Part shown: piece after piece, positions 1 through 43,884 of the stretch
How positions within the stretch are numbered: the stretch's first letter is position 1
Layout of the letters: each line of letters begins with the position of its first letter
Assembly: GCA_030527665.1 (NCBI GenBank)
Contig: JAUNAK010000015.1
Coordinates: 1-43,884, forward strand
DNA from: Eubacteriales bacterium
GTDB lineage: Bacteria > Bacillota > Clostridia > Lachnospirales > Lachnospiraceae
Reading direction: 5' to 3'
DNA: 43,884 nucleotides
The notes under the pieces: generated by a model
What the model was told of the DNA's origin: nothing
Databases searched by the model: none
The model's input: the letters and a program-made list of their open reading frames with translations, nothing else
Position numbers and translations under genes: made by a program

Positions 1-55
1 CGACGATAGTCGGGTGTTCGTAGGAACCACGTGACTTAAGTCATGTGAGGTTCAG
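1..55 (+). mobile_element. Right end of an IS200/IS605-type (TnpB) element
   Basis: Bases 2-34 read as the last codons of an open frame (DDSRVFVGTT, then TGA at 32-34), which would suit the C-terminus of a TnpB-type protein. They are followed by a hairpin: GAACC (24-28) pairs with GGTTC (49-53), around the palindromic core ACGTGACTTAAGTCATGT (29-46). A subterminal hairpin just after the tnpB stop is typical of IS200/IS605 right ends and of the 3' end of their guide RNA. The apbE reading frame resumes at 56. The right edge of the window carries a closely similar palindrome. The family assignment is inference from architecture, because the transposase itself lies outside the window. Confidence 0.6.
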
Positions 56-694
56 ATCACGGTTGAGCCGGTATTGGAACTGTGGGATTTTACCGGGGAA
101 AACCCGGAGGTTCCGGCGGAAGCAGATGTGCAGACAGCACTTCGGAAGGTTAACGGAACGGGAATCCATCTCAACGGACAGACACTTACCTTTGATTCTG
201 CGGATATCCGGTTGGACCTGGGCGCTCTGGTAAAAGGGTATGCAGCTGACAGACTGAAAGAATATCTGACAGCAAAAGGTGCTTCTGCGGCAGTGATCAA
301 CCTCGGGGGAAATGTGTATGCACTGGGAAATAACAACGGAAATCCCTGGAAGGTCGGAATTCAGAAGCCGTTTTCACTTCGAGGAGAAACGCTGACGGTG
401 GTGGAAACCGAGAACCGGTCAGTGGTATCTTCCGGTACGTATGAGCGGTATTTTGAAAAAGACGGCAGGCAGTATCATCATATCATTGATGCACGTACCG
501 GTTATCCGGCGGTGTCGGATCTGTCACAGGTAACCATCGTATCGGATTCCTCGCTGGAGGGAGATCTGCTGAGTACGGTCTGCTTTCTGCTGGGAAGCGA
601 AAGAGGGATCGCCTATGTGCAGAGCAGAGACGATGTGCAGGCCATTTTCGTCGGCGGGCAGTCGGCAATTTTATATACGGATTTTGGAAATTAG
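56..694 (+). CDS. apbE: FAD:protein FMN transferase (ApbE), 5'-truncated by the element
   Basis: This is the C-terminal two thirds of ApbE, which transfers FMN from FAD to Thr/Ser of exported flavoproteins. Visible family signatures are ITVEPVLELWDF at the start of the fragment, DLGALVKGYAADRL, and the metal-site motif IDARTGYP near 485-510. About 212 codons remain of a usual 330-350, so the signal peptide/lipobox and the N-terminal part are missing. The frame meets a stop at 32-34 upstream, and family-like sequence begins exactly at 56, where the mobile-element end stops. Family members usually have Phe-Asp just before ITV, which would place a TTTGAT target at the junction. The following genes (NusG-II and Gx proteins) are its usual neighbours. 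It is probably non-functional if the insertion is fixed in the population. Confidence 0.85.
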   Translation: MTVEPVLELWDFTGENPEVPAEADVQTALRKVNGTGIHLNGQTLTFDSADIRLDLGALVKGYAADRLKEYLTAKGASAAVINLGGNVYALGNNNGNPWKVGIQKPFSLRGETLTVVETENRSVVSSGTYERYFEKDGRQYHHIIDARTGYPAVSDLSQVTIVSDSSLEGDLLSTVCFLLGSERGIAYVQSRDDVQAIFVGGQSAILYTDFGN

Positions 695-701
695 TTGAGC
701 T

Positions 702-1064
702 ATGAAAAGAAAAGATCTGATCCTGTTTGCGGTTTTGCTGCTGCTTGCAGGAGTATCCTTTATTATATCTCGCATGATGCCGGAGAAAAGCGATGCCAGG
801 CTGGAAATCACCATCGACGGAGAAAGCTATGGAAGCTACTCCCTGGGAGATGACCAGACGATTAAGATCGGCAGTACCAATGTCTGCCGGATCGAAAACG
901 GCGTTGTAACCATGACGGAGGCGGACTGTCCGGACCACATCTGCGTAAAAACGAAACCGATCGATCGGAAGGGCGGAAGTATTGTCTGTCTGCCGAACCG
1001 GGTAGTGCTGAAAATTATCGGAACAAATGCTTCCGATGAAGAACCGGAGGTGATCGCCGGATGA
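702..1064 (+). CDS. NusG domain II-containing membrane-anchored protein
   Basis: A 120-residue protein with one N-terminal membrane segment (about residues 6-22, LILFAVLLLLAGVSFII) followed by a small extracytoplasmic beta-rich domain. The pattern EITIDGESYGSYSL, then CPDHICVK and GGSIVCLPNRVVL, is that of the NusG domain II family, including the CPxxxC motif. It starts 7 bases after the apbE stop and overlaps the next gene by 4 bases (ATGA), so the three genes form an operon. In Firmicutes this protein is commonly found between apbE and a Gx-family gene. Its function is unknown, but a role with flavinylated surface electron-transfer proteins is a reasonable inference from that linkage. Confidence 0.85.
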   Translation: MKRKDLILFAVLLLLAGVSFIISRMMPEKSDARLEITIDGESYGSYSLGDDQTIKIGSTNVCRIENGVVTMTEADCPDHICVKTKPIDRKGGSIVCLPNRVVLKIIGTNASDEEPEVIAG

Positions 1065-1645
1065 GTGAAGCAGAAAAGAGAAAAAGAATAATAAATTCTT
1101 CTGAGGGAAATGGGGAAGTACGGAATAGACAGAATGGGCAGAGCAGCTGCGGCGTGCAGCGGCTTACTCGACTGGCCTTGATGACGGCACTGGCGATGAT
1201 CCTCAGTTATGTGGAATCACTGATCCCTTTTTATGCGGGATTCCCGGGAATCAAGCTGGGACTGGCCAATCTGGTGATCGTGCTTCTGCTGTACACAGGA
1301 ACTATTGGTGAAGCACTGGTCGTTTCCTGTATGCGGATTTTGCTGACAGGGTTTCTGTTCGGAAATCTGTACAGCATGCTGTTTTCGCTCAGCGGCGGTC
1401 TTATTTCACTGCTGGTGATGTGGCTGATCCGAAAAATTCCCGGATTCGGGGTAATGGGAGTCAGCATTGCAGGCGGAGTCGCACACAATATGGCCCAGCT
1501 TGCCGTGGCAGTTCTGGTGGTAGAGACCTACCAGTTGGTGGTGTATTTTCCGGTACTTCTGGCTGCAGGAACACTGACCGGAGCCGGCATCGGCATACTG
1601 GCGGCAGTCCTGCTGGAGCGGGCAAAGCTTTTGAGAAGAAGTTAA
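1061..1645 (+). CDS. Gx transporter family / heptaprenyl diphosphate synthase component I-like membrane protein
   Basis: A 194-residue integral membrane protein with a hydrophilic head of about 35 residues and five or six hydrophobic segments. The stretch FYAGFPGIKLGLANLVIVLL with the following glycine-rich helices is characteristic of the HepI/Gx transporter family. Some members are annotated as component I of heptaprenyl diphosphate synthase, others as transporters, and the biochemical role here is not settled. The ATG overlaps the stop of the NusG-II gene (ATGA), indicating translational coupling. Its last 4 bases overlap the end of the convergent AraC gene. It completes the apbE-nusG2-Gx module and would lose its upstream promoter if the element insertion in apbE is polar. 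Confidence 0.8.
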   Translation: MSEAEKRKRIINSSEGNGEVRNRQNGQSSCGVQRLTRLALMTALAMILSYVESLIPFYAGFPGIKLGLANLVIVLLLYTGTIGEALVVSCMRILLTGFLFGNLYSMLFSLSGGLISLLVMWLIRKIPGFGVMGVSIAGGVAHNMAQLAVAVLVVETYQLVVYFPVLLAAGTLTGAGIGILAAVLLERAKLLRRS

Positions 1646-2601
1646 GTCAGGTTTGTTTTGCTGATATATTCCCGCGGAGCAACGCCGTAATACTCCCGGA
1701 ATGCTTTATAGAAATTGCTGCTGTTGGTATATCCTAATAAGGCTGCTATTTCAGAGTTAGGAAGAGCGGTTCCTTTCATCAGGGATACCGCACGTTCCAT
1801 CCGCTGTTCTAAAAGTATTTCCGAGAACGTTTTGCCAAGTTCTTTGGCTAAAAGTCCGGATAGATAATTGGGATGATAAGAAAAATGTTTTGCAATGTCC
1901 TGTAAGGAACAATGGTCAAAATTTTCACCGATGTATTGTACGATCTGTTCTGCAAGAGTACGTTCCGACTCCTGCGGGACAGATTTTTTATATTCTCTTG
2001 CCACTTCCATGAGGAGGGCAAGTGTGAGAGGACGCAGAATGGACTGTGTATCTTCTTTTTGCTGTGCATACTCTACAATCATAAGCTCCAGCAGATTTCT
2101 TACAGAAAAGGTATCCTCAAATTGTAAACGGATATATTCCTCCGAGAATTCATTGATCTGAGGAGTAAGGAAGAATTCAAATAAATGTTTATCGGATGAC
2201 AGAACATGAAAGAAGGTTCTGAAAAATGCTTCTGTTTGAATCAGGACGCCCACAATGATTTTTTCTTCTTCGCCGGAATCGTTGATGGAATATCCGGCAT
2301 AAGGCTGTCCGATATAGCACTCGTTTTCGTGAATCGTAATGCGATTGTTGCTCAGATAACTGAGGGCACTGTAATCACCCTGGTAAGCGAAATTAAAGAA
2401 GAAAAAGTCCTGTCGGTGAAACGATTCCAGCATTTCTTTTCCCTTATATACACAGATCATCACATCTTCATCAGCTCTGCCCGGCCAGAGCTGCGTCTTT
2501 TCACGCTTATCACCAGGGGACGTTTTTAAATATTTCCAGTCAATTTTTTCAAAATCTTTTCCGAGCTTGCTGATGGATCGTTCCAGTAATTCTGGTCTCA
2601 T
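1642..2601 (-). CDS. AraC family transcriptional regulator (N-terminal cupin-like sensor)
   Basis: A 319-residue regulator. The last 100 residues form the AraC double helix-turn-helix: CSLQDIAKHFSYHPNYLSGL is the first recognition unit, and NSEIAALLGYTNSSNFYKAF followed by REYYGVAPREYI is the second. The N-terminal 200 residues resemble a cupin-type ligand domain with short beta strands (for example DFFFFNFAYQGDYSAL), but the ligand is not evident. It is preceded by AAGGAG about 8 bases before the ATG. It is convergent with the Gx gene (4-base overlap) and divergent from the flavin reductase-like gene at 2828, so it may control that gene and the acetyltransferase. That link is inference from position only. 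Confidence 0.9.
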   Translation of the reverse strand: MRPELLERSISKLGKDFEKIDWKYLKTSPGDKREKTQLWPGRADEDVMICVYKGKEMLESFHRQDFFFFNFAYQGDYSALSYLSNNRITIHENECYIGQPYAGYSINDSGEEEKIIVGVLIQTEAFFRTFFHVLSSDKHLFEFFLTPQINEFSEEYIRLQFEDTFSVRNLLELMIVEYAQQKEDTQSILRPLTLALLMEVAREYKKSVPQESERTLAEQIVQYIGENFDHCSLQDIAKHFSYHPNYLSGLLAKELGKTFSEILLEQRMERAVSLMKGTALPNSEIAALLGYTNSSNFYKAFREYYGVAPREYISKTNLT

Positions 2602-2766
2602 GAATGCACTCCTTGCTGAAATAAGAAACTAACTGAGAAGCTTTTTTTGAATTTTTCTTACGAGTTTGTTTGGGTTTTCATATTACATGTTTGTTTTGGA
2701 TATTATAACCCGACATATGAGAAAATGCCACTGCAATACTTAATATTTAGCGCTGTATTTTATGTG

Positions 2767-2790
2767 TTGTCAGGATAAAATAAATGACAA
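2767..2790. promoter_or_regulatory. Inverted repeat TTGTCA-N12-TGACAA in the AraC/flavin-reductase intergenic region
   Basis: TTGTCA (2767-2772) and TGACAA (2785-2790) form a 6-bp inverted repeat with 12 bases between the arms, about 40 bases before the start at 2828. TTGTCA could also serve as a -35 box with TAAAAC (2791-2796) as a weak -10. It may be an operator or a promoter with dyad symmetry, but short repeats of this size also arise by chance in AT-rich spacers. Confidence 0.3.
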
Positions 2791-2827
2791 TAAAACATAG
2801 ATGAAAAGTAATGTGGAGGCAGCAATC

Positions 2828-3343
2828 ATGAAAATATCGAAAATAGCATTAAATGAAATCAGCAGAATGATCGATCCGGTAACAGCAATGCGGGATAACT
2901 GGTATCTCGTAACAGCAGAGAATAATGGTGCTGCAGCTACGCTTACGGCAGGATGGGGAGCACTTGGCAATCTCTGGGAAAAGAAGATTGCAATCGTGTA
3001 TATCCGTCCGCAGCGGAATACGAAAAAGTTTATGGATGCATCCGGCAGATTCACAATGACATTTTTTGATGGAAGACAGCGGGAAATGGGATTCCTCGGA
3101 AGTAATTCGGGGGCTGATATGCCTGATAAAATCGAGAAATCCGGTCTTCATCTTACGCATGTGGATGGGCAGCCAACATATGAAGAAGGCAAAATCGTTC
3201 TGAATTGTAAAATTTTGTATGTGCAGGAACAGAAACCGGAGAATTTCCTGGATGCAGCACTTGCAGAAGCCTGCTTCCCGGATCAGGATTACAGTGTGAT
3301 GTATGTGGCAGAGATCGAAGCTGCATACAAGATCGAAGCGTAA
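2828..3343 (+). CDS. Flavin reductase-like, FMN-binding family protein
   Basis: A 171-residue protein of the split-barrel flavin reductase-like fold. The N-terminus has NWYLVTAENNGAAATLTAGWGALG, which resembles the FMN-binding strand of the family, followed by IAIVYIRPQRNTKKFMD and FTMTFFDGRQREMGFLGSNSG. I chose the ATG at 2828 because GGAGG lies at 2813-2817, whereas an ATG at 2801 has no ribosome-binding site. It is followed after 15 bases by the acetyltransferase gene, probably in one transcript ending at the terminator at 3958-3996. Substrate and electron partner are unknown. Similar small proteins act as flavin:NAD(P)H oxidoreductases or simple FMN carriers. Confidence 0.8.
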   Translation: MKISKIALNEISRMIDPVTAMRDNWYLVTAENNGAAATLTAGWGALGNLWEKKIAIVYIRPQRNTKKFMDASGRFTMTFFDGRQREMGFLGSNSGADMPDKIEKSGLHLTHVDGQPTYEEGKIVLNCKILYVQEQKPENFLDAALAEACFPDQDYSVMYVAEIEAAYKIEA

Positions 3344-3358
3344 TGAGGTAGAAATACG

Positions 3359-3925
3359 ATGACAGAATTAGAAAAACTGAGAGCAGGACTTGCCTATTGC
3401 TATGATGACGAAGAAGTAGATGCTCTCAAAGAACAGGCAATCATCTGGACAATGGAGTTTAATGCGCTGCATCCTCTGGATTTTGACGCGCAGAGAAAAT
3501 GTTTAAAAGAACATTTGGGATCAATGGGCAAAGATGTCTGGATAGCAAAAACGTTCAACTGTGATAATGGCAGGAATATCCACATCGGCAATAACTTTAC
3601 CGGAAATTACAATATTACCATGCTCGATATTCGTGAAATATACATAGGCGATAATGTAATGATTGGTCCGAATACGCTTATATCCACAGTTGGTCATCCG
3701 CTCACACCAATGGGAAGAAGAAAACATCTGGGCATTGCCAAGCCGGTTACCATCGGAAATGATGTCTGGATCGGAGGGAATGTGACGATTCTTCCTGGAG
3801 TAAAGATTGGTAATAACGTAGTTGTTGCTGCAGGAGCGGTAGTTACAAAGGATGTTCCTGACAACACACTTGTAGGCGGTGTGCCTGCAAGAAAAATCAA
3901 AGATATCGAGAATGACGTGGAATAG
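3359..3925 (+). CDS. maa: Sugar O-acetyltransferase, maltose/galactoside acetyltransferase type (hexapeptide repeat)
   Basis: A 188-residue acetyl-CoA-dependent sugar O-acetyltransferase of the Maa/LacA/NodL group. The N-terminus shows the Mac domain ([22 protein letters not shown]). It is followed by hexapeptide repeats that build a left-handed beta helix ([51 protein letters not shown]) and the usual end GGVPARKIK. His113 in STVGHPL is the expected catalytic base. It lies 15 bases after the flavin reductase-like gene, with GAGGT as ribosome-binding site. The physiological acceptor is unknown; such enzymes are often considered to acetylate surplus sugars for export. Confidence 0.92.
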
Positions 3926-3957
3926 AGAGGTCTCAGATCTATTGGTGAGTAACAGGA

Positions 3958-3996
3958 GCGCAGTATCTCAGCTTTTGAGGTACTGCGCTTGTTTTT
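3958..3996 (+). terminator. Intrinsic terminator after the acetyltransferase gene
   Basis: A 13-bp stem (GCGCAGTATCTCA with TGAGGTACTGCGC, one T-G wobble), a short loop, and the U-rich tail TTGTTTTTGTCT. Confidence 0.85.
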
Positions 3997-4087
3997 GTCT
4001 GTAATTCAATTATAATCAAATTATACACAGCTCTCATTCTTTAGCAGATGGAGAGAAAAACGCAGATCTATTTGGGAGGAAATCATC

Positions 4088-4612
4088 ATGGAAAATCAGG
4101 TACTGGAAGCATTAAAAACAAGAAGAAGCGTAAGACGCTACAGCGATAAGCCGGTAGAGCAGGAAAAGCTGGATGCCATCATGGAAGCAGCTACATATGC
4201 GCCGACCGGCATGGGCAAACAGTCCCCGGTAATTGTTCTGGTGAAGAACAAAGAGGTTAGAGATAAAATCTCAGCGATGAATGCAAAAGTAATGGGAAGA
4301 GACATGGATCCGTTCTATGGCGCACCGGTTGTAGCAATCGTATTCGGAAACAAAGCAGCAGCGCCGACATGGTTTGATGATGCGGTACTGGTTGCGGGAA
4401 ATCTCTTAAACGCTGCACATGCAGTTGGTGTAGATTCCTGCTACATCTATCGGGCAAAGGAAGTATTCGAATCAGAAGAAGGTCTTGCCCTTTTGAAAGA
4501 GTGGGGACTGGATGAGAATTATGTAGGCGTTGCAAATTGTATTCTTGGATACGGCGAAGGCGAGGTTCCGGCTGCAAAAGAGCGCAAAGCGAATTATGTC
4601 ATTGAGATCTGA
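4088..4612 (+). CDS. Nitroreductase family FMN oxidoreductase
   Basis: A 174-residue nitroreductase-fold protein that binds FMN as a homodimer and reduces substrates with NAD(P)H. The N-terminal LKTRRSVRRYSDKPV is the classic FMN-phosphate-binding start of the family. APTGMGKQSP follows at about residue 40, and the family glycine-rich end NCILGYGEGEVP lies near residue 150. The preceding GGGAGG has ideal spacing. It stands alone between a terminator (3958-3996) and the hairpin at 4650-4691, so it is probably monocistronic. The natural substrate is not predictable; quinones, nitro compounds or flavins are all possible. Confidence 0.9.
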   Translation: MENQVLEALKTRRSVRRYSDKPVEQEKLDAIMEAATYAPTGMGKQSPVIVLVKNKEVRDKISAMNAKVMGRDMDPFYGAPVVAIVFGNKAAAPTWFDDAVLVAGNLLNAAHAVGVDSCYIYRAKEVFESEEGLALLKEWGLDENYVGVANCILGYGEGEVPAAKERKANYVIEI

Positions 4613-4649
4613 TAAAGATACCATTTCACGAATAAGATAGGACATTTTT

Positions 4650-4691
4650 AGATGGGAGGTCTGTATTCTCGGCAATACAGACCTCCCATCT
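4650..4691. repeat. Perfect 18-bp inverted repeat (hairpin) without a U tract
   Basis: AGATGGGAGGTCTGTATT (4650-4667) is perfectly complementary to 4674-4691, with the 6-base loop CTCGGC. Neither strand has a run of T after the stem, so it is not a standard intrinsic terminator. A smaller hairpin, CATGCC/GGCATG at 4715-4731, follows. Confidence 0.85.
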
Positions 4692-4888
4692 GGTATTAGG
4701 CGAGCAGTGATGAGCATGCCATGCTGGCATGAGTATTCGATGAGTGCCGCGACAACTTGAGATATAGGCAAAGCGTTTTTCAGGTTGCGCAAATATGATA
4801 CAGAAAAGCCAATTTTTAGATGTCTCCAAATATGATTTTTTAATATCCTAGACTCAGACAATCTGTATCGCTGAGTAAGGAGGCAAAA

Positions 4889-7327
4889 ATGGAACGCTTA
4901 CGTTTTACGGATCATTGGAAATGCGGAGAACTGGGAAAGGAATTGCATGCGGTAGCAGTTCCGCATGATGCAATGCAGGAGAAGGGACGATCTGCAGAAG
5001 CACCGTCCGGCAGAAGTGAGGCATATTTCTTAGGTGGAACCTATGTATATGAGAAGAATTTTACTGTGCCGGATGATTGTAAAGAGCAGATTCTGATGCT
5101 GGAATTCGAAGGTGTTTATCCAAAGGCAGAGGTGTATTTGAACGGAGAACTGCAGGGGGAATGCAGCTACGGATATTCCATGTTTCGTGTAGAACTGAAA
5201 AATCTGAAATACGGGCAGGGGAATGAACTTCGTGTTCTTGTACATGATGAAGAACATCCCAGGAGCAGATGGTACGGCGGTGCAGGAATCTATCGCCCGG
5301 TGTGGCTTTTAAAAATGCCGCAGACCCATATTGCACCGGCTGGTGTTCGAATTGAGACGATTTCTTATGCACCGGCAAAAATTGCGATTGGGACTGCAGT
5401 GAATTTTGCAGCAGCGGATATGGAAACAGGCGTGCCGAAGACCTCTGAACAGTCTGCAGCAGAAGAGGTTTCTGAGAAATCTGCGTATACTTTATATCAT
5501 GAAATCTATTTTAGGAATGAAAAAATTGCAGAGATCCATACACCGCTTCATGCGAAGTGTGAAGTGGTGATTGAAAGGGCAAATCTCTGGAATGCAGAAC
5601 ATCCTCATCTCTATGAGTGTCGTACGAAACTGTTAAAAGATGGTGTGTGCATTGATGAACAGACGAATCGATTTGGAATTCGCAAAATAGAGTGGTCTCC
5701 GAATGGCTTCTTTGTCAATGGAGAGTCGATGAAATTGAAAGGAGGATGTCTGCATCATGATCATGGAATTCTGGGAGCAAGAGCATTCGAAAAGAGTGAC
5801 TGGAGAAGAATCGAGAGGTTGAAAGCTTTTGGATTTAATGCAGTGAGGTCTTCACACAACCCGATTTCCAGAGCATCACTGGAAGCATGTGATACCTTAG
5901 GTATCTATGTCATGGACGAGACCTGGGATACCTGGACAGATAAGAAGACACCCTATGATTTTGGAAATGGTTTTCTGGATCGTTATGAGACAGATCTTCA
6001 GATGATGGTGCAGAAGGACTTCAACCATCCGTCGGTGGTAATGTACTCCGTTGGAAACGAGGTGACGGAGCCGCATAACGAGGAAGGCACTGCGCTTGGC
6101 AAACAGATCATAGAGAAACTCAGGAAGTTGGATTCTACCCGTCCGCTGACTGCGGGATTAAATCTGACCCTTATTTTAATGGCGAAGATGAAAGTAAATA
6201 ATCCGGTGGAAGCTGTTGTAAGTGATCAGGCAAAAGAAAATGATACACCGAAAAAAATCGACAGTACGGAATTTAACAAGCAGATTCAGATGATGGGCAA
6301 ACGTATGATTCAGGCAGCTGCCCGTGAAGATGCAGATCAGGTATCAACTCCGATTTTGAATGCACTTGATATCTGCGGATACAATTATGCTTCCAGCCGT
6401 TATGCGATTGAAGGGAATCTGCATCCGGAACGTATTGTGGTTGGAAGTGAGACCTTCCCGCAGGATCTGGCGGATAACTGGGAAATGGTGGAGAAATATC
6501 CCTATCTTATCGGTGATTTTATGTGGACCGCATGGGATTACATCGGAGAAGTTGGTCTTGGAAGCTGGTCATACAGCAATGATGCAGACGGATTTGAGAA
6601 GCCGTATCCGTGGCTGCTTGCAGATTCCGGTGCATTTGACATTCTTGGAGATGATACGGCAGAAGCAGGAATGGCATCTGTTATCTGGAAGGCAAACTCC
6701 AAACCTTATATCGGTGTTCGTCCGGTTAACCACCAGGGAGTTCCTATGTTCCGCGCAATGTGGAGAGGAACCGATGCAAGACCACACTGGTCTTACCGGA
6801 ATTGTGACGGAAATGATGCGGTAGTAGAAGTGTATACCAATGATGCAGAAGTGGAACTTCTGCTTAATGGGGAAGTAATCGGACGAAAAACAGCAGAGAA
6901 AAAAGCGGCTGTTTTTGAAATTCCGTATCATGCAGGTATACTGACCGCGAAGACATACAATGCAGAAGGTGCATGTACGGCGGAAAGCAGCCTGTGCTCA
7001 GCTTCGGAAAAAACGGAGATTCAGATTCTTCCGGAAGGAGAGGCAAAGGTTGGAGAACTTCTCTATGTAAATATCAACATCGCCGATGAAAATGGAACAA
7101 TCGAGTGCAATGCGGATGATACGCTGACAGTTCATGTCGAGGGAGGAACGCTTTTCGGATTTGGAAGTGCAAATCCGATGACTGACGAACGATTTACGGA
7201 AGGTATTTATACCACCTACTACGGAAGAAGTCAGGCTGTAATTCTGGTAGAAAGTGAAGAAGTGAATATCTTCGTTCAAGGGGAAAAATACAGCAATCGA
7301 GGTCTGGCTGTTTCTGCAGTAAAATAA
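4889..7327 (+). CDS. Glycoside hydrolase family 2 (beta-galactosidase/beta-glucuronidase-like)
   Basis: An 812-residue GH2 retaining beta-glycosidase. The order is: sugar-binding jelly roll (about 1-150, with RWYGGAGIYRPVWL), immunoglobulin-like domain (about 150-275), TIM barrel (about 275-600), then a DUF4982-like C-terminal beta domain (KPYIGVRPVNHQG onward). Active-site signatures are GGCLHHDHG, NAVRSSHNP, the acid/base Glu391 in YSVGNEV and the nucleophile Glu521 in VVGSETFP. No signal peptide is present, so it acts in the cytosol. A charged segment around residues 440-490 is an insertion in the barrel. TAAGGAGG precedes the ATG closely. GH43 and a GPH symporter follow in the same direction. 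GH2 covers several activities and the exact sugar cannot be told here. Confidence 0.92.
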   Translation: MERLRFTDHWKCGELGKELHAVAVPHDAMQEKGRSAEAPSGRSEAYFLGGTYVYEKNFTVPDDCKEQILMLEFEGVYPKAEVYLNGELQGECSYGYSMFRVELKNLKYGQGNELRVLVHDEEHPRSRWYGGAGIYRPVWLLKMPQTHIAPAGVRIETISYAPAKIAIGTAVNFAAADMETGVPKTSEQSAAEEVSEKSAYTLYHEIYFRNEKIAEIHTPLHAKCEVVIERANLWNAEHPHLYECRTKLLKDGVCIDEQTNRFGIRKIEWSPNGFFVNGESMKLKGGCLHHDHGILGARAFEKSDWRRIERLKAFGFNAVRSSHNPISRASLEACDTLGIYVMDETWDTWTDKKTPYDFGNGFLDRYETDLQMMVQKDFNHPSVVMYSVGNEVTEPHNEEGTALGKQIIEKLRKLDSTRPLTAGLNLTLILMAKMKVNNPVEAVVSDQAKENDTPKKIDSTEFNKQIQMMGKRMIQAAAREDADQVSTPILNALDICGYNYASSRYAIEGNLHPERIVVGSETFPQDLADNWEMVEKYPYLIGDFMWTAWDYIGEVGLGSWSYSNDADGFEKPYPWLLADSGAFDILGDDTAEAGMASVIWKANSKPYIGVRPVNHQGVPMFRAMWRGTDARPHWSYRNCDGNDAVVEVYTNDAEVELLLNGEVIGRKTAEKKAAVFEIPYHAGILTAKTYNAEGACTAESSLCSASEKTEIQILPEGEAKVGELLYVNINIADENGTIECNADDTLTVHVEGGTLFGFGSANPMTDERFTEGIYTTYYGRSQAVILVESEEVNIFVQGEKYSNRGLAVSAVK

Positions 7328-7359
7328 CGAAATAATATGAAGAAAAGGAGAGAAACAGT

Positions 7360-8961
7360 ATGAGTAAGAAACAGGTATATAATCCATATTTACCTTCTTT
7401 TGAATATATTCCGGATGGTGAGCCGCATTTGTTCGGAGAGCGTATCTATTTATACGGAAGCCATGATCGCTGCGGTTCTGCAGGATTTTGTCTGAATGAC
7501 TATGTGTGTTATTCGGCACCGGTGGAAGATCTGACCGACTGGAGATACGAGGGTGTGATCTATCGCAAAGATCAGGATCCGAGAAATCAGAACATACCGG
7601 AAGATGCTCCGGAGCAGACACTGCTGTTCGGAATCAGGCCACAGAAAGAAGAGGATCTTAATCCGCGCGGCGTCCATGCGATGTGGGCTCCGGATGTGGT
7701 AGGCGGACCGGATGGCAGATATTATCTCTATTACTGCCTGGATTTCCTGCCGGAAATCGGCGTGGCTGTTAGTGATTCACCGGCTGGGCCGTTCGAATAT
7801 CTGGGGCTGGTATGCCACAAGGACGGAATTCCGCTTGGAACAAGAGAGGGGGACTACATACAGTTTGATCCCGGAATTTTTGTTGACGATGACGGAAGCG
7901 TCTATCTCTATTCCGGCAATGCACCGATCAGTCTGGATTATGATCCGCCGAGACAGCAGTCACAGGTGATGACCCTGGAAGCGGATATGGTGACATTGAA
8001 GACAGAACCGAAGAAACTCATGCCGGATCTGCGGGATCATGATCCGGAATATGAAGGACATGAATTTTTTGAGGCAAGTTCGATTCGAAAAATCAATGGA
8101 ATGTATTACTTTGTCTATTCATCGGTGCGGAGTGTGGAACTGTGCTATGCGATAAGCAGGTATCCGGATCGAGACTATCATTTTGGCGGAACACTGGTGA
8201 GTATCGGCGATGTATTTCTGAATGGAAGAACGATGGATGAAGCCTTGAATCATCTTGGAAATACACACGGCGGAATTGAACGTGCAGGAGATCACTGGTA
8301 TGTGTTCTACCATCGACAGACCAACCGTACAAATTACAGCAGACAGGGATGCGCTGAGGAAATCTTTTTTGATGCAAATGGAAAAATTGCACAGGTACCG
8401 GTTACCTCCTGCGGTTTAAATCCGGGACCGCTTTCGGGCTGCGGAAGTTATCCGGCAGCAATTGCCTGTTATCTGATGGGAAAAAACGGTGCAGCATCCT
8501 CACATCCGGATGCAATGAAAATGGATTATCCGTTCTTTACACAGGATGAGAATGACTTTGATCCAACGGAAGAACGGATCTCCGGAGATCGTGAAGTACC
8601 GGTACAGTATATTCGGAATTGCAATGACGGTTCCGTCATGGGATATCGTTCCTTCCGATTTGAAAATTCGAAATTAACCGGATTGGAGATCAGAGGAAAG
8701 GCGGATGGAAGGCTGCAGGTGTATGTATCCCCGGTCAAAGAGAAGAATAAGAGTGATCTTTCGGCTGTATACGGAAAAACGCAGCCCATTCACCGCTGTG
8801 TGAAAGAGAAGGTCTATCAGATCGGTACATATGAGATTCACAGTGATTTGACGGAATGGAAGATGATTTCCGGTGACATGAGACTTCCTGATGGTGAATT
8901 TACGCTGTATCTGCGATATGAAGGAAGCGGAAGTATAGATCTGCGTAGAATTTTCTTTTAG
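7360..8961 (+). CDS. Glycoside hydrolase family 43 with C-terminal CBM6-like domain
   Basis: A 533-residue protein with an N-terminal five-bladed propeller of GH43 (inverting arabinofuranosidases and xylosidases) and a C-terminal beta-sandwich of about 130 residues ending DGEFTLYLRYEGSGSIDLRR, resembling carbohydrate-binding module 6. Likely catalytic residues are Asp19 (IPDGEPHLFG), Asp170 (QFDPGIFVDDDG) and Glu238 (FFEASSIRK). No signal peptide is visible. It starts 32 bases after the GH2 stop with AGGAGAG as ribosome-binding site, so the two are co-transcribed. With GH2 it probably trims arabinose- or xylose-decorated oligosaccharides brought in by the adjacent symporter. Substrate is inferred from family only. 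Confidence 0.92.
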   Translation: MSKKQVYNPYLPSFEYIPDGEPHLFGERIYLYGSHDRCGSAGFCLNDYVCYSAPVEDLTDWRYEGVIYRKDQDPRNQNIPEDAPEQTLLFGIRPQKEEDLNPRGVHAMWAPDVVGGPDGRYYLYYCLDFLPEIGVAVSDSPAGPFEYLGLVCHKDGIPLGTREGDYIQFDPGIFVDDDGSVYLYSGNAPISLDYDPPRQQSQVMTLEADMVTLKTEPKKLMPDLRDHDPEYEGHEFFEASSIRKINGMYYFVYSSVRSVELCYAISRYPDRDYHFGGTLVSIGDVFLNGRTMDEALNHLGNTHGGIERAGDHWYVFYHRQTNRTNYSRQGCAEEIFFDANGKIAQVPVTSCGLNPGPLSGCGSYPAAIACYLMGKNGAASSHPDAMKMDYPFFTQDENDFDPTEERISGDREVPVQYIRNCNDGSVMGYRSFRFENSKLTGLEIRGKADGRLQVYVSPVKEKNKSDLSAVYGKTQPIHRCVKEKVYQIGTYEIHSDLTEWKMISGDMRLPDGEFTLYLRYEGSGSIDLRRIFF

Positions 8962-9141
8962 GTGTTTCGGGAACAGGACGAATTTGTATACCCGATGACG
9001 AATGGTTATATATACGAAAGTCCTCTGCATACGTAAAATACAATCATAAGAAATAAGTCATCGCGAGACGAAAGCAGAAACGGAAAACATATCAAGGAAA
9101 GCGAAATAACAAGAAGAACATTCATGAACAGGGGGACAATC

Positions 9142-10521
9142 ATGAAGCTATCAAAAAATGATGAAAACAGGGTTGGATTCGGAAAATTAACGATCTGGCA
9201 GACAAGTGCAGTTTCCCGAACGATCAATGTGTTGATTATGGGAAGTCTGATGCTGTACTGTACAGATGCATTGAAGGTTCCGGCTGCAGGTGTCAGCTTA
9301 ATTTTGCTGCTCAGTAAATTTGCAGATGGAATTACAGATGCAGTTGCTGGATTCATTGTTGACAAGACAAAGACAAAATGGGGAACCGGCAGACCTTATG
9401 AAGTATTTATTGTTGGATTGTGGCTGTGTACCTGGCTGCTGTTCTCCGTTCCGGAATCATTCAGTACAACGGTAAAATATGTCTGGATCTTTGCCATGTA
9501 TGTACTTGCGAATGCTGTATGTACAACTTTCTTAAATGCAAATTCTACTCCCTATATGATTCGTGCATTTAAGGAAGGACAGATCATTAAGCTGACATCT
9601 TACGGATCCATTTACAGTATTGTTGTTGCAATTGCATTCAACATGATATTCCCGTCCATGATGCAGAAAGTTGTAAATTCTCCTGCCGGATGGAGCCGCC
9701 TGGTTGGTATGTTTGCAGTACCGCTTGCTGCAATCGGACTTCTCCGTATGATTTTTGTAAAAGAGCGGTATGACGTAGATACAGCTGCATCAAAGTCTGA
9801 TGGATTGAAAGTCAAAGACGTTGTAACCGTGTTGAAATCCAATCCGTATATTTTCCTTCTGGCATTGTCAACGCTGGTTGTTAACATTATGACCAACATG
9901 GGAGTTGGTGCATATTATTTCACGTATATTGTCGGAAATCTGGGATTGATGGGTGTTCTTAGTGCGGCAACGATTATCTGTATTCCGATTCCATTCTTAT
10001 TCCCGAAACTGATTCAGAAGATGTCGGTTATTCGAGTTGTACAGTTAGGATTTGCATTGGCAGCGCTCTCAGGTATTATCAACTTCTTTGCAGGATCGAA
10101 TATGGTTCTCCTGATGCTTGGCAGCGTAATCGGCGGTATGGGAACACTTCCATCCAGTATGCTGGCTGCTCTGATTATTCTGCAGTGCGCAGATTACAAT
10201 GAATGGAAAGGCAATCACCGTATGGAAGGTACCATGGGAAGCGTTAACGGACTTGCCGGTAAAGTCGGAGCAGCTCTTGGTACCGGTGCACTTGGAATCA
10301 TTCTCCAGCTTGTCGGATACACCGGAGATATTGCTACAATGCCGCAGTCTGCACTGATTGCAATCAGAGTCCTGTATGGTCTTGTACCGGCAGTATTCTA
10401 TGCCGTAACCGGTTTGATTCTTATGAAATATCGTAAACTTGATAAGCTCATGCCGCAGATCAAAGAAGAGAATCAGGCGAGAAGAGATGCCGCTGCAGAG
10501 ACCCCGGAGCAGGATGCTTAA
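9142..10521 (+). CDS. GPH family (MFS) glycoside-cation symporter
   Basis: A 459-residue polytopic transporter with about 12 hydrophobic segments. GKLTIWQTSAVSRTINVLIM, ADGITDAVAGFIVDKTKTKWGTGRPYE and the later ADYNEWKGNHRMEGTMGS match the glycoside-pentoside-hexuronide:cation symporter family, including the conserved D-x-x-T-D and D-x-x-E-W motifs. I prefer the ATG at 9142 because GGGGG (9130-9134) sits at the right distance, rather than the ATG at 9124. It follows GH43 after 180 bases without a visible terminator, so it may be in the GH2-GH43 transcript or have its own promoter. It likely imports the oligosaccharides hydrolysed by those enzymes using a cation gradient. Confidence 0.9.
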   Translation: MKLSKNDENRVGFGKLTIWQTSAVSRTINVLIMGSLMLYCTDALKVPAAGVSLILLLSKFADGITDAVAGFIVDKTKTKWGTGRPYEVFIVGLWLCTWLLFSVPESFSTTVKYVWIFAMYVLANAVCTTFLNANSTPYMIRAFKEGQIIKLTSYGSIYSIVVAIAFNMIFPSMMQKVVNSPAGWSRLVGMFAVPLAAIGLLRMIFVKERYDVDTAASKSDGLKVKDVVTVLKSNPYIFLLALSTLVVNIMTNMGVGAYYFTYIVGNLGLMGVLSAATIICIPIPFLFPKLIQKMSVIRVVQLGFALAALSGIINFFAGSNMVLLMLGSVIGGMGTLPSSMLAALIILQCADYNEWKGNHRMEGTMGSVNGLAGKVGAALGTGALGIILQLVGYTGDIATMPQSALIAIRVLYGLVPAVFYAVTGLILMKYRKLDKLMPQIKEENQARRDAAAETPEQDA

Positions 10522-10581
10522 AGCATAAAAATATCCGGTGTAGGAGGCACTGGCTGATAAACGAATAAGAAAACGATGTAT

Positions 10582-10620
10582 GAAAGAGCTGTTTTCCTGA
10601 CAGGAAGCAGCTCTTTTTGC
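10582..10620 (+). terminator. Intrinsic terminator after the GH2-GH43-symporter genes
   Basis: AGAGCTG...TTCCT pairs with AGGAA...CAGCTCT around a short loop with one bulge, followed by TTTTT. It ends the first glycosidase transcript. Confidence 0.85.
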
Positions 10621-10743
10621 CAAAAAGAGAGAGTTTTTAATTTCTGTAGTTGATTAGAAATGCCGGGAAATACGATATAAACATCGTTGAAACGTTTGGA
10701 ACTGTGATAAAATAAGCATACGGAAAAAATAAGGAGAAAGTGT

Positions 10744-11517
10744 ATGACACCTGCAGAAGTTTTGGCGTATATCGAAGAGAAGTATCAGCTGCATGAGGAA
10801 TATGTATTCCCGAAGTTTCCGGATTATTTTGTCGTGCGGCATACGGATAATGAGAAGTGGTTTGTTCTGTTCTCGGAAGTGGATCGAAAGAAGCTTGGTC
10901 TCTCCGGGGATGGACGGGTTGCCTGTATGAATGTCAAAGCGGATCCGGAGTTTATCAATTTTGTGGTTGGAACCCCCGGTTATTTTGCAGCTTACCATAT
11001 GAACAAGAAATCGTGGCTCACGGTGCTTCTGGATGGTACGGTCTCGGAAAAGGCGATTCAGAATTGCATCGACAACAGCTTTTTCCTGACAGCAACAGAG
11101 GAAGAGAAACGCAGGTACGGTATCCGCGTACCGAAGGAATGGCTGATTCCGGCAAATCCGAAATACTATGATATCGTTGCTGCGTTTGACGCAGAGGAGG
11201 AGATCATCTGGAAGCAGGGAAGCCGGAAGATGGAAGTCGGAGATATCGCCTACATGTATGTTGCGGTTCCTTATTCCGCCATTCTGTATCGCTGCGAGAT
11301 CACAGAGGTGAATCTTCCGTGGAATGGAGAGAGTGAGGAGATTCAAATCGATCGCATCATGAGGATCCGTAAGCTTCATCAGTATCCGAAAGAGCAGTTT
11401 ACTCTGCAGAAAATGGCTGAGGAGTATGATGTAAGAACGGTTCGCGGTCCGCGCGGAGTGCCGCAGAAGTTAAGCGAGGACCTGCTGCATCTCAGCGGGA
11501 ACGGAAACTCCCGCTGA
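10744..11517 (+). CDS. MmcQ/YjbR-like domain fused to an EVE/PUA-like domain
   Basis: A 257-residue two-domain protein. Residues 1 to about 115 match the MmcQ/YjbR (CyaY-like fold) family: VFPKFPDYFVVRHTDNEKWFVLF, then VACMNVKADPEF and the Lys/Trp region MNKKSWLTVLLDG. Residues from about 133 match the EVE/PUA-like fold: WLIPANPKYYDIVAAF, GDIAYMYVAVPYSAILYRCEI and TVRGPRGVPQKL. EVE domains recognise modified bases in DNA or RNA in some characterised proteins. YjbR-type proteins are often annotated as DNA-binding, with little evidence. A weak promoter (TTGAAA near 10684, TAAAAT about 15 bases on) and AAGGAG precede it. It stands alone, convergent with glycerate kinase. The function is unknown. 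Confidence 0.8.
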   Translation: MTPAEVLAYIEEKYQLHEEYVFPKFPDYFVVRHTDNEKWFVLFSEVDRKKLGLSGDGRVACMNVKADPEFINFVVGTPGYFAAYHMNKKSWLTVLLDGTVSEKAIQNCIDNSFFLTATEEEKRRYGIRVPKEWLIPANPKYYDIVAAFDAEEEIIWKQGSRKMEVGDIAYMYVAVPYSAILYRCEITEVNLPWNGESEEIQIDRIMRIRKLHQYPKEQFTLQKMAEEYDVRTVRGPRGVPQKLSEDLLHLSGNGNSR

Positions 11518-11522
11518 GATGC
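11487..11522. terminator. 14-bp perfect hairpin over the stop codon, between convergent genes
   Basis: GCATCTCAGCGGGA (11487-11500) and TCCCGCTGAGATGC (11509-11522) pair perfectly around ACGGAAAC. The stem includes the last codons and the TGA of the MmcQ-EVE gene and lies just beyond the end of the convergent glycerate kinase gene. There is no strong T run on either strand. Its position suggests a shared transcript end. Confidence 0.5.
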
Positions 11523-11533
11523 GCTTACGGAGA

Positions 11534-12727
11534 CTATTGAAAAGATTTGATCAGGCGGAATACCTGTTCGGCAGCTGCCGTCATATTTTGTTCTGCTTTC
11601 TCTGGATCCATGGCTTCTGCAAGTGTTGATGGTTTTCGCAGAATCGGAAAAAAGGCATCGATTCCGTGTGCATTGCAGATGCCGGCATCTTCCGTGACAC
11701 AACCGGAGAATGCAATTACCTTTCGGTTGTGTTTCTTTGCAATCGCAGCAACACCGATCGGTGCTTTGCCCATGACGGTCTGGGAATCCAGGCGTCCTTC
11801 ACCGGTCACAACGATGTCTGCATCCTTCACATATTCTTCCAGTCGTGTCTCTTCCAGAATGATCCGGATACCGGATTCCAGTACGGCATTTGTGAAGGTA
11901 AGAAAGGCAAAACCGAGACCGCCGGCAGCTCCGGTTCCCGGATACTGCATATCTGCTGCAGGATATTTTGCTTTTGCAAGTGCGGCATAAGCCGCCAGCC
12001 ACCGATCCATTTCGCTGATCATAGCAGGATCGGCACCTTTCTGCGGACCAAAGACGGAACTGCAGCCCTGTTTGCCGCAGAGCGGATTTGTTACATCGCA
12101 GGCAATACGAAAGGTACATTCTTTCAGTTCCGGAATGACCTGCTCATCGGTAATGCGGTAAAGCTCCCGGAGACCTTTAGCACCGGGAGAGACCGGATTG
12201 CCTTCTTTGTTCAGCATGCCGTATCCAAGTGCCTGGAGCATACCGATGCCTCCGTCATTGGTGGCACTGCCGCCGATGCCGACAATGAAATGTCGGCAGC
12301 CTTTTTGTATCGCATCAAGAATCATTTCACCTACACCATACGTAGTTGTATGCAGCGGATTTCGATCCTTCTCTGCAAGGAGAGTGATTCCTGCTGCGGC
12401 ACTCATTTCTATAATTGCTGTTTTTTCTGCAGCTTTTTCGTTTGATTTCCCAATATCATTTTTTGACGGAGCATCTCCGGATGATTCCAGAATACCATAC
12501 ACAGCATCTACCGGATCGCCCAGAGGTCCTGTTACGGACACATTCGTAAATGTTCCGTTCATACCAAGTGTTAATGCTTCTACCGTACCTTCTCCGCCGT
12601 CCGCGAGCGGAAGGACATGGATTTCCGCATCCGGCATGATTTTGCGCGCACCTTCGGCAATAGCATTTCCTGCTTCCGGAGAGGTGAGACTTCCTTTTAA
12701 AGAGTCGATGGCGATAATGATTTTCAT
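11534..12727 (-). CDS. glxK: Glycerate kinase (GarK/GlxK family)
   Basis: A 397-residue glycerate kinase that phosphorylates D-glycerate with ATP, generally to 2-phosphoglycerate in this family. Signatures are the N-terminus IIAIDSLKGSLTSPEAGNAI, the LADGGEGTVEAL motif near residue 42, FIVGIGGSATNDGGIGMLQALG, and GTGAAGGLGFAF, with VTGEGRLDSQT in the last third. A short low-complexity insert (about residues 77-100, Ser/Lys/Asp-rich) is the only unusual part. Its ATG overlaps the stop of the upstream AraC regulator by 4 bases, so both are translated from one message. The position between two glycosidase clusters suggests a link to sugar-acid breakdown, but no glycerate-producing gene is in the window. 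Confidence 0.93.
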   Translation of the reverse strand: MKIIIAIDSLKGSLTSPEAGNAIAEGARKIMPDAEIHVLPLADGGEGTVEALTLGMNGTFTNVSVTGPLGDPVDAVYGILESSGDAPSKNDIGKSNEKAAEKTAIIEMSAAAGITLLAEKDRNPLHTTTYGVGEMILDAIQKGCRHFIVGIGGSATNDGGIGMLQALGYGMLNKEGNPVSPGAKGLRELYRITDEQVIPELKECTFRIACDVTNPLCGKQGCSSVFGPQKGADPAMISEMDRWLAAYAALAKAKYPAADMQYPGTGAAGGLGFAFLTFTNAVLESGIRIILEETRLEEYVKDADIVVTGEGRLDSQTVMGKAPIGVAAIAKKHNRKVIAFSGCVTEDAGICNAHGIDAFFPILRKPSTLAEAMDPEKAEQNMTAAAEQVFRLIKSFQ

Positions 12728-13923
12728 GGCAGGTTTTCCTTTCTGTATTGGCTGGGAGTTATTCCCTCCAGTTTACGGAAAACGGAAGAAAAATGACTCG
12801 GATTCGAGAAGAACAAACGGCTGCTGATCGATTGCATGCTTATCTGCGGATTTGCCAGCAGTACCTTGGAATAGGAAATCCTTTTTCGAGTGAGATATTG
12901 TGAGATCGAGATTCCCATTTCTTTTTTAAAACTCTGGGACAAATAGTATTTGGTATATCCAAGTTCTTTTGCAACCTGTTCAAGTTGAATATCTTCCAGA
13001 AAGTGCAGATCCAGATAGCTGAGACATTCTCGTATTAAGCCGGAATGTGACTGAGTATAGGATAGTTCGTGTACCTGATGGGTAATATCCAGATACATGA
13101 TGACGATAAATTGAATTATTTCCGGAATGGTATTAACTGCTTCAACGGATTGGATATATGTGTCACTGAGCCGGTATGCTTTTTCAGGATTGATGCCGGC
13201 CTGTATACCAGTGCGTGTAAAGAGCGTGATTAAACTGATTGCTTCATCTTTTTTCTGGCGTACAGGGTTACCGGGACACATCATTCCGATCTGTGCTGTA
13301 GAGAGTATAGAAGCCAGGTTATCGATCGGTACGCCATCCGAAACACTTTTCAGTAGAAGGGTTTCATAGAAATAGGAGGTATGGGAAGGTGTTTCTGCTG
13401 CATTATCATGATCCGGTAATGATTTTTCTTTGTTTTGTAATGCAATTTCACCGGCGGTGATGAGAACGTTATTCAAGGCATAGTACATCTGGATAATGTA
13501 ATTGTTCAGGGTAAAGGTCGGAATAACCGGAATATGCTCGATCAGATCCAGCAATTCTTTTTTGGATTTGATTGACATATTATGGATATTCATTTCTTCG
13601 CGAATATAGGTATCGGAAACAGAGGTAGTAAATACCGGTCCCAGAAAGTGAACGGAGCGAATCTGATTCTGATTGTTGAACACAGGAATTGCTGCCCATA
13701 AAAAGAAAAAATCATCATACAGATAAACCGGCGTATTTTTTTCTTTCAAATGATCTGACAAAAAGGTTCTGCAGGAGCTGAGAACAAATATATTCCTCAG
13801 CGGTGCCGGATTTGGATGATTACTGGAAAGTAATTCAAGTTCCGGTGTAAAGTGCCAGGAATAGAGACCGGCAGTATTTAAGAAGATGTCTTCAAGGCTG
13901 TTGAGATGTGCATAATGATCCAT
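12724..13923 (-). CDS. AraC family transcriptional regulator of the GH3-symporter-GH78 cluster
   Basis: A 399-residue regulator. The C-terminal 100 residues are the AraC DNA-binding domain (IQLEQVAKELGYTKYYLSQS for the first helix-turn-helix, then QSISSRLFFSNPSHFSSVFR and EGITPSQYR for the second). The N-terminal 290 residues form a less common sensor region (for example FFFLWAAIPVFNNQNQIRSV and LGPVF) without recognisable ligand residues. The gene is divergent from the GH3 gene, with a 170-bp AT-rich spacer, and is followed by glycerate kinase with a 4-base overlap. Divergent orientation makes it the best candidate for activator of the GH3-GPH-GH78 operon, which is inference from layout. Confidence 0.92.
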   Translation of the reverse strand: MDHYAHLNSLEDIFLNTAGLYSWHFTPELELLSSNHPNPAPLRNIFVLSSCRTFLSDHLKEKNTPVYLYDDFFFLWAAIPVFNNQNQIRSVHFLGPVFTTSVSDTYIREEMNIHNMSIKSKKELLDLIEHIPVIPTFTLNNYIIQMYYALNNVLITAGEIALQNKEKSLPDHDNAAETPSHTSYFYETLLLKSVSDGVPIDNLASILSTAQIGMMCPGNPVRQKKDEAISLITLFTRTGIQAGINPEKAYRLSDTYIQSVEAVNTIPEIIQFIVIMYLDITHQVHELSYTQSHSGLIRECLSYLDLHFLEDIQLEQVAKELGYTKYYLSQSFKKEMGISISQYLTRKRISYSKVLLANPQISMQSISSRLFFSNPSHFSSVFRKLEGITPSQYRKENLP

Positions 13924-14093
13924 AGCTCTCCTCTTGGAATATCAAATAATACGTATAACTAATAAAAATTATATTTATCATGATTGTAACATGAAATTGT
14001 GACAGAATAAATGAAAATATAAAAGAATGTTTGCGATTATTATGATACCTTCATCTCAGATAAAACAAAGCGAAAGCAAACAGTAAAGATGAA
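13924..14093. promoter_or_regulatory. Divergent AT-rich control region between AraC regulator and GH3
   Basis: On the plus strand TATGAT (14041-14046) is a plausible -10 box, with no good -35, as expected of an activator-dependent promoter. On the minus strand TATAAT lies in the AAATATAATTTT segment near 13967-13978. The core elements are tentative. Confidence 0.4.
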
Positions 14094-14108
14094 ATGGAGG
14101 CAGCTGAT

Positions 14109-16352
14109 TTGAAACGTGATGTTAAAGCTTTAATTCAGAAAATGACACTGGAAGAGAAAGCGAGTCTGTGTTCCGGAGCGGATTTTTGGAACACAAAGGG
14201 TGTAGAGCGATTAGGGATTCCGCAGGTAATGGTTACAGACGGTCCTCACGGATTAAGAAAGCAGGAAGGAAGTGCGGACCATCTAGGGTTAAATGAAAGT
14301 ATTTCCGCTGTTTGTTTTCCGGCTGCCTGTGCAGCAGCCTGCAGCTTTGATACGAATCTGCTGCAGGAGATGGGAGAGACTCTTGGAGTGGAATGCCAGG
14401 CTGAGAATGTCAGCATGCTTCTTGGACCGGCAGTGAATATAAAAAGAAGTCCTTTATGCGGAAGAAATTTTGAATATTTTTCGGAAGATCCACAGCTCAC
14501 GGGAAAGCTGGCTTCCGCATATATTAAAGGAGTACAGAGTAAGCATGTCGGAACAAGTATCAAACATTTTGCGGTTAACAACCAGGAATACCGCAGAATG
14601 AGTGCTTCTTCCAATTTGTCTACACGCACACTGAGGGAAATCTATCTGCCGGCATTTGAGGAAGCCATCAGGAACGCCGCACCGAAATCCGTTATGTGCA
14701 GCTATAATAAGATTAATGGCGTTTTTGCTTCTGAGAATGAGATGCTTCTCACTGAAATTCTGCGGAATGAATGGGGATTTGAAGGTCTTGTTGTAAGTGA
14801 TTGGGGAGCGGTAAATGATCGTGTTAAAGGCCTGGCTGCAGGATTAGATCTGGAAATGCCGGGATCGGGCGGAGTGAATGATGAGAAAATCGTTCAGGCG
14901 GTTCGTTCAGGCGAAATAAAAGAAGAAGTACTGGATCAGGCCGTGAAAAGAATACTGCAGGTGATCTTTGATTATGCAGATAACCGCCAGCCGGATGCAG
15001 TCTTCGATCGGGAGAAAGATCATAGGACGGCTGTGAAAGTAGAATGCGAATCTGCAGTACTGTTGGAAAACGATGGAATACTGCCGTTGGATCCGAAGAA
15101 AAAAATCGTATATATCAGAGAATTTGCAGCGAAACCCCGATATCAGGGAGGCGGATCCAGTCATATTCATGCAAGTCAGATCGTTTCTGCATTTGAAGCT
15201 GCGCAGCGAAAAAATCGAAATGTGACGTATACCAAGGGTTTTCCGATGGATCGTGATGAGATCGATACAAAGGAGTTTGAAAAAGCTGTAAATGCAGCAA
15301 AAGAGGCAGATGCAGTTGTTATTTTTGCCGGTTTACCGGATGCATTTGAATCCGAAGGATATGACAGAAAAAATATGAAACTTCCGGATTGTCAGAATGT
15401 TTTAATTCAGGAGATTGAAAAAGTGCAGTCCAATATCGTTGTTGTTCTTCATAACGGAAGTCCGGTGGAAACACCATGGGCCGATGAGGTTTCTGCGGTT
15501 CTGGAAATGTATCTGGGTGGTCAGGGCGTTGGAGATGCATGTGATCAGCTCCTGTATGGAGAGGTAAATCCAAGCGGACGGCTTGCGGAAACATTCCCGA
15601 TTCGCCTGGAAGATAATCCAAGTTATTTATTCTTTGGCGGTGACGGAAAGAATGTGGACTATGCAGAGGGAATTTACGTCGGCTATCGATATTACGATGC
15701 AAAACAGCAGAAGGTACGCTGGCCGTTCGGACATGGCTTATCCTATACATCATTCTTATACCAGGATATCAGAGTGACAAAGGATGAATTTGCAGATAAT
15801 GATTCAATAACTGTAGAGGTGGATATAAAAAATATTGGAGAGCGGGAAGGAAAAGAAGTTGTTCAGCTGTATGTGGCAGATAAAAACGGAACACCGAATC
15901 GTCCGCTAAAAGAGCTGAAAGGTTTTGCTAAAGTGAATATCAGACCGGGAGAAGTTCAGACGGTAACATTTACGGTGAGTGCAAGAGATCTTTCCTACTA
16001 TCATGAAGAATTGGGTGACTGGTTTGCAACCGGCGGAGCATATGAACTGTTGATCGGACATTCCAGTGCAGATATTCGACTTACAAAAAAAATTCACTTT
16101 GTTACAGACAGGCAGCTGCCATTGAAAGTTACAGGAGAAACAACTGTTGGAGAACTGCTGGAAGATGCAAGAACCTGTGAAATGATGAAAAGTATTTTGG
16201 CACAGTTTCAGTCCGGGGCAGAAGAGACGGCAGACGAGGAACTGATGGTGGCGCTGCTTGAGGGAATGCCGTTAAGATCCCTGCTGCTGTTAGGTGTGCC
16301 GGCGCAGCAGATCGAAGAATTAATTGCAGGTTTCAATACCGTTTGCAGATAA
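14109..16352 (+). CDS. Glycoside hydrolase family 3 beta-glycosidase with C-terminal helical module
   Basis: A 747-residue GH3 retaining beta-glycosidase. The N-terminal TIM-barrel domain includes VTDGPHGLRKQ, SIKHFAVNNQEYRR and the nucleophile Asp231 in VVSDWGAV. Next come the alpha/beta sandwich (SAVLLENDGILPL, about residue 310 on) and a fibronectin III-like domain (GREGKEVVQLYV, about 580-670). Residues 678-747 are an extra helical tail (TTVGELLEDARTCEMM...GMPLRSLLL) also seen on the GH78 enzyme. I prefer the TTG at 14109, since GGAGG (14096-14100) lies 8 bases upstream. The in-frame ATG at 14094 contains that GGAGG and has no site of its own. No signal peptide is seen. It is the first gene of the GH3-GPH-GH78 operon; beta-glucosidase is the commonest activity of the family. 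Confidence 0.92.
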   Translation: MKRDVKALIQKMTLEEKASLCSGADFWNTKGVERLGIPQVMVTDGPHGLRKQEGSADHLGLNESISAVCFPAACAAACSFDTNLLQEMGETLGVECQAENVSMLLGPAVNIKRSPLCGRNFEYFSEDPQLTGKLASAYIKGVQSKHVGTSIKHFAVNNQEYRRMSASSNLSTRTLREIYLPAFEEAIRNAAPKSVMCSYNKINGVFASENEMLLTEILRNEWGFEGLVVSDWGAVNDRVKGLAAGLDLEMPGSGGVNDEKIVQAVRSGEIKEEVLDQAVKRILQVIFDYADNRQPDAVFDREKDHRTAVKVECESAVLLENDGILPLDPKKKIVYIREFAAKPRYQGGGSSHIHASQIVSAFEAAQRKNRNVTYTKGFPMDRDEIDTKEFEKAVNAAKEADAVVIFAGLPDAFESEGYDRKNMKLPDCQNVLIQEIEKVQSNIVVVLHNGSPVETPWADEVSAVLEMYLGGQGVGDACDQLLYGEVNPSGRLAETFPIRLEDNPSYLFFGGDGKNVDYAEGIYVGYRYYDAKQQKVRWPFGHGLSYTSFLYQDIRVTKDEFADNDSITVEVDIKNIGEREGKEVVQLYVADKNGTPNRPLKELKGFAKVNIRPGEVQTVTFTVSARDLSYYHEELGDWFATGGAYELLIGHSSADIRLTKKIHFVTDRQLPLKVTGETTVGELLEDARTCEMMKSILAQFQSGAEETADEELMVALLEGMPLRSLLLLGVPAQQIEELIAGFNTVCR

Positions 16353-16367
16353 AAGAGGAGAAGGAAA

Positions 16368-17717
16368 ATGAATCAGGATAAAATAAGAATAAAAGAAAAA
16401 TTATCGTATGCTGCAGTCAATTTTGGAAATATCCCGATTATGACGATCATCAACGGATATCTGCTGATTTTTTATACAAATATCTGCGGATTGAATCCGG
16501 CTGCATGTGCAACACTGTTTCTGATTGCAAGAATTATGGACGGACTCAACGATCCGCTTGTTGGATTTGTCATTGATCATCTGCCAAATACAAAAATGGG
16601 ACATTTTCGGCCGACACTGATCGTCGGAACGATTCTCTGCAGTGCAAACTTTCTGCTGTTATGGTTCGGACCGATGATGGCACCTGCCGGAAAACTTGCT
16701 ATCGCATATGTATCGTATATTCTGCTGGGAATTCTGTTTCCGGTTATGGATATTTCCCTGAACAGTCTGCTTCCGGTCATGACCGGTGATATGAAGGAAA
16801 GAAATGCACTGAGTGCAATCAAGGGTCTTGCATATGTAATTGGTGCGTTGGTGATCGGTGTAGCTGCACCGCTGATCCTTGGAAATACCTCAAACAGGGA
16901 TGGATATGTGAAGCTGATTTTAATTGCAGTCGCAATTATTTTCTTCTGCTCCATTATCGGTACACTTGGAGTAAAAGAACGAATCGCTCCGCAGAAAGGT
17001 GAATCTTATACACTGAAAGAGCTTTTTAAGATTTTAGGTCAGAAACCGGTATACATTACATTCATAGTTGTTCTTCTGTATACGATCGGAAGTAATATGG
17101 TCAGCGCAGTAAATACATACTTCTATACCTATATTCTGGGAGATCTGACCTGGGCTGCAATTCTGACATTGATTATGTGTGTAACAATTTTCCCGGCAAC
17201 GATGATTGTCGGAAATCTGGCAAACAAATACGGAAAGAAGAAAATGTACGCAATCGGACTTGCAATCGCAGGGCTGACACCGCTTATGCGTCTGGTAGAT
17301 GTAAGAAGTATTCCGATCCTGATCGTGTCCGCACTGATTACCGGAATCGGAAGCGGTTTTGCAGCACCGCTGAATTATGGAATTCAGGCTGACAACACCG
17401 ATTATGTAGAGCTTTCCATGGGAGTACGTGCAGAGGGTGCAATTGCATCATTGTCGAGTTTTATTTCCAAATGTGCAATGGGTATCGGCGGTGCTATTCC
17501 GGGATATCTGCTGCAGATTGCAGGATTTAACGGACTCAGTCAGTCACAGCCGCAGGAAGTAAAAACAGTAATTATCTTTTGTCTGATCATTCTGCCTGCA
17601 ATCGTAAATGTTACCGGCATTCTGATCTTTGCAAAACAATACCCGTTATCAAAGGAACGTCTGGAGGAACAGGCAAAACGTCTGGCAGAAAAAAGGGCAG
17701 CGAAAGCAGCTGAATGA
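16368..17717 (+). CDS. GPH family (MFS) glycoside-cation symporter
   Basis: A 449-residue transporter with about 12 hydrophobic helices. EKLSYAAVNFGNIPIMTIIN, RIMDGLNDPLVGFVIDHLPNTK and GIQADNTDYVELSMGVRAEG are signatures of the GPH symporter family. It starts 15 bases after GH3 with AGAGGAGAAGG as ribosome-binding site and is followed after 21 bases by GH78, so the three are one transcription unit. It is clearly diverged from the symporter at 9142, so each glycosidase cluster has its own importer. It probably brings in the rhamnosylated or beta-linked glycosides cut by GH78 and GH3. The C-terminus is a charged cytosolic tail rich in Lys, Glu and Ala. Confidence 0.9.
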   Translation: MNQDKIRIKEKLSYAAVNFGNIPIMTIINGYLLIFYTNICGLNPAACATLFLIARIMDGLNDPLVGFVIDHLPNTKMGHFRPTLIVGTILCSANFLLLWFGPMMAPAGKLAIAYVSYILLGILFPVMDISLNSLLPVMTGDMKERNALSAIKGLAYVIGALVIGVAAPLILGNTSNRDGYVKLILIAVAIIFFCSIIGTLGVKERIAPQKGESYTLKELFKILGQKPVYITFIVVLLYTIGSNMVSAVNTYFYTYILGDLTWAAILTLIMCVTIFPATMIVGNLANKYGKKKMYAIGLAIAGLTPLMRLVDVRSIPILIVSALITGIGSGFAAPLNYGIQADNTDYVELSMGVRAEGAIASLSSFISKCAMGIGGAIPGYLLQIAGFNGLSQSQPQEVKTVIIFCLIILPAIVNVTGILIFAKQYPLSKERLEEQAKRLAEKRAAKAAE

Positions 17718-17738
17718 TAGAATTCGGAGGAAGTCATT

Positions 17739-20534
17739 ATGGCATATATCTATGCAGCAAAAACAAACCACATGGTAAATCCGGTTGGATTTTATATGGA
17801 TCAGGTTGTTTTCTCCTGGAAAGTTGAAGACAGCATTGGAACAAAGCAGACCGATGTAAGGATTATTGTCAGTAAAGATCAGAACTTCTCAAAAATCGTA
17901 TTTGACAGAGCCGATCCGAATTTCGACAGCTGCGGTACAGAGATTCCTTTGGATCTGGAACCGTATACCAGATATTACTGGAAAGTGATCGTAACTTCGG
18001 ATGCTGAGGAAGTGATTGCATCGGATGTACAGTTTTTTGAAACCGCGAAAATGGATGATGCATGGATCGGTAACTGGATCGCATGCCGTACGGAAGCGGA
18101 CAGACATCCGGTATTCAGTAAAATAATCGAAACCGAGAAAGAGGTTGTCCGAGCAAGACTGTATATCTGTGGATTGGGATTGTATGAAGCGTATTGGACT
18201 GCAGCAGGCAGGGAAGCTGAAAAAATCGGAAATGAATACCTGACTCCATACTGTAATAATTACAATCAGTGGATACAATACCAGACGTATGACGTGACCG
18301 AGCAGGTGCGCGGCGGAGGAAAGCTGTCGGTTATGCTGGGTGATGGCTGGTATAAAGGTCGATTCGGGTTTGGAGAGCCGCAGAGAGACTGTCATTATGG
18401 AAACCAGCGTAAAATGATAGCAGAGGTGCATATTTGTTATGCGGATGGTTCCGGTGCAGTTATCGGATCGGATGAATCCTGGACTGCAGCCGGAAGCAAT
18501 ATCCTGTTTTCCAATATTTATGATGGGGAGAAACAGGATGATACGGTACCTGCTTCAGTGGAAGAAGCCGCAGTACTTGCAGAGAAACCGAAGGGCAGAT
18601 TAATGGAGAGACTTTCCCTTCCGGTCGTTGCACATGAACGGATCAAGCCTGTTAAGGTGATTCATACTCCGAAAGATGAAACTGTTCTGGACCTCGGACA
18701 GGAAATTTCAGGAATTTTTTTCCTGCATGTGCATGAGAAAAAGGGACAGACCATTCGTCTGCAGATGGGAGAGGTGCTGCAGGACGGTTGTTTTTACAAT
18801 GAAAATTTAAGAACGGCACGTGCGGAATTTGTGTATACATCTGATGGAACAGATAAGATCGTGAGACCCCATTTCACATTTTATGGTTATCGATATGTAA
18901 AAGTAGAAGGAATCAAAAATGTATCCTGTGATGATTTTACCGCTGTTGCATTATACAGTGATTTTGAGAGTATCGGTGAGCTGAAGACAGGGAATAAACT
19001 GGTGAATCAGTTGATCTCCAATGTGAACTGGGGAATGAAAGGAAACTTTCTGGATGTACCTACCGATTGTCCGCAGAGAGATGAAAGAATGGGATGGACA
19101 GGAGATACACAAGTATTTTCAGCTACAGCCAGCTACGTATCGGACTCGTATGCTTTTTACAGAAAATATCTGTTTGATATGTATCAGGAGCAGCTGCTTG
19201 CCGGTGGTATGGTGCCGGAGATCATACCGACCTTTGGTCCCAGCAAATGCTCCAGTGTGTGGGGAGATGCAGCCTGTATCATTCCATGGAATGTGTATGT
19301 ATTCAGCGGAGATAAATCGATTCTGGAGAAGCAGATCACAGGTATGCGTGACTGGGTGGATTACATACAGAAAGTCGACGGAGAAAATCACAATTGGGGC
19401 AGTGCTTTTCATTATGGTGACTGGCTTGCTCTGGATCGACCGGGTGCGGCGGATAACAATGTATACGGTGCAACGGATGAAGCATATATTGCGGACGTAT
19501 ATTATGGCGCAAGTGCACAGATCGTTGCAGATGCGGCAGAGATTCTTGGACAGCAGGAGGTAAGTGAGCACTATCGCAAAATTGCAGAGTCCCAGTGGGA
19601 ATATGTGAAGCATGAATATTTTACAGGTACGGGACGATGTGCAATCAAGACACAGACAGGACTGGTTCTTGCACTGAAATATCATCTATCCAGTGATGAG
19701 GAGAAAATCAAAACAACACTACGAAAATTGTTCAGAGACAATAAGTACAAATTGAATACCGGATTTGTCGGAACACCGCTGTTATGTAATGTACTGACAG
19801 AAAACGGTATGGAAGATATCGCATATCAGCTTCTGCTGAACGAGGAGTATCCGGGCTGGCTTCACGAAGTTAAACTTGGAGCAACAACTGTATGGGAGAG
19901 ATGGAATTCTCTGGACGAGAATGGACATATCTCAAGTACAGGTATGAACAGCCTGAATCATTACTCCTATGGAGCAATTCTGGAGTGGATGTATCGCCAT
20001 ATGGCCGGTATTAATATTACTTCAGCGGGAGTGGGCGGCAAAAGAATCCGGATGCAGCCGAGAGTTCATTACCAGATGCAGTATGCTGCCTGTACATATG
20101 ATTCTGCATGCGGAAAGTACAGCAGTGAGTGGACGATACTGGAAGGAAATAAGCTGAAACTGTCTTTCCATATTCCGTTCGGAACGGAAGCGGAAATTGT
20201 TCTTCCGTATTTTGGAGAAGAGCAGGTCAGAACAAATGCTGGAAATCCTCTTCTGGAAAATGTAATGGATGGCGTATGCATGGTAGGTGCCGGATCCTAT
20301 GAGATCGTTTATGAGGCCAATGAACCATTAAAGAAGAGATACAGTATTGATTCCACAATGGATGAATTACTTGCTGATCCGTATACAAGAGCTTTTTTGC
20401 AGACCATGATGGATACGGAGATGCTTCCGGATATTGCTTATGGAATGTCATTGCGGGAAGTTGCAAAAACATTTGCAGGAGAAATCGGAGAAGAGCAGGA
20501 GCAAATGCTTAATGGTGTGATGGCAGGATTCTAA
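17739..20534 (+). CDS. Alpha-L-rhamnosidase, glycoside hydrolase family 78, with C-terminal helical module
   Basis: A 931-residue inverting GH78 enzyme releasing L-rhamnose from oligosaccharides or glycosides. The order is: N-terminal fibronectin-like domain (1-105), beta-sandwich with RLYICGLGLYEAYW (about 150-300), concanavalin-like domain with LDLGQEISGIF (about 310-410), and an alpha6/alpha6 barrel carrying the signature DCPQRDERMGWTGD (443-456) and GATTVWERWNSLDENG (about 712-727). A C-terminal beta domain and a helical tail of 60 residues (872-931) follow. The acidic residues of the two signatures match the catalytic region of the family. No signal peptide is seen. It is the last gene of the GH3-GPH-GH78 operon; the tail resembles that of the GH3 protein. 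Confidence 0.95.
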   Translation: MAYIYAAKTNHMVNPVGFYMDQVVFSWKVEDSIGTKQTDVRIIVSKDQNFSKIVFDRADPNFDSCGTEIPLDLEPYTRYYWKVIVTSDAEEVIASDVQFFETAKMDDAWIGNWIACRTEADRHPVFSKIIETEKEVVRARLYICGLGLYEAYWTAAGREAEKIGNEYLTPYCNNYNQWIQYQTYDVTEQVRGGGKLSVMLGDGWYKGRFGFGEPQRDCHYGNQRKMIAEVHICYADGSGAVIGSDESWTAAGSNILFSNIYDGEKQDDTVPASVEEAAVLAEKPKGRLMERLSLPVVAHERIKPVKVIHTPKDETVLDLGQEISGIFFLHVHEKKGQTIRLQMGEVLQDGCFYNENLRTARAEFVYTSDGTDKIVRPHFTFYGYRYVKVEGIKNVSCDDFTAVALYSDFESIGELKTGNKLVNQLISNVNWGMKGNFLDVPTDCPQRDERMGWTGDTQVFSATASYVSDSYAFYRKYLFDMYQEQLLAGGMVPEIIPTFGPSKCSSVWGDAACIIPWNVYVFSGDKSILEKQITGMRDWVDYIQKVDGENHNWGSAFHYGDWLALDRPGAADNNVYGATDEAYIADVYYGASAQIVADAAEILGQQEVSEHYRKIAESQWEYVKHEYFTGTGRCAIKTQTGLVLALKYHLSSDEEKIKTTLRKLFRDNKYKLNTGFVGTPLLCNVLTENGMEDIAYQLLLNEEYPGWLHEVKLGATTVWERWNSLDENGHISSTGMNSLNHYSYGAILEWMYRHMAGINITSAGVGGKRIRMQPRVHYQMQYAACTYDSACGKYSSEWTILEGNKLKLSFHIPFGTEAEIVLPYFGEEQVRTNAGNPLLENVMDGVCMVGAGSYEIVYEANEPLKKRYSIDSTMDELLADPYTRAFLQTMMDTEMLPDIAYGMSLREVAKTFAGEIGEEQEQMLNGVMAGF

Positions 20535-20541
20535 ATGCCGG

Positions 20542-20570
20542 TTGATTTTTCGGAATAAGCGCGTTATAAT
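20542..20570 (+). promoter_or_regulatory. Promoter of purF-carA-carB
   Basis: TTGATT (20542-20547), a 17-base spacer and a perfect TATAAT (20565-20570). Transcription should start near 20576, so the leader begins only about 15 bases before the AAAGGG-loop hairpin. Confidence 0.8.
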
Positions 20571-20589
20571 CCTCCACTAGAGGACACGA

Positions 20590-20634
20590 ACGCAAAGGGG
20601 CGTAATCGCGATAGGCGATTACGCCCTTTTTTTT
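20590..20634 (+). promoter_or_regulatory. purF leader attenuator: AAAGGG-hexaloop hairpin overlapping an intrinsic terminator
   Basis: Hairpin 1 is ACGC (20590-20593), loop AAAGGG, GCGT (20600-20603). It overlaps the terminator: GGGCGTAATCGC (20598-20609) pairs perfectly with GCGATTACGCCC (20615-20626) around GATAG, followed by eight T (20627-20634). Both structures use 20598-20603, so they exclude each other. The terminator ends 16 bases before the purF start. The loop obeys the A1/G4 rule of ANTAR-protein RNA targets. The same design precedes glnN and amt. Confidence 0.7.
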
Positions 20635-20650
20635 GGTGCAGGAGGCCATT

Positions 20651-22033
20651 ATGAATGTTTTAGAACTGGATAAACCCCATGAGGAATGCGGCGTTGCAGG
20701 AATCTGGGGAGGCGATCATACGGATGCGGCGAAGCTTTTGTATTATGCGCTGATTGCCTTGCAGCATCGCGGACAGGAGTCGGCGGGAATTGTAACCTGT
20801 GACCGGAAAGGTCCGTTGGGAAATATCTGTATGCACAAGGGCATGGGACTGGTCAGTGAGGTATTCGCAGCGGACAGGCTGCAGGAGCTGCGGGGAAATA
20901 TCGGTATCGGTCATGTGCGCTATTCGACGACCGGTGCCAGCTGCGAGGCGAATGCGCAGCCGGTTTTTCTGAATTATCTGAAAGGAACACTGGCGCTTGC
21001 TCATAACGGAAATATCACAAATGTAGATGCGATCCGTGACGGTCTACAGGAGAAAGGAGCATCCTTTTCCGGAACTACGGACTCGGAGGTGATCGCCTAT
21101 CGCATTGCTCTGGAGCGGCTGCAGACACCGTCTATTGAAGCGGCGGTAATGAAGACTGCAGCGGAGTTAAAGGGCGGTTATGCCCTGCTGGTTCTCAGTC
21201 CGCAAAAGCTGGTAGGTGTACGAGATCCGCTTGGACTGAAGCCGCTGTGCCTGGGACAGACGGAAGACGGCTGGATCCTGGCTTCGGAGAGTGCGGCAAT
21301 TACCGCTGTCGGCGGAACGTTCGTCCGAGATATTGAGCCGGGTGAAACAATCACGATCTCTGCGGAAGGCCTGCATTCGGATTATCGGCTGCGTCAGGAG
21401 AAGCGGGCGCATTGCGTATTTGAATACATCTATTTTGCAAGACTGGATTCCAGAATCGACGGCATTCCTGTCTATGATGCCCGAATCCGGGGAGGCAGAG
21501 CCCTGGCACGCCGGTATCCGGTGGAAGCGGATGTAGTGACAGGGGTACCGGAGTCCGGACTGACGGCAGCAGTGGGCTATGCAGAAGAAGCCGGTATTCC
21601 CTACCGTCCGGCATTTTATAAGAACAGCTATGTAGGACGCACCTTTATCAAGCCGTCGCAGGAGGAGCGTGCCTCGGCCGTTCATATGAAACTCAGTCTT
21701 CTGGACAGTGTGGTAAAGGGAAAACGGGTCGTTCTGATCGATGATTCGATCGTTCGGGGAACAACGATCGCCAATCTGATCAAGATGATGCGAAAGGCAG
21801 GGGCATTGGAGATTCATGTACGGATCAGTTCCCCGCCGTTTCTCTATCCCTGCTATTACGGCACGGATGTTCCGGACAACAGCAGTCTGATTGCAAATGC
21901 CATGTCTACAGAGGAGATTCGAAAGAGCATCGGTGCGGATTCTCTGGAATATATGCACCTGGAGGATCTGGACGAGATGACGGAAGGACTTCCTCTCTGC
22001 AAGGCATGTTTTGACAATAAGTATCCGGTATGA
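20651..22033 (+). CDS. purF: Amidophosphoribosyltransferase
   Basis: A 460-residue PurF catalysing the first committed step of purine synthesis: PRPP plus glutamine to phosphoribosylamine. The start at 20651 is fixed by AGGAGG at 20639-20644. A propeptide of 12 residues precedes Cys13 (EECGVAGIWG), the N-terminal nucleophile after processing. The class II glutaminase domain has GHVRYSTTGAS and LAHNGNITN. The phosphoribosyltransferase part has VVLIDDSIVRGTT, the PRPP-binding loop. Cysteines in the C-terminal third (YPCYYG, LCKACFD) fit the iron-sulfur-containing Bacillus-type enzyme. It heads a transcription unit with carA and carB behind an attenuator, linking purine and pyrimidine synthesis to one glutamine-type signal. 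Confidence 0.97.
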   Translation: MNVLELDKPHEECGVAGIWGGDHTDAAKLLYYALIALQHRGQESAGIVTCDRKGPLGNICMHKGMGLVSEVFAADRLQELRGNIGIGHVRYSTTGASCEANAQPVFLNYLKGTLALAHNGNITNVDAIRDGLQEKGASFSGTTDSEVIAYRIALERLQTPSIEAAVMKTAAELKGGYALLVLSPQKLVGVRDPLGLKPLCLGQTEDGWILASESAAITAVGGTFVRDIEPGETITISAEGLHSDYRLRQEKRAHCVFEYIYFARLDSRIDGIPVYDARIRGGRALARRYPVEADVVTGVPESGLTAAVGYAEEAGIPYRPAFYKNSYVGRTFIKPSQEERASAVHMKLSLLDSVVKGKRVVLIDDSIVRGTTIANLIKMMRKAGALEIHVRISSPPFLYPCYYGTDVPDNSSLIANAMSTEEIRKSIGADSLEYMHLEDLDEMTEGLPLCKACFDNKYPV

Positions 22034-22040
22034 GAATGAT

Positions 22041-22200
22041 CTGCGGCCTCTGTCGGCAGAAGATGGATGTTCCGCTCAGGCGTGAAATCAGATCCTGCTG
22101 AGACGAAGTGCAATAATTATCTGGTGGAATCTCCGGTTGAGATGAGAAACTTTGCAATTCTGGTAAGCAGAGACCTGAAGAGGGATGCTGCAGAGGGCAG
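22041..22200 (+). other. purF-carA intergenic region with a possible closed RNA domain
   Basis: The 197-base spacer has no open frame of note. CTGC...CCTCTG (22041-22052) can pair with CAGAGGGCAG (22191-22200), leaving a 2-base bulge and closing a 138-base domain. Within it ATCTC-CGGTT-GAGAT (22129-22143), CTCAG/CTGAG (22075-22079 with 22098-22102) and TGCAA/TTGCA can form. It matches no riboswitch class I recognise. The structure is weak and unproven. Confidence 0.3.
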
Positions 22201-22233
22201 ATAACTTTCGGAATCAGGTGAAAGGAAAAGATG

Positions 22234-23367
22234 ATGGATAAAAAATACAGAAAGATCGTACTGGAGGATGGAACGGTATTTACCGGCGTTGCTTTCGGTG
22301 CGGAGACAGAAAAAAAGGTGGAGATCGTTTTTAATACATCCATGGTGGGCTATCAGGAGATCCTTTCGGATCCCTCATATACCGGTCAGGCAGTCGTTAT
22401 GACCTATCCGATGATTGGAAACTACGGTATGTGCGAGGAGGATTATGAAACAGAACGTCCGTCGATCTCCGGTATGATCGTAAGGGAATACTGCGATGAA
22501 CCCTCGAATTTCCGCTGCAGCAAAACACTGAACGAAGTGATGCGGGAATATGATATTGCCGGTGTTGCGGGAATCGATACACGGAAACTGGCCAGACACA
22601 TTCGGGATTACGGAAGCTGCCGGGCATGCATTGCCGATGCGGAGAGGGACACGGAGCTGATTCTCCGCGAACTGCGGGACTGGTATCTGGAGCAGGATTT
22701 TGTTTCAAAGGTAAGTACAAAAACACCATATGCATTTGAGGAGGAACCACTGGGAAACGGTCCGCTTGCGGCAGACGGTCAGCCCTATCATGTGGCAGCA
22801 CTGGACTGCGGCATCAAGAAGAATATTCTTCGGGATATGCGGCGGAAAGGGCTGCAGGTAACTGTATTGCCATGGAATACACCCGCAGAACAGATCCTGG
22901 AACTGGATCCGGACGGAATCTTCATTTCCAACGGACCGGGAGATCCGACAGATGTTCCGGAAACCATTGCGGCCGTTCGGCAGCTGATCGGAAAGAGACC
23001 GATCTTCGGTATCTGTCTGGGACATCAGATCCTTTCTCTTGCATACGGAGCAAAGACCTATAAGCTGAAATTCGGTCACCGAGGCGGCAATCATCCGGTA
23101 AAAGATCTGCAGACCGGAAAACTGGAAATTACTTCCCAGAATCATTCCTATGCCGTAGATGCGGACAGCATAAAAGAAACGCCGCTGGAAGTGACTCATA
23201 TCAATCTTCTGGATAATACGGTAGAGGGCGTCCGGGCAGAGAGGGATCATGCTTTTTCGGTACAGTACCATCCGGAAAGTGCGCCGGGACCGCAGGACAG
23301 CGGTTATCTCTTTGATGCGTTTATTCGTGACATGCATAAGTATGAGGAGGAGAAGACAAATGCCTAA
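22234..23367 (+). CDS. carA: Carbamoyl-phosphate synthase small (glutaminase) subunit
   Basis: A 377-residue CarA, which hydrolyses glutamine and channels ammonia to CarB for carbamoyl phosphate (arginine and pyrimidine synthesis). The N-terminal small-subunit domain ([30 protein letters not shown]) is followed by a class I glutaminase domain with the nucleophile Cys261 in GICLGHQ and the HPES motif near the end. Two ATGs lie in tandem at 22231 and 22234. I chose the second because AAGGA (22222-22226) is then 7 bases away. The 3' end overlaps carB by 8 bases. It is downstream of purF without a visible terminator, so it is probably in the same operon. Confidence 0.97.
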
Positions 23368-26300
23368 GAGAACAGATATCAAAAAAGTATTGGTAATCGG
23401 TTCAGGACCGATCGTCATCGGACAGGCGGCAGAGTTCGACTATGCCGGAACCCAGGCCTGTCTGGCACTCCGGGAAGAAGGCTATGAGGTTATTCTCTGC
23501 AACTCCAATCCGGCAACCATCATGACGGATCAGACGATTGCGGATAAAGTGTATATGGAACCGCTGACACTGGAATACATGGCGAGAATCATTCGGAGTG
23601 AACGTCCGGATGCCATTCTGCCTGGAATCGGCGGACAGACCGGACTGAATCTGGCCATGCAGCTGGAGCGAAAAGGCATTCTCCGGGAATGTCAGACCGA
23701 GCTTCTGGGAACAAGGATCGAGAGTATCGAACGTGCGGAAGACAGAGAGCTGTTCAAGGAACTGTGCCTGGAACTGGGAGAACCGGTTCTTCCTTCGGAG
23801 ATCGCAAACAGCATAGAGGAAGGTCTGGAAGCGGCTGAGAAGATCGGATATCCGCTGGTCGTTCGTCCTGCGTTTACATTGGGCGGCACCGGCGGCGGTT
23901 TTGCGGAGAACGAAGAGGAGTTTCTGCAGATCATGAAAAATGCCATGGCACTTTCACCGGTGCACCAGGTACTGGTGGAGAAAAGTGTCCGCGGATATAA
24001 GGAAATCGAATACGAGGTAATGCGTGATGCCAACGATACAGCCATCACCATCTGCAATATGGAGAATCTGGATCCGGTCGGTATTCATACCGGAGATTCC
24101 ATCGTTGTCTGTCCTTCCCAGACACTGACCAACAAGGAATACCACATGCTGCGTGACAGTGCGTTGAAGATCATTCGTGCACTGCAGATTGAAGGCGGCT
24201 GTAATGTACAGTTTGCGCTGGATCCGAAGTCCTTTCAGTATTATCTGATCGAGGTAAATCCGCGTGTATCCCGTTCTTCCGCACTGGCTTCCAAAGCCAG
24301 CGGTTATCCGATCGCAAGGGTATCCGCGAAGATCAGCGTGGGCATGCATCTGGATGAGATACAGATCGCCAATACCCCGGCATCCTTTGAGCCTGCACTG
24401 GATTATGTGGTGTGCAAAATGCCGCGTTTCCCCTTTGACAAATTCAATGATGCAAATAATCATCTCGGTACACAGATGAAGGCAACCGGAGAGGTCATGA
24501 GTGTGGGACGGACACTGGAGGAGAGTCTTCTGAAGTCGATCCGTTCTCTGGAGATCGGCCTCTGGCATCTGCATCACATAAAATTTGATGAGATGTCCAC
24601 AGAAGAAATGCTGGCATATATTCCGGAGGGAACCGACGACCGGATCTACGCGCTTGCGGAGCTTCTGCGCAGAGACATCAAACCGGAAAAACTGTCTGCG
24701 GTCACCGGTATTGATCTGTTCTTTATCCATAAACTGCTGCACATCGTACAGATGGAACATACGCTGCAGGAAAATCCGGACAGCAGAGAGATTCTTTTCC
24801 GGGCTAAGAAGATGGGATTTTCCGATCGGGAGATTGCCTGTCTGTGGAAGCACAGTCAGAGGGAGATCTTTGAGCTTCGCAGGCAGTGGAATATTTTCCC
24901 TGTCTACAAGATGATCGATACCTGTGCTTCGGAGTTTGAGAGCTATATTCCGTATTTCTATTCCACCTATGAAGAAGAGAATGAATCCGTTATCTCTGAC
25001 AAGAAGAAAATTATTGTTCTTGGATCCGGACCCATTCGTATCGGCCAGGGTGTGGAGTTTGACTATTCCACCGTGCATGCGGTACAGACGATCAAAGAAG
25101 CCGGCTATGAAGCCATCATCATCAACAACAATCCGGAGACGGTATCGACGGATTATACGACCTCGGATAAGCTGTATTTTGAGCCGCTCTGCGTGGAGGA
25201 TGTCATCAATATCGTAGAGATGGAAAAACCGGAGGGTGTCATTGCCATTCTCGGCGGGCAGACGGCCATCAATCTGGCTGAGCCGCTGAAGGAGTATGGT
25301 GTACGCATTATCGGAACCGACTGCGCCGCCATTGAACGTGCAGAAAACAGAGACTCCTTCGAACATCTGCTGCAGGATCTGCATATTCCGCAGCCGAAGG
25401 GACAGGCCGTCACCAGCATTGAGGCCGGTGTACAGGCAGCCAAAGAGATCGGTTACCCGGTTCTGGTTCGTCCCAGCTTTGTCCTGGGCGGTAGAGCCAT
25501 GCAGATCGTATCCAAGGAGAAGGATCTGCGCCACTATCTGCAGACGGCGGTAGAAATCGATGTGGACAAGCCGGTGCTTGTGGATAAATATATCCGCGGA
25601 AAAGAAGTGGAAGTGGATGCGATCTGTGACGGACAGGATGTATTTGTGCCGGGAATCATGGAGCTGGTTGAGCGTACCGGTGTCCATTCCGGAGACTCCA
25701 TCAGTGTCTACCCGACATACAGTATCTCAGACAAGGTAAAGGGGACGATCCTGCAGTACACGAAAAAGCTGGGACTGGGAATCGGCATTGTCGGCCTTTA
25801 CAATATCCAGTTTATCGTAGATCCGGAGGATAATGTTTATATCATTGAAGTCAATCCCCGGTCTTCCAGAACCGTACCGTTCCTGTCCAAAGCCACAGGC
25901 TATTCCCTGGCTGATATCGCCACACTGGCAATTCTGGGCGTATCCCTGAAGGAACAGGGAATCTTTCGGCTGTATCCGGAGGAAAGAGAACGCTGGTGTG
26001 TAAAAGCCCCTGCCTTCTCCTTTGCAAAGCTGAAAGGCATGGATGCCTATCTGTCACCGGAGATGAAATCCACCGGCGAGGCCATCGGCTACGACAATAC
26101 CCTGCACAGAGCAATGTACAAGGCATTGCTGGCATCCGGCGTAAAACTGCAGAATTACGGTACGGTGATCGTAACACTGGCGGATGAGGATAAGGAGGAA
26201 GCGCTGCCGCTTGTCAGACGCTTCTATGATATGGGCTTCAATATCGAGGCTACCACCATGACCTGTGAATTCCTGAAGGAACATGGGGTAAAGACAAGGC

Positions 26301-26536
26301 TGCGTCATAAACTGAGTGAAGGAAGCGAAGAGGTGCTGGATTCCATACGTGCGGGATATGTCAGCTATGTGATCAACACACGTGCGATCCTGTCCGGTGT
26401 ACACTATGAGGACGGGGCTGCGATCCGCCGCTGTGCCATCGAGAATAATGTCACCATGTTCACATCCCTGGACACCGTAAAGGTATTCCTGGATGTCCTG
26501 GAAGAACTGACGATTAAGGTAGCACCGATCTTTTAA
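23360..26536 (+). CDS. carB: Carbamoyl-phosphate synthase large subunit
   Basis: A 1058-residue CarB, normal for the family. It has two homologous ATP-grasp halves: the first begins [20 protein letters not shown] (residue 9 on) and makes carboxyphosphate and carbamate; the second begins [20 protein letters not shown] (about residue 550) and phosphorylates carbamate. Each half has its glycine-rich ATP loop ([24 protein letters not shown]) and an EVNPRxSR motif. The C-terminal 130 residues are the MGS-like allosteric domain. The start at 23360 overlaps the carA stop (8 bases), with GGAGGAG just upstream inside carA. In-frame codons further upstream have no ribosome-binding site. It forms the synthase complex with CarA. 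Confidence 0.97.
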
Positions 26537-26699
26537 ATACAAACACAATTTTTTTAATACATATACACGGATTCGGATGGGGAGAAGTCGGATTTAGCTG
26601 GCATCTCCCCGTTCGCGTCCAACTGCTCAGAATTCGACTCGAAAAACGCAAAGTTAACTCAAATTTTCCGAATTTACAACGTTTTTTCTTACTTTACGA

Positions 26700-26705
26700 T
26701 ATAAT
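26700..26705 (+). promoter_or_regulatory. Probable -10 box of the polyphosphate:AMP phosphotransferase gene
   Basis: A perfect TATAAT in the context ACGATATAATATAAAA, about 100 bases before the gene. No good -35 lies at 17 bases; TTTACA (26673-26678) is too far at 21. The 269-base spacer 26537-26805 otherwise holds no gene, and I see no strong terminator after carB. Confidence 0.5.
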
Positions 26706-26805
26706 ATAAAACATGGGATAGGAAAGTGATTTCATTTTTCGTGTGCTTATTCAGAGGAATGAAGGAACGTAAAAAGCAAAATGGATTTCGGGGAAAGGGG
26801 TTCTT

Positions 26806-28275
26806 ATGGGAAAAGAGAAAAAGAGTGAGATCGAGCGTCTGAATCAGGATGAGTTGAAGAAGATTTTGAAAGAAACACGTCAGAAGCTTGCTTCGCAGCA
26901 GCAGTTGATCAAGGAGAAAAAACTTCCGGTCATTGTTCTGATTGAAGGATGGAGTGCTGCCGGAAAAGGAACACTGATCAGTTATCTGATCCGGGATCTG
27001 GATCCGCGTTTTTTCCAGGTTGTGCCGATGAAAGCACCGACGGAAGAAGAGCTGCGCAAGCCGTTTTTGTGCCGTCATATGGAGAAGATACCTGAAACGG
27101 GAAAATTTTCATTTCTGGATTCCGGCTGGATCGAAGAGACTGTCTTTGATGCCGTTGACGGACGGCTGAATGAGAAGGAACTGCAGCATCGTCTGGATGA
27201 AATTAATGTTTTTGAGAGGCAGCTTGTCGACAATGGCTATCTGGTACTCAAGATTTTTGTCCATGTGACAGAGGAAGAGCAGAGAGCGCGCATCAAGAGG
27301 CTCAGCAGCGACAAAGATACGCAGTGGCGCGTGAATACACGGGATCTGGATGAACTGAAACATCGCAAAAAATACGCAAAGATCTTTGACCGGTGTATCA
27401 GCGAGACGAATTCGCAGAAAGCACCCTGGCATGTGGTGGACGGCATGCAGAAAACAGTGATCGAACTGCAGGTGTGCAAATTGCTGATCGAGGGAATTGA
27501 GTCTGCAATTGCCCGCAATCAGATGCCGGCGGAAATTCCTGTTAATACATTCCCCATGAAAAAAATGCCGAAGCTTGCGGAGGTCGATCTGAACAAGTCG
27601 GTGACGCGCGAGGAGTATGAAGCGGAGCTGAAGCTTGCACAGAAAAAACTGAAGAAGCTCCACAACAAGCTTTATCGAAAAGGGATTCCGGTGATCATTG
27701 CCTATGAAGGATGGGATGCGGCCGGAAAAGGCGGCAATATCAAACGTATGACTAGTGCACTCGATGCAAGAGGATTCACCGTGCATCCGATCGCTTCACC
27801 GGATTCCTATGAGAAAAACAGGATGTTTCTCTGGCGCTTCTGGAAACGTCTTCCGAAGACAGGACACATTGCGATCTTTGACCGAACCTGGTACGGCAGA
27901 GTCATGGTGGAGCGTCTCGAGGGTTTCTGTTCCGAGAACGACTGGCAGAGAGCTTTTAACGAGATGAATGAATTTGAGAAACAGCTTAGCGACTGGGGCG
28001 CTGTCGTGATCAAGTTCTGGATCCATATTGACAAGGAAACGCAGCTGGAGCGGTTTAACGAGCGGCAGAATACCCCGGAGAAGCGCTGGAAGATCACGGA
28101 GGAAGACTGGCGCAATCGCGAAAAATGGGATCTGTACGAGCTGGCTGTCGATGAAATGATCGAGAAGACAAGTACGGAATATGCACCGTGGCATATCATA
28201 TCCTCCAATGACAAACTGTACGCAAGACTGCAGACGATCCGGATCGTGATCGATGCCATCGAGAAAGCTCTTTGA
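26806..28275 (+). CDS. pap: Polyphosphate:AMP phosphotransferase (tandem PPK2 domains)
   Basis: A 489-residue class II PPK2 made of two fused kinase domains, as in bacterial PAP enzymes that make ADP from AMP and polyphosphate. The N-terminal domain has Walker A GWSAAGKGT (48-56) but FLDSGW in place of the usual DRxWY region. The C-terminal domain has Walker A GWDAAGKGG (302-310) and the complete FDRTWYGRVMVERLEG (from Asp359), and is probably the catalytic one. In known two-domain enzymes the C-terminal half carries activity, and the residues here agree. GGGGAAAGGGG serves as ribosome-binding site. It is monocistronic and not obviously tied to the nitrogen genes beyond adenylate balance. Confidence 0.93.
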   Translation: MGKEKKSEIERLNQDELKKILKETRQKLASQQQLIKEKKLPVIVLIEGWSAAGKGTLISYLIRDLDPRFFQVVPMKAPTEEELRKPFLCRHMEKIPETGKFSFLDSGWIEETVFDAVDGRLNEKELQHRLDEINVFERQLVDNGYLVLKIFVHVTEEEQRARIKRLSSDKDTQWRVNTRDLDELKHRKKYAKIFDRCISETNSQKAPWHVVDGMQKTVIELQVCKLLIEGIESAIARNQMPAEIPVNTFPMKKMPKLAEVDLNKSVTREEYEAELKLAQKKLKKLHNKLYRKGIPVIIAYEGWDAAGKGGNIKRMTSALDARGFTVHPIASPDSYEKNRMFLWRFWKRLPKTGHIAIFDRTWYGRVMVERLEGFCSENDWQRAFNEMNEFEKQLSDWGAVVIKFWIHIDKETQLERFNERQNTPEKRWKITEEDWRNREKWDLYELAVDEMIEKTSTEYAPWHIISSNDKLYARLQTIRIVIDAIEKAL

Positions 28276-28354
28276 GACAGGGACGATCTTCCGAGCGAAA
28301 GAGTGCCCAATGCTTAAAAGGAAGCTTCGTGTTGTGAATGTAGTTGGATAGTGT

Positions 28355-28382
28355 TTGAAACATGGGATAAAAATGGTATAAT
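28355..28382 (+). promoter_or_regulatory. Promoter of the toxin-antitoxin pair
   Basis: TTGAAA (28355-28360), a 16-base spacer and TATAAT (28377-28382), about 30 bases before the antitoxin start. Confidence 0.7.
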
Positions 28383-28412
28383 TGCGGTATAGATGCAAGG
28401 AGGTACTATGAT

Positions 28413-28673
28413 ATGCCTAAAATAATACCAATTAAAGAATTGAAAAATACATCCGCTATTTCTGAAATGTGTCATGAATCGAATGAGCCTGTTTTTGTAA
28501 CAAAAAATGGTTACGGAGATATGGTTTTTATGAGTATGGAGACGTATGAGGCCAGAGAAAAAAAATATCAGATCTATCATGACATAGAAGTTTCAGAACA
28601 GCAGATTGCCCAGGGGCAAGTGAAGGATGCAAAAATGGCACTCTCTGAGATGAGGTCAAAATATGGCTTATAA
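28413..28673 (+). CDS. Type II antitoxin, Phd/YefM family
   Basis: An 86-residue antitoxin. The N-terminal half (IIPIKELKNTSAISEMCHES, then PVFVTKNGYGDMVFMSMETY) is the Phd/YefM DNA-binding fold, which normally represses its own promoter. The C-terminal half is charged and helical (EVSEQQIAQGQVKDAKMALSEM), as expected for the toxin-neutralising tail. AAGGAGG is at 28397-28403 and favours the ATG at 28413 over the one at 28408. It overlaps the toxin gene by 11 bases. It probably controls the promoter at 28355-28382. Confidence 0.9.
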   Translation: MPKIIPIKELKNTSAISEMCHESNEPVFVTKNGYGDMVFMSMETYEAREKKYQIYHDIEVSEQQIAQGQVKDAKMALSEMRSKYGL

Positions 28674-28974
28674 TCTGATTATTTCGGAAAAGGCAAATCA
28701 GCATATTGAACAAATTGTAGAGTATATTATGTTTCATCTGCAGAATCCTGAGGCAGCAAAATCTGTGCTGGATGATTTGGAACATACATATCATTTGCTT
28801 GAACAGAATGCAGAATCTTTTCCGTACAGTGAAGATCCCTATCTTGCAGCCAAAGGTTATAGGAAGCTGTCGCTGCAAAAACATGCATATGTAATTCTGT
28901 ATAAAGTTGCTGATAATACAGTGCAGATCTCCGGCGTATTTCATACGCTTCAGGATTATCGTATAAAACTATAG
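28663..28974 (+). CDS. Type II toxin, RelE/ParE superfamily
   Basis: A 103-residue RelE/ParE-fold protein. The N-terminal helices (SEKANQHIEQIVEYIMFHLQ, then AAKSVLDDLEHTYHLLEQ) and the C-terminal beta strands (KGYRKLSLQKHAYVILYKV, VQISGVFHTLQDYRIKL) fit the fold. The pattern Y-R-K-L...Y-V-I-L-Y-K-V is closer to ParE/RelE-type toxins that either cleave mRNA on the ribosome or inhibit gyrase; the target is not predictable here. The start lies inside the antitoxin gene (11-base overlap), implying coupled translation. The gene pair is intact. Confidence 0.88.
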   Translation: MAYNLIISEKANQHIEQIVEYIMFHLQNPEAAKSVLDDLEHTYHLLEQNAESFPYSEDPYLAAKGYRKLSLQKHAYVILYKVADNTVQISGVFHTLQDYRIKL

Positions 28975-29032
28975 TGAGTATTGAATAGCAGGCACTACTT
29001 AAAAATAACTACAGAAAAATCGAAAAAGTCCG

Positions 29033-29061
29033 TTGACAAATGAACTTCACAAGTTTATAGT
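29033..29061 (+). promoter_or_regulatory. Promoter of glnN
   Basis: A perfect TTGACA (29033-29038), a 17-base spacer and TATAGT (29056-29061). The expected start site near 29067 is only a few bases before the AAAGGC-loop hairpin. Confidence 0.85.
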
Positions 29062-29070
29062 ACTCGACAT

Positions 29071-29115
29071 AAGCAAAGGCGCTTTGGATCAGATATCCAA
29101 GGCGCCTCTTTTTTT
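29071..29115 (+). promoter_or_regulatory. glnN leader attenuator: AAAGGC-hexaloop hairpin overlapping an intrinsic terminator
   Basis: Hairpin AAGC (29071-29074), loop AAAGGC, GCTT (29081-29084). It overlaps the terminator arm: AGGCGCTTTGGAT (29077-29089) pairs with ATCCAAGGCGCCT (29095-29107, one T-G wobble), followed by a T run to 29115. The two are mutually exclusive. TAAGCAAA (29070-29077) can also pair with TTTGCTTA (29113-29120). The loop and design match the purF and amt leaders, while the stem bases covary. Confidence 0.7.
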
Positions 29116-29186
29116 GCTTAATAATCTTTGACAGTATTCAAGCAATCCGGATCCAATGCGTAGAATATTACATCGTGAATCTCAAT

Positions 29187-29230
29187 CGGGGATTTAGAAC
29201 TCCATCTATCAGATGATGCAGGTCTCCCCG
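29187..29230 (+). other. Distal glnN leader hairpin domain
   Basis: CGGGGA (29187-29192) pairs with TCCCCG (29225-29230), enclosing CATCT-ATC-AGATG (29203-29215). It lies after the attenuator and 29 bases before the start. I do not recognise a known RNA class. Confidence 0.3.
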
Positions 29231-29259
29231 AGGGAGCTGAACAACAGGAGGAAAGAATT

Positions 29260-31353
29260 ATGACAGTACCTGAAATGTACGGCAGCCTGGTATTCAATGA
29301 CAAGATCATGAGAGAGAAACTTCCGAAAGACGTTTACAAAGCTCTTCGCAAAACCATTGACCGGAATACACACCTGGAGCTGGATGTGGCAAACGCAGTT
29401 GCGGTAGCCATGAAGGAATGGGCCGTGGAACACGGAGCAACCCATTTTACCCACTGGTTCCAGCCGATGACGGGATTTACCGCTGAGAAGCATGACAGCT
29501 TCATTTCACCGACCGGCAGCGGCGAGGTGATCATGGAGTTCTCCGGCAAGGAGCTGGTAAAGGGAGAACCGGATGCATCCAGTTTTCCGTCCGGCGGTCT
29601 CAGAGCTACCTTCGAGGCAAGAGGATATACCGCATGGGATCCTACTTCACCGGCATTCATCAAGGACGGTACTCTTTGCATACCGACAGCCTTCTGCTCC
29701 TACAGCGGCGAGGCGCTGGATAAGAAAACACCGCTGCTTCGTTCCATGGAAGCGTTGAATAAAGAGGCAGTCAAAGTACTGAAGCTTCTGGGCAATACGG
29801 ATGTTACAAGCGTAACAACGACCGTCGGACCGGAGCAGGAATATTTCCTGATCAACAAAGAAGATTATAAGAAGAGACAGGATCTGATCTTCACAGGAAG
29901 AACACTTTTGGGTGCAATGCCTCCGAAGGGACAGGAGATGGAAGATCATTACTTCGGAACACTTCGTCCGAGAGTAGCGGCTTATATGCATGATCTGGAT
30001 GAGGAACTCTGGAAGCTGGGCATTCCGGCCAAGACCAAACATAACGAAGTTGCTCCCTGCCAGCATGAGCTTGCACCGATCTTTGATACAACAAATGTTG
30101 CTGTTGATCACAACCAGCTGACAATGGAAATGATGAAAAAGGTTGCTGACAAGCATGGCTTCGTATGTCTGCTTCATGAGAAACCGTTCGACGGTATCAA
30201 CGGTTCCGGCAAGCATAACAACTGGTCCATGACGACCGATACCGGTCTGAATCTTCTGGATCCGGGAAAAACACCGGCAGAAAACATTCAGTTCCTGGTA
30301 TTCCTTACAGCAGTCATTGCAGCCGTAGATGATTATGCGGATCTGATGCGTCTGTCCGTAGCGACTGCAGGCAATGACCATCGTCTGGGAGCAAACGAAG
30401 CCCCGCCGGCAATCATCTCTATCTTCCTTGGTGATGAGCTTTCAGCCATCATGGATGCCATCGAGAAAGACGAGTTCTTCTCTGCACAGAAGAAAGTGGC
30501 AATGGAGACCGGCGCAATCGTACTTCCGCATTTCTTCAAGGATACGACCGACAGAAACCGTACTTCACCGTTTGCTTTCACCGGAAACAAATTTGAATTC
30601 CGTTCATTGGGATCCTCCCTTTCGGTTGCAGGCCCGAACGTTATTCTGAATACGGCAGTAGCCGAGAAACTTTCCAAAGTATACGAGGATCTGAAAGATG
30701 TTGCTCCGGAGGATCTGAACGAAGCCGTTCATGCACGTATCAAGGAAGCGGTCATTCGTCATAAAAAGGTCATTTTCAACGGCAACGGCTATACCGATGA
30801 ATGGGTAGAAGAAGCAGAGAAGAGAGGTCTGTGCAACTACAAGACCACACCGGATGTCCTTCCGGTATTCATTGCACCGAAGAACATCGAGCTGTTCACG
30901 AAGCACCATATTCTGACAGAGACAGAGATCAATTCCCGTTACGAGATTCTGCTTGAGAACTACTGCAAGAGTCTGCATATCGAAGCTAGAACACTGGCAG
31001 ATATGCTGGGACAGCAGTTCCTTCCGGCTGTGGAGAAGACCATCGATCGTTATGTGACCCTTGCATTGAAGAAGAAACAGCTGTGTGAGACGATCACAAG
31101 CAAGACTGAGAAAAGGTACATCGAAGATCTGTCGCAGGCCTATGATACTCTGTATGATCTGCTGCAGAAACTGACAGCAGATACCGAGCAGGCAGAATCG
31201 ATCGAAGATGTACTTGCGCAGGCAAAATATTATCAGGAAACGATCCTGGCAGAGATGGCAGAGATCCGTACAGCAGCGGACGAAGCCGAGAGAAAAATTC
31301 CGGAAGATCTTCTTCCGTATCCGACCTATTCACAGATGCTGTTTTACGTATAA
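29260..31353 (+). CDS. glnN: Glutamine synthetase type III
   Basis: A 697-residue GSIII, far longer than GSI (about 470) and typical of Bacteroidetes, cyanobacteria and clostridia. It makes glutamine from glutamate, ammonia and ATP. Signatures are the GSIII N-terminus (YGSLVFNDKIMREKLPKDVY), ATHFTHWFQPMTG, GPEQEYFLINKEDY (a metal/glutamate site), NEVAPCQHELAPIF, GSGKHNNWS and RTSPFAFTGNKFEFRSLG, followed by a long helical C-terminal region. AGGAGG lies 10 bases before the ATG. It is transcribed alone behind its own promoter and attenuator, next to amt, so ammonium import and assimilation are side by side. It supplies the amide used by the purF, carA, asnB, pyrG and gltB products. Confidence 0.97.
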   Translation: MTVPEMYGSLVFNDKIMREKLPKDVYKALRKTIDRNTHLELDVANAVAVAMKEWAVEHGATHFTHWFQPMTGFTAEKHDSFISPTGSGEVIMEFSGKELVKGEPDASSFPSGGLRATFEARGYTAWDPTSPAFIKDGTLCIPTAFCSYSGEALDKKTPLLRSMEALNKEAVKVLKLLGNTDVTSVTTTVGPEQEYFLINKEDYKKRQDLIFTGRTLLGAMPPKGQEMEDHYFGTLRPRVAAYMHDLDEELWKLGIPAKTKHNEVAPCQHELAPIFDTTNVAVDHNQLTMEMMKKVADKHGFVCLLHEKPFDGINGSGKHNNWSMTTDTGLNLLDPGKTPAENIQFLVFLTAVIAAVDDYADLMRLSVATAGNDHRLGANEAPPAIISIFLGDELSAIMDAIEKDEFFSAQKKVAMETGAIVLPHFFKDTTDRNRTSPFAFTGNKFEFRSLGSSLSVAGPNVILNTAVAEKLSKVYEDLKDVAPEDLNEAVHARIKEAVIRHKKVIFNGNGYTDEWVEEAEKRGLCNYKTTPDVLPVFIAPKNIELFTKHHILTETEINSRYEILLENYCKSLHIEARTLADMLGQQFLPAVEKTIDRYVTLALKKKQLCETITSKTEKRYIEDLSQAYDTLYDLLQKLTADTEQAESIEDVLAQAKYYQETILAEMAEIRTAADEAERKIPEDLLPYPTYSQMLFYV

Positions 31354-31433
31354 AAAAACGTAAAAACTTCCATTCTGTGTACATATATTCTGTCTTGCAG
31401 CATGATGTATGTACAGACACAGTTCGGAATTTT

Positions 31434-31439
31434 TATAGA
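31434..31439 (+). promoter_or_regulatory. Probable -10 box of amt
   Basis: TATAGA (31434-31439), with no good -35 at the usual distance (TACAGA at 31412-31417 is weak). The start site would be near 31446, immediately before the attenuator hairpin. Confidence 0.45.
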
Positions 31440-31446
31440 TAACTGT

Positions 31447-31487
31447 AAACGCAAAGGCGCGTTTCCCAGACGGGGAACGTGCCTTTT
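31447..31487 (+). promoter_or_regulatory. amt leader attenuator: AAAGGC-hexaloop hairpin overlapping an intrinsic terminator
   Basis: A perfect 6-bp hairpin, AAACGC (31447-31452), loop AAAGGC, GCGTTT (31459-31464). It overlaps the terminator arm GGCGCGTTTCCC (31456-31467), which pairs with GGGGAACGTGCC (31472-31483, with wobbles), followed by TTTT. CGCAAAGG (31450-31457) is also fully complementary to CCTTTGCG (31490-31497), giving a third alternative. Confidence 0.7.
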
Positions 31488-31489
31488 CT

Positions 31490-31544
31490 CCTTTGCGGAA
31501 GTCTTACCTGAGATCCGCAAAGCGAGGTAAGCAGCAATGCTTAC
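31490..31544 (+). other. amt leader: pseudoknot or competing pairings before the start codon
   Basis: CTTTGCGGA (31491-31499) pairs perfectly with TCCGCAAAG (31514-31522). CTTACCT (31503-31509) pairs perfectly with AGGTAAG (31525-31531). The order A-B-A'-B' is an H-type pseudoknot if simultaneous. GTAAGC (31527-31532) can instead pair with GCTTAC (31539-31544). The structure ends 7 bases before AGGAGG. Confidence 0.5.
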
Positions 31545-31564
31545 AAAGTCAGGAGGAAATACTT

Positions 31565-33328
31565 ATGAGCACTGAAATCTTAAGCGCGATCAACGGAGAA
31601 GTCTTTGGGGTCTGGTTCCTCATAGGAGCAGCCCTTGTATTCTGGATGCAGGCCGGTTTTGCAATGGTAGAAGCCGGATTTACCAGAGCCAAGAATACAG
31701 GAAATATTCTGATGAAGAACCTTATGGATTTCTGTATCGGTACCGTAACTTTTATCTTGATTGGCTTCAGCCTTCTCCTCGGAGAAGATATCGTCGGCCT
31801 GATCGGTAAACCCGGATTTGATATTTTTACCAACTATGCAGGCTTTGACTGGTCTAACTTTGTATTCAACCTTGTGTTCTGTGCAACCACCGCAACGATC
31901 GTTTCCGGTGCGATGGCAGAAAGAACCAAGTTTCTTTCCTATTGTATATATTCCGCAATTATTTCCGCTCTGATCTATCCGATCGAAGCACACTGGATCT
32001 GGGGCGGCGGCTGGCTTTCACAGATCGGCTTCCATGATTTTGCAGGTTCCTGTGCCATCCATATGGTCGGTGGTATCTCCGCCATCATCGGAGCAAAGAT
32101 TCTTGGACCGCGAATCGGAAAATTTGAATTTGATGAAAATAATAAACTGAAAAAAGTAAATGCCTTCCCGGGACATAACCTCCCGATCGGCGCACTTGGT
32201 GTATTTATTCTCTGGCTCGGCTGGTACGGATTCAACGGTGCCGCATGTACAAGTGTTGAGCAGCTTGGTTCCGTATTCCTGACAACGACTGTAGCACCGG
32301 CAATTGCAACTGTCGTTTGTATGGTATTCACCTGGGTAAAATACGGAAAACCCGATGTGTCCATGAGTTTGAATGCATCCCTTGCCGGACTGGTAGCAAT
32401 CACAGCTCCCTGTGATGTAACAGATGCCTTCGGTGCCATCGTTATCGGTGCCGTAGCAGGACTTCTGGTCTGCTTCGGCGTATGGTTCCTGGATTATAAG
32501 CTTTGCATCGACGATCCGGTAGGTGCGGTAGCTGTTCATTGTCTCAACGGTATCTGGGGAACACTTGCAGTAGGTCTCTTTGCAACCAATACCGCACCGG
32601 GATATTCCATCGCAGACGGAAACGGCAATGAGCTGGTCGGTCTGTTTTACGGCGGCGGCTTCAAGCTGCTGGGTCTTCAGTTTGCTGGTTTCGCAGCAGT
32701 AGCAGCCTGGACAGCAGTTACCATTACTCTTGCTTTCCTGTTTATTAAAGCTGTAATCGGTCTTCGTGTTACAGAAGAAGAGGAGATCATCGGTCTGGAT
32801 GCCACCGAGCACGGCCTGCCAAGTGCATATGCCGGCTTCAGTATCATGGATATCTCTAACACAATGACCATGGAGATCAATGAGAACACAAGCCTTGGTT
32901 CCGACTATTACGATACGGCAAGTGATGCGAAAAAAGCAGCAGCCGTACCGGTTGTGGACATGCTTCCGAGCAGCGGCATCAGCAAGGTGGTTATCATCGC
33001 AAAACTGTCCCGTTACGATGTACTGAAAAAAGCCATCAACAAACTTGGTGTAACAGGTATGACCGTAACACAGGTAATGGGATGCGGCGTACAGAAAGGT
33101 GCCGGCGAGAGATATCGTGGTGTTGAGATGGATATGACCCTTCAGCCGAAAGTAAAGGTAGAAGTAGTCGTAAGCAAGATCCCGGTAGCATCTGTCATTG
33201 AGGCAGCCAAGAAGGCACTCTATACCGGACATATCGGCGACGGCAAGATCTTCGTATATCCGGTAGAGAAGGTTGTGAAGATCCGTACCGGAGAGGAGGA
33301 CTTCGACGCACTGCAGGATGTGGAGTAA
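31565..33328 (+). CDS. amt: Ammonium transporter fused to a C-terminal PII signalling domain
   Basis: A 587-residue fusion. Residues 1 to about 410 form the Amt channel with 11 expected helices: FWMQAGFAMVEAGFTRAKNT, the conserved GAMAERTKFLSY, HWIWGGGWLS and DFAGSCAIHMVGG, and VHCLNGIWGTLAVGLF. After a linker, residues from about 470 are a PII (GlnK/GlnB) domain: SKVVIIAKLSRYDVLKKAI, GCGVQKGAGERYRGVEMD with the T-loop tyrosine Tyr517, and TGHIGDGKIFVYPVEKVVKI. In most bacteria GlnK is a separate protein that plugs Amt. Covalent fusion supplies the regulator in fixed ratio. The start at 31565 follows AGGAGG; codons further upstream lie in the structured leader. Confidence 0.95.
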   Translation: MSTEILSAINGEVFGVWFLIGAALVFWMQAGFAMVEAGFTRAKNTGNILMKNLMDFCIGTVTFILIGFSLLLGEDIVGLIGKPGFDIFTNYAGFDWSNFVFNLVFCATTATIVSGAMAERTKFLSYCIYSAIISALIYPIEAHWIWGGGWLSQIGFHDFAGSCAIHMVGGISAIIGAKILGPRIGKFEFDENNKLKKVNAFPGHNLPIGALGVFILWLGWYGFNGAACTSVEQLGSVFLTTTVAPAIATVVCMVFTWVKYGKPDVSMSLNASLAGLVAITAPCDVTDAFGAIVIGAVAGLLVCFGVWFLDYKLCIDDPVGAVAVHCLNGIWGTLAVGLFATNTAPGYSIADGNGNELVGLFYGGGFKLLGLQFAGFAAVAAWTAVTITLAFLFIKAVIGLRVTEEEEIIGLDATEHGLPSAYAGFSIMDISNTMTMEINENTSLGSDYYDTASDAKKAAAVPVVDMLPSSGISKVVIIAKLSRYDVLKKAINKLGVTGMTVTQVMGCGVQKGAGERYRGVEMDMTLQPKVKVEVVVSKIPVASVIEAAKKALYTGHIGDGKIFVYPVEKVVKIRTGEEDFDALQDVE

Positions 33329-33381
33329 GCTTTTCGGGAGTGCGAAGCACGGAGCAATCCGATAATCAGGTAGTGATAAAT

Positions 33382-33424
33382 ATCCAGCAATCGGGGAATG
33401 TATGCATTCCCCTGTTTGCTGGAT
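33382..33424 (+). terminator. Hairpin after amt, possible terminator
   Basis: GGGGAATG (33393-33400) pairs with CATTCCCC (33405-33412) around TATG, extended by ATCCAGCAA with TTTGCTGGAT across a 2-base mismatch. It is a stable stem but is followed only by a distant TTTT (about 33432). Confidence 0.5.
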
Positions 33425-33500
33425 TATGGGCATTTTCGAAGTAATTAATACATGAGAAACAGCAACAGGCAGATTCTGTGGATATTGCCAAGCTGTACCC

Positions 33501-33722
33501 GCGATTCAGTGGGAGTGTCCTGCGCACGAAGCCTGCCGAGGCTTGTGTTACGAGATTTGCACCAGGCAGCTGCCACCGAGCGCACTGTTTGAGTGCGTTC
33601 AATATGAAGGTATTTTAGCAGTAATTATTACGCACGAGTTTGTGCGAATGGCAGCGAATAAGCCGTGCGAATCTCGTAACAAACGAGGCTAAGCGAGGAG
33701 CAGGATACTCCCACTGAATCGC
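33501..33722. mobile_element. 222-bp palindromic MITE-like element
   Basis: The ends are long imperfect inverted repeats: GCGATTCAGTGGGAGT (33501-33516) is matched perfectly by ACTCCCACTGAATCGC (33707-33722). Similarity continues inward through TCCTGC and TGTTACGAGATT (33546-33557) against AATCTCGTAACA (33670-33681). Inside are two small hairpins (CGCACT/AGTGCG at 33581-33597, CGCAC/GTGCG at 33631-33646) and the palindrome GGCAGCTGCC (33565-33574). It has no open frame. It fills most of the 491-base gap 33329-33819 before asnB. Confidence 0.6.
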
Positions 33723-33728
33723 AAGAGC

Positions 33729-33786
33729 ATGGAACGCTTTCGTGAAAAATCAGGAACTTTGTTTTAAGAATCTGAAAGTGTTCCAT
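33729..33786 (+). promoter_or_regulatory. asnB leader hairpin
   Basis: ATGGAACGCTTTC (33729-33741) pairs with GAAAGTGTTCCAT (33774-33786), 13 bp with one G-T wobble, around a 32-base AT-rich loop. It ends 33 bases before asnB. No AAAGGC-type attenuator is seen here. It may be an operator, a processed leader, or part of the promoter region. Confidence 0.45.
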
Positions 33787-33819
33787 AGAAAATGAAGAAG
33801 ATAAAAGGAGAAAAATACA

Positions 33820-35400
33820 ATGTGTTCAATCATGGGATATAAAGGTACAGACCTGTCTTTCGATGCTTTCAAGGCATGTCTGGAAAAAACAAAGTCCAGA
33901 GGTCCGGACATGACCAGGATCTCCGTCTATGGCAGCGATGTGATTCTTGGCTTCGAGCGTCTGTCTATCATGGGACTCTCCGAAGCCGGAATGCAGCCAT
34001 TTGAATTAAACGGAAATGCAGTGGTCTGCAACGGTGAGATCTACGGCTTCCGTCCTCTGAAGGAGGAACTGATGAAGGAGTACACCTTTGTCAGTGAATC
34101 CGACTGTGAGATCCTACTGCCGATGTATGAGAAATACGGCGTAGAGATGTTTGCAAAACTGGATGCGGAATATGCCTGCATCATTTATGACAGTGCAAAA
34201 GAGCAGCTGATTGCCGCCAGAGATCCGATCGGCATCCGTCCGCTGTTCTACGGATATACAAAAGCAGGAGAAATTGTGTTTGCCAGCGAGGCAAAAAACC
34301 TGGTTGGTGCAGTTGAGCGTATCATGCCGTTCCCGCCGGGACATTATTATGCTGACGGCGAATTCGTCTGCTACCGGGATCTGACAGCGGTTGATTCCGT
34401 GATCAGTGATGATCTGGAAACTGCCTGCAGCCGGATCCATGACAAGCTTGTAACAGGTATCGAGAAACGTCTGGATGCCGATGCACCGCTGGGATTTCTT
34501 CTGAGCGGCGGTCTGGACAGTTCCCTGGTCTGTGCCGTTTCTGCAAAGCTTCTGAAAAAGCCGATCCGCACGTTCGCCATCGGCATGAGTACCGATGCCA
34601 TTGACCTGAAATACGCAAAGGAAGTGGCAGACTACATTCACAGCGATCATACCGAGATCATTATCACGAAGGAAGACGTAATCGCAGCGCTTCCGGAAGT
34701 TATTTCTGTTCTGGGAACCTATGATATCACAACGATCCGTGCCAGCATCGGTATGTATCTGATCTGCAAGGCCATCCATGAGAAGACAGATGTCCGTGTT
34801 CTGATGACCGGTGAGATCTCTGATGAGCTGTTTGGATATAAATACACGGATTTTGCACCGGATGCGGAAAGCTTTCAGGAGGAAGCTGCAAAGCGGATCC
34901 GGGAGCTGTACATGTACGATGTGCTTCGTGCCGACCGCTGCATTTCTTCCAACTCAATGGAGGCAAGAGTTCCGTTCGGCGATCTGGATTTCGCATCCTA
35001 TGTCATGCAGATCGATCCGGCGATGAAGATGAACACCTACGGAAAAGGCAAGTATCTGCTGCGTCATGCATTCGAAGGCGATTACCTGCCGTACAGCATT
35101 CTGATGCGTGAGAAAGCTGCTTTCTCCGATGCAGTCGGTCATTCCATGGTGGATCATCTGAAGGCATATGCGGAAGAACAGTATACACAGGAAGCCTTCG
35201 AAAAAGGATGTGAAAAATATGATTTCGCAATTCCGTTTACAAAGGAATCTCTGCTGTACAGAGATATTTTTGAAAAATATTATCCGGGACAGGCAGAGAT
35301 GGTCGTTGATTTCTGGATGCCGAACAAGTCCTGGGAGGGCTGTGATGTAAATGATCCGTCCGCACGAGTATTGTCCAACTACGGCGCCAGCGGTTTATAA
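33820..35400 (+). CDS. asnB: Asparagine synthetase (glutamine-hydrolysing)
   Basis: A 526-residue AsnB that converts aspartate, glutamine and ATP to asparagine. The N-terminal class II glutaminase domain begins MCSIMGYKG, with Cys2 as nucleophile, then GFERLSIMG and VVCNGEIYGF. The C-terminal synthetase domain has the PP-loop SGGLDSS (229-235) and ITTIRASIGMYLI and MTGEISDELFGYKYT motifs. It is slightly shorter than the E. coli enzyme (554). AAAGGAG precedes the ATG. It heads a four-gene operon: pyrG begins 12 bases after its stop. It is a glutamine consumer like every other gene of the operon. Confidence 0.96.
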   Translation: MCSIMGYKGTDLSFDAFKACLEKTKSRGPDMTRISVYGSDVILGFERLSIMGLSEAGMQPFELNGNAVVCNGEIYGFRPLKEELMKEYTFVSESDCEILLPMYEKYGVEMFAKLDAEYACIIYDSAKEQLIAARDPIGIRPLFYGYTKAGEIVFASEAKNLVGAVERIMPFPPGHYYADGEFVCYRDLTAVDSVISDDLETACSRIHDKLVTGIEKRLDADAPLGFLLSGGLDSSLVCAVSAKLLKKPIRTFAIGMSTDAIDLKYAKEVADYIHSDHTEIIITKEDVIAALPEVISVLGTYDITTIRASIGMYLICKAIHEKTDVRVLMTGEISDELFGYKYTDFAPDAESFQEEAAKRIRELYMYDVLRADRCISSNSMEARVPFGDLDFASYVMQIDPAMKMNTYGKGKYLLRHAFEGDYLPYSILMREKAAFSDAVGHSMVDHLKAYAEEQYTQEAFEKGCEKYDFAIPFTKESLLYRDIFEKYYPGQAEMVVDFWMPNKSWEGCDVNDPSARVLSNYGASGL

Positions 35401-35412
35401 AAGGAGAGAACA

Positions 35413-37023
35413 ATGGTTAAGTACGTATTTGTGACCGGCGGTGTTGTATCCGGTCTGGGAAAAGGAATAACAGCAGCATCGCTGGGACGATTGCTGAAAG
35501 CACGCGGCTATCATGTGACGATGCAGAAATTCGATCCCTATATCAATGTGGATCCGGGAACGATGAACCCGATCCAGCATGGAGAGGTTTTTGTTACCGA
35601 TGACGGTACAGAGACCGATCTGGATCTGGGACATTATGAGCGGTTTATCAATGAAAGTCTGGATCATAATTCCAATGTCACTACCGGCAAGATCTACTGG
35701 TCGGTGCTGCAGAAGGAGAGACACGGGGATTACGGCGGCGGAACGGTACAGGTCATTCCGCATATTACCAATGAGATCAAGAGCCGTTTTTACAGAGCAA
35801 AGGATGAGAAGGAAGAGACGATCTCCATCATTGAGATCGGCGGTACCGTCGGTGACATTGAAAGTCAGCCGTTTCTGGAGGCGATCCGGCAGTTCCAGGC
35901 AGAGGTCGGAAGAAAAAATGCGATCATGATCGAAGTAACACTGATCCCATATCTGAAGGCTTCCGGAGAGATGAAGACCAAGCCGACCCAGATGAGTGTC
36001 AAGAGTCTGCAGAGTATGGGAATCTGGCCGGATATTCTTGTGTGCCGTTCCGACTATCCGGTGGACGATGCCATGCGGGCCAAGATCGCCCTGTTCTGCA
36101 ATGTTCCCAAGGAACATGTGCTGCAGAATCTGGATGCACAGTCTCTGTATGAAGTTCCGCTGATGCTGGAGGAGGAGAAGATCGCACAGGCGGTGCTCGG
36201 CTGTCTGGATCTGCCCTGTCCGGAACCGGATCTTACCGGGTGGAAACAGATGGTAGAGGATTTTCATCATCCGCTGCACAAGGTAACGATTGCCATTGTC
36301 GGAAAATATGTTGCTCTGCATGATGCGTATCTCAGCGTAGCAGAAGCTTTGAAACACGGTGGAATCGCCAATAAGACAGAAGTGGATATCCGGTGGGTGG
36401 ATGCCGAGGAAGTTTCGGAGGAAAACGTGAGCCGGATCCTTGGAGATGTGCAGGGAATTCTGGTTCCCGGCGGTTTTGGACAGAGAGGCACCGAAGGAAA
36501 GATCCTGGCGGCAAAATACGCCAGAGAACAGAAAATTCCGTATCTGGGAATCTGTCTGGGCATGCAGCTGGCTATTGTGGAATTCGCCAGAGATGTATGC
36601 GGACTGACCGGTGCGGCAAGTATCGAGCTGGACCCGGATACACCGGATCCGGTAATCAATCTGCTGCCGGGGCAGGAGGGAATCGAGGATATCGGCGGAA
36701 CCCTTCGTCTGGGAGCATATCCCTGTGTGCTGCAGGAAGGCAGCGTAGCAGCTTCCGTATACGGAAGCCGGGAGATCAGGGAGAGACATCGCCATCGGTA
36801 TGAAGTAAACAATGACTATCGGGATATCCTGCTGCAGAACAGAATGGTACTTTCAGGCATGTCTCCGGACGGCCGGATCGTAGAGATGATCGAATTGAAA
36901 GATCATCCCTATTATGTGGCAACACAGGCACATCCGGAGTTTAAGTCCAGACCGGATGCCGCCCATCCGCTTTTTGCAGGATTGATCAGAAGTGCATTGC
37001 AATACAAAGGAGAAGAGGTATGA
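35413..37023 (+). CDS. pyrG: CTP synthase
   Basis: A 536-residue PyrG that aminates UTP to CTP with glutamine and ATP. The N-terminal synthetase domain has [36 protein letters not shown] and [20 protein letters not shown]. The C-terminal class I glutaminase domain has [14 protein letters not shown] and the nucleophile Cys381 in GICLGMQ, with HPE near the C-terminus. AAGGAGAG lies before the ATG, 12 bases after asnB. Its stop overlaps the gltB start (ATGA). The grouping with asnB and gltBD is by glutamine use, not by nucleotide pathway. Confidence 0.97.
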
Positions 37024-40000
37024 ACCAGGAAAACAGAACAGAGAATCCGGGTCAGCAGACCTTATACGAAGCAGGCTTTGAACACGATAACTGCGGTATC
37101 GGAGCCATTGTAAATATATACGGACAGAAGAGCCGACAGATCGTAGATGATGCGCTGAAGATCGTCGAAAATCTGGAGCACCGTGCAGGTAAGGACGCAG
37201 AGGGGGAGACCGGAGACGGTGTCGGTATTCTGACACAGATCCCGCATGCCTTTCTCGTAAAAAAATGTGCGGAACTGGGCATTGAACTGGGCGAAGAACG
37301 CTCTTACGGTGTCGGTATGTTTTTTCTTCCGCAGAATGAACTGCTGTGCAGACAGGCAAAAAAGATGTTCGAGGTCATTGTAGCCAAAGAAAATCTGGAA
37401 TTCCTCGGATGGAGAAAGGTTCCGACTGTAGAAAAGGTGTTGGGAAACAAGGCACTGGAGAGCTGTCCGGAGATCTGTCAGGCATTTATCCGCCGTCCTT
37501 CCGGCATGGAGGATGATCTGGAATTTGACCGCAGGCTGTATGTGGTTCGCCGTGTGTTTGAGCAGAGCAATGAGAATACCTATGTGCCGTCCTTATCCTG
37601 CCGGACGATCGTGTATAAAGGCATGTTTCTGGTAGGACAGCTGCGGACATTTTTCCGTGATCTGCAGGATGAGGACTATACTTCCGCCATCGCCATGGTG
37701 CATTCCCGTTTTTCCACCAATACCAATCCCAGCTGGCTGCGTGCCCATCCGAACCGCTTTGTTGTTCATAACGGTGAGATCAATACGATCCGGGGAAATG
37801 TGGATAAGATGCTTGCCCGTGAAGAAACCATGCATTCCGGCAGGTTTACCGATGAGGAACTGACCAAGGTGCTTCCGATCATTTCACAGGAAGGATCGGA
37901 TTCCGCCATGCTGGATAATGCACTGGAATTTATGATCATGGGCGGTATGGATCCGGCGCTTGCTGCAATGATCCTGATACCGGAACCCTGGGAGCATAAC
38001 GATACCATCACCCAGGAGGAGAGGGATTTCTATCAGTATTATGCGACCATGATGGAGCCCTGGGACGGCCCGGCTTCGATCCTGTTTTCGGACGGTGATG
38101 TGCTGGGAGCGATCCTGGACCGCAACGGTCTGCGTCCGTCCCGCTATTATGTGATGGATGACGGAAGATTCATCCTGTCCTCGGAAGTTGGTGTGCTTCC
38201 GCTGGATGAGAGTCACATTCTGAAAAAGGAACGTCTGCATCCGGGAAAAATGCTGCTGGTGGATACCACGAAGGGGGCTATTGTACTGGATCCGGAATTA
38301 AAGGATATCTATGCCAACAGGGAGCCATATGGAGAATGGCTGGACAGCAATCTGATCAGCCTGAAGGATCTGAAGATCCCGAACCAAAAGGTGCCTGCGT
38401 ATGAAAAGGAAGAACTCTCGAAACTTCTGAAAGCGTTCGGCTACACCTATGAAGATTATCATGATGAGATCTGTCAGATGGCATTGAAGGGAACGGAAAT
38501 GATCGGATCCATGGGTGTGGATACGCCGATCGCCGTTCTGTCCAAACAGAACCAGCCGCTTTCCCGTTATTTCAAGCAGCTGTTTGCGCAGGTCACCAAC
38601 CCGCCGATCGATGCGGTACGTGAGAAAATCGTAACCGCAACGACGGTGTATGTTGGCAAAAACGGTGATCTGCTGGAAGAGAAACCGGAGAACTGTCAGG
38701 TACTGAAAATACGCAATCCGATCCTTTCCGATCTGGATCTGCTGAAGATCGCCAATCTGGATAAACCGGGGCTTCGGGTAAAAACGGTGTCCCTCTGCTA
38801 TTATAAGAGTACGCCGCTGCAGAGAGCCATCGACCATCTGTTTGTAAATGTGGATCGTGCCTATAAGGATGGGGCCAATATTCTGATCCTTTCGGATCGG
38901 GGCGTGGATGAAAATCACATGGCAATTCCGTCACTGCTGGGTGTGGCTGCTGTACACAATCACCTGGTTGCAACCAAAAAATGCATGGCCATGTCGCTGA
39001 TTCTGGAATCCGCAGAACCGCGCTGCGTACATGATTTTGCGGCACTTCTCGGGTACGGTGCCTGTGCGGTGAATCCCTATCTGGCACATGCATCCATCCG
39101 GAAACTGATCAACGAAGGAACACTGAATAAGGATTATTATGCAGCCACGGCAGATTACGATCTGGCGATCATCAACGGAATTGTAAAGATTGCTTCCAAG
39201 ATGGGAATCTCCACGATTCAGTCCTACCAGGGAAGCCGTATCTTTGAGGCAATCGGAATCTCTGAGAAGGTTATTAATACGTATTTCACAGGAACAGTAT
39301 CCCGCATCGGCGGTCTTACACTGGAGGATATTGCCGCTCATACGGAAAAACAGCATTCCCGCGCATTTGATCCGCTTGGTCTGACAACCGATCTGTCACT
39401 GGATTCGGTTGGACGGCATAAGAGAAGAGCTCAGGGAGAGGCGCATCGTTACGATCCGCAGACCATACATATGCTGCAGCTGGCGACAAGAACCGGTGAT
39501 TACAGTAAATTCAAACAGTATACATCCATGGTGGATAAGGAGGAGACCGGCTATATCCGCAGTCTGATGGAACTGGTCTATCCGGCATCCGGTATTCCGA
39601 TCGAGGAAGTGGAACCGGCATCGGAGATTGTAAAGCGTTTTAAAACCGGTGCCATGTCCTATGGTTCGATTTCAGAAGAGGCACACGAAGCACTGGCAAT
39701 CGCCATGAATCACCTGCAGGGTAAATCCAACAGCGGGGAGGGCGGCGAGAGTGATGAACGTCTGGAGAGCGCAGGAACCGTTAATGACAGAAGTTCCGCA
39801 ATCAAGCAGGTGGCCAGCGGCCGCTTTGGTGTTACCAGCCGTTATCTCTGCAGTGCAAAAGAGATCCAGATCAAGATGGCGCAGGGGGCAAAGCCGGGCG
39901 AAGGCGGACATCTGCCGGGAGCAAAAGTCTATCCCTGGATCGCAAAGACCAGACATTCCACACCGGGTGTGAGTCTGATCTCACCTCCGCCGCATCACGA

Positions 40001-41573
40001 TATCTATTCCATCGAGGATCTTGCACAGCTGATCTATGATCTGAAAAATGCAAATAAAAAGGCAAGAATTTCCGTAAAACTTGTTTCGGAAGCAGGCGTT
40101 GGAACGATTGCAGCCGGAGTTGCAAAGGCAGGAGCCGAGGTCGTTCTGATCTCCGGTTACGACGGCGGAACCGGAGCTGCTCCATTAAGCTCGATCCATA
40201 ATGCGGGACTTCCCTGGGAGCTTGGCGTAGCGGAAACCCATCAGACCCTGATTCAGAACGGGCTGCGCAGACGGGTCGTTATTGAGGCAGACGGAAAGCT
40301 GATGAGCGGAAGAGATGTGGCAATTGCCGCCATTCTCGGAGCAGAGGAATTCGGTTTTGCAACAGCTCCGCTTGTAACGCTGGGCTGTGTCATGATGCGT
40401 GTCTGCAACCTGGATACCTGCCCGATGGGCGTGGCAACACAGAATCCGGAACTGCGCAGAAAATTCATCGGCAAGCCGGAGTATGTGGAAAACTTCATGC
40501 TCTTTATTGCGGAAGAACTGCGTGAATACATGGCACGTCTTGGCGTCAGAAGCGTGGAAGAACTGGTAGGACGTACCGATCTTCTGAAGAAGAGAGCGGA
40601 TCTGGATGAGAATGAGGAGAAGATCGTTCTGGACAGGATCCTTTCGGCGGGTGCCGATAACTGCACCTTCGATCCGGACTGCCGCTACGATTTTATGCTG
40701 GAGAAAACAAAGGATGCACAGCTGCTGGAGAATAACCGGAAACTTCGTTCCTCCATCAAAAACGGCAAACCGATCACCCTCCATACCGATGTGACCAATA
40801 TTGACAGAACGTTCGGTACACTGATCGGCTCGGAGATAACTGAACAGCATCACGAAGGACTTCCGGAAGATACGATCACGATTGCCTGCAGCGGATCCGG
40901 CGGACAGAGCTTTGGTTCCTTCATTCCATCCGGGCTTACGCTGGAGCTGACCGGTGACAGCAATGACTACTTCGGAAAAGGACTGTCAGGTGGAAAACTC
41001 ATCGTAAAGGCACCGGAAAATGCCGCTTATGATGCAGAGAACAACATTATTATCGGAAATGTGGCTCTGTACGGTGCGACCTCCGGTGAAGCCTATGTGG
41101 CAGGTATGGCCGGTGAACGTTTCTGCGTCCGAAACTCCGGTGCAAAATGTGTCGTAGAAGGTGTCGGCGAACACGGCTGTGAATATATGACAGGAGGCGT
41201 AGCCGTTGTTATCGGCAGTGTAGGCAAAAACTTTGCTGCCGGCATGAGCGGCGGAATTGCCTATGTGCTGGATGAGAAAAACAGACTCTATCGCAACCTG
41301 AATAAAGAGATGGTTCTTATGGAGCGTGTGGAACATAAAGCGGATATTGCGGAACTGAAGACACTGCTGGAGAAGCATGCGGCTTATACCGGTTCGGAAA
41401 AAGCCAAAGAGATCCTTGCAGATTACGAGGGATATCTTCCGAAATTCAAGAAGATCATCCCGACCGATTACAAAAAAATGGTACAGCTGACAGAAGACTT
41501 TATCGAACGCGGAATGGGCATGCAGGAAGCGCAGATCGAAGCATTCTATGCAAGTATTCGCAAAGGGGAGTAA
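37020..41573 (+). CDS. gltB: Glutamate synthase large (alpha) subunit
   Basis: A 1517-residue GltB that, with GltD, makes two glutamates from glutamine and 2-oxoglutarate. The class II glutaminase domain begins after a longer-than-usual leader, with Cys25 in DNCGIG as nucleophile. A central domain follows (about 480-770), then the FMN-binding synthase domain (about 830-1200) containing [24 protein letters not shown] and the 3Fe-4S cysteines Cys1123, Cys1129 and Cys1134 (CX5CX4C). A GXGXG beta-helix ends the protein (from about 1270). The first ATG overlaps the pyrG stop by 4 bases. gltD follows after 13 bases. Confidence 0.97.
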
Positions 41574-41586
41574 AGGAGAAAATACC

Positions 41587-43095
41587 ATGGGAAAACCAAC
41601 CGGATTTTTAGAATACGAGAGAAAAGAGACCTTCTGTACGGCTCCGCAGAACAGGATTAAGAGTTTTATGGAATTTCACAGCGGGCTGCCGCTGGAAGAG
41701 CAGCAGCTGCAGGGGGCCAGATGTATGGCCTGCGGTGTTCCCTTCTGTCAGGCAGGAGAGAAGATCGCCGGAATGTTCTCCGGCTGTCCGCTGCATAATC
41801 TGGTGCCGGAAACCAATGAGCTGGTATATCACGGCAACTGGGAACAGGCCTATGTGCGTCTGACAAAGACCCACAGCTTCCCGGAGTTTACATCCAGAGT
41901 CTGTCCGGCACTCTGTGAGGCAGCCTGTACCTGCAGCTTTGACGGGGAGGCGGTAGCAACCAAAGACAACGAACGTGCGATCATCGATTACGCATTTGCC
42001 CATGATCTGGTAACCGAGGAACGTCCGGCAGTGCGTACAGGAAAAACAGTGGCAGTCATCGGCAGCGGTCCTTCCGGACTGGCTGCCGCACAGCTGCTGA
42101 ACCGGAGAGGACATCAGGTGACTGTATTTGAGAGAAGTGATCGTCCGGGCGGACTGCTCCGCTACGGCATTCCGAATATGAAACTGGATAAACGGTCGAT
42201 CGACCGCCGTGTCAGCCTTATGGAGAAGGCCGGTGTACAGTTCCGCTGCAATACAGATGTGGGTAAGGATATCTCCGCACAGGAGATCCTGGATTCCTTT
42301 GACCGTGTGGTTCTGTGCTGCGGTGCATCGAATCCGAGAAACATCGATGTTTCGGGAAGAGATGCCAAAGGCATCTATTTTGCTGTGGATTTCCTGAAGG
42401 AGGTCAGCAGAAAGCTGATGGACGAAAGCTACGATTCCGAGGCAGTAATCAAAGCGGAGGATTTTTCCTTCGGCAGCCTGAAGAACAAACAGGTGATCGT
42501 GATCGGCGGCGGAGATACCGGCAATGACTGTGTCGGAACAGCCATCCGTCTGGGGGCAGCCGGAGTCAGACAGATCGAGATGATGCCGCCGGCACCGGCC
42601 CTTCGTGCGGAAAACAATCCGTGGCCGGAGTGGCCGCGGGTGCTGAAGACAGATTACGGCCAGGAGGAAGCCATCGAATGCTTCGGACATGATCCGCGTA
42701 TCTTCTGTACAACGGTAACCGAATATCTGAAGAATGAGCAGGGCATGCTCACCGGTGTCAAAACCGTGCAGCTGCAGTCGGTAAAAGACAAGGAGACCGG
42801 GCGTATGCGTATGGATCCGATACCGGGAACCGAAAAGGAACTGCCTGCCGATCTTGTACTGATCGCTGCCGGCTTTTTGGGAAGCGAAGAATACGTGACA
42901 GCAGATTTCGGTGTGGATCGGGACGGCCGAACCAATGTGGCGACCGAACCGGGAGCATACGCAAGCTCCGTGGATCGTGTGTTTACCGCAGGAGATATGC
43001 ACCGGGGACAGTCATTGGTCGTTTGGGCCATTGCCGAAGGCAGAGCCGCAGCAAAGGCCGTAGACGAATCGCTGATGGGGTATACGAATCTGTAG
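41587..43095 (+). CDS. gltD: Glutamate synthase small (beta) subunit
   Basis: A 502-residue GltD, the NAD(P)H-oxidising partner of GltB. The N-terminus has the cysteines of the two 4Fe-4S clusters (CMACGVPFCQ, GCPLHNLVPE, CPALCEAACTCSF). The FAD site follows (VAVIGSGPSGLAAAQLLNRR), then the NAD(P)H site (VIVIGGGDTGNDCVGTAIRL) and the second FAD motif near GRTNVA...VFTAGDMHRGQSL. I chose the ATG at 41587, after AAAGGAG; an in-frame start at 41548 lies inside gltB without a ribosome-binding site. It ends the asnB-pyrG-gltB-gltD operon, with a terminator at 43196-43242. Confidence 0.97.
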   Translation: MGKPTGFLEYERKETFCTAPQNRIKSFMEFHSGLPLEEQQLQGARCMACGVPFCQAGEKIAGMFSGCPLHNLVPETNELVYHGNWEQAYVRLTKTHSFPEFTSRVCPALCEAACTCSFDGEAVATKDNERAIIDYAFAHDLVTEERPAVRTGKTVAVIGSGPSGLAAAQLLNRRGHQVTVFERSDRPGGLLRYGIPNMKLDKRSIDRRVSLMEKAGVQFRCNTDVGKDISAQEILDSFDRVVLCCGASNPRNIDVSGRDAKGIYFAVDFLKEVSRKLMDESYDSEAVIKAEDFSFGSLKNKQVIVIGGGDTGNDCVGTAIRLGAAGVRQIEMMPPAPALRAENNPWPEWPRVLKTDYGQEEAIECFGHDPRIFCTTVTEYLKNEQGMLTGVKTVQLQSVKDKETGRMRMDPIPGTEKELPADLVLIAAGFLGSEEYVTADFGVDRDGRTNVATEPGAYASSVDRVFTAGDMHRGQSLVVWAIAEGRAAAKAVDESLMGYTNL

Positions 43096-43101
43096 AGGAA
43101 A

Positions 43102-43148
43102 ATGCAGTGTAATAAAATATGCATGCAGTGAGAAGAATACATGCAGTG
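43102..43148 (+). repeat. Three copies of ATGCAGTG in the gltD 3' spacer
   Basis: ATGCAGTG occurs at 43102, 43123 and 43141, each followed by a purine- and AT-rich stretch. It could be a small decaying tandem repeat; no function is evident. Confidence 0.4.
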
Positions 43149-43195
43149 TGAAAATAAAGGCAGTCGCCGGAATAAAAAGTGAATGCAAAATGAAA

Positions 43196-43242
43196 GCAGA
43201 GGATTCAAAATGCTGAAGGCAGGAAGAGTCCTCTGCTTTTTT
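43196..43242 (+). terminator. Intrinsic terminator of the asnB-pyrG-gltBD operon
   Basis: GCAGAGGATTC (43196-43206) pairs with GAGTCCTCTGC (43226-43236, one T-G wobble), 19-base loop, followed by TTTTTT. Confidence 0.85.
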
Positions 43243-43387
43243 CATCTTTGCCTGCCAATCGGTCTGGCAGATAACGCAGAGGACCTCAGAAGTAATTCTT
43301 TCAGATGAGGAGTTTAAGGAATCGGAACATAGCAAACTGTAGTATACTATTCATGAACAACAGTGCTGACAGAAGTGGGAGGATATA

Positions 43388-43837
43388 ATGAGAATCAAAA
43401 AAATAATCCATACAGCCGCAATTACGGCAGCCGCATGTACGCTTGTCTGCAGTAATCCCTGCATGGCCCTTGCTAAAGCACCTGCAGTCACTGTCGCGGC
43501 TGCAGATATCGCGAATGATTATGCAACGGAAGCTGCACTGAAGAATGCAGAAGAAGAGATCTTCAGAGACTATCTGTCTTCTATTCAATCACGGGAAAAC
43601 GAGCTTCAAAACGGTAAAATCACCATCGGTTCATCAACGATGAAACTGCAGATGAAAGTAATAGGAAGTCCGGATGCAAATGGTTATCCGTTGTATATCG
43701 TCTTTCACGGAGGATCATCCGGGGATCCTGCCATTGAAGATGAACAATTTGATCTCATCTTCAATTCCGGTTACAGCAATTCCGTCAAATCCGGTGTCTA
43801 TATTGCGACTCGGGGAATTACGGATGTATTTGATTAG
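43388..43837 (+). CDS. Secreted alpha/beta-hydrolase (esterase-like), interrupted at its 3' end by the element
   Basis: The 149-codon open frame begins with a signal peptide (KKIIHTAAITAAACTLVC, likely cut after about residue 30 near ALA). It continues with DANGYPLYIVFHGGSSGDPA and KSGVYIATRGITDVFD, resembling the oxyanion-hole strand (HGG) and following strand of esterase/prolyl-oligopeptidase-like hydrolases. The catalytic Ser, Asp and His would lie further on and are absent. The frame ends at a TAG (43835-43837) immediately after a TTGAT (43830-43834), exactly where the inverted-repeat end of the mobile element begins, so the stop belongs to the insertion. A -10-like TATACT near 43342 and GGGAGG before the ATG support expression. 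Confidence 0.75.
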   Translation: MRIKKIIHTAAITAAACTLVCSNPCMALAKAPAVTVAAADIANDYATEAALKNAEEEIFRDYLSSIQSRENELQNGKITIGSSTMKLQMKVIGSPDANGYPLYIVFHGGSSGDPAIEDEQFDLIFNSGYSNSVKSGVYIATRGITDVFD

Positions 43838-43884
43838 GAATTTGCACGCATACTCGTGACTTAAGTCGTGAGTTAGTGCAAAGA
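43835..43884 (+). mobile_element. Left end of an IS200/IS605-type element, inserted after TTGAT
   Basis: Immediately after TTGAT (43830-43834) lies a long imperfect hairpin. TTTGCAC (43841-43847) pairs with GTGCAAA (43876-43882), and ACTCGTGACTT (43852-43862) pairs with AAGTCGTGAGT (43863-43873) with wobbles. The core CGTGACTTAAGTC also occurs in the palindrome at 30-42. TTGAT is a known IS605-group target (for example ISDra2). The element body lies beyond the window. Confidence 0.6.

Follow-up and report, generated by a model that had tools for sequence, protein, structure and literature searches.

A probable shared one-hexaloop attenuator before purF, glnN and amt in a Lachnospiraceae genome, a candidate target of a NitR-type ANTAR antiterminator

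In the window (the whole stretch of 43,884 nucleotides that was analysed, from a member of the Lachnospiraceae), a hairpin with a hexaloop stands in each of the leaders of purF-carAB, glnN and amt and overlaps a strong intrinsic terminator, as found both by reading the sequence and by script. It looks like a shared on/off switch, which one RNA-binding protein may operate by means of this one hairpin, since in relatives it precedes many genes that use ammonium or glutamine. These sites are probably NitR antitermination targets with one start-proximal hexaloop, a variant of the two-hairpin ANTAR target. This reading draws on leader anatomy, stem covariation, the gene content of the sites, the closeness of predicted promoters, the co-occurrence and linkage of an ANTAR gene and the missing phosphorylation site of its product, all observed here.

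All features of the three leaders lie on the + strand. Before purF, a promoter-like TTGATT-17-TATAAT (20542..20570, 10 of 12 consensus positions) ends 19 nt before the candidate antiterminator hairpin ACGC[AAAGGG]GCGT (20590..20603, −3.5 kcal/mol alone), whose loop and 3' arm are covered by an intrinsic terminator with a U tract (20594..20634, 16 pairs, z-score −6.8); folded from the hairpin start, this leader reaches −27.4 kcal/mol. The genes downstream are purF (20651..22033), carA (22231-23367) and carB (23360-26536), with matches to TIGR01134, TIGR01368 and NF003671. The glnN leader has a promoter-like TTGACA-17-TATAGT (29033..29061, 11 of 12 consensus positions) ending 9 nt before the candidate hairpin AAGC[AAAGGC]GCTT (29071..29084, −2.0 kcal/mol alone), an overlapping terminator with a U tract (29077..29115, 13 pairs, fold z-score −6.2) and then glnN itself, a type III glutamine synthetase gene (29260..31353, PF12437 GSIII_N, 2.3e-83). 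For amt, a possible −10 element, TATAGA (31434..31439, found by eye and absent from the promoter scan), ends 7 nt before the candidate hairpin AAACGC[AAAGGC]GCGTTT (31447..31464, −5.4 kcal/mol alone), which is overlapped by a terminator of 15 pairs (31453..31490, fold z-score −4.6), and the gene (31565..33328, PF00909 and PF00543) encodes an ammonium transporter with a C-terminal P-II domain. In all three the 5' arm of the terminator contains the loop and 3' arm of the hairpin. The original observation of hexaloop hairpins on terminators at these genes was confirmed; a strict scan (loop AANGNN, stem of at least 4, terminator of at least 12 pairs) returned three sites in the window against none in 60 first-order Markov shuffles of it. 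Elsewhere, GCAAAGGNGC occurs 30 times in the organism's own genome, and by inspection only the purF, glnN and amt occurrences form a stem of at least 4 pairs on a terminator. Another site, near the end of a contig (L012/L228, C35), likewise lies on a terminator, with a stem of 3 bp, and is not claimed as a fourth. The sequence scan found no hairpin site in the genome's own glnA-nitR leader, and neither the script scan nor the covariance-model search found one at asnB, pyrG or gltB within the window.

A covariance model built from the leaders of 17 relatives alone (R1) recovers all three left-out window sites, scoring 25.2 bits at purF, 43.8 bits at glnN and 32.2 bits at amt in the window search. 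The glnN site is its best own-genome match among the matches listed, the purF site is absent from the own-genome matches listed in the whole-genome search, and the glnN site read in antisense scores 26.4 bits, above the purF site. The change of stem pairs under a constant loop, noted at the outset from the three sites, holds in relatives too. Across 26 leaders, whose inner pairs are selected because detection demanded 3 pairs, 79.7% of hairpin cells were paired against 31.8-49.0% on sliding, both sides had changed in 35 cells (shuffles 13.9) and the covariation score was 0.607 against 0.211. Similarly, across 80 distinct model matches (not chosen for stem, from a model that favours AGC/GCT sequence, with 63 loci hand-picked and with antisense matches and some model-building leaders included), 79.1% were paired against 25.1-51.1% on sliding, with 96 both-side changes against 42.2 and a covariation score of 0.474 against 0.208. 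Counting pairs with a change on both sides gave values not above shuffles in either set, and this measure was set aside. The arms also form an inverted repeat near the predicted start, as would a repressor's DNA operator placed close to +1, with the terminator incidental; such an operator should keep its arms constant and leave its spacer free, whereas here the arms covary around a constant 6-base spacer and the stem contains G-U pairs in both covariation sets. We therefore rejected the operator as highly improbable, because the arms vary while the spacer stays; the terminator overlap was built into the site search and is therefore not independent evidence on this point.

In related Clostridia the element precedes amt, glnN, gltB, purF, asnB, pyrG, carA, glnA and asnA, so that the search of relatives with a covariance model, suggested at the outset, led to nitrogen and glutamine genes. 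We analysed 106 of 150 listed model matches, leaving out antisense copies, weaker rows and the genome's own amt site. Six of these did not reach E 0.003, among them L225 and L226 at amt or glnN loci, while other weak rows were passed over; gene content was therefore counted over the 100 at E 0.003 or better, with L126 taken as a strict glnN site on its own sequence and its place beside the glnN match of G036. Core nitrogen or glutamine genes lay downstream of 39 of the 58 strict-hairpin matches, 5 of the 20 with an intermediate hairpin and 1 of the 22 with a stem of at most 2. Homologous leaders without the loop or without compensatory changes would have spoken against a shared element; the relatives' loops are mostly AANG and their stems covary. 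When no loop rule was imposed on the relatives' amt and glnN terminators, 31 of 41 had a hexaloop alternative hairpin, 25 of these 31 with A at position 1 and G at position 4; among control terminators the corresponding figures were 7 of 29 and 4 of 29. The rule known for ANTAR target RNAs, A1 and G4, thus held for G4, which is retained, and in part for A1, which gives way to G in some leaders and to T in one. Detection succeeded for no more than 15 of 29 amt and 16 of 26 glnN leaders in ANTAR-bearing genomes (own included), and for 0 of 1 amt and 1 of 4 glnN leaders, that one with a 3-bp stem, in genomes without ANTAR. The mean hairpin energy at 43 sites was −3.6 kcal/mol, against −23.7 kcal/mol for the fold from loop to U tract.

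Gene content and covariation together also make it very improbable that the sites are a small-molecule riboswitch or ordinary A-tract terminators. AAAGG does arise by chance, and chance A-tract terminators do occur among the matches (the 22 of 100 with a stem of at most 2), yet just the one already noted precedes a core gene, and we rejected them as an explanation. The riboswitch was rejected for want of an Rfam match: no match exceeded its gathering score across the whole window, and at E 1 the two stretches searched gave weak, unrelated matches only. The element, at about 16 nt, is also small for a known riboswitch ligand pocket.

Known ANTAR target RNAs have two hairpins, both of which EutV requires in vivo, and in a structural model of EutV antitermination the first hairpin recruits the protein ahead of the formation of the second; the authors of that model called for bioinformatics on single hexaloops. 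The three window sites share with the dual-hexaloop RNAs (EutV/eut, NasR/nasF, AmiR/amiE) a short stem, a hexaloop with G4 and mostly A1 (here AAAGGG, AAAGGC and AAAGGC), competition between loop and 3' arm and an intrinsic terminator, an ANTAR protein in the genome and nitrogen genes downstream, but instead of tandem P1 and P2 hairpins they have one, near the predicted transcript start. A predicted promoter was found upstream of the hairpin core at 66 of 109 sites, at a median of 11 nt, against 6 of 225 control windows; this set includes the L241, L252 and L298 sites (stem of at least 4, 27-33 nt from the promoter) and 25 class-wide sites. Near-consensus promoters end within 15 nt of the core at 54 of the 109; close to 43 sites there is no strong promoter, and for 12 of the 66 promoters the distance exceeds 15 nt. 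P1-like first hairpins were present at 13 of 109 sites, where shuffles gave 8.7 ± 2.9 and 24 of 300 of them had 13 or more, a borderline excess slightly above the shuffle mean, and we rejected a hidden first hairpin as not clearly enriched; this favours the one-hairpin variant that the original prediction had offered. The 82-site set without the L241, L252 and L298 sites gave a promoter at 43 sites (control 1 of 138) and a P1-like hairpin at 10 against 7.1 ± 2.5.

Transcripts typically start 6-8 nt downstream of the −10 element. With the start taken there, the predicted starts leave zero space for a first hairpin upstream at glnN and at amt (with its −10 chosen by eye), as had been claimed for all three leaders, whereas at purF about 12 nt remain before the hairpin, just enough for a hexaloop on a 3-bp stem if there is no linker. 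It is nonetheless conceivable, if unlikely, that the sites are dual-hairpin targets whose true promoters lie at a greater distance upstream and whose first hairpin has degenerated. Besides the precedent of EutV, the P1-like excess and the 43 sites without a close strong promoter would fit this, as would certain glnA leaders. Our scan of 20 ANTAR neighbourhoods, run with an overly strict filter, gave one site, and 12 glnA leaders were therefore listed instead, counting hexaloops of at least 4 pairs, a threshold that a 3-pair first hairpin would escape: one AANG hairpin near the gene was seen in 8, no AANG hexaloop with at least 4 pairs in 2, and two hexaloops in L343 and L348, so that two-hexaloop glnA leaders do occur elsewhere in class Clostridia. 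The AT-rich glnA leaders L339, L345 and L346 have, by eye, a promoter some 50-75 nt upstream and thus room for a first hairpin. Against two hairpins stand the 96 of 109 sites without a P1-like hairpin, the promoters that end within 15 nt of the core and the lack of room at glnN and amt.

The regulator that the prediction called for has a candidate in the one clear ANTAR gene of the genome (ANTAR match at C72:10855-11004, 64.6 bits), directly downstream of glnA, whose product appears to be of the NitR type; the NitR gene of Clostridium saccharobutylicum is likewise linked to glnA. In the loci compared, glnA adjoins the ANTAR gene in 27 of 30. In 80 of 80 further counted loci, the top 80 matches of a query built from glnA-adjoining ANTAR proteins, glnA is encoded upstream in the same orientation, at most 400 nt away. 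Among 196 Clostridia genomes, ANTAR is present in 39 of the 42 whose model match reaches E 1e-5, compared with 60 of the 154 others (p ~1e-10, genomes not corrected for shared ancestry; the 42 are counted by model match, with the hairpin individually checked at part of the loci), and 15 of 49 strong model-match sites have an ANTAR gene no more than 25 kb away. Unlike in EutV-type, phospho-regulated ANTAR proteins, the receiver's phospho-acceptor Asp is missing, by eye, in 26 of 29 readable proteins, own included (IICGY), and is retained in L099, L100 and L109 (L101 was excluded, being in the wrong frame); the genome's own NitR has no Pfam receiver match at E 0.001.

A different RNA-binding antiterminator, or glutamine synthetase itself, might bind the hairpin instead, with the ANTAR co-occurrence indirect because both belong to nitrogen control, which we consider quite unlikely. 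Three genomes with strong model matches (G099, G072 and G150, the G099 match being a strict glnN site) have no ANTAR match at E 1e-7, and several EutV RNA-contact residues are not retained: in an alignment read by eye, R142 aligns with Q, K143 with E and Y164 with H, where AmiR also has H, and N173/R175/R177, whose triple mutant loses RNA binding, align with D/G/G. Other EutV contacts are kept, with E160, K149 and M172 aligning with E149, K138 and M161 (chain numbers are 2 higher), in favour of NitR. Also on that side, the loop follows the known ANTAR RNA rule, site and ANTAR gene co-occur in 39 of 42 genomes and are often close, and NitR of C. saccharobutylicum is reported in a review to induce GS/GOGAT genes by antitermination under nitrogen limitation (PMC6316151).

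Under NitR antitermination, each leader would act as a transcription attenuator whose default state is off. RNA synthesis would begin a few nucleotides upstream of the weak 4-6 bp hairpin with its AANG-form hexaloop, and if the hairpin were unbound, loop and 3' arm would pair into the far stronger terminator and RNA polymerase would halt. We infer binding, antitermination and the direction of the signal as parts of this explanation: the NitR-type protein encoded behind glnA would grip the hexaloop of the nascent RNA, and the bound hairpin would occupy the 5' part of the terminator, allowing read-through into purF-carAB, glnN or amt, with shortage of nitrogen or glutamine as the likely signal.

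ANTAR control of nitrogen genes is already published; one-hairpin ANTAR attenuators were not found described among the top-ranked results of the open-access literature searched. According to that review (PMC6316151), NitR of C. saccharobutylicum is likewise an ANTAR-family regulator acting on nitrogen-assimilation genes by antitermination, as proposed here; what differs is that one-hairpin RNA sites are defined here, also before purF-carAB, pyrG, asnB and asnA. Ramesh 2012 (PMC3369931) similarly predicted ANTAR control of nitrogen genes in Desulfotomaculum and others (ammonium transporters, P-II, glutamine and glutamate synthases), with a motif of two hairpins, and therefore could not list one-hairpin sites. 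Walshe 2022 (PMC8934654) took one hexaloop, as here, to be the minimal ANTAR binding unit, but expected single sites where transcription sets no time limit, whereas here they lie on attenuators; a further study requires dual stem-loops (PMC8164766). Natural single-hexaloop attenuators make the need for a first hairpin directly testable. The sites outline a candidate nitrogen-control circuit in Lachnospiraceae and other Clostridia that joins ammonium uptake to glutamine-using enzymes. More tentatively, and with the balance of probability somewhat against it, they may belong to a regulon spanning the class Clostridia, in which an ANTAR protein that has lost its phosphorylation site, signalled via its neighbour GlnA and not by a kinase, antiterminates through one start-site hexaloop. 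If so, a single response would set ammonium assimilation together with the amidotransferases that spend glutamine (PurF, CarA, PyrG, AsnB and GlmS), and the recruiting first hairpin would be dispensable for ANTAR antitermination.

The window carries purF-carA-carB, a PPK2-type gene, glnN (whose product is a type III glutamine synthetase), amt, asnB, pyrG and gltB-gltD; amt (31565-33328) encodes an ammonium transporter and a C-terminal P-II domain in one reading frame (PF00909 + PF00543). A short hexaloop hairpin lies upstream of purF (20590-20603), glnN (29071-29084) and amt (31447-31464) and overlaps the 5' arm of a strong intrinsic terminator. Folded alone, these hairpins reach -3.5, -2.0 and -5.4 kcal/mol respectively, and the longer segments that begin with the hairpin and run to the U tract -27.4, -21.6 and -25.5 kcal/mol; as the terminator stretch folds far below the hairpin alone, termination should be the default state of the modelled leaders. 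A scan of the window for strict hairpins (stem of at least 4 pairs, loop AANGNN, on a terminator of at least 12 pairs) returned these three sites, and none in 60 shuffles. Elsewhere in the window, a nested inverted repeat between amt and asnB (33501-33722; 23-nt arms 96% and 17-nt arms 94% complementary) may be what is left of a mobile element, or may form an RNA structure, and two small overlapping open-reading frames at 28413-28974 (86 and 103 aa) look antitoxin-toxin-like by eye.

We compared 61 genomes, the window's own and 60 relatives that share its genus, family or order, with amt matched in 35 and glnN in 50, and examined 30 leaders of each gene, own genome counted in each. In a test with loops of 4 to 9 allowed and loop sequence free, 41 strong terminators occurred upstream of amt or glnN (37 of 60 loci), of which 31 carried a hexaloop alternative hairpin of at least 4 pairs, 25 of these with A1 and G4, versus 7 of 29 control terminators elsewhere on the same strand and 4 of 29 on the opposite strand (one of the four with A1/G4). 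Two hexaloop attenuators stand in tandem upstream of amt in one relative (G028, locus L037, minus strand, ~1356 and ~1426). Across 26 aligned leaders C6, A7, A8, G10 and G13 were invariant, giving a C-G closing pair and an AANG loop, a loop form partly imposed by detection.

R1, a covariance model of the terminator form, was built on 17 relatives' leaders with the window's own sites left out, and from these relatives alone it recovered all three predicted sites, at 29069 (43.8 bits), 31447 (32.2) and 20588 (25.2). The original observation that stems covary beneath a shared loop was borne out: stem cells were paired in 79.7% of cases in the 26 leaders (31.8-49.0% with slid partners) and in 79.1% in 80 distinct R1 matches (25.1-51.1% slid), and cells changed on both sides numbered 35 against 13.9 in shuffles and 96 against 42.2, respectively. 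R1 itself contains no such hairpin pairs. The number of pairs showing a double change, five of six in both alignments, was no higher than in shuffles. Loop position 1 was G (GAAGGC) or T (TAAGGC) in L074, L076, L148, L162 and L167; a GAAGGC loop could close further, leaving an AAGG tetraloop.

Whole-genome searches with R1 gave matches at E ≤0.05 in 48 of 61 genomes, and the matches listed include the window's glnN and amt sites and lack its purF site. A set of 100 matches (E ≤0.003, one strand each, own amt omitted) held 58 strict hairpins, 39 of them upstream of core nitrogen/glutamine genes: glnN 15, amt 9, gltB 6, pyrG 3, purF 2, asnB 2, carA 1 and glnA 1. Core-gene placement was found for 5 of 20 intermediate matches and 1 of 22 with stems ≤2, the latter being L167, whose loop reads TAAGGC by eye. 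A Pfam survey of 20 further downstream genes placed strict sites before a GlmS-like protein (L197), MurT (L200), a GltB-type amidotransferase (L177), class III aminotransferases (L165, L220) and a branched-chain amino-acid ABC ATPase (L143). Strict sites also preceded a Na+/H+ antiporter, a chemotaxis protein, a cytidylate kinase and a LysR regulator, without clear nitrogen role, and a PPDK-domain protein, a glycosyltransferase and others whose nitrogen role is not evident. Circularly permuted ATP-grasp genes lie behind L194 and L199 (strict; Pfam) and L296 (3-bp stem; similar start). Among 29 new class-wide loci listed, 25 had stems of at least 4, with glnN (12), amt (5) and AsnA (7) downstream.

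An ANTAR protein had been suggested as a candidate regulator of these leaders, and the own genome has one clear ANTAR match (64.6 bits, plus two weak ones below the cut-off), encoded directly 3' of a type I glnA; we call this protein NitR. ANTAR proteins were present in 45 of 61 genomes, and glnA adjoined the gene in 27 of the 30 loci inspected. The 80 best of 579 related loci, retrieved with such proteins as query and mostly Lachnospiraceae by title (e.g. Lachnoclostridium phytofermentans, Hungatella, Lacrimispora, Roseburia), all had glnA ≤400 nt upstream in the same orientation; at least 250 nt of sequence preceded glnA in 75, with an R1 match of stem at least 4 there in 18, for example at L254:8537 in L. 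phytofermentans. Strict sites before core genes (100-match set) occurred in 24 of 45 ANTAR-bearing genomes versus 1 of 16 others, the exception (G013) being 77% complete. With detection relaxed to 3 pairs, the element was present in 15/29 amt and 16/26 glnN leaders of ANTAR-bearing genomes, and in 0/1 and 1/4 of genomes without. Across 196 Clostridia genomes, ANTAR (E 1e-7) was found in 39 of 42 with an R1 match at E ≤1e-5 versus 60 of the 154 without one (p ≈ 1e-10, shared ancestry uncorrected), and 15 of 49 such R1 sites (14 genomes) lay ≤25 kb from an ANTAR gene on one contig. G072, G099 and G150 had strong R1 matches and no ANTAR match at E 1e-7. In G099, 96% complete, a strict glnN site (L326) has a consensus promoter; an assembly gap or another binding protein may account for the missing match.

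A near-consensus promoter was predicted close by in 66 of 109 sites, compared with 6 of 225 control windows. The median distance from the end of its -10 element to the 4-bp core was 11 nt (IQR 9-12.75), and the distance was ≤15 nt in 54 of 109. Hairpins resembling P1, the first of the two in known ANTAR targets, occurred within 35 nt upstream at 13 of 109 sites versus 8.7 ± 2.9 in shuffles (24 of 300 reached 13); with the count this near shuffle level, a first hairpin is absent from most sites, and a few may have one. Of 12 glnA leaders from 20 other ANTAR loci, eight had one AANG hairpin, two had two hexaloops and two had no hexaloop hairpin of at least 4 pairs; in some AT-rich glnA leaders the promoter, read by eye, lay farther upstream. 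The two-hexaloop leaders (L343, L348) belong to two genomes of another Clostridia family, which places one- and two-hairpin designs side by side in Clostridia.

The nearest solved relatives of NitR are a putative antiterminator (1s8n), EutV (6wsh), NasR and AmiR. Transferring EutV's RNA contacts by the 6wsh alignment (chain numbers 2 higher), E160, K149 and M172 are conserved as E149, K138 and M161, Y164 is His as in AmiR, and R142, K143, N173, R175 and R177 are not conserved. The receiver-half phospho-acceptor Asp was missing by eye in 26 of 29 readable ANTAR proteins. We infer that NitR binds a single hexaloop and antiterminates: bound on the nascent RNA, it would block the terminator, with the signal reaching it by protein contact, plausibly from GlnA, rather than by phosphorylation. 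According to a review, NitR of C. saccharobutylicum mediates GS/GOGAT antitermination under nitrogen limitation (PMC6316151).

An earlier study with a two-hairpin model had already predicted that ANTAR proteins control nitrogen genes, among them those for ammonium transporters and glutamine synthases (PMC3369931). In Walshe 2022 (PMC8934654), one hexaloop is the minimal binding unit, yet EutV antitermination is held to need two. Among the open-licence papers listed in searches on the subject, none was on a one-hairpin ANTAR attenuator. As far as these sources extend, ANTAR control of nitrogen genes is already known, and what would be new here is its putative one-hairpin form.
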